This document shows positions 1 to 64,000 of a DNA stretch of 64,000 nt, piece after piece. Source of the DNA: Spirosomataceae bacterium TFI 002. Its GTDB lineage: Bacteria > Bacteroidota > Bacteroidia > Cytophagales > Spirosomataceae. Within the stretch, counting starts at the first letter, position 1; every line of letters begins with the position of its first letter. The notes beneath the pieces were generated by a model. It was not told the origin of the DNA and searched no databases. It saw only the letters and a list, made by a program, of their open reading frames with translations. The stretch covers positions 2,294,001 to 2,358,000 of the forward strand of contig LT907983.1 in NCBI GenBank assembly GCA_900230115.1. The letters run 5' to 3'. The position numbers and the translations under genes were made by a program.

Positions 1-204
1 AAGGCAACCAAGGTTTATGCTGAGTTTTATGGAGGATTCATGAAAATCAAAAAGTTAGAAAATGGGGTATATCATGGAAAAATAGATGATAACGAAGACA
101 CTTTTTACTACAAAGACGGCAACCTCATCAAAACAGAAAAAAAGAATGGCTTTAAAAACCTTGAGTTTATATATGTAAATACTACATCTGAACCTCGCCA
201 TTGA
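1..204 (+). CDS. C-terminal fragment of an unidentified protein, cut by the window edge
   Basis: Frame 1 is open from the first base to a TGA at 202-204 and gives 67 residues that end in TTSEPRH. The segment is polar and rich in Lys, Asn and aromatic residues, with alternating short strands such as NGVYHGKID and FYYKDGNL. This resembles the repeat style of MORN-like or YwqK-like proteins, but too little is visible to assign a family. An internal ATG at 40 could also start a 54-residue protein; the continuous upstream frame makes a truncated longer gene more likely. Confidence 0.5.
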   Translation, partial: KATKVYAEFYGGFMKIKKLENGVYHGKIDDNEDTFYYKDGNLIKTEKKNGFKNLEFIYVNTTSEPRH

Positions 205-239
205 GTTTAACATTTTTAAGATTCTAAATGTCCACATCA

Positions 240-252
240 CAGCCGTAGGCTG
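240..252. repeat. Short hairpin CAGCC-gta-GGCTG
   Basis: A 5-bp perfect inverted repeat with a 3-nt loop lies 35 bp after the partial gene and is followed by AAC. It has no T-tract, so it is a poor intrinsic terminator. It resembles other hairpins in the window that also end in AAC (40733-40749 and 49883-49902). Confidence 0.35.
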
Positions 253-374
253 AACAATTAAAAAGTGATTTAAGAAAATTATTTCTATCAAAGTCAAAAA
301 AACTTTTCGCACTTTTGAAAAATATAGAAATGGCCTACTGTCGAAAATACCCGTCCCATAACCTTTAGAAAAAA

Positions 375-1769
375 ATGAAAAGAATTTGTGTAAGTGGATT
401 TCTACTACTCTTAAGTAGTCTTTTTGCTTATCCTCAGTTACCCAAACTCATGGTAACAAGCTCTCGTAGATTTATAAAAACCGATGAAGGGAAGCCATTT
501 TTTTGGCAAGGAGATACTGCTTGGGAGTTATTTCATAGATTAACCAAAGAAGAAACAGAGCAATACCTCGAAAAGCGAGCAAGCCAAGGTTTCAATGTTG
601 TACAAGCAGTTGCCCTTGCAGAAATTGATGGACTTAACACTCCGAATGCACTTGGGGAATTGCCCTTTATTAACCTAAACTCTCTAAAGCCGAACGAGGC
701 ATATTTTGATCACATAGACTGGGTCATTGACAAGGCAGCTAAGCATGGAATTTATATCGCACTACTCCCAACTTGGGGTGACAAACTTTTCAAAAACTCC
801 TGGGGAGTAGGGCCCGAGGTTTTCAATACCGAAAATGCTAAAATTTTTGGTCAGTACATGGGGCAAAAGTTCAAATACAAGACCAACGTTATATGGATAC
901 TAGGCGGTGACAGAAACCCTCGAGAAAATAGTGAAGATGTGGAAGTATGGCAACAAATGGCTGGAGGTATTCAGCAAGGAACAGGGCAGGCAACCTTGAT
1001 GAGTTTTCACCCACAACCCGCCTCTCCCGGTGGTTCGTCCAATTGGTTTCATCAAGATCGCTGGCTAGATTTCAATATGCATCAAACAGGCCATTGCCCT
1101 AATCAGCCCACTTATAGAAAAATCTTACACGATTATCACTTAAGTCCCAAAAAACCAGTGATAGATGGGGAGCCTCTTTATGAAGACCACCCTAATTGTT
1201 TCAATGCTCGTGAACAAGGATATAGCAACCCTCGAGATATTAGACGAATAATGTATTGGAATGTATTTGCTGGTGCCTTTGGACAAACTTATGGTTGTCA
1301 TGACGTATGGCAAATGTATGATTTGGACAAAACGGGAATAAATGGACCGCTAAGGCCTTGGCATGAAGCATTGGATTTGCCCATGGCTAACCAAGTCAAG
1401 CATTTAAAAAACTTGATCATGTCTAGAGATTATTTTTCCAGAATCCCTGCACTAGAAATGGTACTTACTGAACAAGAAGATGACAATTCTTTTGTAATAG
1501 CAACTCGAGATAGTGGCGGCAAGTATGCAATGATCTATTTTCCTACCTATAAGGAAGTCACTCTCGACTTAACAGTTTTAAAAGCTAAAAAAATACAAGG
1601 AACTTGGTACGACCCTCGTACGGGAGCTTCTTTTCCCGGATTCGTAACAAAGCCAATGGAACATCTCAAGGTTAGGCCACCAGTTAAGGAAAATGTTGAC
1701 TGGGTACTTGTTTTAGATGCCGTAGGAGCCAATTACCCGAAGCCTGGTAACCATTTGCCGAGAGACTAG
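375..1769 (+). CDS. Secreted GH140-like (apiosidase-like, DUF4038) glycoside hydrolase
   Basis: The 464-residue protein starts with a Sec signal peptide (about residues 1-20, ending LFAYP). A TIM-barrel of the DUF4038/GH140 type follows, opening with PFFWQGDTAWELFHRLT, the usual N-terminal signature. The candidate catalytic acids are Asp179 in WILGGDRNP and Glu266 in VIDGEPLYED, which match the Asp/Glu pair known for GH140 apiosidases. The last 80 or so residues (YAMIYFPTYKEVTLDL onward) form the small beta domain usually found after this barrel. Characterised members release apiose from rhamnogalacturonan II, but many homologues have unknown substrates, so the substrate here is open. The protein is probably periplasmic or surface located. 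No susCD pair is adjacent on the same strand. Confidence 0.85.
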   Translation: MKRICVSGFLLLLSSLFAYPQLPKLMVTSSRRFIKTDEGKPFFWQGDTAWELFHRLTKEETEQYLEKRASQGFNVVQAVALAEIDGLNTPNALGELPFINLNSLKPNEAYFDHIDWVIDKAAKHGIYIALLPTWGDKLFKNSWGVGPEVFNTENAKIFGQYMGQKFKYKTNVIWILGGDRNPRENSEDVEVWQQMAGGIQQGTGQATLMSFHPQPASPGGSSNWFHQDRWLDFNMHQTGHCPNQPTYRKILHDYHLSPKKPVIDGEPLYEDHPNCFNAREQGYSNPRDIRRIMYWNVFAGAFGQTYGCHDVWQMYDLDKTGINGPLRPWHEALDLPMANQVKHLKNLIMSRDYFSRIPALEMVLTEQEDDNSFVIATRDSGGKYAMIYFPTYKEVTLDLTVLKAKKIQGTWYDPRTGASFPGFVTKPMEHLKVRPPVKENVDWVLVLDAVGANYPKPGNHLPRD

Positions 1770-2139
1770 CTTCGACGACATTTCGCTTCTAATTATTACA
1801 TTTTCGTGTCTGGAAGCTCAGCTACCCGTAGCAAGGGCATTATGAGTATTGACTGAGATTCAATACTCATCAAACTTGGCCGTAAATACCATGGTCGTCG
1901 AAGTCAACTGAAAACTAGCTTCGACAACGTCTCACTAGCAATCTTAACATTTTCGTGTCTGGCAGCTCAGCTACCTGAAGCAAGGGCGTTATGAGTGTTG
2001 ACTGAGATTCCAAACAATTCAAACTTGGCATTAAATACCAAGGTCGTCGAAGTCCAGCTACCTGAAATAGGAGTTGTGTTAGTGTTGACTGAGATTCCAA
2101 ACACAAAATTCAACACTTTAAAGAATAATGTCGTCGAAG
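1770..2139. repeat. Tandem array of 149-bp-period units with 10-bp inverted ends (two full copies, one partial)
   Basis: Unit 1 (1770-1903) starts with CTTCGACGAC and ends with its exact reverse complement GTCGTCGAAG. Unit 2 (1919-2052) is also exactly 134 bp and starts with CTTCGACAAC and ends with GTCGTCGAAG. Unit 3 (2055-2139, 85 bp) keeps only the right part, from the shared CAGCTACCTGAA, and ends with the same GTCGTCGAAG. Internal blocks such as TTTTCGTGTCTGG and GTTGACTGAGATTC are shared. Nothing in the array codes convincingly. It occupies most of the gap between the glycosidase and the serine hydrolase. Inverted ends suggest a non-autonomous mobile element or a structured RNA unit amplified in tandem. 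Confidence 0.8.
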
Positions 2140-2221
2140 TCAACTCCCCCCTTAAGTCTTCAAAAAAGTCTAGCTTGTTGCGTTCAACACTTTTCAGTAT
2201 TTTCGACTCTCAATTTATACT

Positions 2222-3508
2222 ATGAAAAATCTAAGCATCCTTTTATTATTTGTTTCGTTCATTGGACTTGGCCAAACAAAGTCCAGACAAAACAGCCCCG
2301 CATTATCTGTAGCGTCACCAACTTCTGTTGGCTTATCTCCCGAAAGGTTGTCTAGAATTGATGCAATGATTCAAGAAGCTGTAGATAATAAAGTGATTCC
2401 GGGAGCAGTAATATTAATTTCCCGAAATGGTAAGATTGCTCACCAAAAAGCTTTTGGACAAAAAGACGCAGAAAATGGCTTAGCGTTTAAAACTGATGAT
2501 ATTTTTAGAATTGCATCTCAATCAAAAGCGATTACAACCACAGCTGCAATGATGCTGTGGGAGGAGGGTAAATTCAGATTGGATGACCCTGTCTCCAAAT
2601 TTATTCCCGAATTCAAAAATCCAACAGTACTAGATCGATTCTACATGAAAGACTCTAGCTATACCACCAAGCCAGCTGGTAAAGAAATAACTGTTCGTCA
2701 GCTTATGACGCACACTTCTGGCTTAGGTTATGGTGTAATTGATGCCGATGAGCGTTTCAAAGCAATTTACAAAAAAGCAGGAATCACTGACTTGTTCACA
2801 ACGGAACCAATAACCATAAGCCAAAGCATAAAAAAGTTAGCTCAACTACCACTACATTTTGTACCAGGTGAGTCCTATCAATACTCCGAAGGCTTAGATG
2901 TTTTGGGTTATTTAATTGAAATTTGGTCGGGGCAATCTATTGATGATTTTCTTCAAAAAAGAGTCTTTGCTCCGCTGGGAATGAAGGATACTTTTTTCTA
3001 CTTACCAGCAGGAAAAGCTGATCGCCTTGTAGAAGTGCAAACGAAAAATGAGCAAGGTAATTGGACTCATTTCACCGACACATTTTACGACGTCAATTAC
3101 CCTAAAACTGGTGCAAAAAAATTCTATAGCGGTGGGGCCGGCCTTTCTAGTACTGCTTATGATTACGCCACTTTCTTGCAAATGTACCTTAACAAAGGAG
3201 AACTTAATGGCAATCGGCTTTTGAGCAGAACCACTATTGACTTTATGCTTCAAAATCAAGTAGGTGAGCTTTTTGGTCAAGAAAAAGGCTTCGGTCTTGG
3301 TTTCTCAATTCTTACAAAACATGGAGAAATGAAAGGAGGAAAAGGAAGCGAAGGGGCATTTGATTGGGGTGGTTATTTCAATACCCAATACTTCGCCGAC
3401 CCTAATGATCAAGTAATTGGAATTATAATGAAACAAACTCAACGTGTAGGCGGAGATTACACAAGTGATATGTTTCGTCAATTGGTATTTCAATCTATCG
3501 ATAACTAA
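2222..3508 (+). CDS. Secreted serine hydrolase, class C beta-lactamase/penicillin-binding-protein fold
   Basis: The 428-residue protein has a Sec signal peptide (MKNLSILLLF, ending about residue 18). The catalytic SxxK motif is S99-Q-S-K102 in RIASQSKAI, the usual nucleophile and general base of this superfamily. The second motif, normally Y-x-N, reads YSE at about residue 220, and the third is a WGG (EGAFDWGGYFN) in place of HTG or KTG. These changes are typical of esterase or peptidase-like members and argue against true beta-lactamase activity. The final region LGLGFSILTKHGE through MFRQLVFQSI completes the fold. It follows the repeat array, and a weak promoter-like TATTTTCG lies at 2199-2206. 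Confidence 0.85.
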   Translation: MKNLSILLLFVSFIGLGQTKSRQNSPALSVASPTSVGLSPERLSRIDAMIQEAVDNKVIPGAVILISRNGKIAHQKAFGQKDAENGLAFKTDDIFRIASQSKAITTTAAMMLWEEGKFRLDDPVSKFIPEFKNPTVLDRFYMKDSSYTTKPAGKEITVRQLMTHTSGLGYGVIDADERFKAIYKKAGITDLFTTEPITISQSIKKLAQLPLHFVPGESYQYSEGLDVLGYLIEIWSGQSIDDFLQKRVFAPLGMKDTFFYLPAGKADRLVEVQTKNEQGNWTHFTDTFYDVNYPKTGAKKFYSGGAGLSSTAYDYATFLQMYLNKGELNGNRLLSRTTIDFMLQNQVGELFGQEKGFGLGFSILTKHGEMKGGKGSEGAFDWGGYFNTQYFADPNDQVIGIIMKQTQRVGGDYTSDMFRQLVFQSIDN

Positions 3509-3684
3509 TTTGGCTTTCCACAATTAAGCTAAGCCTCTTTTCTAGCTATTGCCTCGGTATGCCAAGTCGTAAACGAATAAGTGATGATCAATTCATGCAA
3601 TTGTAACATCGTACAAATCATTCTTTGATAAATTTTTCAAGACAAAAGCATTATCTTCATGCACAATTTATTCAACCTCCCTCT

Positions 3685-5634
3685 ATGAAATATTTCTTCA
3701 AAACGCTCCTTTGTGTTCTTATTTTCAGCCAAGTTTCTGCTCAACTCAAACTTGCAAATGTATTCGGAGATCACATGGTTTTACAGCGAAACAATACCAT
3801 TAAAATTTGGGGAACGTCTCAACCAAACGAATCTATTAAGTTAACCCTTGGACAAAAAAACATTGTTACTAAAGCGAATAACAATGGTAAGTGGATCGCG
3901 ACTTCAGATGGTATGTTGGCAGGAGGTCCTTACAAAATGGTAGTAAAAGGCGAAACTGAGACAATCCTTGTTGACGATATTTTGATCGGTGATGTATGGC
4001 TATGTAGCGGACAGAGCAATATGGAGTGGACTTTAAAAGACACAGATTCTGCCGAAGAAGAGATAGCTAAAGCAAATTTTCCACAAATCAGACACTTGAA
4101 AGTGAAAAGGGAGCTTGCGTTTGAGCCACAATCAGATATTGCAGCAACAGAATGGGAGACAGCAAGCCCCTCTACTGTACCGAACTTCACAGCCGTAGGA
4201 TATTATTTTGCAAAAAAACTACAAGCAGAAATAGGTGTACCAATAGGTCTCATCAACTCTTCGTGGGGAGGGTCTCATGTAGAAACATGGATAAGTCAAG
4301 AAGCCATGGCCAATTCGGGTGTTCTGGGATATTATGCCAAGAAAATGCCTAAATCCTTAGATGCAAGTGCTCAAAAAATTGAACAAGGAATTTTGAAAAC
4401 ACTTTATGACAACCCTAAAACTGATCTTAGCCAAATAGATGAATCTGCATACCTAGTTAGCAACTATGATTATTCTAAATGGCTAAAAATAGGAACTGGA
4501 CAGTGGGATTGGCAAGGGTTCGCTGGTTATAGAGGCGAGGCATTTTTACATAAAGAAGTAGTACTTGACCAAAGCTTTGTAGACCAAAACACACAGGTGA
4601 AATTTGGGTCAAATACAGGGCAATTTATCCTTTACATCAATGGTGAACTTATTGCCAAAGGCGTCTACCCAGATGGAATAGAGCTAAGTATTCCTAAAAA
4701 TACTTGGGTCGCAGGAGCCAATCAAATCGTAATAATTACAAGCCAAAATGAAAATGATGGACCAATGGGAATTTACGGTTCCAAATCCAATTTCTATGTA
4801 AGCAATGGAACGCAAAAGGTTTATTTAGCCAATGAAAAGTGGGATATGATTCCTCGCTGGAATGACAAAAGACATTATGCCAATTGGATGAATAACGAAG
4901 GAACCTTATGCTATAATGCTATGATTGCTCCCATAATAAACTTTCCTATCTCAGGGGCAATTTGGTATCAAGGAGAAAGCAATGCAGGAAGAGCGTATCA
5001 ATACCGAGAGTCTTTTCCTCTCTTGATTGAAAGCTGGAGAAAAGATTGGGGTCTGGACTTCCCATTTTTCTTTGTTCAATTATCAAGTTATGGTGGTTTC
5101 CAGTCGAGCAATGAGGGTAGTGATTGGGCTGAACTACGAGAAGCACAAACAATGACTTTAAAATTACCAAAAACTGGGATGGCGGTAACTACCGATATAG
5201 GAAACCCTGGCAATATCCACCCAACCAACAAGTTAGACGTAGGCGAAAGACTTGCCAAATCGGCTCTGAAAGTAGCATACGGAAAGAATATTGTTGGAAA
5301 CGGCCCTATGTATCAAAGCATGGTTGTTAAAAAAGAGAAAGCAATTTTGTCCTTTACTGATATTGGTTCTGGATTAAAGGTTAAGGATAAATATGGCTAC
5401 TTACAGGGTTTCGAAATTGCTGGTGCTGATCAAAAATTCTATTATGCCCAAGCGAAAGTTGTTGGGAATCAAATTGAGGTTTCACACCCATCTGTTCCTT
5501 CGCCAAAAGCAGTAAGATATGGCTGGACAAACTCACCAATAGATGCAAACTTATTTAACAAAGATGGCTTCCCTGCCTCCCCATTTCGAACAGATAGTTG
5601 GAAAGGTGTGACTGAAGGAGTGAAATTTGAATAA
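3685..5634 (+). CDS. Sialate O-acetylesterase family protein (SASA, SGNH-type)
   Basis: An upstream in-frame ATG at 3625 exists, but the ATG at 3685 places a standard signal peptide (MKYFFKTLLC to QVSAQ) at the N-terminus, so 3685 is chosen (649 residues). The nucleophile serine is Ser111 in CSGQSNMEW. The block WYQGESNAGR contains the conserved family glutamate, and His in NIHPTNKLDVGER (about residue 511) is the likely catalytic histidine. An inserted beta-sandwich (about residues 270-380) separates the two halves of the esterase, as in other bacterial members. Relatives remove acetyl groups from sialic acids or from acetylated polysaccharides. The stop lies 5 bp from the convergent stop of the next gene. 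Confidence 0.88.
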   Translation: MKYFFKTLLCVLIFSQVSAQLKLANVFGDHMVLQRNNTIKIWGTSQPNESIKLTLGQKNIVTKANNNGKWIATSDGMLAGGPYKMVVKGETETILVDDILIGDVWLCSGQSNMEWTLKDTDSAEEEIAKANFPQIRHLKVKRELAFEPQSDIAATEWETASPSTVPNFTAVGYYFAKKLQAEIGVPIGLINSSWGGSHVETWISQEAMANSGVLGYYAKKMPKSLDASAQKIEQGILKTLYDNPKTDLSQIDESAYLVSNYDYSKWLKIGTGQWDWQGFAGYRGEAFLHKEVVLDQSFVDQNTQVKFGSNTGQFILYINGELIAKGVYPDGIELSIPKNTWVAGANQIVIITSQNENDGPMGIYGSKSNFYVSNGTQKVYLANEKWDMIPRWNDKRHYANWMNNEGTLCYNAMIAPIINFPISGAIWYQGESNAGRAYQYRESFPLLIESWRKDWGLDFPFFFVQLSSYGGFQSSNEGSDWAELREAQTMTLKLPKTGMAVTTDIGNPGNIHPTNKLDVGERLAKSALKVAYGKNIVGNGPMYQSMVVKKEKAILSFTDIGSGLKVKDKYGYLQGFEIAGADQKFYYAQAKVVGNQIEVSHPSVPSPKAVRYGWTNSPIDANLFNKDGFPASPFRTDSWKGVTEGVKFE

Positions 5635-5639
5635 AACCT

Positions 5640-6161
5640 TTACTTTAGCCTTGCTTCCTCCAGCTCTCGTTTTACTTTCATGACTTCATTGTATTGTGGC
5701 TCATATTGCTTTTTGAGCTCATAACCCATGTTATTATAATACCTATCTATAGATTTACAAAACTGTAATCTTAACCAATCTGGGCAAGGAGGTAAGTTAT
5801 ATTTCGTTGGAAACACGCCGTGATAGTAAGCTTCAAATTCCCTTTCTTCTCTACTTGCATTGTAGCCAGGTCGAGCTCGTTGTTCTATATGTACAAACTC
5901 ATGAGCCAACATATGTGCAATAAAATCAATAGGGAAATCTAGTAGGTTTTTGGGAACACGAATGAGCTGTTTTTCACTTTCCCCGTAATTACCCTCGGTT
6001 GTAATCACAACTGTTTTGTCTTCACTTGCCTCTCGATAAACTATCTTTTTAAAGTTGGGATGTGAGATAGCAAAAGTTCCAAGCAAATCGGCAATTGCCG
6101 CCTTAGTGCCTTTTTCCTCCTTTTTAGCCAAAATATTAAGCTTGATATTTGCCAAATCCAT
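5640..6161 (-). CDS. Small HExxH protein, putative zinc metallopeptidase-like
   Basis: The 173-residue protein has no signal peptide and is charged, so it is probably cytoplasmic. The motif MLAHEFVHIEQ contains H87-E88-x-x-H91, the zinc-binding and catalytic set of gluzincin-type peptidases. It is followed by EREFEAYYHG, where a glutamate about 20 residues downstream could be the third ligand. The C-terminus is helical and lysine-rich. The family was not identified, and proteolytic activity is inferred only from the motif. A terminator separates it from the upstream permease gene. Confidence 0.55.
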   Translation of the reverse strand: MDLANIKLNILAKKEEKGTKAAIADLLGTFAISHPNFKKIVYREASEDKTVVITTEGNYGESEKQLIRVPKNLLDFPIDFIAHMLAHEFVHIEQRARPGYNASREEREFEAYYHGVFPTKYNLPPCPDWLRLQFCKSIDRYYNNMGYELKKQYEPQYNEVMKVKRELEEARLK

Positions 6162-6184
6162 CTTTCAAATCTAACTAAATACAA

Positions 6185-6217
6185 AATAAAAAACGAGGTC
6201 TAGATTCGCTAGCCTCG
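6185..6217 (-). terminator. Intrinsic terminator after the AEC permease gene
   Basis: On the minus strand CGAGGCTAG and CTAGACCTCG form a stem with a 5-nt loop, followed by TTTTTT. It ends the five-gene susC operon and separates it from the HExxH gene. Confidence 0.7.
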
Positions 6218-6258
6218 CTCTTTAATTTAAAAAGGGATGAACTTTTTAATCTTTGATA

Positions 6259-7371
6259 TCAACTATGCTCCGCTTTTGCCATGGATCCCGAAAACTTTGC
6301 AAGTTTACTAACGGCATAAGGAATAATTCCTAGTGCCATTAAGCCAGTACCTAAGAGAAGAATTTTCCAAGCCTCGGCAAAGTATGAACCCGCACTTAGT
6401 ATCCCTAAGATAAGACCTGTAGAGAGCGGAAGTGAGATAGCAAGAACCATCAATGCAAGTTCTACATCGAATGTCCTTTTATCTTTAGGCAAATCCATTT
6501 CATCCTCTTTAGCGTTAAAAAGAGAGATGTGTGCAAATGGCCAAAAACTAACAGAACTAAGCGGAATTACAGTTGCCAAAAGAACCATATTGGTATCAGT
6601 AAGTCCTGTAATATTGATAAGAAGTGCACTAAACACCATGCTTATACCAGCACGAAACAATAAAATTGAAAAAACGACGCCTTTGTTTTTTTGTTTCAGT
6701 TTAACCGCTAAGCCGATGAAAATAAGGACCAAAGGCGTCATGAGGGCACTTGTCTTGTCAAAAACTCCAGTTATGACTGATGGAAGTGTGTTGTAATTCC
6801 ATCCCATACATAAAAGAGCAATTGCAACCACAAGAATAATATTGATAGGTTCTTTGATGAGGCTAATAAGTAAAGATTTGATCTTTTCTTTAACATTGGT
6901 TTTGCCTGCATTCGTGTTTTTAAGAAACATATTCATTGCTATGACATATAGAAAGATTAACACAAAAAGCTTATTTCCTATGTCAGCCATAGCTGCAAGG
7001 GCTAGGCTTTCGTCCCCTAAAAACTCTATAATAAAAGGAAATGAAGATAGGCCAGGGGCGAGCGAAGGTAAAAGTAATGCCATCGTTCTGCCCGCAGGAC
7101 TATTCTTATTAACTCCAAAAGCTGCTACTGCAAATGGACTGATCCAATACATAAAAAAACCAAATGCCAATGTAATCACAGGCACTACAAGCATTGAAAC
7201 GTCCAAATGTATCTTCATTAATGCAATGAAGATTGTTGATGGAAGTGCTACTGAGAGCACAATCTCTTTGATCCCATTTATTTGATCCTTCATTTTGAAT
7301 TTGGCCTTAAGTATAATTCCAAGTCCAATTAGAAGTACCAATATGAGTGTTTTAATGACTGCTTCGTTCAT
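6259..7371 (-). CDS. AEC family permease (auxin efflux carrier/malonate-type transporter)
   Basis: A longer reading from 7422 would add 17 residues; starting at the ATG 7371 (MNEAVIKTLILV) gives the usual AEC beginning and 370 residues. About ten hydrophobic helices are visible in two halves, with the conserved block LLPSLAPGLSSFPFIIEFLG in the middle. Characterised AEC proteins carry auxin, malate, malonate or other carboxylates across the cytoplasmic membrane. It is the last gene of the operon, 79 bp after the aminotransferase, which suggests that it exports or imports the carboxylate handled by that enzyme. The substrate is not predictable from sequence. Confidence 0.85.
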   Translation of the reverse strand: MNEAVIKTLILVLLIGLGIILKAKFKMKDQINGIKEIVLSVALPSTIFIALMKIHLDVSMLVVPVITLAFGFFMYWISPFAVAAFGVNKNSPAGRTMALLLPSLAPGLSSFPFIIEFLGDESLALAAMADIGNKLFVLIFLYVIAMNMFLKNTNAGKTNVKEKIKSLLISLIKEPINIILVVAIALLCMGWNYNTLPSVITGVFDKTSALMTPLVLIFIGLAVKLKQKNKGVVFSILLFRAGISMVFSALLINITGLTDTNMVLLATVIPLSSVSFWPFAHISLFNAKEDEMDLPKDKRTFDVELALMVLAISLPLSTGLILGILSAGSYFAEAWKILLLGTGLMALGIIPYAVSKLAKFSGSMAKAEHS

Positions 7372-7450
7372 GAGAAAATAAATAAAAAAAGGTTTGACAA
7401 AAGAAAAGAGTGAGCAAGCCAAAAACTAAACCTGCTCCTCTCCGGGTTAT

Positions 7451-8638
7451 TTAACTGATACTTTTCAATGCTGCAATGAAAGATTTCATCTCGTCCATTG
7501 TTCCCATACTTACTCTACACCAATTCTTGTCGGCAATGTTAAAAGCTCTTACCCCTACACCTTGATCGTACATTTTTTTAAGGTATGCTTTACCTTCCCA
7601 TTCTATTGGGAATATGATGAAGTTGGTAAAAGATGGAACTGGCTCAAAACCCATAGCCGTAAGTTCTTTCATTGTATATTTTTTTGCAGCCTCGTTTTTA
7701 ACCTTAGTATCATCCTGGAAAGTAGCATCGTCCATAGCTGCGATAGCTGCATGTACAGATGTGTAAGAGATCCCCATTCCACCGCGAGTGATGTCTGATA
7801 TTTTATCAATAAACGAAGGCAATGCAGCAATGTATCCGATTCTTAACCCTGCCATTCCCATTATTTTGGAGAATGTACGAGCTATGACCACATTTTTGTT
7901 TTGACCTAGAAGAGAAACCATACTCTGGGCCTCTGGGCCATAAGCAAGTTCAATGTATGCCTCATCTACAAAAACAGGTACTTTTTCTGAAGCTCTTGAG
8001 CAGAATGCCATCAACTCTTTTGCAGGAGTCATGGCTCCCATTGGATTATTAGGGTTACATACGTACACTAATTTTGTATTGCTATCAATTGCTTTTTCCA
8101 TAGCATCAAGGTCATGAGACCAATCTCCTTTGCAAGGAACAGGCTTCCAAGTTGCTCCTACAGACTCTGCAACTTTAATAAGTGACATATAAGTAGGATC
8201 TGCCGAAACTACGTTTCCTCCGTCTTTCAAAAGTACAATTGCTACTTTCTCCAAAAGGTCTGAAGACCCAGGCCCCATCATGATATGCTTGGGAGTTACA
8301 TTCTCTTTTTCGGCAATTTTACTTACCAATTCCATAAGGTCTTTCCAAGCATATCTGTTTCCACCAGATACAGCATCAGCAACAGCTTTTCTAGCTGTCA
8401 TAGGTGGGCCATATGGGTTTTCATTCGCATTTAACTTTGCCACCATTTCTGGCTCAATAGTCATCCCTTCTATGAAGTACTCACGAGCCATTGGGCTATA
8501 ATACAATCTATTTTGACTATCTAAAGGAAATGCTTTTCCACTAAAAGCACCTTGAACAATATGTGGAGCAAGTGCAATTCCACCAAGAGAAAGTAATCCC
8601 TTCTTAAGTAAGCTTCTTCTGTTTATTGAGTTTGACAT
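7451..8638 (-). CDS. Tat-exported PLP-dependent aminotransferase, histidinol-phosphate aminotransferase-like (fold type I)
   Basis: The ATG at 8638 is chosen over an upstream one at 8782 because it opens with a twin-arginine signal: NRRSLLKKG followed by a hydrophobic stretch to about residue 28. The remaining 360 residues are a class I/II aminotransferase: ANENPYGPP near residue 71, NPNNP at 195-199, Asp225 in FVDEAY, the PLP lysine Lys258 in RTFSKIMG, and Arg266 in LRIGY. The best overall match is the HisC-like branch. A Tat signal is logical because PLP enzymes fold with cofactor in the cytoplasm. Co-location with susCD and an AEC permease suggests periplasmic conversion of an imported amino compound. 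The substrate is unknown, and it is unlikely to be the biosynthetic HisC. Confidence 0.85.
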   Translation of the reverse strand: MSNSINRRSLLKKGLLSLGGIALAPHIVQGAFSGKAFPLDSQNRLYYSPMAREYFIEGMTIEPEMVAKLNANENPYGPPMTARKAVADAVSGGNRYAWKDLMELVSKIAEKENVTPKHIMMGPGSSDLLEKVAIVLLKDGGNVVSADPTYMSLIKVAESVGATWKPVPCKGDWSHDLDAMEKAIDSNTKLVYVCNPNNPMGAMTPAKELMAFCSRASEKVPVFVDEAYIELAYGPEAQSMVSLLGQNKNVVIARTFSKIMGMAGLRIGYIAALPSFIDKISDITRGGMGISYTSVHAAIAAMDDATFQDDTKVKNEAAKKYTMKELTAMGFEPVPSFTNFIIFPIEWEGKAYLKKMYDQGVGVRAFNIADKNWCRVSMGTMDEMKSFIAALKSIS

Positions 8639-8669
8639 AGTTGAAAATTGTTTTTGTGTATCAGTTAAA

Positions 8670-9137
8670 TTATTTTGAAGAAATTTTGAAGAGCTTAGTA
8701 AAACTCTGATCGTTATAGGTACCAGTAGCGGCCATAGAAACAGACTTCCCAGCTTCGGAAATGCCAATTGAACTCCAGTCAATTTCTATTTTGGCAAGTC
8801 CATCTGCATCAGTAGTAAAAGAACCTACCTCCGCACCGTCTCTTATCTTTAGTTTTATTTCCAAAGAGCTTACAGGAAGTGAGTCAATGCCTTTTGTATA
8901 GTCCAAAATGTTAGTTTTGTCAAGCGACAATACTTTGATTCCTAAACTTGCTTTGGTACTAAAGCTTGCCGATACCGTAGGGTCAGTTGTGAGACCAGAA
9001 GAAGGAACTCCATCGGCAGATTCTACCAAAACCAAAACAGGAGAAACAACTCTGTCAACAAAAGGATCCTGCTTTTCGCAACTTGCCAAAAAGCCAAATG
9101 ATGCGATGAGAATAATGAGTATGCTTATTTTTTTCAT
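8670..9137 (-). CDS. Hypothetical lipoprotein in the susCD operon
   Basis: The 155-residue protein starts at the ATG 9137 with a signal peptide and lipobox LASC (Cys20). After the cysteine a beta-rich domain follows, with phrases such as LEIKLKIRDGAEVGSFTTDADGLAKIEI that resemble an immunoglobulin-like or invasin-like fold. The gene sits 26 bp after susD and 31 bp before the aminotransferase, so the four genes are clearly co-transcribed. Such lipoproteins in Sus-type loci often are surface-exposed ligand-binding proteins. No specific family was recognised. Confidence 0.75.
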   Translation of the reverse strand: MKKISILIILIASFGFLASCEKQDPFVDRVVSPVLVLVESADGVPSSGLTTDPTVSASFSTKASLGIKVLSLDKTNILDYTKGIDSLPVSSLEIKLKIRDGAEVGSFTTDADGLAKIEIDWSSIGISEAGKSVSMAATGTYNDQSFTKLFKISSK

Positions 9138-9163
9138 TGTCTTTCGATTAAAATGTTTGTTAA

Positions 9164-10633
9164 TTATTCTGCCCACCAAAGCTTAGTTTTCATATTATCT
9201 CCACCATTATTTTTGCTAATACCCTCTTCGAGGCTTACTCTGTTAAGCGAGTATTCTGTGGTAGGATAAGGCAACCTTGTAGGCAATACTCCATCATTTT
9301 CAAAGATTGCTCTTGGGTCGTTTTCGGGCATTTTAGGCAAACCTGTTCTGCGGTATTCTGTCCATGCTTCTATTCCTTGTCCAAAGAGTGCTACCCACTT
9401 TTGCTCCATTATTGACTCCTTTGTTGCAGCACCAATTTTTGTCAAAAACTCCGAGCTAACTTGAAGGTTATATTGATCAAAAGAAGCCTCAATCCCCTTT
9501 TTGAAATAAGCATCAGCATCTCCACTAATATCTCCATCCAAAGCAGCTTCAGCCAAGATGAAGTTCAACTCACTGTAAGTCATAATTACACTGGGTGCAC
9601 TTGCATCGCTAAACTTAGACTGCATTACCGAAGCCGAGCTTAAATAAGTAGTAGCGATAGCATCTGGCAAACCATTAGGTATACCCGAGTAATCACCATT
9701 CACTTGAGTAGCTATCGCTCCTAGCCTTGCATCTCCTGTAGCTTTAAGTTTATCTACGAAAGTTTTACTGATGCTCCAGTCTGTACGTGATCCCATTACC
9801 ATCACCTCGTGCCATGAGTTATTACTTGGTCGAGTGGCAGTATGCTGTAACATTGCATTATCAGCATTACTCGTGAAGATTGGATAAGTACTTGGAGAGC
9901 CTAAAATCTCAGCCATGATTGCCTTAGATTCAGCTGGTTTTTTAGCTGCTTGTCTATTCGCTAGTCTAAGCCTAAGCGAATTGGCAAACTTCTTCCATTT
10001 CATGATATCTCCATTGTAAAGTATATCGCCCGAAACAGCTTTACCACCTACAGTTAGCTTTTCATTAGCAACTTTAAGATCAGCCAGCATTCCTGCATAT
10101 ATGGCATCCATGTTATCATAAGTTGGTGAGTAAATAGGCTCTTCAGCTGCACCGCTTACTGCCTGGCTGTAGGGAACGGCTCCGTACAGGTCAGTCAACA
10201 AAGAGTAAACCCACGTTTTCATTACCAAAGCTATTCCCTCATAATTACTATTGGGATTGGTACCTTCAGGTCCAGTTAGCGTGATTATTCTTTGATAGTT
10301 CACCAAGCCATCATTGTAGAATGACTTCCATGTATTGTCATAAAATGCTGGAGAAACACCGTAGCTATCACCTTCATTGGAATAAATGTTTCTTGCCAAA
10401 TATTGCATCCATAACATTGCACCATCAAGGTTGAGGCGTTCGAACCTTGTCACGCCGCCCCAATACCTATCCACAGATGCTTCTATGGCATATGGCAATA
10501 AGTACTGTGCTCCTATTGTTGTTGGGTTATTGGGATCTGTATTAAGCTCTGTGAAGCTATCTGTACAAGCATTTGATACAAAAAGCATCGCACCTGCTAA
10601 GCTACTAATGAGTATTCTTTTATATGATTTCAT
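9164..10633 (-). CDS. SusD/RagB-like outer-membrane nutrient-binding lipoprotein (SusD-like_2 type)
   Basis: Starting at the ATG 10633, the protein has 489 residues with a lipoprotein signal (MKSYKRILIS to VSNAC, Cys23). The sequence TDSFTELNTDPNNPTT and the later YSELNFILAEAAL and WVALFGQGIEAWTEYRRTGLP are hallmarks of the SusD-like_2 family. These proteins form a lid on the SusC channel and bind the ligand. The gene lies 25 bp after susC. This subgroup is often linked to non-starch or peptide ligands, so a carbohydrate substrate should not be assumed. Confidence 0.93.
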   Translation of the reverse strand: MKSYKRILISSLAGAMLFVSNACTDSFTELNTDPNNPTTIGAQYLLPYAIEASVDRYWGGVTRFERLNLDGAMLWMQYLARNIYSNEGDSYGVSPAFYDNTWKSFYNDGLVNYQRIITLTGPEGTNPNSNYEGIALVMKTWVYSLLTDLYGAVPYSQAVSGAAEEPIYSPTYDNMDAIYAGMLADLKVANEKLTVGGKAVSGDILYNGDIMKWKKFANSLRLRLANRQAAKKPAESKAIMAEILGSPSTYPIFTSNADNAMLQHTATRPSNNSWHEVMVMGSRTDWSISKTFVDKLKATGDARLGAIATQVNGDYSGIPNGLPDAIATTYLSSASVMQSKFSDASAPSVIMTYSELNFILAEAALDGDISGDADAYFKKGIEASFDQYNLQVSSEFLTKIGAATKESIMEQKWVALFGQGIEAWTEYRRTGLPKMPENDPRAIFENDGVLPTRLPYPTTEYSLNRVSLEEGISKNNGGDNMKTKLWWAE

Positions 10634-10658
10634 ATGAATTTCTTGTTTAAAGGTTTGC

Positions 10659-13600
10659 TTAAAAACCAAGTGATAAATTGAAACCTAAACTTCTAGAACT
10701 TGGCAATTCGCCATATCCAAAACCTTGTGAGTTTCCACCATACCTGTCTACTTCTGGATCAATATGCGGGTTGTTGGCGAACAGCATAAGTACGTTTCGT
10801 CCAACTAAAGAAAGCTTTGCAGATTGAATTTTAGCCTTTGAAAGTAATCCTGCAGGTAGGCGATATCCCAAAGTAACCTCACGAAGTTTTACATAGGTAC
10901 CGTCAAACACTGCAGCCTCATGATAGCGACGTGGGTTATTGTAGCCATAGTATTGGTTTCCAGCAACGATCACATCATTTGGCACATATTCTGGAGCTTC
11001 AGTAGTTCCTATGTTCATCACACCTTTACCTATTACTCCCTCTTCGCGTCCTATTGCTGTTTCTGCATATTGACCAGTCCAACGGGCGGTTCCTGTACCT
11101 TCATCGTAGAAGTCACCACCTATTCTTGCATCTACCAGAGCGGATAAAACAACTCCTCGGTACGAGAAAGTATTAAGAATACCTCCAGTCCAATCTGGCT
11201 GAATGTTTCCTAAAATCTGAGGAGTACCGTCTACTACTGGTAGTCCATTGCTATGAATAATTTCACCAGCATCATTTTTCAAGAAGCCGATGCCATATAG
11301 TGTTCCATAAGGCTCACCAATTCGAGCAATAGAACTAAGACCACGTCTTGAAGCGAGTGTATAAGTATCTAGACCTTCGGCAAGCTCTACTACCTTGTTT
11401 ATATTTTTGGCATAGTTTACCATTACTTCCCACTTAAACCCTTTAGGAGTTTCTAGGGCAGTTCCTGATAATGATACCTCAATACCTTTGTTATTCACTT
11501 TACCTGCATTGAGAATACGTGTGCTATAGCCACTAGCTTTTGAAATTTCTACACCCAAAATCTGATTTTTCGTTGTTTGGTCATAGTAAGTGATATCTAA
11601 CCCAACTTTGCTTTTGAAGAATCTCAAGTCGGCACCCATTTCAATACCAGTGGTAATCTCAGGCTTTAAGCCTGCATTCGCTAACTCCGTATTTTCATAA
11701 TATTGAGGTACACTTCCATTCCAAGAACCATTAGCTCTGAATGTTTGAGCTAGCTGATAAGGATCTGCATCGTTACCCACTTGAGCCCAACTAGCTCTTA
11801 GTTTCCCAAATGAGAACGTGTTACTGCTCATATTTAAAAGATCAGTAAAGACTGCACTTAGAGAAGCTGATGGATAGAAATATGACCTATCAACTTCAGG
11901 CAGAGTACTTGACCAATCGTTTCTAGCTGTAAGGTCTAAAAACAAAGCATTGAGGTATCCCATTTGTACCGATCCATACAAGCTTTGCACTTGAGACTCA
12001 GTAATGGTACTCTCTGCTGTGTTTTGACTTGGATTTGCATTGGAAAGGTTATAAACTCCGTCTACAACCAACTGACCTACATTAGTATAATTTCTCTTGT
12101 AGTAATTAGATCTCAATGCTCCTCCTGCTTGCCCTACAAGCGAAAAGTCATTACCGAACATTTTATCATAGCTCAGCAAGAAATCGTGATTTGTTTCTTG
12201 ACGACGCAACACCGTTTCGTTATAACTTCCAGGTGTTTGGTTTCCGTTTCTAATTCTTTCGAAGTTCGTTACATTGATTCTAGTGTCGGTCCAAAGGTCC
12301 GTTCCAGTCCTCAACATTAATTTGAGATGATCCGTAAATTTCATATCCAAAGAAATGTTTCCAAGCAGCCTATCTTTCTCATTTTCAGTTGGTAAAAACT
12401 CATTTGAAAAATATGGATTCGTAAAGTAAGTATGTTGCCAGTTTGCAGGATCTGTATCAGGCAGTTTACCTGTAACTGCTCTTTGAATATGAATATCTTC
12501 ATAGTCTTGGTAGTCTCTCAACTGATCCCAAGAGACACTTCTATGAGCCCATATAAATTGCTGACCTTCCTGAAAAGATCTATTTCCACCAGACTTTATG
12601 TATTCTCCACTAACATTAGCTTTAAGCCACTTATTTACGTTATAGCCCGAGGTAACGGAAAAGTTATCACGCTTATAGTCGTTAAAAGCTGCAATGCTTT
12701 TTTGATTTAGGTTGCTATATGAAAGACGGAAATTTCCATTTTCATTTCCTCCTGATAAAGCGACAGAGTTTGTAAGTGTGCTTCCTGTATCCCAAAACTC
12801 CTCCCAGTTATTGGGCTGTGGTACAAGTGGTGCCACATCAGTTCCAGAAAACCATTGTCTTGTTAAGCGACCGTCCATAGGTGCTCCCCAACTCTCGTCG
12901 GTACCCGCTGTTCCCGTAGTAGCTCCCGGTACAAGGTTGCCATAAGCTGCTTGGTATTGGTCATAAGCATCTGGTTGAATAACTCCGCTCCAGCCATCAG
13001 AATACCAAGTACGGTACCCATTTCCGCCACCATATGTGTTTTGAAACTGAGGCTTTACAAATGGTCTCTCTATTGTGAAATTCGCATTATAATCTACCCC
13101 CAAACCTTTAGTTCCAGAACCATCTTTTGTAGTTATTAATATAACTCCATTGGCTGCTCTAGATCCATAAAGTGCTGCAGCATTTGGACCTTTCAACACT
13201 GACATTTCTTTAATATTATCAGGATTGATTTCAGATATTCCTCCACCAAACTGATTGCTAGTGGATTGTTGCATAGGTACACCATTGATCACGATTAATG
13301 GCTGGTTATTTCCTGATACTGACGAGGCTCCACGAATTTGAATAGTAGATCCACTACCAGCACCACCATTACTAGTTATGCGTACTCCAGCAATTTTACC
13401 CGAAAGTGCATTAGCAACGTTGTTTGAGCGAGCTTCAGTAAGTGACTGCCCTGAGATTGCTTGCTGCGAAAAACCTAGAGACTTCTTTTCTCTACTTATT
13501 CCGAGTGCAGTTATAACTACCTCGTTCAGAAGTTTTGTGTCGGGGACAAGTGATACGTTTATATTAGTTTGAGAACCAACAGTTAATTCTTTAGTCTGAA

Positions 13601-13832
13601 ATCCAATTGCACTGAACACAAGTATTGATTGTGAATTGGGAACAGCGATTGTGTACTTTCCAACCATATCGGTCATTGTTCCTGTGGTTGTGCCCTTTAC
13701 TACAACTGACACTCCAGGTAGGTCTCCCTCTTGTGGTGATGAAATAGTCCCCGAAACGCTAGTTTGGGCTTGACTATAAAGACCAATCGATGAAAAGAGA
13801 AAGACAAATAGATAGCGTATAAGTTTTTTCAT
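10659..13832 (-). CDS. SusC/RagA-family TonB-dependent outer-membrane transporter
   Basis: The protein has 1057 residues from the ATG at 13832, which gives a good signal peptide (MKKLIRYLFV to YSQAQ). Domains in order: carboxypeptidase-regulatory-like beta domain (about 24-110), TonB plug (about 115-240, with IQIRGASSVSGNNQPLIVINGVPM), and a 22-strand barrel to the C-terminal LGFNLSLGF, with a terminal phenylalanine. No N-terminal STN domain is visible, so direct control by a FecR-type anti-sigma factor is unlikely. It imports a ligand across the outer membrane with the SusD partner encoded next to it. It is the first gene of a five-gene operon. Confidence 0.95.
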   Translation of the reverse strand: MKKLIRYLFVFLFSSIGLYSQAQTSVSGTISSPQEGDLPGVSVVVKGTTTGTMTDMVGKYTIAVPNSQSILVFSAIGFQTKELTVGSQTNINVSLVPDTKLLNEVVITALGISREKKSLGFSQQAISGQSLTEARSNNVANALSGKIAGVRITSNGGAGSGSTIQIRGASSVSGNNQPLIVINGVPMQQSTSNQFGGGISEINPDNIKEMSVLKGPNAAALYGSRAANGVILITTKDGSGTKGLGVDYNANFTIERPFVKPQFQNTYGGGNGYRTWYSDGWSGVIQPDAYDQYQAAYGNLVPGATTGTAGTDESWGAPMDGRLTRQWFSGTDVAPLVPQPNNWEEFWDTGSTLTNSVALSGGNENGNFRLSYSNLNQKSIAAFNDYKRDNFSVTSGYNVNKWLKANVSGEYIKSGGNRSFQEGQQFIWAHRSVSWDQLRDYQDYEDIHIQRAVTGKLPDTDPANWQHTYFTNPYFSNEFLPTENEKDRLLGNISLDMKFTDHLKLMLRTGTDLWTDTRINVTNFERIRNGNQTPGSYNETVLRRQETNHDFLLSYDKMFGNDFSLVGQAGGALRSNYYKRNYTNVGQLVVDGVYNLSNANPSQNTAESTITESQVQSLYGSVQMGYLNALFLDLTARNDWSSTLPEVDRSYFYPSASLSAVFTDLLNMSSNTFSFGKLRASWAQVGNDADPYQLAQTFRANGSWNGSVPQYYENTELANAGLKPEITTGIEMGADLRFFKSKVGLDITYYDQTTKNQILGVEISKASGYSTRILNAGKVNNKGIEVSLSGTALETPKGFKWEVMVNYAKNINKVVELAEGLDTYTLASRRGLSSIARIGEPYGTLYGIGFLKNDAGEIIHSNGLPVVDGTPQILGNIQPDWTGGILNTFSYRGVVLSALVDARIGGDFYDEGTGTARWTGQYAETAIGREEGVIGKGVMNIGTTEAPEYVPNDVIVAGNQYYGYNNPRRYHEAAVFDGTYVKLREVTLGYRLPAGLLSKAKIQSAKLSLVGRNVLMLFANNPHIDPEVDRYGGNSQGFGYGELPSSRSLGFNLSLGF

Positions 13833-13866
13833 ACAGTTTAGTTTAGAAATTGAATTTGTAAAGCTC

Positions 13867-13936
13867 CTCCGCAAGTTTTGGACCTACCCCGACCGCTCGG
13901 TTTGGCCCAAAACCAATAGCGGAGAAATCTTTTTTT
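13867..13936 (+). terminator. Large hairpin plus T-tract in the susC leader, oriented as a plus-strand terminator
   Basis: CTCCGC (13867-13872) pairs with GCGGAG (13919-13924), and GTTTTGG (13875-13881) pairs with CCAAAAC (13907-13913). On the plus strand the stem is followed by TCTTTTTTT at 13928-13936. No plus-strand protein gene precedes it; the only transcript it could end is antisense to the 5' part of susC. On the minus strand the same stem would lie in the susC leader, about 35 nt before the start codon. Confidence 0.55.
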
Positions 13937-14251
13937 AAAACTTATTGATGTTCTTAAACATCATAGGTTTCATATATCACTAATGTTATCGAGATGTTTT
14001 CCTCCATAACAATTACACAAGGCTAGTGCACTCAAAGTGCTGCTTGTCAATCATTCGCTGTTGCGGTCGGAGGCGAAGTTTGTTGTTTGCTGTAAATGAG
14101 TAATCCTTCTTGATTACGATTCAAGTGTACAACGGATTTTGACTGTCCAAAAACTTTAAGAAGAGAAATCTTAAAAAAAATCCTAAAAGTCAAAGTGTTT
14201 ATAAAATAAATACAAAAAGATAAATTAGTTTCGATATTTTAAACGGCATTT

Positions 14252-14327
14252 TTGACATTTGCCAATATTTAATATTTTCCGTTTCCAATAAATAAAATAT
14301 TGAACTATGTATAATTGACATTTGCCA
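14252..14327. promoter_or_regulatory. Pair of 13-bp direct repeats flanking an inverted repeat, upstream of susC
   Basis: TTGACATTTGCCA occurs at 14252-14264 and again at 14315-14327, 63 bp apart, which is six helical turns. Between them AATATTTT (14271-14278) and AAAATATT (14294-14301) form an inverted repeat. The arrangement suggests a regulator binding site on one face of the helix, about 420-490 bp before susC. Confidence 0.45.
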
Positions 14328-14662
14328 TTTTTTATTCTGTTTGATTAATTATACTGGTCGTATACCTTTGATCATTTTGTTTTTGAAGAAAATAAAGAAG
14401 AATCGATGTTTTGAAGTATGAAACCATGACGTCAATAGAGGAGTTGGATTGCATTAACTAACATCGCAAAGAATAGTATTGTCAATTGATAAACTTAAGT
14501 GCGACAGAAATGTGATTTTAAATAAGAAGATTAAAAGAGACTCCTTCCCCAGTCAAACTATTCTTCAAATATAGGTTTTCACCTCTGCGTTAAGTTTCAA
14601 GCTAAGAAGTCAGGCACTATTAGCTTTTTAAGAATAAACGCGTTAGAGTGCTTAATAGAAGC

Positions 14663-14694
14663 AAAAAAAACGCCCAAGCAAAAGCTTAGACGTT
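14663..14694 (-). terminator. Intrinsic terminator of dnaN
   Basis: On the minus strand AACGTCTAAGC and GCTTGGGCGTT form an 11-bp stem (two G-U pairs) with a TTTT loop, followed by a T-tract. It lies about 70 bp after the dnaN stop. Confidence 0.8.
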
Positions 14695-14765
14695 CTCATT
14701 TTTCATAGTTGTAGGTAGTATTATTCCCTTACTCAAGGGTGCCTTCTAGAGGCAATATCTTATTA

Positions 14766-15890
14766 TTAGCTATAAGAATTCAACATTACTGGCATTACTA
14801 GCATCAGCATGTCTTCATCGTCTGTTTGATCTTGTGGGATAATGATTCCAGCTCTATTTGGCTGCGACATTTCAAGATTAATGAATTCGTTGCTTAGGTT
14901 AGAAAGAACCTCAATGATGAACTTGGCATTGAAACCAATTTCCATTCCTTCCCCTGTAAATTCACAAGCGATTTTCTCATTTGCTTCGTTGCTATAGTCA
15001 AGGTCCTCAGCAGAAATTTCTAATTCACCTTCACCAACCTTAAGTCTAATTTGGTGAGTAGTTTTATTGGAGTATATAGAAATACGCTTAAGTGTACTAA
15101 GCAGTTTGTTTCTTTCTATTTTGATCACATTAGGATTCTCTTTAGGAATCACATTTTCGTAATCAGGGAAACGCTCGTCGATCAAACGACAGATCATTTT
15201 TATATTTCCGAAACTAAAGAATGCATTGGAGTTACTAAATTCCGCAACAACTGGAAGAACCTCAGATGGCAAAGATGCTTTTAACAAAGTCAAAGCTTTT
15301 CTTGGCAATATCAATGAAGTTGCATTTTCCGACTTCACGTCTTTTCTTCGGTAACGAATCAGTCTATGCCCGTCTGTTGCTACGAAAGTGGTGTTCTCGT
15401 TACTTACTTGTACGTACACCCCAGTCATTGCTGGACGAAGATCATCAGTACTAGTTGCAAAAATGGTGTTTCCTATAGAAGTGCTTAGCACATCGGAATC
15501 CATTTCGATAGAGAAATTTTTGTTAACCTCAGGAGCCATTGGAAAATCTAGAGAGTTTTCACCCGCAAGTTTAAACCTACCATTGGCGGTTATAATCTCC
15601 ACACCAAAGCTCTCCTCGTCAATATTAACTGTTATTGGCTGCTCTGGAAGACTTCTCAGGGTTTCAGTCAATAGTTTTGCGGGAACAGCAATTGCTCCTT
15701 TATCACTACTTTCTACCTGTGCCTCGGTGATCATCACAGTTTGCATGTCAGATGCAGTGATGGTTAGATTACCTTCGTCTAATTGAAAAAGGAAGTTCTC
15801 AAGAATAGGTACGATTGGGTTATTGGCAATTACTCCACTTACTGTGGTTAATTGTTTCAATAGCTCAGATGAAGAAACTACAAACTTCAT
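14766..15890 (-). CDS. dnaN: DNA polymerase III subunit beta, sliding clamp
   Basis: The 374-residue protein begins MKFVVSSSELLKQLTTVSGVI and ends VMPVMLNSYS, both typical of bacterial beta clamps. Three repeated clamp domains of about 120 residues each can be traced, with TDGHRLIRYR as the conserved motif of the middle domain. The dimer encircles DNA and tethers the replicative polymerase. The length matches the family. A -7-like promoter element TAACTTTG lies 41 bp upstream and a strong terminator follows. It is encoded after gldG, not next to dnaA. Confidence 0.97.
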   Translation of the reverse strand: MKFVVSSSELLKQLTTVSGVIANNPIVPILENFLFQLDEGNLTITASDMQTVMITEAQVESSDKGAIAVPAKLLTETLRSLPEQPITVNIDEESFGVEIITANGRFKLAGENSLDFPMAPEVNKNFSIEMDSDVLSTSIGNTIFATSTDDLRPAMTGVYVQVSNENTTFVATDGHRLIRYRRKDVKSENATSLILPRKALTLLKASLPSEVLPVVAEFSNSNAFFSFGNIKMICRLIDERFPDYENVIPKENPNVIKIERNKLLSTLKRISIYSNKTTHQIRLKVGEGELEISAEDLDYSNEANEKIACEFTGEGMEIGFNAKFIIEVLSNLSNEFINLEMSQPNRAGIIIPQDQTDDEDMLMLVMPVMLNSYS

Positions 15891-15930
15891 ATTTTATAAA
15901 TATCTCTAAAGGTTCGTTTTAAATAATGGG

Positions 15931-15938
15931 CAAAGTTA
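15931..15938 (-). promoter_or_regulatory. -7 promoter element upstream of dnaN
   Basis: On the minus strand the sequence reads TAACTTTG, a full match to the Bacteroidota -7 pattern TAnnTTTG, 41 bp before the dnaN start. No good -33 TTTG is seen at the expected distance. Confidence 0.4.
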
Positions 15939-16012
15939 GCAAAATTGGTAGATTATGAAGACCCCAACTTTAATTTTCGTGTAAGTGGACTATAAAGAAC
16001 CCTTCCTGCTGG

Positions 16013-17704
16013 TTAATTATACTTTTTCTTCCAAAAGTAATTTTGTATCAATCCAAAGAGTATAATAAGCACTGAAGGCACCAGCAAGGCCAATATAACC
16101 ATGGAACTACGCTTTTCTCTCACCTTAACTTCATCGAGTGGCCTTAGTTTAACTTCTTTGTTTTTGGCAGAGATAACACCCTCCTCGTCAATAAGGTAAG
16201 CAACGGCATTCATTAAGAAATCCTCGTTTCCATATTTATGTTGATCAATGCGGTCAAATCCTAAATCAAGGGGTTCATTGGTTCTCCGGTCCACGTCATT
16301 TACTATTAAGTCACCATCTGAGCATACAATTATTTTACTTGGATCGCCCTCAGCTTTAAAATATTCAATTCTACTGTCTTGAGGCAAAATCTGGTTTTTG
16401 AATAAGGATGTAAACGAACCTTCTAAAAGGTAAGCGACCACCTTTTCGCCGTCATTATAACTTTCTTTATTGGTTTCTATACGTGCTACATCATATGTAA
16501 CAAGTGCTGGAGCTTGAGATACTTTGGTATAATTACTTGTTTTTAGAAGCGGAGTTTTCTTGATTCTAGGAACCGCAACCGTATCAATCGTAGAACTAAA
16601 ACGAGTGTAAACCATATCCAAGTTTTTGGTAATGGTACTTTTGCCGAAGTTATTCAGCAGCGGAAAATACGGGTATGGTACTGGCTCAATCTGCGGCTTA
16701 TCGCCCATTTGCCCCACAACCAACGGCACCTTTGCACTGCTGAGTCCATCTTTAACGAGGTCTTTGTTAACTTTTACTCCGTATTTGAAAAACATATCGT
16801 CCAAGCCAAGATCAAGCACTTGAGCAAATGAACCGTTCAGGCCAATGGAGTCTATTTTTAAACCATCTACAAAAAACAATGCTTTTCCACCGTGAATGAT
16901 AAACTGATCAATCTTAAACTTAGTAGAATCATCCAATGGATAATCTGGCTTTGGTAAAATAATCCCGTCCAAGCCTGCGAAACTTTCAGAAGCTTTGGTA
17001 TCTAAAATGTAGAGGTTATAATAAGATTGTAGGGAATTAATCATTCCAGAAAAGTTGATTGGCTTTAATGCCGTGAACTCGGTCAGCAGTCCAATTTTTT
17101 TCTTTTCCCTAATGGTCAAATTTTTTATCGCTGTTGCAAAAGAGTATTCTAGGTTTTCAGCCGATTGATTGAGTTTTTCTTCGGGCGAAAGAGAAGCGTT
17201 TGCTTTCAGTAATAAAACAATTTGTTCTTTATTTTCATATCGCAACCTTGCATATGGAAACACTAGGTTTTCGGTTTTTTTACCTCCCTGGCGATCTAAA
17301 ATATTAGTTGGCTGTACTCCTTGGTTAAAAAGAGTATCGAGCAAAGCCGCTTTAGCGTCCTCGTCTCCTATTTCTTCAATATTGATAAATTGATATTGCA
17401 GTTTTTCGCCTCCGTGGTATTTGAGTTCCTCTAAGGTCTCCGCAGTTGCCTTTTTAAGTCGCTCCCATCCCCCTGGCAAGCCTTCTCCATCCAAATAGAC
17501 ATCAATTATTAAGGGGGATTCTAACTGTTCTGCAAGTATGATTGAAGCCTCTGACAATGAATACCTCTTCTCCTCGGTGAGATCCAAGCGAAAGTAAAGC
17601 CAAGAACCAACAATGTTAACAATGAGAATGCCTAGGACAGTAAAGAAACTTTTAGATTTCAAGCGATGGGGTTTTAAGCTTTTAAGTAATGGCAAAAATA
17701 ACAT
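16013..17704 (-). CDS. gldG: GldG-like gliding motility ABC transporter auxiliary protein
   Basis: The ATG at 17704 is preferred to 17737, since the longer form would overlap the divergent cupin gene; it gives 563 residues. A transmembrane helix is present near the N-terminus (FFTVLGILIVNIVGSWLYF), followed by the characteristic RLDLTEEKRYSLSEAS block, a large periplasmic region, and a C-terminal helix (SMVILALLVPSVLIILFGLI). GldG works with GldF and the ATPase GldA as an ABC-type complex needed for gliding in flavobacteria. No gldF homologue is adjacent here. dnaN follows after 122 bp on the same strand. Confidence 0.85.
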   Translation of the reverse strand: MLFLPLLKSLKPHRLKSKSFFTVLGILIVNIVGSWLYFRLDLTEEKRYSLSEASIILAEQLESPLIIDVYLDGEGLPGGWERLKKATAETLEELKYHGGEKLQYQFINIEEIGDEDAKAALLDTLFNQGVQPTNILDRQGGKKTENLVFPYARLRYENKEQIVLLLKANASLSPEEKLNQSAENLEYSFATAIKNLTIREKKKIGLLTEFTALKPINFSGMINSLQSYYNLYILDTKASESFAGLDGIILPKPDYPLDDSTKFKIDQFIIHGGKALFFVDGLKIDSIGLNGSFAQVLDLGLDDMFFKYGVKVNKDLVKDGLSSAKVPLVVGQMGDKPQIEPVPYPYFPLLNNFGKSTITKNLDMVYTRFSSTIDTVAVPRIKKTPLLKTSNYTKVSQAPALVTYDVARIETNKESYNDGEKVVAYLLEGSFTSLFKNQILPQDSRIEYFKAEGDPSKIIVCSDGDLIVNDVDRRTNEPLDLGFDRIDQHKYGNEDFLMNAVAYLIDEEGVISAKNKEVKLRPLDEVKVREKRSSMVILALLVPSVLIILFGLIQNYFWKKKYN

Positions 17705-17729
17705 TAATTTTACCAAAAAAAGATAACGA

Positions 17730-18227
17730 ATGTCCAAAGCAGAATATTGGGTAACTCACCTTAAGCTTGAAAGACACCCTGAAGGAGGTTTTTACAAAGA
17801 AATATATAAGTCAACTGAAGTTTTTAAAAATGGCAATGACGCTGATTTTCCTGAAGGACGAGCCTTGGCAACAAGCATCTACTTTCTTTTAGAAGCTGGA
17901 GATTTCTCTACTTTCCATCGCATAAAATCTGACGAAATTTGGCACTTTTATGATGGTGACCCATTGGAAATCTTCCACATAGATTTTGAAGGAAAAATGC
18001 AAAGAACCGTTTTGGGCAAAAATATAGAGAATGGTGAAGTCCTCACAACTGTAATACCTGCCACCTGCTGGTTTGGTTCTAGACCAGCAAATGGGTCAAA
18101 GTTTTCGTTGGTAGGCTGTACAGTTTCTCCAGGTTTCGACTTTCGTGATTTTGAAATGGCAGATAAAGCACTCCTTAGTAGAGAATTTCCTTCACATTTT
18201 TCATTAATAGCAGAGCTTTGTAGATGA
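17730..18227 (+). CDS. Cupin domain-containing protein, DUF985 family
   Basis: The 165-residue protein matches the DUF985 cupin family (relatives of yeast Yml079w): the N-terminal HPEGGFYKEIYKS, ATSIYFLLEAGDFSTFHRIKSDEIWHFYDGDPLEI, and C-terminal FSLVGCTVSPGFDFRDFEMA. The fold is a double-stranded beta-helix; the WHFY block supplies the likely ligand-pocket histidine. The molecular function of the family is not established. It is divergent from gldG and 30 bp upstream of the DUF4293 gene, so the two may be co-transcribed. Confidence 0.9.
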   Translation: MSKAEYWVTHLKLERHPEGGFYKEIYKSTEVFKNGNDADFPEGRALATSIYFLLEAGDFSTFHRIKSDEIWHFYDGDPLEIFHIDFEGKMQRTVLGKNIENGEVLTTVIPATCWFGSRPANGSKFSLVGCTVSPGFDFRDFEMADKALLSREFPSHFSLIAELCR

Positions 18228-18257
18228 TTTACTAATTTTGCAAAAAATCAATACCGA

Positions 18258-18728
18258 ATGCTACAAAGAATTCAAACCCTCTTTTTGACTATTTCAACTA
18301 TTGGAATGGTGGTTTTCTTAGGCACTAATGCCTGGAAAGTGATAAATCTGGATCAAACAATTATAGTAAATGCGTTTCAAGTTTTAGAAACTAAAGGCAC
18401 TCTTGCTGCAACCCAAAAGCCTATTTATTACATTGCTGTGATGGCAGTTATAAGTATTGGTACATCGATATTTGCAATATTTCAATACAAAAATAGAGTT
18501 CGCCAAATGCTTTTTGTTGCATTCAATTCTCTGATCATTGGATCAGCAGTCGCAGCTACTGTTTACAATGTCAAGTTTGTTGCTATGCCATTAGGTAACG
18601 AAGCAATAGAAGGTACTTTCGGAATTGGGATTTATGCAGGATTCATCGCTTTGGCGAGCAATTGGTTGGCGAACAGGTTTATTCGTAAAGACGAAAAACT
18701 TGTTCAGAGTGCTGATCGCATGAGGTAG
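18258..18728 (+). CDS. DUF4293 family membrane protein
   Basis: The 156-residue protein starts MLQRIQTLFLTISTIGMVVFLGTNAW, the usual opening of the Bacteroidota DUF4293 family. Four transmembrane segments are visible (about residues 8-26, 54-75, 82-104 and 120-140), with a short charged tail RKDEKLVQSADRMR. Function is unknown. The family is nearly confined to Bacteroidota. Its stop codon directly abuts the stop of the convergent AraC gene. Confidence 0.88.
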   Translation: MLQRIQTLFLTISTIGMVVFLGTNAWKVINLDQTIIVNAFQVLETKGTLAATQKPIYYIAVMAVISIGTSIFAIFQYKNRVRQMLFVAFNSLIIGSAVAATVYNVKFVAMPLGNEAIEGTFGIGIYAGFIALASNWLANRFIRKDEKLVQSADRMR

Positions 18729-19580
18729 TCAATAGTTTGGTTCCATTTGATCTCGGTATGCTTTGGGACTCATCTCTTTGAGTTGTTTAAATGTTTTATT
18801 GAAATGAGAAAGGTTATTGAAACCACTCTCATAACATACCTGAGCTATACTTTTATCCTCTTGTAATAACCTACAAGCCTGTTGAATTCTGAATTCACCT
18901 AAAAATTTGGTAAAGGTATGGTTTGTCATTTTCTTAAAATACCTGCAAAAAGATGGCTTAGTAAGATTGACCATAACTGCCACTTCTTCCAAGTCTATAG
19001 GCAAGTGGTAATTATCCGCGACATACTTATATATCTGGTTTATTCGCTGTTGATGTTTGCCCGTAACTTCTATGTTAATTTCTTGCTTATTGATAACCGT
19101 CATCTCAGAACTAGTAGCCATCGTTTGAAAAATCTTTAGTAGCTGAACTAGTCGTTCAAAAGGACTTAAAAATGGGATTTGCTTGATAAGTTTCCCCAGT
19201 TCTTTTCTAGATTTCCCCGAAAAACTTAGGCCTCTTTTAGCTAGGTTAAAAATGGGTCTTATTACTTCTGTCTCAGGAATCTCCCAAAACTGAGTACCAA
19301 GAAAATTGGGGTCTAGTTGAATAATAATCTCTTCGTGCTTACCCTCCACGCCGTATCCAAGACCGGTATGCGGCAAATATGGCCCCAAAAAGAAAACTTC
19401 GCCCTGTTGGTAGTTTCCTTTATGATTTCCTATCTGCCTTTTTCCACTTCCCTTCGTCACCAGAATTATCTCATACTCAGGATGTTGGTGCCAATAAAAT
19501 TTATCATTTTCCGACTTCCATTCTATCAATTTAAACGAGCTTCCTGTGTCTGGAATAATCTTCTCAATGGTCGCCTTCAT
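18729..19580 (-). CDS. AraC family transcriptional regulator with N-terminal cupin sensor
   Basis: The 283-residue protein has a cupin-type N-terminal domain (about 1-100; FYWHQHPEYEIILVTKGSGKRQIGNHKGNYQQGEVFFLGPYLPH), a linker, and a C-terminal AraC domain (about 180-283) with two helix-turn-helix segments. The second ends with the signature GFNNLSHFNKTFKQLKEMSPKAYR. Proteins of this layout bind sugars or small molecules and activate nearby catabolic genes, but no clear target gene is next to it. It is transcribed alone. Confidence 0.93.
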   Translation of the reverse strand: MKATIEKIIPDTGSSFKLIEWKSENDKFYWHQHPEYEIILVTKGSGKRQIGNHKGNYQQGEVFFLGPYLPHTGLGYGVEGKHEEIIIQLDPNFLGTQFWEIPETEVIRPIFNLAKRGLSFSGKSRKELGKLIKQIPFLSPFERLVQLLKIFQTMATSSEMTVINKQEINIEVTGKHQQRINQIYKYVADNYHLPIDLEEVAVMVNLTKPSFCRYFKKMTNHTFTKFLGEFRIQQACRLLQEDKSIAQVCYESGFNNLSHFNKTFKQLKEMSPKAYRDQMEPNY

Positions 19581-19748
19581 GGTATATTGTCTTCTATTTC
19601 CTACAATATATACAATTATTGAACATACAGCACCAATATTGGTTAATGAAGTGGTGGTAAAGAATCCAAAAGAACAAGACTTTTACATTATTGAACTAGA
19701 ACAAGAAAGCATATACTTTCTAAGATGAATTAATACCTATGAATCAGT

Positions 19749-19780
19749 AAAAAGTGGGGGCCCAAAAGCTTTCACTTTTT
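19749..19780 (-). terminator. Possible terminator at the 3' end of rdgB
   Basis: AAAAAGTG (19749-19756) and CACTTTTT (19773-19780) form an 8-bp stem that overlaps the rdgB stop; the minus-strand RNA ends with CACTTTTT. The loop of 16 nt is GC-rich. Confidence 0.4.
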
Positions 19781-20353
19781 CTTTTGTAAATGAGCCAATA
19801 ACTGAGCTATTGCTTTGCCTCTGTGGGAGATAGGATTTTTTTCAGAAGAGCTCATTTGAGCAAATGTTATATCAAAACCTACTGGCTTAAAAATAGGGTC
19901 GTAGCCAAAGCCTCCATCGCCTTGTTTGGAGTGAGTTATGTTCCCTTTTACTATTCCATTAAAAGAAAATACTTCTCCTTGACAAATATATGTAACCACA
20001 GTACGAAATTGTGCTGACCTATTTTCAATACCATTCAACTCACTGAGCAACTTATCCATGTTTTTGTCATGGTTGCCGTGCTCTCCAGCGTACCTAGCAG
20101 AATAAATTCCTGGTGCACCGTTTAGTGCTTCCACTTCTAACCCAGAATCGTCTGCTATGCTGTCAATGTTGTAATTATCGTAAATATGCTTTGCCTTGAT
20201 CAATGAATTCCCTTCAAAAGTGTCGGCAGTTTCTTCAATATCCTCTGTACATCCAATGTCTGCCAATGTCACAATCTCAAACTCGCCTCCCAGCAATTCT
20301 CTCAGCTCTTTGGCTTTACCCTGGTTATTTGTCGCAAGACATATTTTTTTCAT
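19772..20353 (-). CDS. rdgB: Non-canonical purine NTP pyrophosphatase, RdgB/HAM1 family
   Basis: The ATG at 20353 gives 193 residues and the standard opening MKKICLATNNQGKAKELRELL; 36 extra bases upstream are also open. The motifs IADDSGLEVEALNGAPGIYSARYAGEHG (in parts) and SKQGDGGFGYDPIFKPVG are diagnostic, with SHRGKA near the C-terminus. The enzyme hydrolyses dITP, ITP and XTP to the monophosphate and pyrophosphate, keeping deaminated purines out of nucleic acids. It acts in the cytoplasm. Length is normal for the family. Confidence 0.95.
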   Translation of the reverse strand: MKKICLATNNQGKAKELRELLGGEFEIVTLADIGCTEDIEETADTFEGNSLIKAKHIYDNYNIDSIADDSGLEVEALNGAPGIYSARYAGEHGNHDKNMDKLLSELNGIENRSAQFRTVVTYICQGEVFSFNGIVKGNITHSKQGDGGFGYDPIFKPVGFDITFAQMSSSEKNPISHRGKAIAQLLAHLQKKK

Positions 20354-20528
20354 GTTTATTAAAATTTTGTCACTAGGACACAAAGGCACAAGGTTTCTAA
20401 TCCAGATATTGCTGAGTTTAATAGAATTACTATTCTTCCAAATCCCAGACTTCCTTCTTCAAATTCATTAAGCACCCTTAACTTACAAAGTACCTAACTC
20501 ACAAATTGACAAAAATAGATTGCCAATA

Positions 20529-21602
20529 TCAAACCGCTCCTTCTAGCATTTTATCTGCATTTTCGGCAATACGAAGTTTTTCTACAAACTCATCTATTTC
20601 GCCTTCCATTATACTTGGAAGGTTATAAACAGTAAGACCAATTCTATGGTCTGTAACACGAGATTGGGGATAATTATAGGTGCGGATTTTATCCGATCTG
20701 TCACCACTACCAACAAGGCTTTTACGGTCTGCAGCTATGGCATCATTATGCTTTTGCATTTCCATTTCATAAATTCTAGAGCGAAGTACTCCAAGTGCTT
20801 TTGCTCTGTTTTTGATCTGAGAGCGTTCATCTTGACAAGTTACCACAGTTCCTGTAGGAATATGAGTCATTCTTACTGCAGAATAAGTTGTATTTACCGA
20901 CTGACCACCTGCTCCAGAAGAACAATAAGTGTCTATTTTAACATCACTCATGTTGATATCAACGTCCACTTCGTCTGCTTGCGGAAGTACAGCAACAGAT
21001 GCAGCTGAAGTATGAATTCTCCCTTGGGTTTCAGTTGCTGGAACTCGTTGAACACGATGTACTCCAGACTCAAACTTGAGTTTAGCGTAAACATCAACTC
21101 CAGATACCTCAGATATTATTTCCTTAAAACCTCCCGAGGTACCCTCATTGGTATCGATAACTGACAATTTCCAACCTTCTTGTTTTTCAATATATCGTTG
21201 ATACATACGGAAAAGATCACCGGCAAAGATTGATGCCTCATCACCACCTGTTCCAGCTCTAATTTCCAATATTACGTCTTTGCTATCATTAGGATCTTTT
21301 GGAATAAGCATTTCCCTTAGGATTTCCTCCATTTCTTCTTTTTGAGGAGAAAGCTCATCTATTTCCATTTTTGCCATTTCGCGAAGCTCTTCATCCTTTT
21401 CAGTCGAAAGTAGGCTTTTTGCTCCATCTAGGTTAGAAACCAATATTTTGTATTTTTCGAATTGGTCAACGATCTTCTCAAGGTCTTTATATTCTTTGCT
21501 TATTTTGGCGTACTTAGTCATATCCGAAACCACTTCAGGCATAGATAACTGCTGAGTAACTTCTCCAAACCTCTCCTTTATTCCTTCTAATTGATGTATC
21601 AT
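20529..21602 (-). CDS. prfA: Peptide chain release factor 1
   Basis: The 357-residue protein carries the GGQ motif in [17 protein letters not shown], which triggers peptidyl-tRNA hydrolysis, and the RF1-type tripeptide PAT in [14 protein letters not shown], which reads UAA/UAG. The block [28 protein letters not shown] is also standard for RF1. Length and all domains are complete. A TAAATTTG element lies 27 bp upstream. Confidence 0.97.
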
Positions 21603-21628
21603 ACTATTGACCTTGATATATGAAAGAA

Positions 21629-21636
21629 CAAATTTA
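21629..21636 (-). promoter_or_regulatory. -7 promoter element upstream of prfA
   Basis: The minus strand reads TAAATTTG, a full match to TAnnTTTG, 27 bp before the prfA start. A TTTG at 21660-21663 lies 23 bp further upstream, slightly longer than the usual 19-21. Confidence 0.4.
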
Positions 21637-21699
21637 CTAGGATTTTAATTTACTCTGTCCAAAAATAGTAGAAAGGAGTGTTTGCCTTTTGGTTGAAAG

Positions 21700-21736
21700 T
21701 GGTTTTCAGTTTCCAGTGGCCAGTTTTCAGCTTTCA
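21700..21736. repeat. Degenerate short tandem repeat based on GTTTTCAG
   Basis: The segment contains GTTTTCAG at 21702-21709, TTCCAGTGG, GTTTTCAG at 21723-21730, and CTTTCA. It lies in the 253-bp gap between prfA and the nitroreductase, which holds no other clear feature. Confidence 0.35.
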
Positions 21737-21855
21737 CGACTGCCCTTTTTAAAAGCTGATTTCTGCGTAAGCCTAGAGAACTGCACCCTGGCCTACTTAC
21801 AGTGAGTCTGGTAAAACAGAACACTGCTAAATGGCGTCAGATCCGTAAACTTAAA

Positions 21856-22506
21856 TCACTCAAACCATACAATCACTTCTTCTGCATCCTTTTTCTTAAG
21901 CTCTGGTACTGTCGCGTCTTCTGCGGGATAACCAATAGGAAGTAATAAAAACGGCTTTTCATTTTTTGGCCTTTCTAGCAACTTGCTTAAAAAGTCCATT
22001 GGACTTGGTGTATGTGTAAGCGTAACTAGTCCACAGTTATGAATTGCCGATATTAGCATGCCAGCTGCAATTCCTACACTTTCGTTTACATAGTAATTGG
22101 TTGCTTTCTCCTCATTTTCTTTCAATTCATAGGAATGTTTGAAAATAATCACAATCCAAGGAGCAATATCAATGAAAGGTTTCTCCCAATTGGTATCAAA
22201 CTTTTTTAGGTCCTCTAGCCAAGCATCGCTCATTCTCCCGTTATAATTCACATATTCTTCCTTCTCCGCCGCTTCTCTAATTTTTGCCTTTAGGCTTGCC
22301 GAGCTAATTGCACAAAAAGTCCAAGGTTGCTTATTTGCTCCAGAAGGTGCCGATGAGGCCGTCATGAGGATATTTTCTATAATTTGCTTGGAAACAGGCT
22401 TTTCGCTAAAAAACCTAATCGACCTCCTTTTTTCCAAAAGCTCCCTATATTTTAAAGAAGTACTAAGCGGGTCAGCTACTGTATGAGCCAAATATTGGGT
22501 ATGCAT
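21856..22506 (-). CDS. Nitroreductase family protein
   Basis: The 216-residue protein has the FMN-binding N-terminal motif LLEKRRSIRFFSEKPV and SSAPSGANKQPWTF, followed by the helical core and the C-terminal LLLPIGYPAEDATVPELKKK. Relatives use NAD(P)H and FMN to reduce nitroaromatics, quinones or flavins; the GYPAEDA region resembles iodotyrosine deiodinase-like members. It stands alone, with no same-strand neighbour in close range. Physiological substrate is not evident. Confidence 0.9.
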   Translation of the reverse strand: MHTQYLAHTVADPLSTSLKYRELLEKRRSIRFFSEKPVSKQIIENILMTASSAPSGANKQPWTFCAISSASLKAKIREAAEKEEYVNYNGRMSDAWLEDLKKFDTNWEKPFIDIAPWIVIIFKHSYELKENEEKATNYYVNESVGIAAGMLISAIHNCGLVTLTHTPSPMDFLSKLLERPKNEKPFLLLPIGYPAEDATVPELKKKDAEEVIVWFE

Positions 22507-22639
22507 GATTTATAATTGCCGTTAAATAAAATTCTGCCTAGATTTTCAGCCCTATGAGCCTAAACAATGAATCTAATGTTATTCATTTGCTGCGTCTATG
22601 AGGCGAAGTAAAATAATTTACCAAAGTTCATAAAGGCTG

Positions 22640-22670
22640 TTTGAAATCCAATTTTAATCCTTTAATATTG
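22640..22670 (+). promoter_or_regulatory. Promoter of the small membrane protein gene at 22700
   Basis: TTTG (22640-22643), a 19-bp spacer and TAATATTG (22663-22670) match the Bacteroidota promoter with one mismatch. The expected transcript would start about 20 nt before the ATG. Confidence 0.5.
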
Positions 22671-22699
22671 TTTAATAATTAATCTTCAAAAACGTTATC

Positions 22700-23146
22700 A
22701 TGAAAAAAATACTATCCTTTTTAACGATTTTATCTTTGACCTTTACCACTGCTATTGCTAGCGAGCCAGTTGATGAATTCAACTACGAAGGTGAAAACAT
22801 CTCTGCTGAGTTTGAGCAGCTTAATAAAATTGAAAACTACGTTCAACAAAACGAAGGGCTTACATTGGAAGGCCTTAAAGCTGAGAAATCTGATCTTGTT
22901 GATGGTATTTCTTTAAGTGCAGATGCTTCTGCTGCTGTTGCAGCTGACGAAATGCCACTTGGAATTCCAGCATTCTGGTGGGGATGTGTACTTGCAGTTC
23001 TAGGAGTAATTCTAGTATATGTACTTACTGATCAAGACAAAGAGCAAACTAAGAAAGCACTTTTCGGATGTTTAGTTTTTGCTGGAGCTTGGGTTATTTA
23101 TTATGTAGTTATCGTTGCAGTAATAGGTAGAAGTTTCTGGTTCTAA
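22700..23146 (+). CDS. Small exported membrane protein of unknown function
   Basis: The 148-residue protein has a signal peptide (about 1-20, TAIASEP), an acidic extracytoplasmic segment (about 21-85), and two transmembrane helices: FWWGCVLAVLGVILVYVLTD (about 93-112) and ALFGCLVFAGAWVIYYVVIVAVIG. A charged hinge DQDKEQTKK joins them. I do not recognise a named family. The motif PAFWWGCVLAVLG looks conserved in style with other Bacteroidota small proteins, but this is recollection. A strong terminator follows, so it is a separate transcript from the cluster downstream. Confidence 0.75.
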   Translation: MKKILSFLTILSLTFTTAIASEPVDEFNYEGENISAEFEQLNKIENYVQQNEGLTLEGLKAEKSDLVDGISLSADASAAVAADEMPLGIPAFWWGCVLAVLGVILVYVLTDQDKEQTKKALFGCLVFAGAWVIYYVVIVAVIGRSFWF

Positions 23147-23167
23147 ATTAGAATTCAATAAAATTTT

Positions 23168-23198
23168 GAAGCCCAGACTAGCAATTAGTTTGGGCTTC
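23168..23198 (+). terminator. Intrinsic terminator after the gene at 22700
   Basis: GAAGCCCAGACTA and TAGTTTGGGCTTC pair with one mismatch around a 5-nt loop, followed by TTCGTTTT. It separates the small membrane protein from the gene at 23227. Confidence 0.75.
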
Positions 23199-23226
23199 TT
23201 CGTTTTAGTACTACCCAATTAAAATA

Positions 23227-23955
23227 ATGAAATTGTATAAATTATTACTTATAGTCTTTCTTCTTAGCGGATTTAGCACACTTAACGCTCAGAAATTTTA
23301 TCGATTCAAAGCAGATGTATCTGTTAAAGACAAGCTTGCAAATAATACCTATAGACTAACTATGGGTAAAGTCTATTACGACAAGATCTATCGAAAAATA
23401 GTATACGATCTCACTTTCCCAAAAAAAGAAACATTGGTTGTTCAAGATACCACCATGTTCAAAATCAATGAAAAAGGAATTTTGGTATCATCAAATAAGA
23501 CAGTGCTCATGCCAGAATTTACTGTATTCCACTTGGCACTTACTGGAAAGCTTTTTGACTACGGTATCAATGCAATGCAAAGTGAAAAAAGTATTTACAA
23601 GGTTGGTAAGGTAGAGAAAACTACTCAAGGCGTAAAGACAACATGGGAGCCTGCAGATGATTATTTTGCCAAATACTTTGGTAATATTGTAATGCTTAAC
23701 AAAGACAAACGCTTAGATGCAATGGTTTTCTACAATGTGGAAGGTCAAATTGTGAGTAGGCAGTTTTTTAAAAAATATACGAGTGTTAAAGGTATTCAGT
23801 TTCCACAAGAAGTAACCATGATCAGTTATGGCGAAGATGGGACAAAAAACATTCAACTTACTACTTACAAAAATGTAGTAATTGATCAAACAGATGAAGA
23901 TGAAAAGTATCGTTACCGTATTCCTATTACTAAGTCTATTAAGTCTGTCAAGTAA
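23227..23955 (+). CDS. Secreted protein of unknown function, LolA-like in style
   Basis: The 242-residue protein has a signal peptide (MKLYKLLLIV to LNAQ, cleavage near residue 21). The rest is beta-rich with alternating hydrophobic strands: YRLTMGKVYYDKIYRKIVYDL, DTTMFKINEKGILVSSN, LDAMVFYNVEGQIVSRQFF. This pattern resembles the LolA/outer-membrane lipoprotein sorting fold, but there is no clear signature. The C-terminal 62 bp overlap the start of the YidD-like gene, so the two are translationally linked. Confidence 0.7.
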   Translation: MKLYKLLLIVFLLSGFSTLNAQKFYRFKADVSVKDKLANNTYRLTMGKVYYDKIYRKIVYDLTFPKKETLVVQDTTMFKINEKGILVSSNKTVLMPEFTVFHLALTGKLFDYGINAMQSEKSIYKVGKVEKTTQGVKTTWEPADDYFAKYFGNIVMLNKDKRLDAMVFYNVEGQIVSRQFFKKYTSVKGIQFPQEVTMISYGEDGTKNIQLTTYKNVVIDQTDEDEKYRYRIPITKSIKSVK

Positions 23956-24328
23956 TTGTTTGGGGCAATTGAATGCCAGCAAATACAAGAATATTATTCC
24001 TGACGGTAACAATAAAATTGAATACTGGCAGACAAAGAATAATAAAAACGAAGTGCAGGCGGCTTTCTCTGGATTGTTTCTTTTCTATAAGAGTTTTATC
24101 TCATCACAAGACCTTACCGTATGTACCTTTTCTCCGTCTTGTTCGGAGTACGGAATACTAGCTGTGAAAGGACATGGAGTTATCAAAGGTGGCCTCATGA
24201 CAATGGACAGACTTACAAGATGCAATGGACTTTCTCCAGAAAAGTACGAGGTAGACAAGTCAAAAATGCTACTCAAAGATGACCCTAATGACGCTTACTT
24301 AGTCCCTGTTGTTAGTAAAATAAAATAA
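23894..24328 (+). CDS. YidD-family protein with an N-terminal signal peptide
   Basis: The ATG at 23894 (or 23900) is chosen over a TTG at 23882 and opens a signal peptide (MKMKSIVTVFLLLSLLSLSSNCLGQ in parts). It gives 144 residues, longer than the usual 70-90 for YidD. The YidD core is unmistakable: FYKSFISSQ, TFSPSCSEYG, VKGHGVIKGGLMTMDRLTRCNG. Standard YidD is cytoplasmic-side, lies next to rnpA and yidC, and aids membrane protein insertion. Here the signal peptide predicts a location outside the cytoplasm, and the neighbours are secreted and TPR proteins. It overlaps the upstream gene by 62 bp and is 22 bp before the next. Confidence 0.88.
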   Translation: MKMKSIVTVFLLLSLLSLSSNCLGQLNASKYKNIIPDGNNKIEYWQTKNNKNEVQAAFSGLFLFYKSFISSQDLTVCTFSPSCSEYGILAVKGHGVIKGGLMTMDRLTRCNGLSPEKYEVDKSKMLLKDDPNDAYLVPVVSKIK

Positions 24329-24350
24329 TTTAAAACTTCTCTATACCTGA

Positions 24351-25181
24351 ATGAAGCGACTCATTGCTTTGCTGCTGTTTTTATTCTTTTCCACTTTCGC
24401 ACAAGCTCAAGACGACATTTACAATCTTGAAAACTCTAAGGAGTTTGCAGCCTATTTACTAGAATCTGGTCAGTACAAATCGGCGATTAATGAATACGAA
24501 AGAGTGGTTTTTATGGCTCCGAATGATCTTGAACAAAGTGTTTTGTTGCTCAAGTCATACCGCCTAGCCGAAGATTATGAACAAGGGATAATTAAAGCTT
24601 CAGCACTTTTCCCAAACCTTATAGAAATGCCAAAAGAACACTCTATTGAGTTTTCAAAGTCATTGATGAGCTTGAGAAGTTGGGACCGAGCTAACAACTT
24701 TTGGGATGGAAGCAAAACACTAGCTCAAGACGACAAAGTATTGCTAAAGACCACTGTTGAAATATTTGAAGGTGACTTTCAAAAGGCTCAAAAACAGCTG
24801 TCTAGTATTCAAGACAGCTTAAATATATTAGGAGCAAATTATAGATCAATCATAGACCAAGGATTGAATGGAAAACGCAAAAGCCCATTTGTAGCTGGCT
24901 TTCTTTCTACAGCCGTTCCGGGTTTAGGAAAGGTATACACTGGTGACTGGAAAGACGCCATTGTATCATTGATTTTTACTGGAGGAATGGCTTTTCAGGC
25001 AGTACGAAACTTCAATAAGCACGGCATAAACGACTATCGACCATGGGTCTACACTACGATAGGTACTGGATTTTACTTAGGTAATATATTAGGCTCAGTA
25101 AAATCAGCAAAGGATAAGAATAGAAAAAAAATTAACCTACTACAACATGAGGCTAGCGATTATTTTAATTCTTATTATTAA
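24351..25181 (+). CDS. TPR-like protein with C-terminal PGLG membrane domain (copy 1)
   Basis: The 276-residue protein has a signal peptide (MKRLIALLLF to FAQAQ), a helical-repeat region of TPR style (about 25-165; EFAAYLLESGQYKSAINEYERVVFMAPND), and a C-terminal region with PGLGKVYTGDW at 190-200 followed by hydrophobic IVSLIFTGGMAF and a YLGNILGSVKSAKDKN tail. The PGLGxxYxGDW block looks like the DUF5683/TM2-like membrane motif. The next gene encodes a paralogue with the same layout. The two overlap by 35 bp. Function is not known. Confidence 0.75.
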   Translation: MKRLIALLLFLFFSTFAQAQDDIYNLENSKEFAAYLLESGQYKSAINEYERVVFMAPNDLEQSVLLLKSYRLAEDYEQGIIKASALFPNLIEMPKEHSIEFSKSLMSLRSWDRANNFWDGSKTLAQDDKVLLKTTVEIFEGDFQKAQKQLSSIQDSLNILGANYRSIIDQGLNGKRKSPFVAGFLSTAVPGLGKVYTGDWKDAIVSLIFTGGMAFQAVRNFNKHGINDYRPWVYTTIGTGFYLGNILGSVKSAKDKNRKKINLLQHEASDYFNSYY

Positions 25182-25965
25182 TAGTTTTATTGGCAGGGCT
25201 CAATCTATTGAGGCAACCTACGAACTTGGCAATCTACTTTATTCAGAAGGGAATTTTTCTGCTGCCGAAGACGTGCTTCGCCGTGTGCTTTATTTTGATA
25301 AAAATGAAGAGTATGGAGCCAAAGTCAACCTTATTTATGCAAATAGTCTATATCACTCAGGCAAATTCTCGGAGGCGAATTACTATTATGACCTAGCTTA
25401 TTTCTCTGCTTCCGACGCTTCAAAAGTTGATATTCTTTTACAAAAAACCTCATGCTATCTATTGTTGCAAAACTATAGCTATGCACGAATAGAGCTTTTT
25501 AACCTTCCCGAAAGCTTGAATGAAGATCAAGACAAAATGAAAGTGTTTTATACCGCAATGCTTGAGTTTGCGGAGGGCAATTTTCCAGAGTCAGAGGATG
25601 CATTCAAACAAATAGCGTCAGATACTACACGGGTTGATGTGCTATTTGATAAAAACACAAAAATTGATAAACTCAAGCCAAAAACTGCAAAAATTCTCAG
25701 CATCATTGTACCAGGCCTAGGGCAGATATACGCTGGAGATTGGAAAGCAGGGATTAACAGCCTTGTGCTTACAGGCGGTCTGTTTTACTTGGGTCTTAAT
25801 AGTGGAATTAAAAATTCATTTCTGGATGCAGCAATAAGTGTTTTGCCGTGGTTTCAACGCTACTACATGGGGGGCTTCAAAAAAGCAGAGCTAATAGCTA
25901 AGGCCAAAATACTGGAGAGACGCCATGAGGTTTTCAATGAATTACTTGAGGTAGTTGAAAAATAA
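25147..25965 (+). CDS. TPR-like protein with C-terminal PGLG membrane domain (copy 2)
   Basis: The 272-residue protein has the same plan as its neighbour: signal peptide (to about residue 18, GRAQS), TPR-like repeats (about 20-155; ELGNLLYSEGNFSAAEDVLRRVLYF), then PGLGQIYAGDW at 189-199, a hydrophobic NSLVLTGGLFYLGL, and a lysine-rich tail. The motif is at almost the same position in both proteins, so this is a tandem duplication that has diverged strongly. It ends the cluster; a hairpin follows before the convergent DUF1080 gene. Confidence 0.75.
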   Translation: MRLAIILILIINSFIGRAQSIEATYELGNLLYSEGNFSAAEDVLRRVLYFDKNEEYGAKVNLIYANSLYHSGKFSEANYYYDLAYFSASDASKVDILLQKTSCYLLLQNYSYARIELFNLPESLNEDQDKMKVFYTAMLEFAEGNFPESEDAFKQIASDTTRVDVLFDKNTKIDKLKPKTAKILSIIVPGLGQIYAGDWKAGINSLVLTGGLFYLGLNSGIKNSFLDAAISVLPWFQRYYMGGFKKAELIAKAKILERRHEVFNELLEVVEK

Positions 25966-25992
25966 ACGGCCTCGCATTGATTGCGAAGCCGT
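25966..25992. terminator. Hairpin between convergent genes
   Basis: ACGGC-c-TCGCA and TGCGA-a-GCCGT pair with one mismatch over 11 positions and sit just after the stop at 25965. No clear T-tract on either side, so it is a weaker terminator candidate. Confidence 0.4.
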
Positions 25993-26016
25993 AGAAATAA
26001 TCTTAAGACCTTATTT

Positions 26017-26673
26017 TCACAATCTCTTTATTAAAATATTCTTAAACCATACCTGATCTCCGTGACCCTGTAGTGAAATTTTTCCTTCGTGGTGTGGGGT
26101 TGCAAGTGGCCATTTCGCAAATTTGCTTTTTGCAATATTGGACTTCCACTCATCGTCTCCATAAGTGTACGAAACGACCAATTTGCCATTTAGCCAATGC
26201 TCAACCTTATTCTTCTTGACTTTAATCTTTCCTGTATTCCAATTTCCGGCAGGCTTTACAATCGTTAGATCGCTTGGTGGATTAACATCATAATTTGCTC
26301 CTGTTTTTTGGACATTTTTAATTGGTGCTGGATAGTTTACGTCATCAATGATTTGATATTCGGAACCTGAAGCATAAGTATTGAAGTAGGTGTCGTCCAT
26401 TTTTTCAATGATCTTGTAAATAACTCCGCTGTTTCCCTTAGGAGCCACTTTGAATTGGAAGGTTAGCTGAAAATCTCCAAACACATCATTTGTAACTAAA
26501 TCTCCGGTTTTACCAGATGTGGTAAGTGCTCCGTCTTCAATTGTCCAACCATTTACTCTGTCAGATTTCCAGCTATGCCAACTGTCAAGATTCGTACCGT
26601 CGAAAAGCACTTCTTTTTGAGCATACACTGTAGTTGAAATAACGACAAGCGTTAAAAGCAATATATTTTTCAT
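26017..26673 (-). CDS. Secreted DUF1080 domain protein (3-keto-disaccharide hydrolase-type fold)
   Basis: The 218-residue protein has a signal peptide (MKNILLLTLVVISTTVYAQ) and one DUF1080 domain: EVLFDGTNLDSWHSWK, WTIEDGALTTSG, DFQLTFQFKVAPKGNSGVIYKI, and C-terminal ISLQGHGDQVWFKNILIKRL. The fold is a concanavalin-like jelly roll. Some members hydrolyse 3-keto-glycosides, while many have no known substrate. It lies 14 bp after the acyltransferase gene on the same strand and is probably co-transcribed with it. Confidence 0.9.
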   Translation of the reverse strand: MKNILLLTLVVISTTVYAQKEVLFDGTNLDSWHSWKSDRVNGWTIEDGALTTSGKTGDLVTNDVFGDFQLTFQFKVAPKGNSGVIYKIIEKMDDTYFNTYASGSEYQIIDDVNYPAPIKNVQKTGANYDVNPPSDLTIVKPAGNWNTGKIKVKKNKVEHWLNGKLVVSYTYGDDEWKSNIAKSKFAKWPLATPHHEGKISLQGHGDQVWFKNILIKRL

Positions 26674-26687
26674 TTGTATAAATTAAA

Positions 26688-27935
26688 TTAGACCTTAAAA
26701 ATAAGTTTTCTGCGATGAAAAAAGAGTAGGATTAAAAACCAAATGAATAAATAAATTAAAGCACCAACAAGCGAAGCCATACTAGGATCACTGAAGTTAG
26801 GGGCAATCAATTGCGTATAAATAAATGATTGAAGGTTTTGCTCCCCAACATTTATCATCCCCAAAGCTCTTGGAATTATTCCTGATGCAAAAAATACAAG
26901 CATTGGGTTAACCCCAAAGATCGCAAAAGGCTTGGTCCACGATTTCCAATTAAGATGGTCAATTAAAAAGTATAGAAGTCCAAGTATAAAAAGGGCTAAA
27001 CCAGCGGTGAATAAAACGAATGAAGATGTCCATAAAGCCTTATTGATAGGGAAAGCAAGACCCCAAACCCAGCCAACAACAATAAGTACAATACCAGCAA
27101 TGCAGATGAACCCAGCTTTTTGAATGGTACTGCTATTTTTAATTAAAATCTGTCCTGTTAGCACTCCAAGTAAACCAGTAGAAATGGCTGGAATGGTACT
27201 GAAAACTCCTTCTGGATCCCACGTTTTGGTTCCTGCGTACATGTGCTCTCCTAGGATTTTTGCATCTAGCCAAGCTGCGAAATTTTTCCCAGGTTCAAGT
27301 AGTCCCGCCCCCCACTCTCCAGCTGGAACGAGTGCCATGAAAAACCAATAGATTAATAGCAGTGAAATACAAACAATAGCTTGGACAAAGAACGAGGTTC
27401 GGTAATAGAGAAGGCTCACAAAAAAGTATACGATTGCTATACGCTGAAGCACACCCAAAATCCTGACATTACTAAAACTCTCAAAACCTCCTAATGCAAA
27501 AATAAACATCAGTGATAGGACAAAAACGGAAACATAGAATTGTAGTTTTTTGTCATATTTTCCCAAAAGTAGAGCAAAAATCACCACAGTAAGTAGCAAA
27601 CGAACAATCAAAAGACCTGTCCCTTCAAGACCGAAAAATTGTATTTTAGTAAAGTAGGAAAGGAAGAAACCCAAGCCAAAAATTCTGAATGTACGAGTAA
27701 GAATCTTACCCATTGTATCATTTGTAAAAATGGGTATTGGTCCAGAAAGTGGCACTGCCACACCCATAATGAATAAGAAAAAGGGGAATACTAGATCGGT
27801 GGGGGTACATCCGTGCCATTCAGCATGTCGAAATGGAGGATAAATATTAGCCCAATCGCCAGCATTATTCACAACGGTCATTAGCATTATCGTGAGACCA
27901 CGAAACACATCGACCGAAAGCAGTCGCTTATTCAT
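26688..27935 (-). CDS. Acyltransferase-like multi-pass membrane protein (DUF5009, NagX/heparan N-acetyltransferase type)
   Basis: The 415-residue protein opens with MNKRLLSVDVFRGLTIMLMTVVNNAGDW and HAEWHGCTPTDLVFPFFLFIMGVAVPLS, the signature of the COG4299 family related to human HGSNAT. About eleven hydrophobic segments follow. The conserved histidine in AEWHG is the expected acetyl-carrier residue in HGSNAT. In bacteria these proteins sit with glycan catabolic genes and are thought to acetylate amino sugars across the membrane. It lies upstream of the DUF1080 gene. Confidence 0.88.
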   Translation of the reverse strand: MNKRLLSVDVFRGLTIMLMTVVNNAGDWANIYPPFRHAEWHGCTPTDLVFPFFLFIMGVAVPLSGPIPIFTNDTMGKILTRTFRIFGLGFFLSYFTKIQFFGLEGTGLLIVRLLLTVVIFALLLGKYDKKLQFYVSVFVLSLMFIFALGGFESFSNVRILGVLQRIAIVYFFVSLLYYRTSFFVQAIVCISLLLIYWFFMALVPAGEWGAGLLEPGKNFAAWLDAKILGEHMYAGTKTWDPEGVFSTIPAISTGLLGVLTGQILIKNSSTIQKAGFICIAGIVLIVVGWVWGLAFPINKALWTSSFVLFTAGLALFILGLLYFLIDHLNWKSWTKPFAIFGVNPMLVFFASGIIPRALGMINVGEQNLQSFIYTQLIAPNFSDPSMASLVGALIYLFIWFLILLFFHRRKLIFKV

Positions 27936-28187
27936 TATTTATTAAATCTGTTAGGTGTAAGAGAGTAATAGTAAATTTAGTCAGAAAAAGGGAATAATCT
28001 AAGTTCTAAGCGGCTTTGGAATTAAAAAGGTTGACCGAAACACGATCTTTAAAATCGAGAACTAATCCTTTTAAATCGACGAACGTATATTAAAGTTATT
28101 GTAACTTAGAAGCCTTGTAACTTTATAGAGATAAAATAGGACACAATACAGCTCTTGACTTTTCTCTGAAATACACTAAAGCTTGAA

Positions 28188-29108
28188 ATGAAAAACTACG
28201 CTTATACTATTGTTGTCATCGTATTTGTTGCTTTTGCTTATTTCTTCCCGTCTTACTTTATATCAGTAGGAGATTACAAGCTGACGGCGTTTATAGTTCC
28301 AGTTCTTCAGGTCATCATGTTTGGGATGGGAACGACCATTACACCCGATGACTTTATTTCTATTTTTAAAACTCCTGAAAAGGTCGGTATTGGTATTGCA
28401 TTTCAGTTCATGATTATGCCAATGTTGGGATTTACGCTGACTAAGGTTTTTGATTTTCCTGCAGAGGTAGCTGCCGGAATGATCCTCATAGGCTCGAGCC
28501 CAAGCGGTTTAGCATCCAATGTAATGGCACTTATTGCGAAGGCTAATATTGCACTATCGGTCACGATCACAACTGTTGCAACCTTACTCGCTCCTTTACT
28601 CACTCCATTGCTTATGAAATGGCTTGGTGGTGAACTTATGGAGGTCAATTTTTGGGCAATGATGTGGGATATGTGTAAGATTGTAATTTTTCCAATTGGG
28701 CTAGGGGTTATACTTAACAGGTTTTTGCCCGCAATAATGTTACGCTTTAAAGCGATTCTACCTTACTTTTCTATGGCTGGTATATTATATGTGATCACGG
28801 TCATTACAGCTGCAGGGCAAGCGAACTTAGCCACTATAGGTGCTATGCTTTTTGTTGCTGTTTTAATTCATAATTGCCTTGGTTACTTCATGGGTTATTA
28901 TGCCGCAAAAGCATTGAAAATGAACGAGCAGGACTGCCGTACAATTTCTCTAGAAATAGGAATGCAAAATGGAGGACTTGCCTCAGCACTTGCAGTGCAA
29001 ATGGGCAAAGCTGCAACGGTTGGTTTAGCTGCGGCTATATTTGGACCATTAATGAATGTAACGGGTTCTATTTTGGCAAGTATATGGAGTGCTAAAAAGC
29101 CAGATTAA
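28188..29108 (+). CDS. Bile acid:sodium symporter family (BASS) transporter
   Basis: The 306-residue protein contains ten hydrophobic segments and the family blocks MFGMGTTITPDDF, GSSPSGLASNVMALIAKANIALSVTITTVATLLAPLLTPLLM, and SLEIGMQNGGLASALA, which line the sodium and substrate sites. Members import bile acids, pantoate, pyruvate or other organic acids with sodium. The substrate cannot be inferred. It is a single gene, convergent with the holin-like gene. Confidence 0.92.
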   Translation: MKNYAYTIVVIVFVAFAYFFPSYFISVGDYKLTAFIVPVLQVIMFGMGTTITPDDFISIFKTPEKVGIGIAFQFMIMPMLGFTLTKVFDFPAEVAAGMILIGSSPSGLASNVMALIAKANIALSVTITTVATLLAPLLTPLLMKWLGGELMEVNFWAMMWDMCKIVIFPIGLGVILNRFLPAIMLRFKAILPYFSMAGILYVITVITAAGQANLATIGAMLFVAVLIHNCLGYFMGYYAAKALKMNEQDCRTISLEIGMQNGGLASALAVQMGKAATVGLAAAIFGPLMNVTGSILASIWSAKKPD

Positions 29109-29133
29109 GGCTTCGCGACTCCTCGTATCATTA

Positions 29134-29487
29134 CTACATAGAATCCATTTCCTTTATAATCTCTTCTTGGATTTTGGCCTTTATGGCAATTTTCTGGCTT
29201 TTTAGAATGACCAAAGCAATGATTGCCATGGCAAAGTTAATTACATAACCCCATGGCTCACCAAGCCACTGATTAAGAAAGTAAGCAAGCAAAATAAGTG
29301 CAAATATTACACATAGTAATGCTCCCGATGCCAATAGTATACCATATATCAGACCTGAGATACCTTCTTCGGCCTTTTCTTGAATCTCAATTTTTTTGAG
29401 CTGAACTTTCGCCTCAATGATCTCAATTACTGCATCTTTGATATCTCCGATACGGAGAAGGTCGCTCAAGTTTTGTTTTAGTCCCAT
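29134..29487 (-). CDS. Phage holin-like DUF1469 membrane protein
   Basis: The 117-residue protein has a charged N-terminal helix (GLKQNLSDLLRIGDIKDAVIEIIEAKVQLKKIEIQEKAEE), two transmembrane helices (about 44-70 and 76-97), and a lysine-rich end. This is the layout of the Phage_holin_3_6 family (DUF1469), a common chromosomal family in Bacteroidota that is not phage-derived in most cases. The gene lies 8 bp after priA and is probably co-transcribed with it. Function unknown. Confidence 0.78.
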   Translation of the reverse strand: MGLKQNLSDLLRIGDIKDAVIEIIEAKVQLKKIEIQEKAEEGISGLIYGILLASGALLCVIFALILLAYFLNQWLGEPWGYVINFAMAIIALVILKSQKIAIKAKIQEEIIKEMDSM

Positions 29488-29495
29488 AGTTCTAT

Positions 29496-31988
29496 TTATA
29501 CTACATCCACGTCAGGCACAAATCGCACAGACTTGTATTTCTTATCTGCTGACATTTCGGTTATTTGTTCTCTAATGAATGCTTTGGTAGCCGCAATATT
29601 CAATTTATTCTTTTCCAGTTTTATCCAAACCTCAAATATATATTGATTCCTCACCCTTTCCACCAAGGCTTTTTCTGGACCTAATATACGCTCTTTACTT
29701 AATTTACTTGCTAGTCGTTGAGCAAGAGTTCCAGCCGCAGCATGCGAGAGCGTTTTATCAACGTGCTTGGTTGTAACCCTTATAAGTCGCGAAAAAGGTG
29801 GATAATTGTACCTTTCGCGTTCAATTATTTCTTTGTCGTAAAAACCGTGGTAGTCATTATCGATTACCATTTTCAATAACGGGTGTGTAGGAGAGTTGGT
29901 TTGAATGATAACTCTGCCTGGCTTTTCCTTTCGGCCTGCTCTACCACTTACTTGTGTGAGCATTTGGAAAGCCCTTTCCCCCGACCTAAAATCTGGAAAA
30001 TAGATCATTCTGTCGGCATCAAATACGCCAACTAGACTTACTTTATCAAAGTCCAGACCTTTCGACACCATTTGTGTTCCTACCAATATATCTACACCGC
30101 CTGACTCTACTTCTCCAATAATTTGCTGGTACGCATTCTTGGAGCGAGTGGTATCCAAGTCCATTCTTATTATTTTGGCCTCAGGATAAAGCACATTGAG
30201 GTCGTCTTCGATCTTCTCGGTTCCTATTCCTACTGATTTTATTTTGCCCGACCCACAAGTAGGACATAGGTGAGGAGTTTTTTCTTTGTGCCCACAGTAA
30301 TGGCAAATGAGCAAGTGTTCCTTATAATGATAGGTAAGACTCACCGAGCATTGGTGGCAGCTACCAATCCAATTACATTCTTCACAATTAAGATAAGGAG
30401 CATATCCCCTCCTGTTTTGAAAAATAATGGTTTGCTCGTGCTTCTCAATGTTTTGACTTATCGCCGCTTGAAGCGTAGAGCCAAAATCAGACTTTATCTT
30501 TTGGCGTGCTTTTTCTTCTCTAATATTTGCCAACTCCACCTTTGGAAGCTGTGCATCACCAAACCTTTCGCTTAAGTTGACCAATCCATATTTGCCCTCT
30601 TTGGCTTGATAGTACGACTCTATAGAAGGAGTTGCACTACCAAGAATTACTTTGGCACCTACCTTATGGGCCAGCATGATCGCCGTGTCTCTCGCATGGT
30701 AACGAGGGGCCGGATCGTATTGCTTATAAGAACTTTCGTGCTCTTCATCTATAATAATGAGTCCTAAGTTTTCGAAAGGTAAAAATACAGCAGACCTTAC
30801 TCCCACCACGAATGAATACCTATCTTCCAATACGCCTTTCCATACCTCCACTCTTTCATTATCTGAGAATTTGGAATGGTAGACACCCATTGCATCACCA
30901 AATACCTTTCTTAGTCGGTTTACTATTTGTGTGGTTAAGGCAATCTCTGGCAAGAGCATTAAAACTTGCACACCGTTATCAAGTGCCTTTTTTATTAAAT
31001 CAATGTATATCTCTGTTTTACCACTACCCGTGACACCATGTAGCAACACGGTATTGGTTTCTCCAAGTTTTTCAAGCAACTCATTGGATACCCTTTCCTG
31101 CACATCAGAAAGGTGAATTCCTTGTAATTCATCTTTTCTTATTTCCCCAAATCGAGAAACCGTAAGCTCATATTCTTCTAGAATCCCTTTTTCTATAAGT
31201 GTTTTATAAGAAGAAGGAGACACTCCAAGATCCAATAAGTCTTTCTTGGTAATACCTACTTGGTTTTTTTCATGAAGCTCATGAAATGGAATAAGTTGAA
31301 CATAAGTCATGATGACCTCTTGTTGCTTCGAACTCTTCTCTAAGCTTTCTATGAGGTTAAGGATTTCTTCTTGACCTTCATAAACTCTCTTTAATCGTAC
31401 TTTTTTCAGCTTTTTAGGACTGTATTTTTCTTTTACCGCATCATATAGTATGACGGCATGCTTCGAGATCAATGATTTCACAAACTTGGCAATATCAATA
31501 TCACCTAGAAACTTCTTAAGCTCATCATATGAAAGAGAATCGTTTTTTTCGAGAGTGTTCAAAAACTCTACTTCTTCTGCACTAAGTAGCTCCGGACTGT
31601 CAAATGTTGGGTTAATTTGAATTCTCGATTGACTGCTTACTTTCAAGCCAGATGGAAGAGCGATATTCATTACCTCTCCTACATTGCACAAATAGTAATC
31701 GGCCATCCATTGAAATAACCATAACTGATGTGAACTTATAATAGGTGACTCATCCAGTATTTCATCTATATATTTTGCCTTATAGTTCTGAGGTGCTTTG
31801 TTATGTATACTAGAAATAAGCCCAGTCATTACACGGTTTTTGCCAAAAGAAACAATCACACGAGCTCCCACCACAACTAATTCATTTAAGTCTCGCGGTA
31901 CTCTATAAGTGAAAGCTTGTGGAATAGGAACTGGTAAGATTACATCCAAAAACAGGGTTTCCTCCGTATATACATTGTCATCATGCAT
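29496..31988 (-). CDS. priA: Primosomal protein N' (replication restart helicase)
   Basis: The 830-residue protein has the N-terminal DNA-binding domain (FLDVILPVPIPQAFTYRVP), Walker A GVTGSGKTEIYIDL, the DEEH box IDEEHESSYKQYDP, and a zinc-binding insertion with paired cysteines (CEEC, CHQC, CHYC, CPTC). The helicase C-terminal motif QVSGRAGRKEKPGRVIIQT is complete. PriA recognises stalled forks and reloads the replisome. It is preceded by TAACTTTG at 31993-32000, only 5 bp before the start, so the ATG may be at or near the 5' end of the message. Confidence 0.97.
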   Translation of the reverse strand: MHDDNVYTEETLFLDVILPVPIPQAFTYRVPRDLNELVVVGARVIVSFGKNRVMTGLISSIHNKAPQNYKAKYIDEILDESPIISSHQLWLFQWMADYYLCNVGEVMNIALPSGLKVSSQSRIQINPTFDSPELLSAEEVEFLNTLEKNDSLSYDELKKFLGDIDIAKFVKSLISKHAVILYDAVKEKYSPKKLKKVRLKRVYEGQEEILNLIESLEKSSKQQEVIMTYVQLIPFHELHEKNQVGITKKDLLDLGVSPSSYKTLIEKGILEEYELTVSRFGEIRKDELQGIHLSDVQERVSNELLEKLGETNTVLLHGVTGSGKTEIYIDLIKKALDNGVQVLMLLPEIALTTQIVNRLRKVFGDAMGVYHSKFSDNERVEVWKGVLEDRYSFVVGVRSAVFLPFENLGLIIIDEEHESSYKQYDPAPRYHARDTAIMLAHKVGAKVILGSATPSIESYYQAKEGKYGLVNLSERFGDAQLPKVELANIREEKARQKIKSDFGSTLQAAISQNIEKHEQTIIFQNRRGYAPYLNCEECNWIGSCHQCSVSLTYHYKEHLLICHYCGHKEKTPHLCPTCGSGKIKSVGIGTEKIEDDLNVLYPEAKIIRMDLDTTRSKNAYQQIIGEVESGGVDILVGTQMVSKGLDFDKVSLVGVFDADRMIYFPDFRSGERAFQMLTQVSGRAGRKEKPGRVIIQTNSPTHPLLKMVIDNDYHGFYDKEIIERERYNYPPFSRLIRVTTKHVDKTLSHAAAGTLAQRLASKLSKERILGPEKALVERVRNQYIFEVWIKLEKNKLNIAATKAFIREQITEMSADKKYKSVRFVPDVDVV

Positions 31989-32232
31989 GAAACAAAGTTA
32001 AGGGTACGAATTGGGATATTAATTATAAACTTCAATTCGTTTGAAAGAGCACAAAGCGTTGTTTACCCATAATTGCTTTTTTGTTAAACAGAGTTTAGAA
32101 TGAACAAAATCAATGATTTTGGCTCTATTCCAAAGATTTGAATCAAAACTGAGCGTCTTGTTTAACGAAATCGAGCAAAAAAGATGAAGTAGTTCAACAA
32201 AACAATCATTGAAAAAGATTTATCAGAAAAGA

Positions 32233-32276
32233 TTTGGAAGTTTTGTTTAACAGTTACTACATTTGATTAAACAAAA
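32233..32276 (+). promoter_or_regulatory. Promoter and overlapping inverted-repeat operator of the sigma factor gene
   Basis: TTTG (32233-32236), a 21-bp spacer and TACATTTG (32258-32265) match the Bacteroidota promoter fully. A 10-bp inverted repeat TTTTGTTTAA (32241-32250) and TTAAACAAAA (32267-32276) brackets the -7 element. Related TTGTTTAA-type sites occur at 32081-32090 (minus strand) and 32158-32167. The arrangement looks like an operator that would block or recruit polymerase. Confidence 0.6.
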
Positions 32277-32287
32277 AGGAAAAGGTT

Positions 32288-32800
32288 ATGACAGCACTAG
32301 AGTTTAATTACGCATTACACAGTTCAACAAAAACTTTGAAGCCATTTGCTTTGAGATTGACAAAAGATGGTGAAGAAGCAAACGACTTGTTGCAGGATAC
32401 TTTGATGAAAGCTTTTATCAATAAGGATAAGTTTACTGAAGGTACGAATCTAAAAGCATGGTTATATACGATCATGAAGAACACCTTTATTACCAATTAC
32501 CAAAGAATGGTAAGAAGGAAAACCTTTATTGATACAACTGACAATTTACACTTCATCAACAGTTCCAATGTTACCATTAAGAATGATGCTATTCAAGGAT
32601 TCGCACTAGCAGATATTCATAAGGCGATAGACAAGTTGGACGATGTATATAAAGTCCCATTTGAAATGCACTTTAAGGGTTTCAAGTACCACGAGATTGC
32701 AGATAGGTTGCAAATACCAATTGGTACGGTAAAAAACAGAATCCACATTGCAAGAAAAGATCTAAAGGATACTTTGAAGATTTACTCAACTAAGTCTTAA
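32288..32800 (+). CDS. ECF-type RNA polymerase sigma factor linked to carotenoid genes
   Basis: The 170-residue protein has sigma region 2 (LTKDGEEANDLLQDTLMKAFINKDKF, with KAWLYTIMKNTFI) and region 4 (HKAIDKLDDVYKVPFEMHFKGFKYHEIADRLQIPIGTVKNRIHIARKDL). No anti-sigma factor gene is adjacent. A terminator separates it from crtI, but the position suggests that it regulates crtI-crtB, as CarQ-like sigma factors do in other carotenoid loci. Its own promoter has a clear operator. Regulation of crt is inference. Confidence 0.9.
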   Translation: MTALEFNYALHSSTKTLKPFALRLTKDGEEANDLLQDTLMKAFINKDKFTEGTNLKAWLYTIMKNTFITNYQRMVRRKTFIDTTDNLHFINSSNVTIKNDAIQGFALADIHKAIDKLDDVYKVPFEMHFKGFKYHEIADRLQIPIGTVKNRIHIARKDLKDTLKIYSTKS

Positions 32801-32851
32801 AGTAATTCAAATAAATTAATGAGTAGTTTTTGATTAAAAGAGGAAGGTTTG

Positions 32852-32884
32852 AAAGGTTGTTTGCCATGCGAACAACCTTTTTTT
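32852..32884 (+). terminator. Intrinsic terminator after the sigma factor gene
   Basis: AAAGGTTGTTTGC and GCGAACAACCTTT pair over 13 positions (one G-U) around a CAT loop, followed by a run of T. A very strong terminator, 50 bp after the sigma stop. Confidence 0.88.
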
Positions 32885-32933
32885 CAACTCTTAATATTTA
32901 CTATTATATTTATTCTGTAAGTTTCCTACAACT

Positions 32934-34445
32934 ATGAAAGTTATTGTCATTGGATCTGGTTTTGCTGGACTATCAGTTGCTACTAAACTAGCATCAGAAG
33001 GTTATGATGTAGAAGTCATCGAAAAAAATGACGACCTAGGAGGCAGGGCACGTGTATTTGAAGTAGACGGGTTTAAATTCGATATGGGTCCAAGTTGGTA
33101 CTGGATGCCAGATGTTTTTGAAAACTATTTCGCAGAATTTGGAAAAAAAGTTAGCGACTACTACAACCTCGTAAGGCTAGACCCTTCCTACAAGGTTATT
33201 TTTGATCAAAATGATGAAATTGACCTCCCTGCAGATAGAAAAAGCTTAGATGCATTATTTGAAAGTATTGAAAAAGGCTCCGCTAAAGGGTTAAAGAAAT
33301 TCCTAAATCAAGCAAAATATAAATACGATGTTGGAGTAGGAGAATTTGTATGGAAGCCAAGCGTAAGTCTAATGGAGTTTATGGACCCTAGATTGGTAAC
33401 CAAAGCCTTTAGTCTTGATCTTTTCGCATCTTTTGCAAGCCACATACGTAAGTTTTTCAAACACGAAAAATTACTTAAACTCATGGAGTTCCCTATTTTG
33501 TTTTTGGGTGCAACTCCAGAAAATACCCCAGCCCTATACAGTTTAATGAATTATGCCGAAATCGCCCTAGGAACTTGGTATCCTATGGGTGGCATGAATG
33601 AGATCATTAAAGGAATGGTATCACTCGCAGAAGAAAAAGGTGTCCAGTTTAGAACTGGGGTAAGTGTCAAAAAAATAATTGTAGAAAACAAGCTTGCCAA
33701 CAGTGTTATGCTGGCAAATGGCGAAATTATAGAAGCCGATCTTGTTGTAGGTGGAGCAGATTATCACCATATTGAATCAAGCCTGCTCGAACCTCAGTAC
33801 AGAAATTACAGTAAGACTTATTGGGAAAACAGGACAATGGCTCCCTCGTCACTCCTTTTTTACTTAGGAGTGGATCGCAAGGTGGAGAAACTCATTCATC
33901 ACAACTTATTTTTTGATGAAGACTTTTCGCTACACGCCAAAGAGATTTATGAAGAGCCAAAATGGCCATCAAAACCTCTTTTCTATGTATGTGCTCCATC
34001 CAAAACAGATGACACAGTAGCCCCAGTGGGTAAAGAAAATATTTTTATTTTAGTACCAATTGCTCCAGGCCTAGCCGACGACGATAGTACAAGAGAGAAG
34101 TATTACCATATTTTGATGGATAGGTTAGAAACCTACGTAGGTCACGATATTAGATCACAAGTAAGCTATAAGCGTAGTTTTGCCGTAAGTGACTTTATAA
34201 GTGAATACAACTCTTTTAAGGGAAATGCGTACGGTCTTGCTAACACATTGAAGCAAACGGCAATTTTGAAACCGAGTTTAAAAAACAAAAAGGTAGAAAA
34301 TCTGTTTTATACTGGACAGTTAACTGTTCCAGGGCCAGGTGTTCCTCCCTCACTCATTTCAGGAATTGTGGTTGCAAAAGAAATTATGAAAAGGTATGGC
34401 GAGAATATATCGTCACAGAATGCAGGTGAAATTGTAGCTGTATAA
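32934..34445 (+). CDS. crtI: Phytoene desaturase (CrtI-type)
   Basis: The 503-residue protein begins with an FAD-binding Rossmann fold (VIGSGFAGLSVATKLASEGYDVEVIEKNDDLGGRA in parts), followed by FDMGPSWYWMPDVF, and ends with the CrtI C-terminal motif YTGQLTVPGPGVPPSLISGI. CrtI converts phytoene to lycopene at the membrane, using FAD. It lies 13 bp before crtB, so the two form an operon. No lycopene cyclase or hydroxylase gene is in the window, so the final pigment is unknown. Confidence 0.95.
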   Translation: MKVIVIGSGFAGLSVATKLASEGYDVEVIEKNDDLGGRARVFEVDGFKFDMGPSWYWMPDVFENYFAEFGKKVSDYYNLVRLDPSYKVIFDQNDEIDLPADRKSLDALFESIEKGSAKGLKKFLNQAKYKYDVGVGEFVWKPSVSLMEFMDPRLVTKAFSLDLFASFASHIRKFFKHEKLLKLMEFPILFLGATPENTPALYSLMNYAEIALGTWYPMGGMNEIIKGMVSLAEEKGVQFRTGVSVKKIIVENKLANSVMLANGEIIEADLVVGGADYHHIESSLLEPQYRNYSKTYWENRTMAPSSLLFYLGVDRKVEKLIHHNLFFDEDFSLHAKEIYEEPKWPSKPLFYVCAPSKTDDTVAPVGKENIFILVPIAPGLADDDSTREKYYHILMDRLETYVGHDIRSQVSYKRSFAVSDFISEYNSFKGNAYGLANTLKQTAILKPSLKNKKVENLFYTGQLTVPGPGVPPSLISGIVVAKEIMKRYGENISSQNAGEIVAV

Positions 34446-34458
34446 AAACAACAAAATT

Positions 34459-35298
34459 ATGGACGCACTATTCGAAAAAACAACTTTTGCTTGCAGTAAA
34501 ATGATTACCGAAGCCTACAGCACAAGCTTTACGCTAGGTATAAAAACACTCAACAAAAAATATCATAATGCCATATTTGGTATCTATGGGTTTGTGAGGT
34601 ATGCTGATGAGATAGTGGATACTTTCCATGAATTTGACAAAGAAAAACTTCTCAATAAGTTCTCAAGAGATACTTTTGAGGCGATAGAGGACAAAATAAG
34701 CCTTAACCCAGTATTGCATTCATTCCAAAAGGTTGCCAACGAATACTCGATTGAGAAAGAGCTGATCGTTGCTTTTTTAAATAGTATGGCAATGGATTTA
34801 CACAATACTGCCTACAATCCAGATAAATATCAAGAGTACATATATGGATCGGCAGAAGTGGTTGGGCTAATGTGCTTACGAGTTTTTTGCGAAGGAAATG
34901 AGGAGCAATACCAAAGCCTCAAAGATGATGCAAGGAGTTTGGGAGCGGCATTTCAGAAAGTAAATTTCTTACGCGACCTTAAAAGTGATTTCTACGAAAG
35001 AGGGCGTGTATACTTCCCAGGGGTAGACTTCAATGACTTTACTGTGGATGCTAAAAAGATAATTGAAGCGGATATTCAGAAAGACTTTGACAATGCATAC
35101 AGAGGAATTGTACGTCTGCCTAGTGGTGCAAGTAGAGGTGTTTACCTTGCCTACGTATATTACCTAAAGCTTTTCAAGAAAATTAAATCAACTCCTGCCA
35201 CAAGAATACAGCAGGAGAGAATAAGAGTATCTGATAGTACTAAATTTGCCCTGTTAGCTAAAACGCTAGTGAAGGGAAGTTTCAATACTTTGTTTTGA
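34459..35298 (+). CDS. crtB: Phytoene synthase
   Basis: The 279-residue protein shows the two aspartate-rich motifs of squalene/phytoene synthases: YADEIVDTFHEFD (first) and FLRDLKSDFYERGRVYFP (second), plus the AYSTSFTLGIKTLNKKYHNAIFGIYGFVR opening. It condenses two geranylgeranyl diphosphates to phytoene and feeds CrtI. The stop is 5 bp from the convergent DUF2147 gene. Confidence 0.95.
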   Translation: MDALFEKTTFACSKMITEAYSTSFTLGIKTLNKKYHNAIFGIYGFVRYADEIVDTFHEFDKEKLLNKFSRDTFEAIEDKISLNPVLHSFQKVANEYSIEKELIVAFLNSMAMDLHNTAYNPDKYQEYIYGSAEVVGLMCLRVFCEGNEEQYQSLKDDARSLGAAFQKVNFLRDLKSDFYERGRVYFPGVDFNDFTVDAKKIIEADIQKDFDNAYRGIVRLPSGASRGVYLAYVYYLKLFKKIKSTPATRIQQERIRVSDSTKFALLAKTLVKGSFNTLF

Positions 35299-35303
35299 GT
35301 TAA

Positions 35304-35747
35304 TTACTTCACTCGTTTCCAAGTATCTGTACGGCCAAAAACGGAAAGTCCAATATATCCTCTTACTTCGAGGGTATTGGAATTTTTCAAGGTCATTTTG
35401 CAACTGTAATCATTTCCTGTTTTAGGGTCATAGATTTGTCCATCTTCCCATACGTTACCACCTTCGTATTCGAATTTCCTGAGAATAACTAGACCTTTCA
35501 AAGTCCTATTTTGAAGGTCCTTTTTAGGGTTATTGATATCCTTTTTTTCCGACCCATCTGGATTTGTAGCTTCTTTGAGCCAAATCAATTTACCGAAATA
35601 TTTATCGCCTTGCTTATAAATTTGGATGTGTCCAGTTCCTTCGCCATTTAGCCAAGTTCCCACTACAGCATCAGGATTAGTGTCAATTGCTAGGGCAGAA
35701 AAAGCAAACAAAAAGGCGAATAAAAACATAAAAGGTTTAGTGGTCAT
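35304..35747 (-). CDS. Secreted DUF2147 domain protein
   Basis: The 147-residue protein has a signal peptide (MTTKPFMFLFAFLFAFSALA) and a single DUF2147 domain: AVVGTWLNGEGTGHIQIYKQGDKYFGKLIWLKE, LKGLVILRKFEYEGGNVWEDGQIYDPKTGNDYSCKMTLK and GYIGLSVFGRTDTWKRV. The fold is a small lipocalin-like beta barrel. The family is common in Bacteroidota and proteobacteria and has no known function. Confidence 0.92.
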   Translation of the reverse strand: MTTKPFMFLFAFLFAFSALAIDTNPDAVVGTWLNGEGTGHIQIYKQGDKYFGKLIWLKEATNPDGSEKKDINNPKKDLQNRTLKGLVILRKFEYEGGNVWEDGQIYDPKTGNDYSCKMTLKNSNTLEVRGYIGLSVFGRTDTWKRVK

Positions 35748-35809
35748 TGTTTAGTTGTTTTAAGTTGATGATTTTTTATATCAACGAATAATACAAAAAA
35801 ATGTTCTAT

Positions 35810-36706
35810 TCAGCTGCTTTTATATGAAATAAGCACGCCGCTGACAATAACCAAAATTATTCCAAAGAAACTAAGAATCCCGAGTGAAGGATCTCCTAAG
35901 AGAATTCCAAAGAAAACGCTAAAGACAATGTTACTAAAACCTACTGCGGATATGGGACCTGCTTTACCGTAAGTAAATGCACGAGTAAGAAATATTTGCC
36001 CAATAAGTGCCGCAATACCCAGCAATACAATCCAAAACCACTGAAAGCCCTGTGGCATTTTGAAAATACCTATCATAAAGTCTAACTCAGGAATAACATG
36101 GTAATTCCCTATCCACAATGAAATGATTGGTAGCACAATTCCACTCAACATAAAAGAAAGCACAATGCTCCGTCTGTCATATATTTTACTCAATTCCCTG
36201 ATACTGAGATAGGCCAAAGCAGTAAGTAAGGCATTGAAAATTCCTATGGTATGGCTTTTGACACCAATAGTTCCGGCACTTATTTGAGGCAAAAAGATGA
36301 GACAAATTCCTCCAAAACCAAGGAGAATTGCAGCCCATTCTTTCGCAATAAGTTTTTCGCCCAATATCAAAAATGAAAGAACTGCTATAAAAATAGGATA
36401 GGTTTGTTGGTACGCAATAGCCTCAGCAAGCCCAATTTTAGAAATACTATAAAAGAAAGTATACAAGGCAACTGTACCTATCACTCCTCTAAAAATCAAA
36501 AGGAAGGGTCTCCCTCCTATTTGCACCAAAGGTTTTTTTAAAACTGAGCCTGCAATAAATACTACGCCAATGAGGTTTCTAAAAAAAACAAGTTCGATGG
36601 TATTGATGTCTTTGCCTAATATTCTCGTGCAAGCTCCCACTAAGGAAAAGCAGAAAGAGGCAATAAGCATGGATATTATTCCTTTTTTAAGGTCTTGAGG
36701 GCTCAT
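35810..36706 (-). CDS. EamA/DMT family permease
   Basis: The 298-residue protein has ten hydrophobic helices arranged as two EamA repeats (about 1-145 and 150-298). Recognisable blocks are NTIELVFFRNLIGVVFIAG, AYQQTYPIFIAVLSFLILGEKLIAKEWAAILLGFGGICLIF, and AFTYGKAGPISAVGFSNIVFSVFFG in the second repeat. Members export or import amino acids, nucleotides or drugs; the substrate is not predictable. It is divergent from the SGNH esterase gene. Confidence 0.92.
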   Translation of the reverse strand: MSPQDLKKGIISMLIASFCFSLVGACTRILGKDINTIELVFFRNLIGVVFIAGSVLKKPLVQIGGRPFLLIFRGVIGTVALYTFFYSISKIGLAEAIAYQQTYPIFIAVLSFLILGEKLIAKEWAAILLGFGGICLIFLPQISAGTIGVKSHTIGIFNALLTALAYLSIRELSKIYDRRSIVLSFMLSGIVLPIISLWIGNYHVIPELDFMIGIFKMPQGFQWFWIVLLGIAALIGQIFLTRAFTYGKAGPISAVGFSNIVFSVFFGILLGDPSLGILSFFGIILVIVSGVLISYKSS

Positions 36707-36773
36707 ATTTCGACACGAAATTACCGATAAATGGTTTTAGACCTACCAATTAGTTAATGATTTGACCAAAACG

Positions 36774-36781
36774 TATCTTTG
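36774..36781 (+). promoter_or_regulatory. -7 promoter element for the SGNH esterase gene
   Basis: TATCTTTG matches TAnnTTTG exactly. Transcription would begin about 36787, downstream of the TTG at 36779, so translation must start later, which supports the TTG at 36803. Confidence 0.5.
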
Positions 36782-36802
36782 AACACACATAAAAAGGCTA
36801 AT

Positions 36803-38707
36803 TTGAAAAAGTTAATCGTTTACTTAATTCTCTTGATTCCAAGTTTTGCTTCAAGTCAAATAACCATCGACTTTCCTCGCGAAAGAATGACCTATCAGCG
36901 AGACAACAACAACGAAGCAAAAATCTATATTTCGGGAAACTTCTCTGCAGAGTACGATAGTATTCGAGCACGGGTAGTATCAAGAGTCTCGGGACAAGGC
37001 ATAGATACCGATTGGAAAAAAATAGCTGTGAGAGACGGCAAGCCGTACTTTTCGGGAGAAATTACCGCAACAGGTGGTTGGTATAACTTACAAGTGGTAG
37101 CATTTAAAAATGGCTCATCCGTGGATTTTGTAACGGTAAGGCGAGTTGGAGTTGGCGAAGTATTCGCTATTGCAGGTCAATCAAATTCTTCTGGAACCAC
37201 AAGTGGAACAAGTAATAAAATGTATGTAGCTGGGGCTGGTTACGGAATTGACACCGATGAAGATCGTTGTAATGTAATGCACTACTCCAACAAGACGAAT
37301 GAATTCAATAGATTCCCAATTGGCTACAGCCAAATGTCTGGTGCTAGTGTTGGGAACGACTCCATATTTATTGGCCCTTTTCAAATGGCATCTTGGTGCT
37401 GGGGAGTGTTTGCCGAGTCTCTAGTAAATACCTTAAACGTACCGGTGATGATATATGGTGCAGGCTTTGGAGGAACGAGTGTATTATGGTGGAAAGAGTC
37501 AGCCAATGGAGAAAACCTTACTAATCCTGCTTTTTTTGTAAAGCAAGAATACAATCATCCTTATGGGGCATTGGGAGGAGTTGTTAAGTATTATGCATCA
37601 CTCACAGGCTTAAGAGCAGTGTTATGGCACCAAGGTGAAGGAGACCCTAACATGTCCGCCGGTGACTACAAATATAACCTCGAACAAGTAATTGCAAAGA
37701 CAAGGCAGCAAATAGAATCACCTACCCTTGCTTGGATGGTTGCAAGGGCTTCTTATTCAGGTCAAACACACTCCAATATTATTTCAGGCCAAAACCAAGT
37801 GATTGCTGCCGATGCGAATGTATTTGACGGTCCTGAGACAGATGCCTTAACAGGAAGCACATACAGAACTGATAATTTACATTTAGATACTCAACAAGCA
37901 TTTGTAGAACACGGGGGGTTGTGGCATTCAAAAATAACAACAAGCAACTTCTTGACTGCTTCCAATCCAGTAATGGCAGAGCCCTTTATAGATTTAACTT
38001 TTACGTGCAATAATTCCAATCCTAGTCAGCCAATTATGCTAAGTACCAATGTCAGTGGTGAATATGGCTGGTCAAACAGAATTAACACGCCCTCTGAGTC
38101 TATTGGCTATGTAAGCGACTATGGCCAAAATTATTCTATCATTCCTAATAGCTCATACCTACGTCTAAATTGGACCTACGATAGTACAAGTTCTATCACT
38201 GTAGCACCTGGCAAATATGCCCTCAATGTAGAAAAAGCAAGTGGAAAAAGACTTTTCAGCCCATATGTAGACCTCTCAGCCCTTAGTGTTCCCCTTATAA
38301 GTGTCACAAGTAGTGCCACACAAGTAAGACCAAATGAGAGCGTAACTCTTACAGCTAGTTCGTGCAACGGCATATTTTCTTGGAGCAATAATGCTACAGA
38401 AAACCCTATTCAGCCAGTTATTGCAACAAATACTAGTTTCACAGCCCAGTGCAAAAACTTGCATTGCATAAATACCAACACAGTTAATATCGTCGCATCC
38501 TCATGTTTCGCTGGTGCATTAAGTTTGACCGGTGGAGTCAATTCAACAGAGCCACCTTACAAGTCAAAAGACCTTGTAAACAGCATACAACAAATATCAA
38601 CTGGCGGGAAAATTGACTATTCTGCCAAAAAATCAATTGTATTAAACCCAGGCTTTAAAGCCGACCAAGGAAGTACTTTTACGAGCAAAATAGAGGATTG
38701 TAATTGA
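36803..38707 (+). CDS. Secreted SGNH/SASA-like esterase with C-terminal Ig-like and 3-coathanger domains
   Basis: There is no ATG before the mature domain; the TTG at 36803 is chosen because it directly opens a signal peptide (KKLIVYLILLIPSFASSQ) and lies after the likely transcription start, giving 634 residues. The catalytic serine is in AIAGQSNSSG and the block VLWHQGEGDPN matches the SASA family; DNLHLDTQQ near residue 370 holds the likely catalytic histidine. The central part is a beta-rich module (about 410-500), followed by an Ig-like domain (VTLTASSCNGIFSWSNN). The last 60 residues (LNPGFKADQGSTFTSKIEDCN) match the 3-coathanger stack domain common in Bacteroidota secreted proteins. 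It probably acts on acetylated polysaccharide. Confidence 0.82.
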   Translation: MKKLIVYLILLIPSFASSQITIDFPRERMTYQRDNNNEAKIYISGNFSAEYDSIRARVVSRVSGQGIDTDWKKIAVRDGKPYFSGEITATGGWYNLQVVAFKNGSSVDFVTVRRVGVGEVFAIAGQSNSSGTTSGTSNKMYVAGAGYGIDTDEDRCNVMHYSNKTNEFNRFPIGYSQMSGASVGNDSIFIGPFQMASWCWGVFAESLVNTLNVPVMIYGAGFGGTSVLWWKESANGENLTNPAFFVKQEYNHPYGALGGVVKYYASLTGLRAVLWHQGEGDPNMSAGDYKYNLEQVIAKTRQQIESPTLAWMVARASYSGQTHSNIISGQNQVIAADANVFDGPETDALTGSTYRTDNLHLDTQQAFVEHGGLWHSKITTSNFLTASNPVMAEPFIDLTFTCNNSNPSQPIMLSTNVSGEYGWSNRINTPSESIGYVSDYGQNYSIIPNSSYLRLNWTYDSTSSITVAPGKYALNVEKASGKRLFSPYVDLSALSVPLISVTSSATQVRPNESVTLTASSCNGIFSWSNNATENPIQPVIATNTSFTAQCKNLHCINTNTVNIVASSCFAGALSLTGGVNSTEPPYKSKDLVNSIQQISTGGKIDYSAKKSIVLNPGFKADQGSTFTSKIEDCN

Positions 38708-38750
38708 TGAGAATTTAATAGGCCTAAAATGCCATTCTAATAATTCTCAT
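38707..38750 (+). terminator. Hairpin just after the SGNH esterase gene
   Basis: ATGAGAATT (38707-38715) and AATTCTCAT (38742-38750) form a 9-bp stem with a 26-nt loop. There is no clear T-tract. Confidence 0.4.
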
Positions 38751-39159
38751 TGCTTATTCAAAGAGCGAAATCGCATTTATCGTCCCCTTAAGGATTCTTT
38801 AGAACTCTGAAGAATCTATTGTCAAGTTCCATAAATACTTAGATTGTCAGACGATCAGTCGGACTTGTGTTAAAGGAAGAATAAGAAAAGGATAAAGGTT
38901 AATTGCTAGTAGAGACCACGTCTGACTCTGGTCCGACGATACGCTTTGTTGCATTTGGACAGTCGCCAAAAGATGTATCAAAAAACTTTGGGCTGTGCAT
39001 TGCAAATGTGAGCAGTATTCAGGAAGTTCCTTGGGAAAAACAAATGAACTCTAACTCTTTTGGTTGAGATAAAAGTATGTTTGTAGTTAAAATGGCGAAG
39101 CTTCTACAAACTGTTGGTGAATCAATAATTGATTTTCACTTGAAATAAAATGATAAGAA
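38751..39159. other. Intergenic island with four GTCNGAC sites and no gene
   Basis: No credible coding frame. Four copies of the palindromic heptamer GTCNGAC occur at 38846 (A), 38858 (G), 38920 (T) and 38931 (C), in two close pairs spaced 12 and 11 bp. A -7-like TATGTTTG at 39076-39083 may serve the next gene. The rest is low-complexity AT-rich DNA. Confidence 0.5.
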
Positions 39160-39618
39160 ATGTTGTCACAATTTTTTAGATCAAGTAGACAAAAAATCTA
39201 CTCATATATCTCGAACAACTACAAATTTATTTTGATAATCTTTGCTCTTTTCTTAATATTTCAAATTGTAGAATTTGGGCAAGGAGAGAGAATAAGTAAA
39301 AGATTACAAGATTGTAGTTATGTTTCGGTTCTTACGCCAATTAGAATGCCTGATACACATTCTGTCTTTTTTAATTATGAATATCAAGGAAAAAAAAACA
39401 AAGGTTATACAATTGTAGGTGCGGAAGATGTCGGTTATTTATATACTAAAACTGAAATACTACACTCAAGATTTTTTGTTCGCATATCCTGTTTTAACCC
39501 TAAAATGTTTAGCGTGGTTTGGGATATAAAAGTTCCAGATTCACTTACTTTTGTTCCAAAGAACGGTTGGGATAAAATACCTTATGGGTTAGATAAAACT
39601 GTTGATATATCCAAGTAA
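39160..39618 (+). CDS. Hypothetical single-pass membrane protein
   Basis: The 152-residue protein has a basic N-terminus, one transmembrane helix (FILIIFALFLIFQIVEF, about 23-39), and an external domain with several cysteines and aromatic residues, FFNYEYQGKKNKGYTIVGAEDVGYLYTKTEILHSRFFVRISCFNPKMFSVV in parts. No family was recognised. The external domain style and the neighbouring gene debris resemble accessory immunity-type genes, but this is a weak inference. Confidence 0.6.
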   Translation: MLSQFFRSSRQKIYSYISNNYKFILIIFALFLIFQIVEFGQGERISKRLQDCSYVSVLTPIRMPDTHSVFFNYEYQGKKNKGYTIVGAEDVGYLYTKTEILHSRFFVRISCFNPKMFSVVWDIKVPDSLTFVPKNGWDKIPYGLDKTVDISK

Positions 39619-39631
39619 CAATTAGGATTAA

Positions 39632-39809
39632 ACGGGAAGATTTCTGCGTTACACATCTGGTCGAGCATTTGTACGAGGTGTTGCGAATATATAAACCTAT
39701 TGCTGGTGGAAGCAAGAAAGATGGTAATATAGCAGAATCCACATGGAACGGAATAGTTAAAGCTTGGGATGAATTGGTTAATTATTTAGACGATAAGGTA
39801 GATAATTAA
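39632..39809 (+). pseudogene. Frameshifted remnant of an unidentified gene
   Basis: Two overlapping frames give coherent short peptides: GRFLRYTSGRAFVRGVANI in the first and KPIAGGSKKDGNIAESTWNGIVKAWDELVNYLDDKVDN, ending at a TAA 39807-39809, in the second. A frameshift near 39690 would join them. There is no start codon and stops lie just upstream. The first peptide recalls C-terminal parts of large secreted repeat or toxin proteins, but this is only an impression. Confidence 0.35.
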
Positions 39810-39833
39810 ATTATGTCTTAAAAAACATTCGAT

Positions 39834-39983
39834 TTGGTTCTAACGTTAAGTTTGTTAGCCGTATCAATAATCCTTTTATTAATAATTAGATTAGAGACTC
39901 GGAAGGAAGAGTTGTCAACACAAAAAATATGTGGAGTGTACAGAGTTTTATTGGTAAAATTTCGCTTCTCACTTATTCCTTGA
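39834..39983 (+). CDS. Possible small membrane protein (49 residues, TTG start)
   Basis: From TTG 39834 to TGA 39981-39983 a 49-residue frame encodes a hydrophobic helix (VLTLSLLAVSIILLLIIRL) followed by a charged tail (ETRKEELSTQ). No ribosome-binding site was identified and there is no ATG, so it could be a degraded gene. Confidence 0.25.
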   Translation: MVLTLSLLAVSIILLLIIRLETRKEELSTQKICGVYRVLLVKFRFSLIP

Positions 39984-40016
39984 TTCGGGCGAACGTAAAA
40001 ATTAAATTATTTTCAA

Positions 40017-40661
40017 ATGTTGAAAATAAAACTAGCCTTAGTGCTAATGTCCAGTTGTAGTTTTTTTTTCACTTCCTGTAGTTTTGAGAGGAAAAGGGAG
40101 GAGAAGCTTGAATTAACTATTAAGGAGTATAAGGTAGATGAAAAAAAATGGAAAAAGCTTAAATTTGAGAATTTAACAATGATGGTTCCCTTTAATTGGA
40201 GCCCTCAAATTAATGTAGATAATTTAGATTCTACCCTTGTTGCAAAAATTAATACGGGTTGCAGTATAAATTCCCGCTTCAATGTTAATAGATATTCAGA
40301 AACCTTAATTGATAGTGGAGATGTTTTGGAAAACTATTCAAGTATTTATTATAATTCTGTAAAAGACAACTATGACAAAATAAATAATTACCGTGTTTAT
40401 AAGTTTAATTGGGAAGAACAAGCTACTGTTTCTGGTTTTTTTAGTGTAGAAAGCAAAGGTAAGTCAGTTGAAATTTACTCTTTTTTGACAATGAAAGATA
40501 AGTATGTGTATGATTTTACCTTTTTAGTTGATAAAGAGAATACATGCGACAAAGAAGTTTTTAATAAAGTAATTTACAATTCTAAATTGGAGAATATTAG
40601 TCTTCTCAAATCAACTAAGCCTCCTAAAAGTGTTATTCAACTAATATCTGATAAACCGTAA
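40017..40661 (+). CDS. Hypothetical lipoprotein
   Basis: The 214-residue protein has a lipoprotein signal with lipobox FTSC (Cys21). The mature part is Lys-, Asn- and aromatic-rich with short strands: MMVPFNWSPQINVDNLD, YRVYKFNWEEQATVSGFFSVESKGKSVEIYSFLTMKDKYVYDFTFLV in parts. The second half resembles the PsbP/MOG1-like fold seen in small secreted proteins, without a definite signature. It is more AT-rich than its surroundings, which fits an acquired accessory gene. Confidence 0.65.
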   Translation: MLKIKLALVLMSSCSFFFTSCSFERKREEKLELTIKEYKVDEKKWKKLKFENLTMMVPFNWSPQINVDNLDSTLVAKINTGCSINSRFNVNRYSETLIDSGDVLENYSSIYYNSVKDNYDKINNYRVYKFNWEEQATVSGFFSVESKGKSVEIYSFLTMKDKYVYDFTFLVDKENTCDKEVFNKVIYNSKLENISLLKSTKPPKSVIQLISDKP

Positions 40662-41138
40662 ATTTACTAAGGCAACAATGCTCACCCTCGCTCTGCTAAG
40701 TCTTTTTGTTTATGTTGTGGTGTTACTAAGTCTTCCGCATAGGCGGAACAAGTTTTGACCGGTCTTTCCATACAAACACTTCTATAAAAAAATCGTACCA
40801 AATTGTTTAGAAAATTTCAATATACGAGCTTATATTTGGCTTTCAATCCCCAGCTCTACGATGATAGTACCATCGTTGGGGCGACTGTAAGCTCTTAGCA
40901 GGTCACTTCCACATAATATTGAAGCCAAAAGGTTTATTATAACGCAGTATTTGCACTTAGAGGAAGAATTTTGTGTAATGCCTTGTGCTCGTGATAAAGC
41001 ATAAATATCTCTCAACTGAAAAATATCATTTAGAGATTGAAGAATGCTTAAAAATTTGAACGGTAGTGTTAATCGGGCCGGAGGCCATAAAACGCCTCCC
41101 CAAAGCTTCAAGCTTTGGGGAGCGGTTTAAAAAGTGCC
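40662..41138. other. 477-bp intergenic region with hairpins, no supported gene
   Basis: It holds the hairpin TTCCGC-atag-GCGGAA (40733-40748), the palindrome GACCGGTC (about 40757-40764), and the two-hairpin element at 41076-41125. A 93-residue minus-strand frame (40830-41111) runs through the repeat and is not convincing. Confidence 0.5.
41076..41125. repeat. Two-hairpin repeat element, copy A
   Basis: GGCCGGAGGCC (41076-41086), a 9-nt spacer, then the perfect palindrome CTCCCCAAAGCTT-C-AAGCTTTGGGGAG (41096-41122) and CGG. The same two-part layout occurs at 49858-49899 and, inverted, at 50900-50942. It lies 13 bp after the reductase gene and may also act as its terminator. Confidence 0.65.
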
Positions 41139-42200
41139 CTACTCAATCTCAATCACCACACCAGCACTTGCAGGATGAGCGACACAGGTAAGTACTAGGC
41201 CATCTTTCAATTCATTCTCGGTGAGGCCGTCTTCTTCGTCAAGTTTAACTTTTCCGCTAGTACATTTTCCAAGACATGCCGTGCACATTCCTGCTTGGCA
41301 AGAGTATGGTAAGTCTATATCGAGCTCAAGTGCCGCTTCTAAGATAGTTTGATGCGGCTTCACTAAGAAGTTGTGCTCCTCACCTTCGTAAAACACCTTC
41401 ACTGTTTGTTCTTTCAGGCTCTCATCTGTGTCGTCTGCAGCAAGATCCTCATCCAACATTGGTGCATTGAAATGCTCTCTGTGAACCTGATCTGGCCCTA
41501 GGTTATATATTTTGAATACTTTCTCCATCTCGTCCATCATTCCCTCAGGACCACAGAGATAGAAGATTTCGTCTTTGAAGTGAACATCGTGCTCTTCCTT
41601 TAAGAATAAAACCGCATTGGCTTGGTGAATACGTCCACGTTCTCTTGCCCAGTCTTTGGGTGCTTGGCTTAGGATATGAGTGACATTGAATCGACCCATG
41701 TACACACGCTCCATTTCGAGTAATTCCTCCCAAAAAATGATGCTCTCAGGATTTCTATTTCCATACAGCATGGTAACCTTTGACTTAGGCTCCATTTTTA
41801 ATGCTGATTTTGCAATGGACATAAGTGGCGTAACTCCACTTCCAGCTCCAATAAGCACAATATGTCTTTCTTTTTCGGCATCAGGCTCAAATACAAACCT
41901 ACCCATAGGCTCAATCACCTCTATAAAGTCGCCTTTCTTCACTTCATCGAGCAAATAATTAGAAACCAATCCGCCTTTAACTCTTTTCACCGTCACTCCT
42001 ACAGAAGTATCTGTGTGAGGCGATGTAGACATAGAATAGCTACGGCGAACTTTCTTACCACCATCAGCAGGTACCATCAAGGTGATAAACTGCCCTGCTT
42101 TGTACTTTATCTGCTCACTCAGGGGATGCCAAAACTCAATTGTTACGGCATCTTCTGTTTCTTTTTTAACGTTTTTTACTTGAAGAAAATAGGTTTTCAT
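41139..42200 (-). CDS. Ferredoxin-type oxidoreductase with FAD, NAD(P) and [2Fe-2S] domains (PaaE-like)
   Basis: The 353-residue protein has an FAD-binding domain (RRSYSMSTSPHTD), an NAD-binding domain (HIVLIGAGSGVTPLMSIAKSAL and YLCGPEGMMDEMEKVF), and a C-terminal plant-type ferredoxin domain with CQAGMCTACLGKC and a distal Cys in LVLTCVAHP. This is the layout of PaaE and related reductases that pass electrons from NAD(P)H to an oxygenase. No paaABCD or other oxygenase genes are adjacent, so its partner is unknown. It is divergent from the carboxylesterase. Confidence 0.92.
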   Translation of the reverse strand: MKTYFLQVKNVKKETEDAVTIEFWHPLSEQIKYKAGQFITLMVPADGGKKVRRSYSMSTSPHTDTSVGVTVKRVKGGLVSNYLLDEVKKGDFIEVIEPMGRFVFEPDAEKERHIVLIGAGSGVTPLMSIAKSALKMEPKSKVTMLYGNRNPESIIFWEELLEMERVYMGRFNVTHILSQAPKDWARERGRIHQANAVLFLKEEHDVHFKDEIFYLCGPEGMMDEMEKVFKIYNLGPDQVHREHFNAPMLDEDLAADDTDESLKEQTVKVFYEGEEHNFLVKPHQTILEAALELDIDLPYSCQAGMCTACLGKCTSGKVKLDEEDGLTENELKDGLVLTCVAHPASAGVVIEIE

Positions 42201-42343
42201 TTATAGCAATTTGTATTCTAAATGGAGTCTGAGAATATTAACAAGGTTTGGGGTTTTTAGTTCTGGAGAAAAAAGAAGAAGAGTTTGATTTTTCATTAAT
42301 CTGATAAAATATAAAAGTCCCAAAACTTTAGATCCAATGCGAC

Positions 42344-42398
42344 CTTTGTCACAAAGAGGGGGTAAAATTCGCTATTTTTTGTAACAAAGCGGGGGGTA
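42344..42398. promoter_or_regulatory. Duplicated palindromic operator CTTTGTnACAAAG followed by G-run
   Basis: Site 1, CTTTGT-c-ACAAAG (42344-42356), is followed by A-GGGGG-TA. Site 2, TTTTGT-a-ACAAAG (42377-42389), is followed by C-GGGGGG-TA. Centres are 33 bp apart, about three helical turns. They lie in the 250-bp divergent region between the reductase and the carboxylesterase, 53-107 bp before the latter. Confidence 0.6.
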
Positions 42399-42450
42399 GT
42401 TGGCAATTTTATAAATTCACTAAGTTTACATTGATAAACAGCACAGCAGT

Positions 42451-43980
42451 ATGAACAAGTCTCTTACTTACACTCTTCTCATTATCTTTCTTGCTGCCAT
42501 ATCCACTTTTTCACAAGAAAATGTCGTAAAAACCGACAAAGGTTGGGTGGAAGGAATGGTAGAAAAGGACATTTTGACATTTAAAGGGATTCCTTTTGCC
42601 GCACCTCCCGTAGGAGAATTGAGATGGAAAAAACCAATTGAGCATGAGCCTTGGTCAGGAAAGCTAGAATGCAAAGAGTTTTCTGCTAGCCCAATTCAAA
42701 ACAAACCAACTCCCTTTTATTGTTGGTCCGAAGAGTTCATAGCACCACCTGAGCCTCTAAGTGAGGATTGTCTTTATCTAAACATTTGGACAAAAGGTAA
42801 CAAAGGTGGCCGCAAAAAACCTGTAGTAATGTGGATATATGGCGGCGGTTTTGTTAGTGGTTCAAGTGCTTGTAGTGTTTATGATGGCACAGCATATGCT
42901 GAGCAAGATGTTGTATTTGTTAGTATCAATTATAGAGTTGGCATATTCGGATTTTTGGCCCATCCTGAATTATCGGCCGAGTCAAATGGAGAAGCCTCTG
43001 GTAATTATGCTTTACTAGATCAAATTCAAGGACTAAAGTGGATTCAAAAAAATATTGACGCTTTTGGAGGAGACCCAAATAATGTCACAATAATTGGCCA
43101 ATCTGCAGGCTCTTTTTCAGTTCAGGCATTGGTTGCTTCTCCATTGGCAAAAGGATTATTTAATAAGGCAATTGGGCACAGTGGTGGCTTGTTAGGAACA
43201 GCAAGAGGTGTTTCATTAGCAGATGCAGAAGCAACTGGAAATGAGATTGTTGAAAAAATAGACGCTGGTAATATTTCACAATTAAGAGAACTAAGTGCTG
43301 AAGAACTTTTTAACAAATACAAAAAGGCAGGCTCTGCGAGAATGGCACCGGTATTGGATGGTTATGTTTTACCAAGCAACCTTGAAGAGCACTTTAAAGC
43401 TGGCCATCACAATGATGTCCCATTTATAACTGGCTGGGTAACTGGTGATGGTTCACTTGGCGATAGTTTCAAAATTACTCCCGAGCAATACAAAGAAAAT
43501 ATTGAGAAAAAGTACGGCGTAAACTCTAGCGAATATTTAAAGCAATTTCCAGGTAAAACTTTAAAAGAAGTTAAGAAATCAAGTGAAAAAGCTGGTATGA
43601 TAAACTTCGCAGTTAACACCGCCATGTTATGGTCTAAATACAATAAGTCTCCAAGCTACATTTACGAATTTGATCATGTACCAACCGACAAGCCTGACTT
43701 TCCAAATTACGGTGCTTTTCACACAGCAGATGTTCCTTTTGCTTTACATACTTTAAATAAATGGGACAGACCATGGCAAAAAAGTGACCTTGATATGGAA
43801 AATGCAATGTCGAGCTATTGGATAAACTTCATAAAAACAGGAAATCCGAATTCAAAAAACTTAGCCTCTTGGCCTGAGCATGGAACAAGTTCTAAAGCTG
43901 TGTTAATGCTAAAATCAACTATCGAAGCAAGAAACGAATATCTGCAACAGGAATTAGATCTGATTTATACTGAGAAATAA
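42451..43980 (+). CDS. Type-B carboxylesterase/lipase
   Basis: The 509-residue protein has a signal peptide (MNKSLTYTLLIIFLAAISTFSQ) and the alpha/beta-hydrolase family signatures: GIPFAAPPVGELRWKKP, the oxyanion loop WIYGGGFVSGSS, the nucleophile Ser218 in IIGQSAGSFS, and His424 in YGAFHTADVPFAL. The domain is complete. It is probably exported to the periplasm and cleaves carboxyl esters of unknown identity. Two palindromic sites upstream suggest regulated expression. Confidence 0.94.
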   Translation: MNKSLTYTLLIIFLAAISTFSQENVVKTDKGWVEGMVEKDILTFKGIPFAAPPVGELRWKKPIEHEPWSGKLECKEFSASPIQNKPTPFYCWSEEFIAPPEPLSEDCLYLNIWTKGNKGGRKKPVVMWIYGGGFVSGSSACSVYDGTAYAEQDVVFVSINYRVGIFGFLAHPELSAESNGEASGNYALLDQIQGLKWIQKNIDAFGGDPNNVTIIGQSAGSFSVQALVASPLAKGLFNKAIGHSGGLLGTARGVSLADAEATGNEIVEKIDAGNISQLRELSAEELFNKYKKAGSARMAPVLDGYVLPSNLEEHFKAGHHNDVPFITGWVTGDGSLGDSFKITPEQYKENIEKKYGVNSSEYLKQFPGKTLKEVKKSSEKAGMINFAVNTAMLWSKYNKSPSYIYEFDHVPTDKPDFPNYGAFHTADVPFALHTLNKWDRPWQKSDLDMENAMSSYWINFIKTGNPNSKNLASWPEHGTSSKAVLMLKSTIEARNEYLQQELDLIYTEK

Positions 43981-44032
43981 GGTGAATATTCAATCATTTC
44001 ATGGTTTCAGTTTCTTTCCAATTTGTTTTTAG

Positions 44033-46345
44033 CTACACATTCAACCAATATGTCATTTTAAAAACGATTGCTCTGCTTTTTGGCATCCAAGGCCTGATCT
44101 CGTAGCGGCCAATTTCTTGTGCGAAATAATTATCTGTATATACCAAAAAAATATCCGACACTGCTCGGTAACGGTATTGCAGCCTAGCGTTAATGTTGGT
44201 ATTGTTTGTCTGTGTATTGTACTGAAAATAAGTACTCAAAAACAGCTTTTTAGAAAATGTCAATTCTGCTTTTGGCCCAAAAAGAAGATATGAAATAGAA
44301 TTGTAAGGGTCTGGCAATTGTAAGTTGGTATAGGCAACATCACTACTGAAGAGCACATAAGGCTGAAACCTCACCTTGATTGATGCATTGGCAAATACTG
44401 CATTGCCATTGAAATATCCTCCACGATAAATGTCGGCACTTCCAAAAACTTGGTTTCTCTTAGGTGTCTCGTAACTGATATAAAAGCCATTTGCCTTATA
44501 ATCTCCAATGGGCAGTGGGACTACATTCCGCGACAAGTCAGGGTTAGGATTGTCTGATGCATTTGATGGGTCAAAAGCTCTGAAAAGATAAGTATACTGC
44601 CAATACCATCCAGCGTTTAATACAGCTTTGTTTTGTGTATTGAGAAAGAAGTATAGTGCTGTCTCACTATCTAATTTTTTACCACTAAGGTTATAAATGT
44701 CTTCCCCTTCTGTTGCAAGGCCATACGATAATATCTTTTTTGACACAGATGGGTTTTTAGGGTAAAGCGTGAAAGTTTGAGGCCTAAAAATGCTCAAGTA
44801 TCCTTTTCGTGGCACAAAACCAACTTCTGGATTAAAGTTTTCGCCAATTCTAGAGACTCCTAAATTCAACTCAATATTTGGGTGATTGTAACCTACATAA
44901 TTCGCCCAGCTGTTTTGCCCTTTTTGGTTCACGGCCGTAAATGACTGGTGATAATAAGACTCCACTTGCCACCTGTTATCTAACGAATAATAATTGAATT
45001 CTAGCCCTGCAACTTTGTTTGATTTATCATTTGGATCGGCATTTTCACTCAGCCCAAAATTACTCTTATTTACCAAAATTGCCCCTATTGTAGACCTCTG
45101 AAGTACTTTACGCTGTAGGGTAAGAACAGAATAATTGGTAGCAGGCAAAAAGTTGTCGTCGCCAAACTCCACTCTCTTGGTTTGCATGTTCATTGCTCCT
45201 ATTCGCCAATCTTGATTGATTTTTCCACTCAATCTAGCCCCTGCGATAATGGGCACTGGTGCTGCCAAGCCTGTGATTGGGTTTCTCGTTATACCTATCC
45301 TTCTTGAGAAAAAAGGGCGAGTGTTGGGAAATCCAAAAGTGCCAAAAAGGTCAGAGTTTTCTATAAAAAATTGCCTCTTTTCGGGAAAAAATAACTCAAA
45401 ACGACTCAAGTTGGTTTGTTGCTGATCTACCTCCACTTGTGAGAAATCTGGATTGATCGTAAGGTCTAAGTTCAGTGAAGGAGTTACACCAATTTTGGCG
45501 TCAAGACCAGTACCTAAGTTGTTATCCTTTACTATCTTTTCTAACGAAAGGTTTTCCACATTCCTAGGGTATTCTTGCGAAACACCCGCCGATACAAATG
45601 GAATAATGGCAACATTTGCTCCTGGTTGAGGTGGCGGTGTATCCCATATCAAGGATCCTTCAAATCCAAGATTGGAGGATTTAAAATTTCTTGGAATTGG
45701 TGACCACCCAGAAACCTCTAAAGCCTTAATGTCATTCCTTCCAAAGTTAATTCCCCAGGTATTTTGTCCTGCCACAATTTTATATCGCAATGTTTTGAAT
45801 GGAATTGCAATCTCTGCTACCCAGCGATCGTCGTAGTTTTTTACTTCAGAGTACCACCTATTGTCCCAACTATTGTCAACTTCATTTCCTATAGAAATAA
45901 GTGCCTCACGCTGGACATTGTAAGGAGATAACGCAAAATGAAAACCATTGAGCTTATCTTTGAAAGTATCAATATTGATGAAAATTATATCGCTCGATCC
46001 GTTTTCAAAGTCTCTTTTGAGCGAAGCTGTAGTGTATCCATTTTTGGGTTGATAAACCACTGCCGAAACATAGAGAAACTCATCATCAAACAGCATTTTG
46101 ATGTGGGTTTGACTTGTCGCATAACTAGTGTCATAAGGCTTGGTCAAAAAGAAATCTTCCGCTTGTGCAGCTAAGCTCCAATCATTTTCATCCAATATTC
46201 CATCTAATATTATTTTCCCTTTAGCCTTGTCAATGTGCAGTTCATACTCCTTTTTATCTTGAGCAAAACTTGTGGAAACGATATTAAACAGAACGAATAA
46301 AACACAAAAGCGTTTTAATATTATAAGAGGGTACATTTTTTTCAT
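44033..46345 (-). CDS. DUF5916 outer-membrane-type protein with N-terminal CBM9-like domain
   Basis: The 770-residue protein has a signal peptide (ending TSFAQ), an N-terminal carbohydrate-binding family 9-like domain (about 35-230; GILDENDWSLAAQAEDFFLTKPYDTSYATSQTHIKMLFDDEFLYVSAV in parts), and a long C-terminal DUF5916 region with many amphipathic beta strands and the block RFELFFPEKRQFFIENSDLFG. The C-terminus ends in aromatic-rich strands (PWMPKSRAIVFKMTYWLNV), as expected for a beta barrel. Family function is unknown. It is divergent from rnr. Confidence 0.9.
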   Translation of the reverse strand: MKKMYPLIILKRFCVLFVLFNIVSTSFAQDKKEYELHIDKAKGKIILDGILDENDWSLAAQAEDFFLTKPYDTSYATSQTHIKMLFDDEFLYVSAVVYQPKNGYTTASLKRDFENGSSDIIFINIDTFKDKLNGFHFALSPYNVQREALISIGNEVDNSWDNRWYSEVKNYDDRWVAEIAIPFKTLRYKIVAGQNTWGINFGRNDIKALEVSGWSPIPRNFKSSNLGFEGSLIWDTPPPQPGANVAIIPFVSAGVSQEYPRNVENLSLEKIVKDNNLGTGLDAKIGVTPSLNLDLTINPDFSQVEVDQQQTNLSRFELFFPEKRQFFIENSDLFGTFGFPNTRPFFSRRIGITRNPITGLAAPVPIIAGARLSGKINQDWRIGAMNMQTKRVEFGDDNFLPATNYSVLTLQRKVLQRSTIGAILVNKSNFGLSENADPNDKSNKVAGLEFNYYSLDNRWQVESYYHQSFTAVNQKGQNSWANYVGYNHPNIELNLGVSRIGENFNPEVGFVPRKGYLSIFRPQTFTLYPKNPSVSKKILSYGLATEGEDIYNLSGKKLDSETALYFFLNTQNKAVLNAGWYWQYTYLFRAFDPSNASDNPNPDLSRNVVPLPIGDYKANGFYISYETPKRNQVFGSADIYRGGYFNGNAVFANASIKVRFQPYVLFSSDVAYTNLQLPDPYNSISYLLFGPKAELTFSKKLFLSTYFQYNTQTNNTNINARLQYRYRAVSDIFLVYTDNYFAQEIGRYEIRPWMPKSRAIVFKMTYWLNV

Positions 46346-46415
46346 TGTACAGCAAATTTCGGTAAAAAGTTTTACCTTTCCTTAAAGCTCATTTTGCACC
46401 TCCACAACAACAACA

Positions 46416-48746
46416 ATGGCTAGAAAAAAAAAGAACGAAGTTAAAACCCAAAAAGAGCAAATTGTAGCCTTTTTGAAGTCAAATACAGATAGACCTTACA
46501 CATTTTCCGATTTAGGAAATCAATTCAATATTTATACAGAAGAAGATAAATTATTCTTTAAATTAATATTGGAGGATTTGGTCGACGAAAACAAGATAAA
46601 TCAAGTGGGAAGAGGAAAATACGAGATCGGAAACGGTCAAAAATCAGAATTAATAGAAGGCATCGTGGATCATGTGAATCCAAAATTTGCTTTTATACGA
46701 TATAACGAAAACGAAAGTGATGTTTTTGTAGACGCAGACAAGCTCAATGGAGCTTGGGACGGAGATACAGTATCTGTCAAAATATTCCCTGGAAAAGTAC
46801 GAAACGGTAAAAACCCAGAAGGAAAAGTAGAAGAAATTCTAAAAAGAGGTAAACGAGAAATAGTAGGTAAGATCAAAGTATTTGCAAATTATGCTTTGCT
46901 AAAACCCGACTCCAGAAATATTCACGACGAAATATTTATTGCCAAAAGTAACATTGGCGATGCAACAACAAATGACCTTGCAATTGTAAAGATTGTGGAA
47001 TACCCTACTCCTTATCAACAAGGAACTGGTAAGGTAATAGAGGTCCTTGGTCAAGCAGGAGACAATGATGCTGAGATGAATGCGATCATGGCAGAATTTG
47101 GATTGCCGGTGAAGTTTCCCGACGATGTTAATACACTTGCCGAGAGTATTCCTGTAGAAATAGAAGCTGCAGAAATCGCCAAAAGGCGAGATATGAGAAG
47201 TACGCTCACTTTCACCATAGATCCAGCAGATGCCAAAGACTTTGACGATGCAATCAGCTACAAAAAACTCGATAATGGTAATTTTGAAGTTGGTATCCAC
47301 ATTGCGGATGTAACGCATTATGTACGAGAAGGTACGGTGCTAGAGCAAGAGGCTTTGCGTAGGGCAACTTCGGTTTACTTAGTAGACCGTACGATTCCTA
47401 TGTTACCAGAGAAACTGTCGAATAACCTTTGTTCGCTTAGACCAAATGAAGACAAATTGGTTTTCTCTGCCATTTTCGAACTAGATATTCATGGCAATGT
47501 CAAAAACGAATGGTTTGGTAGATGTATCATCCACTCCGATAGGAGATTTGCTTACGAGCAAGCTCAGGATGTGCTAGAGCAAGAAAATGACAGCGAAGAG
47601 AAAGTGTATTTCGAAGTACTGACTACACTCAATACCATTGCGAAAACTTTAAGAAAAGATCGTTTCAAAAATGGAGCCTTTAACTTTGAATCTAACGAAG
47701 TAAAATTCCAATTGGACGAAAACGGAAAGCCACTTGGCGTGTATCAAAAAGTGAGGAAAGATGCTCACAAACTGATCGAAGAGTTCATGCTTTTGGCAAA
47801 TAAAAAAGTAGCTGAGTTTATTTTCTTTGGCAAATACGACGAGAAAGTAAAGCAAAGAGTTGCCAAAAATCCAGATAATCCACCTACAATGGTTTATCGA
47901 ATTCACGAACCACCAAATCCTGAAAAAGTAGAGACTTTTGCCAAGTTCGCAGCCAAAATGGGTTACTCGGTTAATACCGCAAGCCAAGATACGTTGTCAA
48001 GTTCATTGAATAAACTGGTAAGTGATGTTGAAGGAAAGCCAATCCAAGGTGTGATTGAGTCTTTGGCAATACGAACCATGTCCAAGGCAAGGTACTCCAC
48101 TTCTCCACAAGGGCATTTTGGACTTGCATTTGCACACTACAGTCATTTCACTTCGCCTATTCGTCGCTATCCAGATATGATGGCTCATCGCCTTTTGCAA
48201 CATTATCTCGACAAGAAAGCATATGCCTCAGCGGAAGCTTATGGTACCAAATGTGAGCATTCATCGGCCCAAGAGAAGTTAGCAGCTGAGGCCGAGAGAG
48301 CTTCCATCAAATACAAGCAGGTTGAGTTTATGAGCTATCAAGATCACGACAAAGTGTTTGATGGTGTCATCACTGGTGTGACTGACTTTGGCGTCTTTGT
48401 AGAGATAGAAGGCACTGGCTGCGAAGGCATGGTAAGACTCGCCGATCTCAACGACGACTATTATGAATATGACAAAGAGAACTACAGAGTTTTTGGTCAG
48501 CGTAATGGCACAATCATCAACTTTGGCGACAATGTAAAAGTCAAGATCAAAACCACAGACCTTGAAAAACGCAGCATGGACCTAGAAATGGTCGAAATAA
48601 AAGGCAAAGCCGTAAAAGCTGCAAATGGTGGAAGAAAATATGGCAATAGTGGCGGAAGGTCAAGTGGTCGATCCGACGGAAAGTCAAAGTCGAGAGGCAG
48701 AAACGTGATTCCACCCAAAAAAGGTGGTAGAAGAAAGAAAAAGTAA
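46416..48746 (+). CDS. rnr: Ribonuclease R
   Basis: The 776-residue protein has an N-terminal winged-helix region (about 10-70), cold-shock domains (about 75-230), the RNB catalytic domain with the acidic motif TIDPADAKDFDDAISY that coordinates magnesium, an S1 domain (YQDHDKVFDGVITGVTDFGVFVEIEGTGCEGMV in parts), and a Lys/Arg-rich tail. It is a processive 3'-5' exonuclease that degrades structured RNA. The length matches family norms. A serine hydrolase follows after 21 bp. Confidence 0.96.
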   Translation: MARKKKNEVKTQKEQIVAFLKSNTDRPYTFSDLGNQFNIYTEEDKLFFKLILEDLVDENKINQVGRGKYEIGNGQKSELIEGIVDHVNPKFAFIRYNENESDVFVDADKLNGAWDGDTVSVKIFPGKVRNGKNPEGKVEEILKRGKREIVGKIKVFANYALLKPDSRNIHDEIFIAKSNIGDATTNDLAIVKIVEYPTPYQQGTGKVIEVLGQAGDNDAEMNAIMAEFGLPVKFPDDVNTLAESIPVEIEAAEIAKRRDMRSTLTFTIDPADAKDFDDAISYKKLDNGNFEVGIHIADVTHYVREGTVLEQEALRRATSVYLVDRTIPMLPEKLSNNLCSLRPNEDKLVFSAIFELDIHGNVKNEWFGRCIIHSDRRFAYEQAQDVLEQENDSEEKVYFEVLTTLNTIAKTLRKDRFKNGAFNFESNEVKFQLDENGKPLGVYQKVRKDAHKLIEEFMLLANKKVAEFIFFGKYDEKVKQRVAKNPDNPPTMVYRIHEPPNPEKVETFAKFAAKMGYSVNTASQDTLSSSLNKLVSDVEGKPIQGVIESLAIRTMSKARYSTSPQGHFGLAFAHYSHFTSPIRRYPDMMAHRLLQHYLDKKAYASAEAYGTKCEHSSAQEKLAAEAERASIKYKQVEFMSYQDHDKVFDGVITGVTDFGVFVEIEGTGCEGMVRLADLNDDYYEYDKENYRVFGQRNGTIINFGDNVKVKIKTTDLEKRSMDLEMVEIKGKAVKAANGGRKYGNSGGRSSGRSDGKSKSRGRNVIPPKKGGRRKKK

Positions 48747-48767
48747 GAACTCGAAATAATAGAACCC

Positions 48768-49769
48768 TTGAAACAAGCTTTAATCCTTGCTTTATCTTTT
48801 CTTAGCCTTCTCTCTTGCCAACAATCGAGCAAGCAAGAGGTGGCCATAACAGCCGAATTGATAAATGAAACTATTCGCCCATTCAATGGGGTATGTCTAA
48901 TTGCGAAAGACGGAAAAGTGGAATACCTCAAAGCAATGGGCTATTCGGACTTTGAAAATAAAACATCTTTAAAGACCGACGACCAATTTGTAATTGGCTC
49001 ACTGAGCAAGCAAGTGACTGCTGTTTTGGTACTGAAAGCAGTTGATAACAATGCTTTAAAACTAGAAGACAAAGTTGGTCAATACATCAATGATTTTCCT
49101 TTTGAGGTTACAATTCACCAACTGCTGAGCCATACGCATGGAATCAAAAAGTTAGGCGAGCCACTCGTTTTTGAGTCGGGGACAAGTTTTGCCTATTCCA
49201 ATTTAGGATATGAATTGCTAGGGCAGGTTTTGGAAAAAGTAAACCAAAAAACCTATGCCAGCCAAGCAAATGAGCTATTTGAAAGTTTGGCAATGAAGAA
49301 TTCCTATTCACCCGCTGAGCCAAATGGAAGAAAAGCTGTACAAGGGTTTACTCGTGACAGCACCAAAACGATAGTGAAAGAAAACTTCACTTTTGAATCC
49401 TACGAAGTTCCTGCTGCATTGCTCATTAGTACCGCAGAAGACCTCCTGAAATGGAACATTGCCCTACACGAAGGTACATTGCTCAGAAAAGAGCTTTATG
49501 CCAAAATGATCAACCCAACAGCGACTCAAAACCACTCCCTATTTGGAGAAGTGGGCTACGGCTACGCCATAAGAATCACCGACAAAAACGGACCGAAAGA
49601 AATAGGACACACCGGCTACGTACCAGGTTTTATTTCAATGAATTACTATTACCCCGAAACCAAAACTAGCATCATCATGCTTGAGAATCTTGACTGGAAT
49701 GACGAGAGTATCAAGAATACTTTTTGTCATGAGTTGAGGGTGAAGAGGATTTTGGAGGGTGGGTTTTAA
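48768..49769 (+). CDS. Serine hydrolase lipoprotein, beta-lactamase/PBP fold
   Basis: A TTG at 48768 is the only start that yields a full lipoprotein signal (KQALILALSFLSLLSC, Cys17). The 333-residue protein has all three classic motifs: S78-x-x-K81 in VIGSLSKQV, Y143-S-N145 in FAYSNLGYELLG, and HTG in EIGHTGYVPGF. This complete set distinguishes it from the divergent copy at 2222. It may be an esterase or peptidase of the class C group. It follows rnr by 21 bp and is likely co-transcribed. Confidence 0.88.
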   Translation: MKQALILALSFLSLLSCQQSSKQEVAITAELINETIRPFNGVCLIAKDGKVEYLKAMGYSDFENKTSLKTDDQFVIGSLSKQVTAVLVLKAVDNNALKLEDKVGQYINDFPFEVTIHQLLSHTHGIKKLGEPLVFESGTSFAYSNLGYELLGQVLEKVNQKTYASQANELFESLAMKNSYSPAEPNGRKAVQGFTRDSTKTIVKENFTFESYEVPAALLISTAEDLLKWNIALHEGTLLRKELYAKMINPTATQNHSLFGEVGYGYAIRITDKNGPKEIGHTGYVPGFISMNYYYPETKTSIIMLENLDWNDESIKNTFCHELRVKRILEGGF

Positions 49770-49857
49770 AACTTTTATTTACAAAGTTCATTGCACCTTG
49801 ATCATTTATATGATATCTCCCATCCAATAAACTGATTAAATATTTGCGACTTATTCA

Positions 49858-49902
49858 GGCCAGAGGCCTATTGACGCTCGTCCAAAGGTTCAACCTTTGA
49901 AC
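49858..49902. repeat. Two-hairpin repeat element, copy B
   Basis: GGCCAGAGGCC (49858-49868), a 14-nt spacer, then CAAAGGTT-C-AACCTTTG (49883-49899) and AAC. The stem differs from copy A, but the layout is the same. The rest of the gap 49770-50047 shows nothing else. Confidence 0.6.
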
Positions 49903-50047
49903 AATAAGTTTAATGGAGTTGATCAAGGCTTTAGTCATATTATATAATTAATTATCAATTGATTCCTTCTTCTTAGATACTTCCTAGCACACATTTTAAG
50001 AAGGAAAAAATCAATAATCAGAACATTTAATAAAGGCTAAGTAGTAG

Positions 50048-50815
50048 CTATTCAAATATTAATTCGCAACCTGTTTCCCCTATTCTTTTCGCTATCTGCA
50101 TAGCTCTTTGTTGGCTAGTTGTCCTCACCCCAGTAATTTTCTTTTCTTCAATTGCCTTCAATAACTTTGAAGAAATATAATCTTTTACTGATAAAAATCT
50201 AAAGCCCCAAAAATCTAAATTAAGGTCAAAATTTTTATTAATAACCAGTTTTTTAGCCCTTAAAGTTTTATACCCATTTTTATAAATGTTTAGATAATCC
50301 TCATAATTACTTACAAGTAAATCGCTATCTTTTAAATTGAGATACTTCAGATGAAAAGTTCGATCAAAATCAGAATTAACAAAATCTATAGTGTTTTCTC
50401 CAGTTTCCTTTTGAAAATAAAAATACCAATACCCTGTTACCTCATTAATTTCACTGGTTTTCTTGTTTGGCTGGTAAAAAGTTACTTTGTAAAAATAATG
50501 AGGAGGTAAATTAAATTGCTCTAATAATTCTCGAAACTTTGAAGAAAATACATAGCCGTGAAGTAATGAACTTACATATATCAAATCAGTGTGTTTGGCA
50601 TCCTTATGCAATGGTAATCCAATTAGGTCCAAGCATAATTCTGGTTTTATGCCCGATAAGAATCTTAAATCTTGTCTATCTTCAGGCCACATAAATTTTT
50701 TGATTTGATTATTCTCAGACCAAAAATCATCATCAAACCAAGATTGTCCTGTCCCTGTCTTAATACCAGTAACTTTTGGCTCTCCACCATCAGTAGTGAA
50801 AATATAATATTCCAT
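50048..50815 (-). CDS. Orphan immunity-like protein (DUF1629/Imm11-like)
   Basis: The ATG at 50815 (MEYYIFTTDGGEPKVTG) gives 255 residues; another in-frame ATG at 50842 is less likely. There is no signal peptide. The central block YVSSLLHGYVFSSKFRELLEQFNLPPHYFYKVTFY resembles the DUF1629/Imm11 immunity family, and the end holds ATQ-free helical residues RTTSQQRAMQIAKRIGETG. No toxin gene is adjacent. The gene is AT-rich and flanked by inverted copies of the two-hairpin element, which suggests acquired DNA. The family match is from pattern recall, so confidence is moderate. Confidence 0.55.
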   Translation of the reverse strand: MEYYIFTTDGGEPKVTGIKTGTGQSWFDDDFWSENNQIKKFMWPEDRQDLRFLSGIKPELCLDLIGLPLHKDAKHTDLIYVSSLLHGYVFSSKFRELLEQFNLPPHYFYKVTFYQPNKKTSEINEVTGYWYFYFQKETGENTIDFVNSDFDRTFHLKYLNLKDSDLLVSNYEDYLNIYKNGYKTLRAKKLVINKNFDLNLDFWGFRFLSVKDYISSKLLKAIEEKKITGVRTTSQQRAMQIAKRIGETGCELIFE

Positions 50816-50899
50816 TCTATTTAAGAGTTTTAATAAAGTCACTTAAATTTCTTGCCCTTGTATGTGTTCTCACAGGCATCATTGCTATCTTTTCGCTCT

Positions 50900-50942
50900 C
50901 CGAAGCTTATAGCTTCGGTGTGGTGTCACTAGGCCTCTGGCC
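50900..50942. repeat. Two-hairpin repeat element, copy C (inverted)
   Basis: CCGAAGCT-tat-AGCTTCGG (50900-50918), a 13-nt spacer, then GGCCTCTGGCC (50932-50942). Read on the minus strand this is the same order as copies A and B. It lies 85 bp upstream of the immunity-like gene. Confidence 0.6.
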
Positions 50943-51108
50943 TATCAAAAAGCTCAACCTCACCATCACTTCTAAAATACATCTTTCCCTTTAATTGAAA
51001 GATCACATTTCGAGTTTCAGCCATAGTTTGGTTAACATCCACTCTAAGCTTCGGGCTTGGAATAGCAATTAAACTAATTGGATTAGAATAGATATAAGTT
51101 AGATATTT
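50929..51108 (-). pseudogene. Gene fragment, stop codon inside the repeat element
   Basis: On the minus strand an open frame from after the stop at 51109-51111 runs to TAG at 50929-50931. It contains the coding-like stretch SPKLRVDVNQTMAETRNV followed by FQLKGKMYFRSDGEVELFD and ends RPEA at the repeat. There is no good start codon, although an internal ATG would give 31 residues. It looks like the C-terminal end of a lost gene; the identity is unknown. Confidence 0.3.
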
Positions 51109-51155
51109 CTAAAAAGAATAAGATTTGCTAAAGCATTGCTTTTGCGAATTAAACC

Positions 51156-52139
51156 TCAATTCCGCTTCACACTTTCGTGCTCAAAAATCATTTTGCCATC
51201 TTCGGAGTATTCTCTTACCACGAGTGGTTCTGCTTCGTCGTAGCGGTCTTTTCGGTATTGGATTTCTTTCTTACGGCGGTTACCTCCATCGTAATATTCT
51301 ACCCACTTACCTACTTTGAAGCCTCCATCCATCATGCCTTCCATGGCAAGGGTTCCGTTTTCGTGATAGAGCAAATATTGACCTGTTTCTTCGCCAAATA
51401 TCTTGGGTAAAACCTCTTTAATTTTTACACTATCAGCATCAAAATAAGTAATATCAGAATCTGCGTAGTGCCCTTTGTTGTAAACCTCTTTTTCTAGCAA
51501 AATGAAGTCTTTGTCGTACGAAACCCACCTACCGTGCTTTTCGCCCATATAATACTCCCCTTCTTGTACCAAAAAATCTCCTCGGTATTCCTTGTAAGGC
51601 CCGTGCATCAATAGGTTTGTTTTACGATCTCTTGCCACAGCTTCAGCAATACGCTTTCGCTTGAGGTCGTACCAAGTCAGTATTCGGTGATAGGGCGAAG
51701 GTTCTTGGTTTCCGTCCAGCGTATAAAACTCAATGTAAGTCATTCTTGACCCCGAACCACGGCGATAGATTTGTTTTTCTACTGGGAGCCCTTCAAACTT
51801 TTTCCCATCAAAAACCATTGCTTTGGCCTCAGCAATTTGCTTCTTGGTTTTCTTTATTTTCTTTTTGGCTTTAGCTCCATAGCCTGGTAATGTTTCGTTG
51901 ATGTACTTTTTGGCATCTTCTACATTAGATATTTTCTCGCTTCCTGGTAACTTAGCAGACGCAGTAGGCAGGTTGATATCAACAGGAATAGTATCTTCTA
52001 TTCGCTCTTCGAGCGTCATCTTTTTACGTGCGGCTTTACGCTCAGCCTTGGTTTTAGCTTTGGGTATAACAGACTCTTGGGCAAAAGAAAAGCCGATAGC
52101 AAGTATAAAAAAGAAAGATGTACTTCTTATAAATTTCAT
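51156..52139 (-). CDS. Secreted MORN/YwqK-like repeat protein
   Basis: The 327-residue protein has a signal peptide (KFIRSTSFFFILAIGFSFAQ), a basic linker, and repeated beta units typical of the YwqK/MORN-2 type: EGEYYMGEKHGRWVSYDKDF, TGQYLLYHENGTLAMEGMMDGGFKVGKWVEYYDGG in parts, and VVREYSEDGKMIFEH. Proteins of this type are abundant in Bacteroidota and often mediate protein or membrane contact; no enzymatic motif is seen. It is divergent from fcl. Confidence 0.78.
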   Translation of the reverse strand: MKFIRSTSFFFILAIGFSFAQESVIPKAKTKAERKAARKKMTLEERIEDTIPVDINLPTASAKLPGSEKISNVEDAKKYINETLPGYGAKAKKKIKKTKKQIAEAKAMVFDGKKFEGLPVEKQIYRRGSGSRMTYIEFYTLDGNQEPSPYHRILTWYDLKRKRIAEAVARDRKTNLLMHGPYKEYRGDFLVQEGEYYMGEKHGRWVSYDKDFILLEKEVYNKGHYADSDITYFDADSVKIKEVLPKIFGEETGQYLLYHENGTLAMEGMMDGGFKVGKWVEYYDGGNRRKKEIQYRKDRYDEAEPLVVREYSEDGKMIFEHESVKRN

Positions 52140-52164
52140 TTGTGGTAAATCGCTCGTATTTTTG
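52134..52164 (+). promoter_or_regulatory. Promoter of fcl
   Basis: TTTC (52134-52137), a 19-bp spacer and TATTTTTG (52157-52164) match the Bacteroidota promoter with one -33 mismatch. The transcript would start about 35 nt before the TTG codon at 52207. The -33 element overlaps the start of the divergent gene. Confidence 0.5.
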
Positions 52165-52206
52165 CCATTGTTTATATAAGGTCAAAACGTAAAAATAGGT
52201 CAAAAA

Positions 52207-53145
52207 TTGGAAAAAACATCCAAAATCTACATTGCAGGACACCGCGGAATGGTGGGCTCAGCCATCGCCAGAAAATTAGAAGCTGATGGTTTTACCAACA
52301 TCATCACCAGACGATCTGCCGAATTGGATCTAAGAAACCAAGCTGAAACGCTTGAATTTCTCCAAACCGAAAAGCCAGATTACGTTTTCCTCGCTGCTGC
52401 AAAAGTAGGTGGTATCATAGCAAATAACACATACCGTGCCGATTTCCTATACGAAAACCTTGCCATACAAAACAATGTAATACACGGCTCCTATCTTGCT
52501 GGAGTTAAAAAATTGATGTTTTTGGGTTCATCTTGCATTTACCCAAAACTTGCTCCACAGCCACTGAAAGAGGAGTACTTATTGACTGGACTTTTGGAAC
52601 CAACAAATGAGCCTTACGCGATTGCAAAAATAGCGGGTATCAAAATGTGTGAGGCGTATCGAGAGCAATATGGCTGCAATTTTATTTCGGTTATGCCAAC
52701 CAATCTATATGGACCAAATGACAACTATGACCTGCAAAACTCTCATGTGCTACCTGCTATGATTCGTAAGTTTCATGAAGCCAAGCTTGAGAATAAACCA
52801 GCGGTTGAGCTATGGGGCACTGGAAAACCAATGCGTGAGTTTCTGCATGCCAATGACCTAGCAGAAGCTTGCGTGTTCTTGATGGAAAACTACGACGGAG
52901 AAACCCTAGTGAACATAGGAACAGGCGTAGATGTAACCATAAAAGAACTCGCCGAAACCATTCAAAAAACTGTGGGCTATGAAGGCAAAATCAATTGGAA
53001 TACCGACAAACCAGATGGCACGCCAAGAAAATTAATGGACGTGAGTAAGCTGAATGGCTTAGGCTGGAAACACAATATCGATCTAAAAGAAGGGATAGCA
53101 TTGGTTTACGAAGATTTCAAAAATAATTTCGTGCGAAAAATGTAA
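52207..53145 (+). CDS. fcl: GDP-L-fucose synthase
   Basis: The 312-residue protein starts at a TTG; the first ATG is already inside the NADP-binding motif, so the TTG is needed. The Rossmann motif is [15 protein letters not shown], the catalytic Tyr-Lys pair is in [22 protein letters not shown], and [13 protein letters not shown] is conserved. The enzyme converts GDP-4-keto-6-deoxymannose to GDP-L-fucose for surface polysaccharide. Its usual partner gmd is absent here. The stop and the next ATG overlap by 1 bp (TAATG). Confidence 0.95.
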
Positions 53146-53828
53146 TGCAAAACAAGATAAAGAAACTGCTCAGCGGTCCATTGATTGTTTCGGTTTTACT
53201 GATGGTAGTTCCTCTTGTTGCAACTTCGTTCCTAACTGTATATTTTGTACAGCACGAAGACTATTTCCTTGCATTTAGTACCATAGGTTGGGTTTCTTTT
53301 ACACTGCTTGGTATTTTTACTCAAGCCTTAGCAATTACTCCGCCTACCTTTTGTGGGCTTGTTTTAGGTTTTTTTTGGGGATGGAAAACGCTTCCTCTAC
53401 TGTTTGTAATAAATTTACTATCCATCCTCCTGATCTATTTTCTAGTTAAAAGAATTGACTCCAATAGATTTTCAAATTTCATAAATAGCAACCCAAAAGC
53501 GAGCAAACTTTTGAAAAGTATTAGAACTGATGAATTAAAGATAATTACGCTTACTAAACTTTCACCAGTACTTCCTTTTACACTAACCAATTTCATTTTT
53601 GCACTATCTGGAGCCAAGCTAAAAAACATACTTCTCGGTGGTTTTTTAGGTATGATTCCAAGAACTGTTGTCGCCGTTTGGTCTGGGACAAAAGCAAAGG
53701 AAATAAAACAACTCCTCGAAAACCCAAATGAAGGGGCTTTTCAGCAAATACTCCTGATTGGACTTATTCTTTTATCAGCCATTGGCTTATTTGTGGTCAT
53801 CAACAAAGCAATCGCTAGAGTTTCTTGA
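53145..53828 (+). CDS. TVP38/TMEM64 (DedA/SNARE-associated) family membrane protein
   Basis: The 227-residue protein has about six hydrophobic segments. The VTT domain is recognisable by CGLVLGFFWGWKTLPLLFVINLLSILLIYFLVKRI in parts, then LTKLSPVLPFTLTNFIFALSG and FLGMIPRTVVAVWSGT, which contain the conserved re-entrant loop residues. Relatives are lipid flippases or scramblases. Translation is coupled to fcl by the TAATG overlap. Confidence 0.88.
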   Translation: MQNKIKKLLSGPLIVSVLLMVVPLVATSFLTVYFVQHEDYFLAFSTIGWVSFTLLGIFTQALAITPPTFCGLVLGFFWGWKTLPLLFVINLLSILLIYFLVKRIDSNRFSNFINSNPKASKLLKSIRTDELKIITLTKLSPVLPFTLTNFIFALSGAKLKNILLGGFLGMIPRTVVAVWSGTKAKEIKQLLENPNEGAFQQILLIGLILLSAIGLFVVINKAIARVS

Positions 53829-53896
53829 CTTTTTAAAACAGCGTTAATTTTGGGGTGCTTTTCGCGGTGATGTTAAGAGAATTTTTTTTGCTGAAA

Positions 53897-54373
53897 TTAG
53901 GACTTCAGCTTCTCCAATATTGTACTTAGCGTAATCGCTTCTTCTTCACTTATTTTGTCGGTAATGCCATCGAAAGATGCCATTTGAGCATCGAGTTTTT
54001 CAAGTAGCTTTAGTCCATTTTCTGTGATCCATAGGTGAACTCTTCTGGCATCATGATCACAAGGTTTTTTGTCTATCAAGCCTTTCTTGATGAGCCTATC
54101 TACTAAGCGAGAGGTGTCACTCATTTTGTCCAAAAGTCGCTCTCGCAAATCCTGAGTACTAAAACTCCCATCTACTGGATTAGTGATTTGGCCTCTTAAT
54201 ATTCGAAGTGCATTGAACTGTTGCTGAGTAATGTCGTGCTCTTCCAGAACAGTATTCATTTCCATGCGGAGCCAGTTACTCACATTCATGAGATTGACCC
54301 TAAAACGATGAAATTCATTCTGAAAAGGCATTTTTCTGTGCAACTCTTTAATTATGGATTTAAAATTACTCAT
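53897..54373 (-). CDS. MarR family transcriptional regulator
   Basis: The 158-residue protein is a winged-helix MarR regulator: LEEHDITQQQFNALRILRGQ, the recognition region LRERLLDKMSDTSRLVDRLIKKGLIDKKPCDHDARRVHLWITENGLKLLEKL in parts, and helices at both ends for dimerisation. A cysteine in KKPCDHD lies at the start of the wing. It sits 87 bp from the OsmC gene, on the same strand but after a terminator, and probably controls the osmC/ahpD cluster. Confidence 0.93.
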   Translation of the reverse strand: MSNFKSIIKELHRKMPFQNEFHRFRVNLMNVSNWLRMEMNTVLEEHDITQQQFNALRILRGQITNPVDGSFSTQDLRERLLDKMSDTSRLVDRLIKKGLIDKKPCDHDARRVHLWITENGLKLLEKLDAQMASFDGITDKISEEEAITLSTILEKLKS

Positions 54374-54412
54374 TTTTTATTGTCTTATATTAAACCTTTA
54401 AGAATGTACACT

Positions 54413-54448
54413 CAAAAAGCCGTATCACAATATAATAAGTGATACGGC
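54413..54448 (-). terminator. Intrinsic terminator of the osmC cluster
   Basis: GCCGTATCAC (54419-54428) and GTGATACGGC (54439-54448) form a perfect 10-bp stem; on the minus strand it is followed by TTTTTG. Confidence 0.85.
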
Positions 54449-54460
54449 AAACCTAAGTCA

Positions 54461-54886
54461 TTAGGCTAGCTCGAGCTCTTCAAGAGAATCAACTGCTGAT
54501 TCTATTTCAAATTCGCCATCTAGCATTCTGTGAATATAACATGCGTCTGCTTGTTTCATTAGCTCGGCACGTTGCTCTTCGTTGATATTCCCTTCTATTT
54601 GTATGGCAACTTTTACTTTGGTTACTAGTTTACCATCTCTTCGCTCCACTACTTGTTCCAATTGAGCGTCTACGTTTTCAACCTCCCAGTTATTTTTACG
54701 AGCGATGAATCTCACTGTAGCTGTTTTACACATCGCTAGTCCTGCAAGTACAAGTTCTGGTGGAGACATTCCTAGGTCAGTTCCCTTTGAGTTGATAGGC
54801 TCGTCACCTACAATCGCATGTCTTCCGTTAGATAATATTGTTTGAAACCCTACTGTTCCGTGTTTTGCTGTTATTTTAGTTGGCAT
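54461..54886 (-). CDS. OsmC/Ohr family protein
   Basis: The ATG at 54886 (MPTKITAKHGTVGFQTILSNGRHAIVGDEP) gives 141 residues. The block GMSPPELVLAGLAMCKTATVRFIARK holds the first reactive cysteine, and ADACYIHRMLDGEF holds the second, as in OsmC/Ohr hydroperoxide reductases. The two-cysteine peroxidase reduces organic hydroperoxides. It is 53 bp after the cupredoxin-like gene and ends a cluster with the AhpD-like gene. Confidence 0.9.
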   Translation of the reverse strand: MPTKITAKHGTVGFQTILSNGRHAIVGDEPINSKGTDLGMSPPELVLAGLAMCKTATVRFIARKNNWEVENVDAQLEQVVERRDGKLVTKVKVAIQIEGNINEEQRAELMKQADACYIHRMLDGEFEIESAVDSLEELELA

Positions 54887-54939
54887 AATTCTTTGGTGTT
54901 TAAAAATGGCAGCCGAAGCCGCCATTTCAATTCAATAAT

Positions 54940-55305
54940 TTATTTCACTGTTATTTTATAATTGGGGGTTGGATTGAGCGGACAACTGTAATAGTATTCT
55001 CCTGCAACAAGCTCTACTACACCAGTTTTTGATTTTGTGTCAGTTTTGATCAAACCTGCTTTGTCAGAATTTGTCAATGGCTGATCCGATGTTGTTGTTC
55101 TTAGCCAAAAACCCACATCCTTACCCACTCCTGCATTTTCAATTTCGAATACATATTTCCCTGGCTTAAGCGTAAGCTTCTTTTGCTCAAACTGACCCGT
55201 TGTTTGCTTCAAGCTCACTATTGTAGCTTCTTGTTTCGTTGATTTTTGTGCCATTGTGCTAAACCCAACTAGCAATGCGAATAATAATACAATTCCTTTT
55301 TTCAT
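54940..55305 (-). CDS. Small secreted cupredoxin-like protein without copper ligands
   Basis: The 121-residue protein has a signal peptide (MKKGIVLLFALLVGFSTMAQ) and one beta-sandwich resembling cupredoxins: LTLKPGKYVFEIENAGVGKDVGFWLRT and GEYYYSCPLNPTPNYKITVK. A cysteine sits at the position of a copper ligand, but the protein has no histidine at all, so a type 1 copper site cannot form. It may be a redox-inactive or thiol-based relative. It lies between osmC and ahpD-like genes on the same strand. Confidence 0.75.
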   Translation of the reverse strand: MKKGIVLLFALLVGFSTMAQKSTKQEATIVSLKQTTGQFEQKKLTLKPGKYVFEIENAGVGKDVGFWLRTTTSDQPLTNSDKAGLIKTDTKSKTGVVELVAGEYYYSCPLNPTPNYKITVK

Positions 55306-55381
55306 CTTTCTATTTCGTGTTTTTGAATGATTCTTAAATCCTATTCGGTGTTTATAACATTAATTTGGTTAAATTTTTTCT

Positions 55382-55930
55382 TTAAGCTGTGGCTTTAACC
55401 AATTTTGGAGCTGCTGGGAAATCGACAGGTACTTTTGTAAGAGCGTGTAAGTAGTTTGTTACGATTTTATCACCCACTAGCACGACAATGTCAACCAAGT
55501 TTTCTTGCGTATATCCAGCGGCATAAAAATTATCCAAATTAGCTTGGCTGATGTGACCTTTGTTGGCTGCGATGTCCTGTGTTATTTCCGCTAAGGCTTT
55601 TACTTTGGCGTCAAATGTTACCTCTACTCCCCTGATATCAAGAATTTGCTCGTCGGTAAAACCATTCATTTTCCCTAGTGCAGTATGGGCAGCAAGACAA
55701 TACTCACATCCATTCACTTGCGAAACCACTAAATTCACAACTTCTTTTTCTTTTGCTTTTAATGAGGTTTTTGCTCCTTGTAAAGCTAGGTAACTACCTA
55801 GTGCATTTTCAGATAATGCAAGCGTTGCATAAATGTTTGGAACAAAACCAAGGCCTTTTTCAAGGTTATCAAAGATGGCTTGATTGGTTGCTGATACTTT
55901 TTCTCTTGTTGGTACTGTAAATTGTGACAT
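55382..55930 (-). CDS. Carboxymuconolactone decarboxylase/AhpD-like protein
   Basis: The 182-residue all-helical protein has the redox motif CEYCLAAHTALG (CxxC followed by His), which is the active site of AhpD-type peroxidases. The first gene of the cluster, it is preceded by a full-match promoter. AhpD-like proteins reduce peroxides or act as disulfide reductases. Together with OsmC and a MarR regulator it forms a typical peroxide or electrophile defence unit. Confidence 0.9.
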   Translation of the reverse strand: MSQFTVPTREKVSATNQAIFDNLEKGLGFVPNIYATLALSENALGSYLALQGAKTSLKAKEKEVVNLVVSQVNGCEYCLAAHTALGKMNGFTDEQILDIRGVEVTFDAKVKALAEITQDIAANKGHISQANLDNFYAAGYTQENLVDIVVLVGDKIVTNYLHALTKVPVDFPAAPKLVKATA

Positions 55931-55975
55931 GTTGTTATTGTTTAATTGTTGTTGTTCTGTTTCTTAATGACAACA

Positions 55976-56008
55976 CAAAGATAGTGTCCTAAACATTGAT
56001 GTTGCAAA
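55976..56008 (-). promoter_or_regulatory. Promoter of the ahpD-osmC cluster with a palindrome in the spacer
   Basis: On the minus strand TTTG (56005-56008), a 21-bp spacer and TATCTTTG (55976-55983) match the Bacteroidota promoter fully. The palindrome AACAT-tg-ATGTT (55992-56003) lies inside the spacer and is a likely operator, perhaps for the MarR protein. Confidence 0.6.
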
Positions 56009-56097
56009 CATTAATTAAAATATTTTTAATTTTTTTCCATAACAGCCTATTTTTCAACAAGTTAAAAAGTATGAAGAATTTGGATTATTTTTGGTCT

Positions 56098-56601
56098 ATG
56101 ATAGAATTTACCCTTGTTTTAGAAAAACTCGAACTCACAGGAGAGAAAGAAGGCTGGACTTGTGCGGTAATAAACAGTGCTTTGGCAGATCAAATAAACC
56201 CCAAAGTAAAGACCTCGTATCGCATCAAGGGGACATTAGATAAAATGCCAATAAAACAAAAGGCACTTATCCCTATAGGAGAAGGTAATTATATATTGCC
56301 ATTCAATTCGGAAATGAGGAAAAGCCTAGCTAAAGAAGAAGGAGCAACGGTTCAGTTTAAAGTTGAAGTCGACAATGATGAATTCGAGTTTTCGGCAGAT
56401 TTCTTGGCTTGTCTCGAAGATGACGAGAGAGCAATGACTCATTATCAATCACTGGCACCTAGCCACCAAAAATACTTTTCGAAATGGGTGGAGTCAGCTA
56501 AAACCATTGAAACCAAAACCAAAAGAATCACTCAAGCTCTATTTGGCCTAGCCAATAAAATGGATTACGGCAGCATGATAAGGCACTTTAAAAAGAAATA
56601 A
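56098..56601 (+). CDS. YdeI/OmpD-associated-type protein with DUF1905 domain
   Basis: Earlier ATGs (55996, 56071) exist, but the DUF1905 domain aligns from the ATG at 56098 (MIEFTLVLEKLELTGEKEGW), giving 167 residues. The first half is DUF1905 (YRIKGTLDKMPIKQKALIPIGEGNYILPFNSEMRKSL in parts), the second the YdeI/OmdA helical domain ending AKTIETKTKRITQALFGLANK. Both are widespread in bacteria and have no established function. Stands alone on the plus strand. Confidence 0.82.
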   Translation: MIEFTLVLEKLELTGEKEGWTCAVINSALADQINPKVKTSYRIKGTLDKMPIKQKALIPIGEGNYILPFNSEMRKSLAKEEGATVQFKVEVDNDEFEFSADFLACLEDDERAMTHYQSLAPSHQKYFSKWVESAKTIETKTKRITQALFGLANKMDYGSMIRHFKKK

Positions 56602-56615
56602 CAAACGCTCTTCTA

Positions 56616-56652
56616 CAAAAAAGACCTCGTTTCACAATTGTAAAACGAGGCC
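56616..56652 (-). terminator. Intrinsic terminator of tpiA
   Basis: CCTCGTTT (56625-56632) pairs with AAACGAGG (56643-56650); on the minus strand the stem is followed by TCTTTTTT. Confidence 0.8.
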
Positions 56653-56675
56653 ATATTCATATTGGTAAACTTTCC

Positions 56676-57443
56676 TTATGCAGGAAAACTCTTTGCAATA
56701 TCAGTAAATCCACGAGAATCCAAAGATGCTCCACCTACTAAACCACCGTCTACATCTGGCATACCGAAAAGCTCTTTAGCATTTCCTGGCTTCACGCTAC
56801 CACCATAAAGGATAGAAATTTCGTCAGCGACATCTTGGCCGTATTTGCTAGCTAGGTGATCTCTTAGTTCTTTGTGCATTTCTTGTGCCTGCTCGCTACT
56901 TGCTGTTACACCAGTACCTATCGCCCATATAGGCTCATATGCAATCACAACTTTCTTAAGTGCATCAGCATCTAGGTGGAAAAGTCCTTTTGTAAATTGT
57001 CCCTTTACAAAGTCAAAGTGAATACCAGCCTCTCTTTGTGCAAGTGTTTCTCCACAGCAAAATATTGGCGTAATTCCACCAGCCAAAATAGCGTCAACCT
57101 TAGCAGCAATAAATTCATCGCTTTCGTTAAAATATTCTCTTCGCTCGCTATGACCAATGATAATATGATCCACACCAGCCGATTTAAGCATATCTACACT
57201 CACTTCGCCAGTAAATGCACCCGACTTCTCAGGGTGACAGTTTTGAGCAGCAATACTCACTTTGTCAGTATTGATTAATTTGCTAAAAGAACTCAAAAAT
57301 GGAGCAGGTACTCCCATAACCACCTTCACATTAGGGTGTGTAAGTTCGTCTTTAACCATATTGGTCACTTCCGAAAACAAGATTTGCCCGTCTTCGAAGT
57401 TCATATTCATTTTCCAGTTACCTGCTGCGTAGTATTTTCTCAT
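56676..57443 (-). CDS. tpiA: Triosephosphate isomerase
   Basis: The 255-residue protein has the classic motifs: N-terminal AGNWKMNMN (Lys near residue 11), GHSERREYF with the electrophilic His, AYEPIWAIGTG with the catalytic Glu, and ILYGGSVKPGNAKEL at the phosphate site. It interconverts dihydroxyacetone phosphate and glyceraldehyde 3-phosphate in glycolysis. Complete and of normal length. A -7 element lies 24 bp upstream. Confidence 0.97.
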   Translation of the reverse strand: MRKYYAAGNWKMNMNFEDGQILFSEVTNMVKDELTHPNVKVVMGVPAPFLSSFSKLINTDKVSIAAQNCHPEKSGAFTGEVSVDMLKSAGVDHIIIGHSERREYFNESDEFIAAKVDAILAGGITPIFCCGETLAQREAGIHFDFVKGQFTKGLFHLDADALKKVVIAYEPIWAIGTGVTASSEQAQEMHKELRDHLASKYGQDVADEISILYGGSVKPGNAKELFGMPDVDGGLVGGASLDSRGFTDIAKSFPA

Positions 57444-57466
57444 TCTATTAGATTTTAATTTCGCCG

Positions 57467-57474
57467 CAAAGATA
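57467..57474 (-). promoter_or_regulatory. -7 promoter element upstream of tpiA
   Basis: The minus strand reads TATCTTTG, a full match to TAnnTTTG, 24 bp before the tpiA start. No clear -33 element. Confidence 0.35.
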
Positions 57475-57711
57475 ATAGAATATGGAAAGAAAGTTTAAAG
57501 TTTGATAATCAATACGGCGGGAAGATGGAAGTATGACGATGGAAGATTGTTTAAGAACAAATCCACATGCTCGTTCCACTTAGAAAACACATATTCCTCC
57601 ATTAGAATCAAGACCGGAGGTCTCCGCTTTTTATAGAATTTTAACTTTTCATTTACAAACCTTTATTGCTAAACCGAGTCAAAGAAGCATTACACAATAA
57701 AAAACCAAAAG

Positions 57712-58116
57712 ATGAAAAAAATAACTTTAGTATTAATGATGCTTGCCGGATTTTCAGTAGCCAGTTTTGCACAAAGAGGTGGCGGAGATAGAGCCAATGG
57801 AAAAAAAATGGATCCAAAAGAAATAGCAGTCAAAAGAACTGACAAAATGAAAGCCGATCTTCAACTTGACGACGCCCAATACCAAAAACTTCTAGCACTC
57901 AATGAGCAAAAGGCTCTGGAGCAAATGGAAAAACGCAAAGAAAGCAGAGAAGAAATGAAAGCCGAAAGAGAAGCATATACAAGCTCCCTAAAAGCTATCC
58001 TAACTCCTGAGCAGTACAAGCAACACGAAGCTGCCATGGAAGCAAAAAAAGCTAAAATGAAAGATAAAAGAGGTGACCGCTCAAAACGAAACGGTGACAG
58101 GAAGAAAAGAAATTAA
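57712..58116 (+). CDS. Small secreted helical protein (DUF4890-like)
   Basis: The 134-residue protein has a signal peptide (MKKITLVLMMLAGFSVASFAQ) and then a long charged helix rich in Lys, Glu and Met: MDPKEIAVKRTDKMKADLQLDDAQYQKLLALNEQKALEQMEKRKESREEMKAEREAYTSSLKAILTPEQYKQ in parts. This matches DUF4890 and resembles Spy/CpxP-type periplasmic chaperones, though without their exact signature. The C-terminus is strongly basic. A terminator follows directly. Confidence 0.75.
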   Translation: MKKITLVLMMLAGFSVASFAQRGGGDRANGKKMDPKEIAVKRTDKMKADLQLDDAQYQKLLALNEQKALEQMEKRKESREEMKAEREAYTSSLKAILTPEQYKQHEAAMEAKKAKMKDKRGDRSKRNGDRKKRN

Positions 58117-58135
58117 TTCAACCCCCTAAATTCGA

Positions 58136-58169
58136 AAAGCCTTCTACTCTCACGAATAGAAGGCTTTTT
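58136..58169. terminator. Intrinsic terminator between convergent genes
   Basis: AAAGCCTTCTA (58136-58146) and TAGAAGGCTTT (58157-58167) form an 11-bp stem with TTTTT after it on the plus strand. It may serve the convergent yebC gene as well, with a shorter T-run on the minus strand. Confidence 0.85.
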
Positions 58170-58184
58170 CGTTTCAGAACAGTT

Positions 58185-58907
58185 TTACGCCAACACCATA
58201 TTATGATATACATTCTGTACATCATCGTCTTCGTCAAGCTTTTCAAGCAATTTGTCCACGTCAGCGGCTTGCTCTTCTGTTAACGTTTTGGTATCAGTTG
58301 GAATTCTCTCAAACCCAGAACTGTCAATCTCAAAATTGTTTTCCTCTAAGTACTTTTGAATATCTCCGTAAGACGCAAACTCACCGTAGATATTGATATG
58401 ACTCGTTTCCTCGTCCACAAATATATCATCCACTCCAAAGTCAATCAACTCTAGCTCGAGTTCCTCAAGATCTAGTCCTTCTTTGTTTATAACCTTGAAA
58501 ACACACTTTCTATCAAAAATAAAGTCCAGCATGCCATTTGTTCCCAAGCTACCATCCGTTTTGGAAAAATAGCTACGCACATTGGCAACCGTACGATTGT
58601 TATTATCTGTCGTGCACTCCACGAGCACGGCAACACCATGTTGGCCGTAACCTTCAAGAATTACCTCTTTGTAGTCTTCCTGATCTTTTGAAGATGCTCT
58701 TTTAATTGCACTTTCTACGTTCGTCTTCGGCATATTCGCCGCCTTTGCGTTTTGAATAATCGCACGCAATCGTGAGTTAGCTGCCGGGTCTGGCCCACCT
58801 TCCTTCACTGCCATAACGATGTCCTTGCCTATTCTCGTGAAGGTTTTTGCCATTGAGCTCCAACGCTTCATTTTTCGTGCTTTCCTAAATTCAAATGCTC
58901 TTCCCAT
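58185..58907 (-). CDS. yebC: YebC/PmpR family regulator or ribosome-associated factor
   Basis: The 240-residue protein starts MGRAFEFRKARKMKRWSSMAKTFTRIGKDI and has the three YebC domains, with the blocks RAIIQNAKAANMPKTNVESAIKRA and ILEGYGQHGVAVLVECTTDNNNRTVANVR. The family includes DNA-binding regulators and, as recently shown for some members, factors that relieve ribosome stalling at prolines. Complete. Confidence 0.95.
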   Translation of the reverse strand: MGRAFEFRKARKMKRWSSMAKTFTRIGKDIVMAVKEGGPDPAANSRLRAIIQNAKAANMPKTNVESAIKRASSKDQEDYKEVILEGYGQHGVAVLVECTTDNNNRTVANVRSYFSKTDGSLGTNGMLDFIFDRKCVFKVINKEGLDLEELELELIDFGVDDIFVDEETSHINIYGEFASYGDIQKYLEENNFEIDSSGFERIPTDTKTLTEEQAADVDKLLEKLDEDDDVQNVYHNMVLA

Positions 58908-58929
58908 AGTAGATTTTTAAATGCTGGTG

Positions 58930-58937
58930 CAAAATTA
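58930..58937 (-). promoter_or_regulatory. -7 promoter element upstream of yebC
   Basis: The minus strand reads TAATTTTG, a full match to TAnnTTTG, 23 bp before the yebC start. No clear -33 element was found. Confidence 0.35.
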
Positions 58938-59001
58938 AACGAATTCTCTAAAAACTATACTTATTCTCACGCAATGAAATTTTATTTGGAAGGCTGAACC
59001 G

Positions 59002-59037
59002 GGCTATGCGGGGGTAGCCGTCCCAGCTTCGCGGGAC
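59002..59037. repeat. Two adjacent GC-rich hairpins
   Basis: GGCTA (59002-59006) pairs with TAGCC (59015-59019), and GTCCC (59020-59024) pairs with GGGAC (59033-59037). The segment is markedly GC-rich against AT-rich surroundings and precedes the MtfA-like gene. There is no T-tract. Confidence 0.5.
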
Positions 59038-59144
59038 CAAGCCCCTCCTATCCCTGCCTCATTTGCTTTCGTGTTGATGTAAAAATGTACTTTTACTATC
59101 TTTATGAGCAATCACAACAAAAACAGAATTCCTAGAAAGAATTT

Positions 59145-60143
59145 ATGAGTAACTACCTCCTTATCCCCCCTCAGGAATATGATTGGCTAGAGGGATTTAC
59201 ATTCCTATTTTTGGGGTTTATTGCCTTCTCAATAGTTACTTTTGGAATTGGGTTTGTCTTTTCGTTGATAGGGTATTTTTATTATTCGTTGAGTTTCCGG
59301 GCTAATACTGCAAGAGAAAAAAGAAGACTAAATAAGTTTCACCTAAGTGCAACAAAGCTCACTTTTCTTCAAATCAACTTTCCTTTTTACAAGCAACTTC
59401 CCACTCAAGCTCTGAAAGATTCATTTGCCAAAAAAGTTGCCCTCTTTTCTTCAATTAAAACTTTTGTTGCCCAAGACACCAAAGAAGAGGTCAATTCCGA
59501 AATGAAAACGCTTATAGCAGCATACGCGGCTCAAGTAACATTTGGCTGGCCACATATTTATTTAGCCCATTTTCGTACTATTTATGTTTACCCTGATGTT
59601 TACTTCTCAAAAAAAGGGGTAAACTACCACAAAGGAGAAGTTAATACCAAAGGTGCTATTGTCTTTGCATGGAAAGAACTCGCACAAGAACTTGATAATG
59701 CTAGCGATGGTCGCAACTTGGGAATTCACGAGATGTCACATGCTCTTTATCTCGAAAACATGATTAAAAATAAAGAATATAACTTCATTCCCAAGAAGTA
59801 CATTTATGATCTTCATGCCGCATTCAACAATGAAAGCCAACTAGACCAAACACTCCTACGCGACTATGCCTTCAATAATGTTATTGAATTTTTTGCCGTT
59901 GCATCAGAAGTGTTTTTTGAAAAAGGAGCAATTTTGAAAGCACATAAACCAGAGTTGTACGACCTTTTAACTCATATTTATAACCAAGACCCTTTGCAAG
60001 GGAATTATCCCCTAAAAATATTCCGAGGAACAAGTCTAGGTGATTACTTGGAAGATATTTTTGGAGTTAAAAAGTGGGGACAAAAATTTAGAAAATGGCT
60101 TGAACAGCTTAATCCATCTAAAAAGGGTTCAAGTAGACATTAA
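59145..60143 (+). CDS. MtfA-like (M90) zinc-dependent peptidase with membrane anchor
   Basis: The 332-residue protein has two transmembrane helices near the N-terminus (about 18-50) and a peptidase domain (about 100-290). The zinc motif is H195-E196-M-S-H199 in NLGIHEMSHALYLENM, matching the HExxH of the M90 family, and VIEFFAVASEVFFEKG supplies the third ligand glutamate. MtfA in E. coli is a cytosolic Mlc-regulated peptidase; the membrane anchor here is unusual. No partner gene is evident. Confidence 0.85.
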   Translation: MSNYLLIPPQEYDWLEGFTFLFLGFIAFSIVTFGIGFVFSLIGYFYYSLSFRANTAREKRRLNKFHLSATKLTFLQINFPFYKQLPTQALKDSFAKKVALFSSIKTFVAQDTKEEVNSEMKTLIAAYAAQVTFGWPHIYLAHFRTIYVYPDVYFSKKGVNYHKGEVNTKGAIVFAWKELAQELDNASDGRNLGIHEMSHALYLENMIKNKEYNFIPKKYIYDLHAAFNNESQLDQTLLRDYAFNNVIEFFAVASEVFFEKGAILKAHKPELYDLLTHIYNQDPLQGNYPLKIFRGTSLGDYLEDIFGVKKWGQKFRKWLEQLNPSKKGSSRH

Positions 60144-60214
60144 TTGACTCCGTCAAACAACAATACCTCAAGCTTGAGTAAATGTCTTAGGTTTCTTTAT
60201 TAATTTCACACCCA

Positions 60215-60796
60215 ATGTCAGCACCCTTCCTTCACTCTATTTTCAAACCCGAAAGCTTCACAAAAGATGAGCACGAACTCATTCTCTCACAATTCAAAAG
60301 CATTAACATAGCCAAGGACGAGTACTTGATAAAGGAAGGAGCTATTGCCAACTATTATTATTTTTTGGAATCTGGTTATGCAAGATCATACGCCGTGGAT
60401 GTGGAAGGAAACGACGTCACTACCAATTTCTACACCTCAGGAGATATCGTTATTGATTGGCAATCTTATTTTATAAAGTCGCCTGCCAAAGAAAACATTC
60501 AAGCATTGTCAGCATGTGTGGTTCATAAAATCTATTTCGAAAACTTCATGAAGCTTTTTAGCATAGAGGCTTTCCGCGAAGTAGGTCGTACCAGATTGGT
60601 TAAAAACTATTTTGAGCTGAAAGATCATACGCTTTCTCTCATTACGACTCAGGCCAAAGATCGCTATTTGCAATTGCTCAAAACCAAACCTGAGATTGTA
60701 CAAAACGTGGCCCTGAAACAAATCGCAAGCTATCTTGGCATTACAGACACATCCTTTAGTAGAATAAGAAAAGAACTCGCCGAAAATCATGATTGA
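60215..60796 (+). CDS. Crp/Fnr family transcriptional regulator
   Basis: The 193-residue protein has an N-terminal cyclic-nucleotide-binding fold (about 10-120; DEYLIKEGAIANYYYFLESGYARSYAVDVEGNDVTTNFYTSGDIV in parts) without the usual phosphate-binding arginine motif, so it may sense another signal or none. The C-terminal HTH is short but clear: LKQIASYLGITDTSFSRIRKEL. The stop overlaps the next gene by 8 bp, so the two are co-expressed. Confidence 0.88.
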   Translation: MSAPFLHSIFKPESFTKDEHELILSQFKSINIAKDEYLIKEGAIANYYYFLESGYARSYAVDVEGNDVTTNFYTSGDIVIDWQSYFIKSPAKENIQALSACVVHKIYFENFMKLFSIEAFREVGRTRLVKNYFELKDHTLSLITTQAKDRYLQLLKTKPEIVQNVALKQIASYLGITDTSFSRIRKELAENHD

Positions 60797-61487
60797 AAAT
60801 ATTCCATTTTGGGTTTCTATTGCTTTTTTTTTAGCAATTCCCTTCCCTGTATTTATGATTGCAGGCCTGGTCAAAAAATACTCAAGCACTGAGAATTCAC
60901 AAAGAAACTATGCCATCGTTCTAGGGATTTATGCTGTTTACTTCGCATATGTTGCCTTTGCTTGCTTTCAAGGTTGGTTTGCTGTAATATCCCTGCCTCC
61001 TAGGATACTTATACTATCTACGATTCCACTATTGGTGTTGATGTTCAGTATCTTTTTCTTTTCCAAAACTTACAAAGAAATACTACAAAGAACTCAAGTA
61101 GCTGACATTGTTCGCATTCACATTTTTAGACTGATAGGTTCTTTTTTTCTTATTCTCCTTTTCTACAAAGCTCTTCCGCCCACTTTTTCACTTATCGCAG
61201 GTTTAGGTGACCTTATCACCGCCATCAGTTCTATTTTTGTTGCCAAAGCACTTGTCAATAAGAAAGCTTATGCCAAAAAGCTCGCTCTTGCGTGGAATAC
61301 ATTTGGCTTATTAGATATTTTGGCAACAATGGCGACCGCTTTTATCTTGACAAAACTCTCCATAGAAACAGGGACCTTAGGAGTAGACGCCTTGGCTATT
61401 TTCCCGTTTTGCTTTATCCCTGCCTTTGCTCCACCTACTATTATTTTTCTTCATTTGAGTATTTACAAGAAACTCTTGAGCAAATAG
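60789..61487 (+). CDS. Hypothetical multi-pass membrane protein
   Basis: The 232-residue protein has about seven hydrophobic segments, including WVSIAFFLAIPFPVFMIAGL at the N-terminus and IFPFCFIPAFAPPTIIFLHLSIY at the end. No family was recognised. It overlaps the Crp/Fnr gene by 8 bp, so it is probably controlled or used together with it. Confidence 0.75.
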   Translation: MIENIPFWVSIAFFLAIPFPVFMIAGLVKKYSSTENSQRNYAIVLGIYAVYFAYVAFACFQGWFAVISLPPRILILSTIPLLVLMFSIFFFSKTYKEILQRTQVADIVRIHIFRLIGSFFLILLFYKALPPTFSLIAGLGDLITAISSIFVAKALVNKKAYAKKLALAWNTFGLLDILATMATAFILTKLSIETGTLGVDALAIFPFCFIPAFAPPTIIFLHLSIYKKLLSK

Positions 61488-61521
61488 TCAAAGCGATAGG
61501 GGTTGCAGAGTATAAAGCCCG

Positions 61522-61540
61522 ACCCAGCCACAAGCTGGGT
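61522..61540. repeat. Short hairpin ACCCAGC-cacaa-GCTGGGT
   Basis: A perfect 7-bp inverted repeat with a 5-nt loop lies in the gap between the membrane protein and the YciI-like gene. It has no T-tract and resembles other GC-rich hairpins in the window. Confidence 0.5.
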
Positions 61541-61646
61541 ATCGCCCACAGAATTTTCATTTCTTGTCATATGGCAAGAATCCTCATTCCCTGCTTCCAC
61601 ACCTTTGTATCAGAAATTTTTCTATCACTTAAAAATTTAGATACAC

Positions 61647-61991
61647 ATGAAACAGTACATGATGATTTTCAGAATGAAACCCGATTTCAATTATCAACCT
61701 ACAGTAGCAGACCTTGCTGCTCAACAGCAAGCATGGGGCAAGTTTATTGGCAATATTGCAATTCAAGAGAAACTAGTGAGTACTCATCAGCTTGGTTTTG
61801 AAGGAACGCTCATTGACAATCAAAAGTCCACAACTACTGGTATTCACCTTGCCAATGAAGAAACACTGGGAGGCAATATGATTGTAACCGCTAGCTCGCT
61901 GGAAGAAGCAACCGAAATGGCAAAAGAGTGCCCTATCCTAGCTATTGGAGGCAATGTGGAGGTGCGTAGTATTACTCCAATGAACAGTTAA
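61647..61991 (+). CDS. YciI-like (YCII domain) small protein
   Basis: The 114-residue protein has the dimeric ferredoxin-like fold of the YCII/DGPF families: MKQYMMIFRMKPDFNYQPTVADLAAQQQAWGKFIGNI in parts, then LGGNMIVTASSLEEATEMAKECPILAIGGNVEVRSI. Function is unknown for most members. It lies 27 bp before the SRPBCC gene, with which it likely forms an operon. Such pairs occur widely in Bacteroidota. Confidence 0.82.
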   Translation: MKQYMMIFRMKPDFNYQPTVADLAAQQQAWGKFIGNIAIQEKLVSTHQLGFEGTLIDNQKSTTTGIHLANEETLGGNMIVTASSLEEATEMAKECPILAIGGNVEVRSITPMNS

Positions 61992-62018
61992 TTTTTTCAA
62001 CAAAAAACTTTAAGAACA

Positions 62019-62552
62019 ATGAAAATGATAATCATATATATTGCTGTAGCTCTCCTTGCGTTTTTAGCCTATGGTTTTTACCAAGCAAGTAAACTTACCT
62101 CTATCCAAATCATGAAAGAAGTGACTATAAATGCCGATAAACAGGAGGTCTTTGACATGGTAAAATACTTAATGAACTTTCCAAAATGGTCTCCATTTTT
62201 GGCTCAAGACCCTTCTCAAAAATACGAGATTAAAGGAACTGATGGTGAAGTGGGTGTCCAATACCATTGGGACGGAAATGGAGGCAAAGATTTAGGTTAT
62301 CAAGAAATTATTACGATTGAAGAGGGTAAGTACATTGGAATGAGCTGTGTTATTCAAAAACCTTTTGTAGCAAAGCCCACTTTTGATTATACTTTTAGCG
62401 AAACGGGTAGTGGTATAAAAGTGACACAAGACTTTCAACTAAAATCGGGAATGGTAGATGCATTTTTCATGTGGCTTTTTGGTGCTCGAAAGGCAATGGA
62501 AGCTACAAATGAGCAAGGAATGCAGCTTTTGAAAGAGTCACTGGAGCAATAG
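62019..62552 (+). CDS. SRPBCC family protein (polyketide cyclase/dehydrase type)
   Basis: The 177-residue protein has an N-terminal hydrophobic segment (MKMIIIYIAVALLAFLAYGFYQA), perhaps a membrane anchor, and a START-like SRPBCC domain (about 30-177; KEVTINADKQEVFDMVKYLMNFPKWSPFLAQDP, then YTFSETGSGIKVTQDFQLKSG and LKESLEQ at the end). These domains bind hydrophobic ligands. It lies next to the YciI-like gene. Confidence 0.85.
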   Translation: MKMIIIYIAVALLAFLAYGFYQASKLTSIQIMKEVTINADKQEVFDMVKYLMNFPKWSPFLAQDPSQKYEIKGTDGEVGVQYHWDGNGGKDLGYQEIITIEEGKYIGMSCVIQKPFVAKPTFDYTFSETGSGIKVTQDFQLKSGMVDAFFMWLFGARKAMEATNEQGMQLLKESLEQ

Positions 62553-62642
62553 TTTTAACTTTAGGTGGGGTGTTCTATTGAGCACTTCGCCATTATTAAA
62601 GCCCTTGAGTAGCTCGCTCACAAACTATTATTTCACTTATTC

Positions 62643-62673
62643 TTTCACTAAGTCAAAATAGCACTTAATTTTG
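62643..62673 (+). promoter_or_regulatory. Promoter of the class I aminotransferase gene
   Basis: TTTC (62643-62646), a 19-bp spacer and TAATTTTG (62666-62673) match the Bacteroidota promoter with one -33 mismatch. The leader would be about 68 nt. Confidence 0.5.
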
Positions 62674-62747
62674 CATCCGTTTTGACAGAGTGAAACAAAA
62701 GTCTTCACTGTCAATCACTTATCTTTCAACTTAAAAAAACAAAAAAC

Positions 62748-63950
62748 ATGTCTGCAGAAGCACAAGTTGCCGACCGCATTTTGGCCTTAGAAGAGTCTTC
62801 GACGCTTGCTATGGCTCAAAAATCAAGAGAATTAGCTGCTCTTGGCCACAAAGTAATCAACCTCTCCATTGGTGAGCCTGATTTTAAAACGCCTAAACAC
62901 ATTTGTGAGGCTGCTAAAGATGCTATTGATGCTGGTTTTCACTCTTACACGCCAGTTCCTGGTATTCCAGAGTTACGTCAAGCAATTTCAGACAAGTTTA
63001 AACGTGATAATAATATCAATTGGGAACCCAAAAACGTAATCGTAAGTACAGGTGCGAAACACTCCCTAGCTAATGCTCTTGCAGCAGTAGTAAATCCGGG
63101 TGACGAAGTAATCATATTTGCTCCTTACTGGGTTAGCTATAGCGAAATGGTAAAACTAGCCGAAGGTACCTCAGTAGTACTTGATGGTAGTTTCGACAAT
63201 AATTTCAAAGTAACTGCTGATCAATTGGAAGCCGCAATTACTGACAAAACTAGAGTTGTTATGTTCAGCTCTCCTGCAAACCCAACTGGTTCGGTATTTA
63301 GCAGAGCAGAACTAGAAGCAATAGCCAAAGTAATAGAGAAGCATCCAAGAGTGTTGGTACTTGCCGATGAAATCTATGAGTACATCAACTTCATGGAAGA
63401 AGGTCACTTTAGTATTGGTTCAATTGAGGCGATCAAAGACCAAGTAATCACTGTGAACGGAATGGCGAAAGGCTTTGCTATGACAGGTTGGAGAATTGGA
63501 TACATTGGTGCAGCTGAATGGATTGTACAAGGCATAAACAAACTGCAAGGTCAAGTAACTTCAGGAACCAATCACATTGCACAGCGTGCATCTGTAGTTG
63601 CTTGGGATGACATGACAGCCGCAGAAACAATGAAAAGAGCTTACTTGGTAAGAAGAGAATTGGTTGTAGAGGGTCTAAAATCTATTCCTGGTTTCAAGGT
63701 AAATGTACCTGATGGTGCGTTTTATGCTTTCCCAAATATCAGTGCCTATTTTGGCAAGTCAGACGGAACTACGACAATCAATAATTCTGATGATTTCAGT
63801 TTATATTTATTGGCAAAAGCATTCGTAGCTACTGTTGCAGGTTCAGGTTTTGGAGCTCCAGATTGTATCCGTATCAGTACGGCGGCATCTGACGAAGCAC
63901 TTGAAGAAGCTATCGAAAGAATCAGAAAGGCTTGTGCTGGGTTGAAGTAA
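62748..63950 (+). CDS. Class I PLP-dependent aminotransferase, aspartate aminotransferase-like
   Basis: The 400-residue protein has the fold type I signatures: NLSIGEPDFKTPKHICEAAKDAI, VIVSTGAKHSLANALAAVVNPGDEV, NPTGSVFSRAELEAI, ADEIYEYINF with the PLP-binding aspartate, and NGMAKGFAMTGWRIGYIG with the Schiff-base lysine and the substrate-carboxylate arginine. It is of the subgroup I-gamma aspartate aminotransferases. Cytoplasmic; no signal peptide, unlike the HisC-like enzyme at 7451. Confidence 0.95.
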   Translation: MSAEAQVADRILALEESSTLAMAQKSRELAALGHKVINLSIGEPDFKTPKHICEAAKDAIDAGFHSYTPVPGIPELRQAISDKFKRDNNINWEPKNVIVSTGAKHSLANALAAVVNPGDEVIIFAPYWVSYSEMVKLAEGTSVVLDGSFDNNFKVTADQLEAAITDKTRVVMFSSPANPTGSVFSRAELEAIAKVIEKHPRVLVLADEIYEYINFMEEGHFSIGSIEAIKDQVITVNGMAKGFAMTGWRIGYIGAAEWIVQGINKLQGQVTSGTNHIAQRASVVAWDDMTAAETMKRAYLVRRELVVEGLKSIPGFKVNVPDGAFYAFPNISAYFGKSDGTTTINNSDDFSLYLLAKAFVATVAGSGFGAPDCIRISTAASDEALEEAIERIRKACAGLK

Positions 63951-63964
63951 GTACAGCCACTTTT

Positions 63965-64000
63965 AACCTCACAGGTTTTGTAAACTTGTGAGGTTTTTTT
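63965..64000 (+). terminator. Intrinsic terminator of the aminotransferase gene
   Basis: AACCTCACAGGTTT (63965-63978) pairs with AAACTTGTGAGGTT (63982-63995) with one G-U pair, followed by a T-tract that runs to the window end. Confidence 0.88.

Follow-up and report, generated by a model that had tools for sequence, protein, structure and literature searches.

What would a YidD protein do on the far side of the membrane, and with which partners? To our knowledge, YidD is poorly understood despite its near-universality. Its family model TIGR00278 describes a membrane protein insertion efficiency factor, standard YidD lies at the cytoplasmic face, and Yu et al. in 2011 reportedly found that it helps YidC-dependent insertion. 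The question is raised by a window of 64,000 nucleotides (the whole stretch of DNA that was analyzed) from a Cytophagales genome of one 5.46 Mb contig, which has two YidD genes. One of these, C, appears to encode an exported protein, for which a sequence-only reading had proposed a membrane or envelope assembly function. That proposal fits the evidence from sequence comparisons presented here.

The gene cluster

The ORF coordinates of the sequence-only reading, including the overlap of B and C (Table 1), were confirmed, as were the residues at which the PGLG motifs start (D, 190; E, 189). The ORFs of D and E also overlap, by 35 nt, and an overlap or close junction of B and C was seen in relatives too.

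Table 1. Features of the exported YidD cluster in the window.
Feature	Position	Strand	Basis
A, small exported protein, 148 aa	22700..23146	+	ORF list
Terminator-like hairpin between A and B	23168..23198	+	Consensus match
B, exported LolA-like protein, 242 aa	23227..23955	+	Profile-level matches of family members
C, exported YidD-domain protein, 144 aa	23894..24328	+	PF01809, TIGR00278; signal peptide ends before Gln25
B/C overlap, 62 nt	23894..23955	+	ORF coordinates
D, exported TPR protein bearing a PGLG hairpin at its C-terminus, 276 aa	24351..25181	+	Model and conserved columns
E, paralogue of D, 272 aa	25147..25965	+	Profile match to D; TPR_2

Whether A belongs to the cluster had been left undecided, as it was thought to have its own terminator. 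The hairpin is present, though it is weak evidence alone, with four such sites in the 3.6 kb scanned versus a mean of 2.3 in shuffles. A has a signal peptide and two C-terminal hydrophobic segments (hydropathy 2.4 and 2.6 over 19 residues). It precedes B in nine distinct loci of near relatives, but BLAST found no A beside the operon in more distant regions; A belongs to the neighborhood locally and not to its core.

The YidD domain and export signal of C

C passes both curated cut-offs for YidD, with 66.5 bits against PF01809 (cut-off 27) and 55.4 bits against the NCBIfam model TIGR00278 (cut-off 40), and all 23 of its aligned relatives match PF01809. Tyr65, Cys77, Cys83 and Arg106 are present in every row compared, 41 exported and 32 standard, and C retains the core Tyr, Cys-x5-Cys-Ser and Arg. 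C had been credited with full family motifs, and this was true of that core but not of the remainder: C reads CTFSPSCS where standard YidDs have CRFxPTCS, and the C-terminal GG-D-PVP tail is missing. These differences extend to the exported group, in which Arg78 occurs in 2 of 41 rows (32/32 in standard YidDs) and DPVP in none of 41 (20/32 in standard YidDs). Position 105 is Asp in 40/41 exported YidDs and in 0/32 standard ones, which have Lys, Trp, Arg or Asn instead, and exported YidDs are also less basic (mean net charge +1.7 versus +7.6). The family models nevertheless label C a "membrane protein insertion efficiency factor", despite its lacking residues of the standard group and the expected location. 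An AlphaFold model of C from 10 sequences had a pLDDT of 49.6 and we base no claim of fold on it; a sequence search for a solved-structure relative of C found none at E ≤ 1.

C is not the only YidD of its genome, an outcome that would have spoken against the sequence-only reading. A standard copy, which had been expected near rnpA, does exist elsewhere, as a normal 69-aa protein, but is flanked by other genes, a 112-aa ORF and a serA-like ORF.

Whereas a standard YidD should lack an export signal, C appears to have a signal peptide, followed directly by Gln in 23/23 aligned relatives; the same holds for 23/23 D and 22/22 E proteins. The signal peptide attributed to this YidD by the sequence-only reading is thus conserved and, as far as can be predicted, sets C apart from the standard copy. 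The start and Gln25 of C are conserved in relatives, and a mis-called start was rejected because the related genes begin alike and retain the signal peptide. Across the phylum, the Gln test was passed by 24/27 C, 22/28 D and 22/26 E proteins and by 1/30 standard YidDs, although it is a loose test that 12 of 47 other ORFs of the window also pass. Signal peptidase I of Bacteroidetes is described (PMC5837995) as following a rule by which Gln stands after the cleavage site, and the Gln of C, D and E fits that rule. An alternative is that the N-terminal segment of C is an uncleaved anchor, by which C would remain in the inner membrane, oriented towards the periplasm, and would have the same partners without traveling. 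Its hydropathy (1.95 over 19 residues) and the lack of any other strong hydrophobic segment in C would suit an anchor, but we consider this improbable, since Gln follows a small-residue site in all 23 C proteins, as would be expected of signal peptidase I substrates in Bacteroidetes (PMC5837995). Together, these sequence features suggest that C is exported, and sequence evidence also points to its partnership with D and E.

Distribution and origin of the YidD-D-E module

The search for D was confined to the Bacteroidota, with a sample of 296 genomes of the phylum, 294 of which have a YidD. A strong D match was found in 34 genomes, and an extra YidD was found in 33 of those 34 versus 8 of the other 262 genomes. 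The extra YidD adjoins D in all 33, and in one (locus L089) it is fused to D, forming a natural YidD-TPR-PGLG protein behind a signal peptide. The order YidD-D-E is not unique to this strain but recurs in relatives, and the gene-neighborhood comparison bore out the association of a signal-peptide YidD with two paralogues of the TPR/PGLG type and a LolA-like protein. At 30 standard YidD loci no B, D or E was detected at E ≤ 1e-3, and C differs from standard YidD in being encoded with D and E and not alone. D was found at E ≤ 1e-10 in 0/61 sample genomes of the same class and 0/9 of the same order, so the module is patchy.

Some genomes depart from this pattern. One (G193) has a D-like match without a second YidD. 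In seven of the eight genomes with a second YidD and no strong D, the extra genes are YidD-like ORFs without D or E in the 3 kb fetched; in the eighth (G324, locus L150) the match was under the Pfam cut-off and a scan found no YidD ORF. Searches for D gave no match in plasmids, and six pattern matches in viral contigs, none of which was confirmed.

These genes might also have been retained together by descent without any shared function. A wider neighborhood, with acyl-CoA dehydrogenase and RlmN-like genes, is indeed kept in the second lineage set. However, only C-D-E, with or without B, stays between lineages, where the flanks differ and identities fall to about 13–25%, and one genome carries C and D as a fusion; we regard co-retention alone as very improbable. 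LemA-TPM lies directly 3' of E in 4 of 20 second-set regions, and was set aside as a functional link because the wider neighborhood is inherited in that set too.

In a YidD tree, from which one duplicate row was dropped, the standard YidDs lie on one side of a branch (93/96) and the exported group requires two changes. In 30% of the bootstrap trees the exported YidDs grouped together, and long branches were flagged. The tree therefore does not establish that the exported YidDs arose once.

The partners of C and a candidate envelope role

D and E match each other at the profile level over 263 columns (probability 99.6). The model of D has a pLDDT of 90.4, and the conserved columns of D lie mainly at 178–249. 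The model aligns with solved TPR chains (for example, Z 14.1 over 145 residues at 3.5 Å), although these PDB matches are generic TPR chains that mostly cover the TPR part rather than the PGLG part. TPR repeats are thereby identified in D by model alignment, and in E by TPR_2 (27.4 bits, cut-off 27). The PGLGxxYxG motif is shared with the PGLG-type membrane domains DUF5683 (PF18935) and TM2 (PF05154), but D and E of the window score below the cut-offs (DUF5683, cut-off 26.7: 18.3 and 25.4 bits, respectively; TM2, cut-off 27.9: 13 bits for D) and differ in having an N-terminal TPR arm and a signal peptide and in forming a fixed pair behind YidD. Weak DUF5683 matches were obtained for 7/23 D and 13/22 E members. 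The PGLG segments are modestly hydrophobic (about 1.2), which leaves membrane docking unsure. In the D/E tree a single branch separates the 36 first TPR genes from the 36 second ones, a clean split indicating that the duplication is old; the tree excludes three regions that have a single D-like gene (L039, L170 and L171), and no D or E was obtained from L040 and L051.

The resemblance of D and E to TPR scaffolds also bears on whether C could leave the cell and act there as a membrane-active, haemolysin-like factor, chaperoned by D and E. Staphylococcal surveys (PMC7011549, PMC4591658) reportedly class YidD genes as haemolysin genes, but D and E look like scaffolds and visual inspection revealed no sign of an outer-membrane secretion domain; we give this explanation hardly any weight.

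B had been called LolA-like, a description that most members of its family suggest at the profile level: 14 of 18 aligned members match the LolA_like carriers (PF17131) at E ≤ 0.1, the best at 2.2e-5, and 8 of 18 match DUF4292 (PF14125) at that threshold, all of them weak matches. It does not extend to the B of the window, whose only match is to DUF4292, below the cut-off (17.9 bits versus 23). By sequence, the best solved-structure match for B had an E-value of 0.11. B accompanies C-D-E in Cytophagales and one other lineage, but 16 of 18 second-set C-D-E regions have no B next to the operon; thus, the LolA-like carrier is not essential. This absence weakens a further explanation, by which the YidD domain of C is no insertion factor but a lipid-binding or lipid-transfer accessory that, with B and D/E, carries lipids or lipoproteins across the periplasmic space. 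The likeness of B to LolA-like carriers and the changed residues and charge of C are consistent with such a role, which we consider rather unlikely.

Our preferred reading, which we hold tentatively and at somewhat less than an even chance, is that C is a YidD paralogue that acts outside the cytoplasm, at a membrane surface and together with a D/E scaffold, probably to place envelope lipids or proteins. C would be exported through Sec and cut by signal peptidase I, reaching the periplasmic side, and C, D and E would be partners made from one tightly packed operon. In the likeliest mechanism, D and E may pair into a scaffold docked on a membrane surface via their semi-hydrophobic PGLG hairpins, with TPR arms that would hold a client or B. 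The amphipathic YidD domain of C might pack on the same membrane face and make it easier for a hydrophobic client, be it a lipid, a lipoprotein or a membrane protein, to be inserted or transferred. The complex, its membrane docking, its client and its activity are what we infer. Those parts of the reading that derive from sequence are the predicted export signals, the fixed gene order, the co-occurrence, the one fusion, the old D/E pair and the altered residues. What persists of the earlier interpretation is a candidate signal-peptide YidD in a conserved cluster, without the full family motifs and the location by rnpA.

A bolder possibility, which we rate as doubtful, is that the module is an extracytoplasmic counterpart of YidC/YidD. 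In this ancient envelope machine, a TPR-PGLG heterodimer of D and E would act with exported YidD to place or insert hydrophobic clients from the periplasm, and in some lineages a LolA-like carrier would supply them. Among the matches listed, the literature searched, as far as its text was available, contained no prior description of an exported YidD-D-E module, and the exported YidD with its D/E operon suggests an envelope module that has yet to be described. With its fixed partners, its natural fusion and its defined changes of residues, this second YidD offers a handle on how the YidD domain acts at membranes.

Locus in the window and the second YidD of the genome

The five open reading frames (ORFs) of the locus were found at the positions that the sequence-only reading had assigned to them (see table), with B and C overlapping by 62 nt and the PGLG motif beginning at residue 190 of D and 189 of E, as it had also claimed. 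C scored 66.5 bits against Pfam YidD (cut-off 27) and 55.4 bits against TIGR00278 (cut-off 40). The genome is a single contig of 5,461,465 bases with two YidD matches, C and a second one at G000:C1:3366162 that outscores it (100.6 bits), is 69 residues long and has the C-terminus GGSGDDPVP. The second, standard yidD that was to be sought near rnpA is therefore present, but instead of rnpA it is flanked by a 112-aa ORF and by one of 630 aa that we read as SerA-like. C is an additional copy and does not replace the standard YidD.

ORFs of the locus, and the small protein that follows E in related regions
Feature	Position	Strand	Remarks
A, small exported protein	22700-23146	+	ORF
B, LolA-like exported protein	23227-23955	+	ORF
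C, exported YidD-domain protein	23894-24328	+	ORF; Pfam YidD, TIGR00278
D, TPR/PGLG protein	24351-25181	+	ORF, 22 nt after C
E, D paralogue	25147-25965	+	ORF, 35 nt overlap with D
Convergent small protein after E (regions L041-L053)	e.g., L050 3794-4231	convergent to E	signal-like N-terminus, TM2-type C-terminus

Gene order among near relatives and across the phylum

A search for C in 59 genomes led to 20 Cytophagales regions, a sample that is not unbiased as they were fetched for good scores or long frames. The order B-C-D-E was found in 16 of these, the others having C-D-E, C-D, B-C and a standard-looking YidD alone (L051), one region each. Carriers include strains of Jiulongibacter and Lacihabitans, Rhabdobacter, and metagenome-assembled genomes labelled Leadbetterella and Runella; two genomes (G055 and G044) have two B-C-D-E-type loci each, and the most distant members are only 13–22% identical to the window proteins. 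With C-D-E also recurring across the phylum, the gene order is not specific to this strain.

For the phylum, a D profile was searched against 296 genomes and YidD against 296 genomes drawn alike, under the same handles. D was detected at E ≤ 1e-10 in at least 34 genomes, its absences being soft because at most the best eight candidates per genome were scored, and two or more YidD matches occurred in 41. Both features coincided in 33 genomes (Fisher p 5e-35, ignoring relatedness), and in all 33 the extra YidD adjoins D. Thirty loci from the D search comprised 28 with C-D-E, one C-D fusion and one C-D, the three further genomes being G064, G067 and G286. A second set of 20 regions, from genomes partly shared with those loci, had C-D-E in 18 and B in two, both of one genus. 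Besides the window genome, strong D matches came from one of two further genomes of its family and from 32 of 223 elsewhere in the phylum, with none in the nine others of the order or the 61 others of the class sampled (best eight candidates each). Other families of the order carry the operon according to the search for C, and so these kinship counts describe the sample only.

Thirty standard YidD loci with 1.5 kb flanks served as a control. At E ≤ 1e-3 they contained no B, D or E, and a single locus gave a weak D-like match (E 0.0044). Eight genomes had a second YidD match without a strong D: in seven a YidD-like ORF had no D or E alongside, and in one the match was sub-threshold and no YidD ORF was found there. 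Four genomes of families f24 and f25 (regions L146, L147, L148 and L149) have a further divergent second YidD that lacks D and E, and in three of them (L147–L149) a response-regulator-like ORF lies upstream on the same strand, at a distance of a few hundred bases.

Several small genes accompany the operon. A lies upstream of B in nine distinct loci of near relatives, and two or three tandem copies of A precede B in Lacihabitans loci (L036 6670-8428; L056, L058 and L060). Eleven of the 20 Cytophagales regions encode another small protein with a signal-like N-terminus, convergently and ~40–230 bases past the end of E. Two of these were compared to Pfam TM2 (cut-off 27.9), one passing with 49.9 bits and the other failing with 17 bits, and by profile, with the signal peptide included, these proteins remotely resemble A (probability 93.8). 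Eight regions have, in the fetched flanks on either side, a small glycine-rich exported protein that we read as barrel-like; the one tested had no Pfam match. LemA and TPM-domain genes directly follow E on the same strand in four of 20 regions (L153, L158, L164 and L166).

Export signals, residue signature and the D/E pair

In Bacteroidetes, Gln is the first residue of most signal peptidase I products (PMC5837995). Our export test scored Gln after a small-residue site downstream of a hydrophobic core. Among near relatives it was passed by 23/23 C, 23/23 D, 22/22 E and 12/18 B proteins, and in phylum-wide loci by 24/27 C, 22/28 D and 22/26 E. Of the three C failures, two were seen by eye to end in PQ all the same, and one is a long frame without an assigned start. 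The test is loose, being passed by 12 out of 47 long ORFs elsewhere in the window, several plainly exported. Of 30 standard YidDs, one passed. In our reading C, D and E, and in most cases B, are probably exported, and the signal peptide attributed to C, with its predicted cleavage site before Gln, is conserved in these relatives.

We aligned 41 exported with 32 standard YidDs, one duplicate row being left out; the standard set consists largely of the 30 top-scoring YidDs in the phylum search, a choice that favors textbook sequences. Tyr65, Cys77, Cys83 and Arg106 are invariant in both sets. At position 105, 40 exported rows have Asp and one has Glu, versus Lys, Trp, Arg or Asn in standard rows. 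Arg78 is present in 32/32 standard versus 2/41 exported rows, and DPVP in 20/32 versus 0/41; Gly117 and Asp119, found in all standard rows, do not rank among the five most frequent letters in exported rows. The third cysteine is retained in 23/41 exported rows. It is Asp in 16/41, frequently in the second lineage set (e.g., L143, L144 and L151, DRFTRD versus DRLTRC). Mean net charge over residues 54–113 was +7.6 (sd 0.8) for standard YidDs, as against +1.7 (sd 3.5) for exported ones (p 2e-11, ignoring relatedness), with +2 for C and +7 for the genome's own standard copy. Such a loss of basic charge would be expected of a domain moved off the cytoplasmic membrane face. A tree of the YidDs did not show a single origin of the exported ones.

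In a tree that left out three single-gene regions, one branch (SH-aLRT 99) split 36 first from 36 second genes of the D/E pair, order and sequence agreeing in 72/72, which indicates that the duplication is older than the lineage split or that the pair was transferred together. The profiles of D and E align across 263 columns. The predicted model of D (pLDDT 90.4, 11 sequences) has TPR-like helices at 26–173, followed by helices that surround the PGLG motif and by a long helix at the C-terminus; its PDB matches were generic TPR proteins, uninformative on function. Sixteen of the 19 columns of D conserved at ≥90% fall in 178–249, the PGLG part, which is only modestly hydrophobic (1.2 over 19 residues), so that membrane contact may be spanning, re-entrant or peripheral.

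A natural fusion and a possible role of the operon

A single 400-aa protein at locus L089 (gene identical with L170) has a signal peptide, YidD domain, TPR and PGLG domain. This one fusion puts the YidD domain on the same membrane side as the TPR part, and it argues for their physical partnership.

The E. coli YidD is reportedly the subject of Yu et al. 2011. Among the matches listed for the open-access literature, none describes an exported YidD or a B-C-D-E operon. The nearest text concerns expression, not this operon, with yidC, yidD and lolA upregulated together in Leptospira (PMC13066512). Comparison of the sequences shows export signals, genes that overlap or abut in a fixed order, their co-occurrence and one natural fusion, as well as a D/E pair of old standing and residues that part exported from standard YidD. 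Potentially, C, D and E would form a complex at the periplasmic membrane face, docked on the membrane by the PGLG hairpins, that would assist in placing a hydrophobic client, B acting as the carrier where present.
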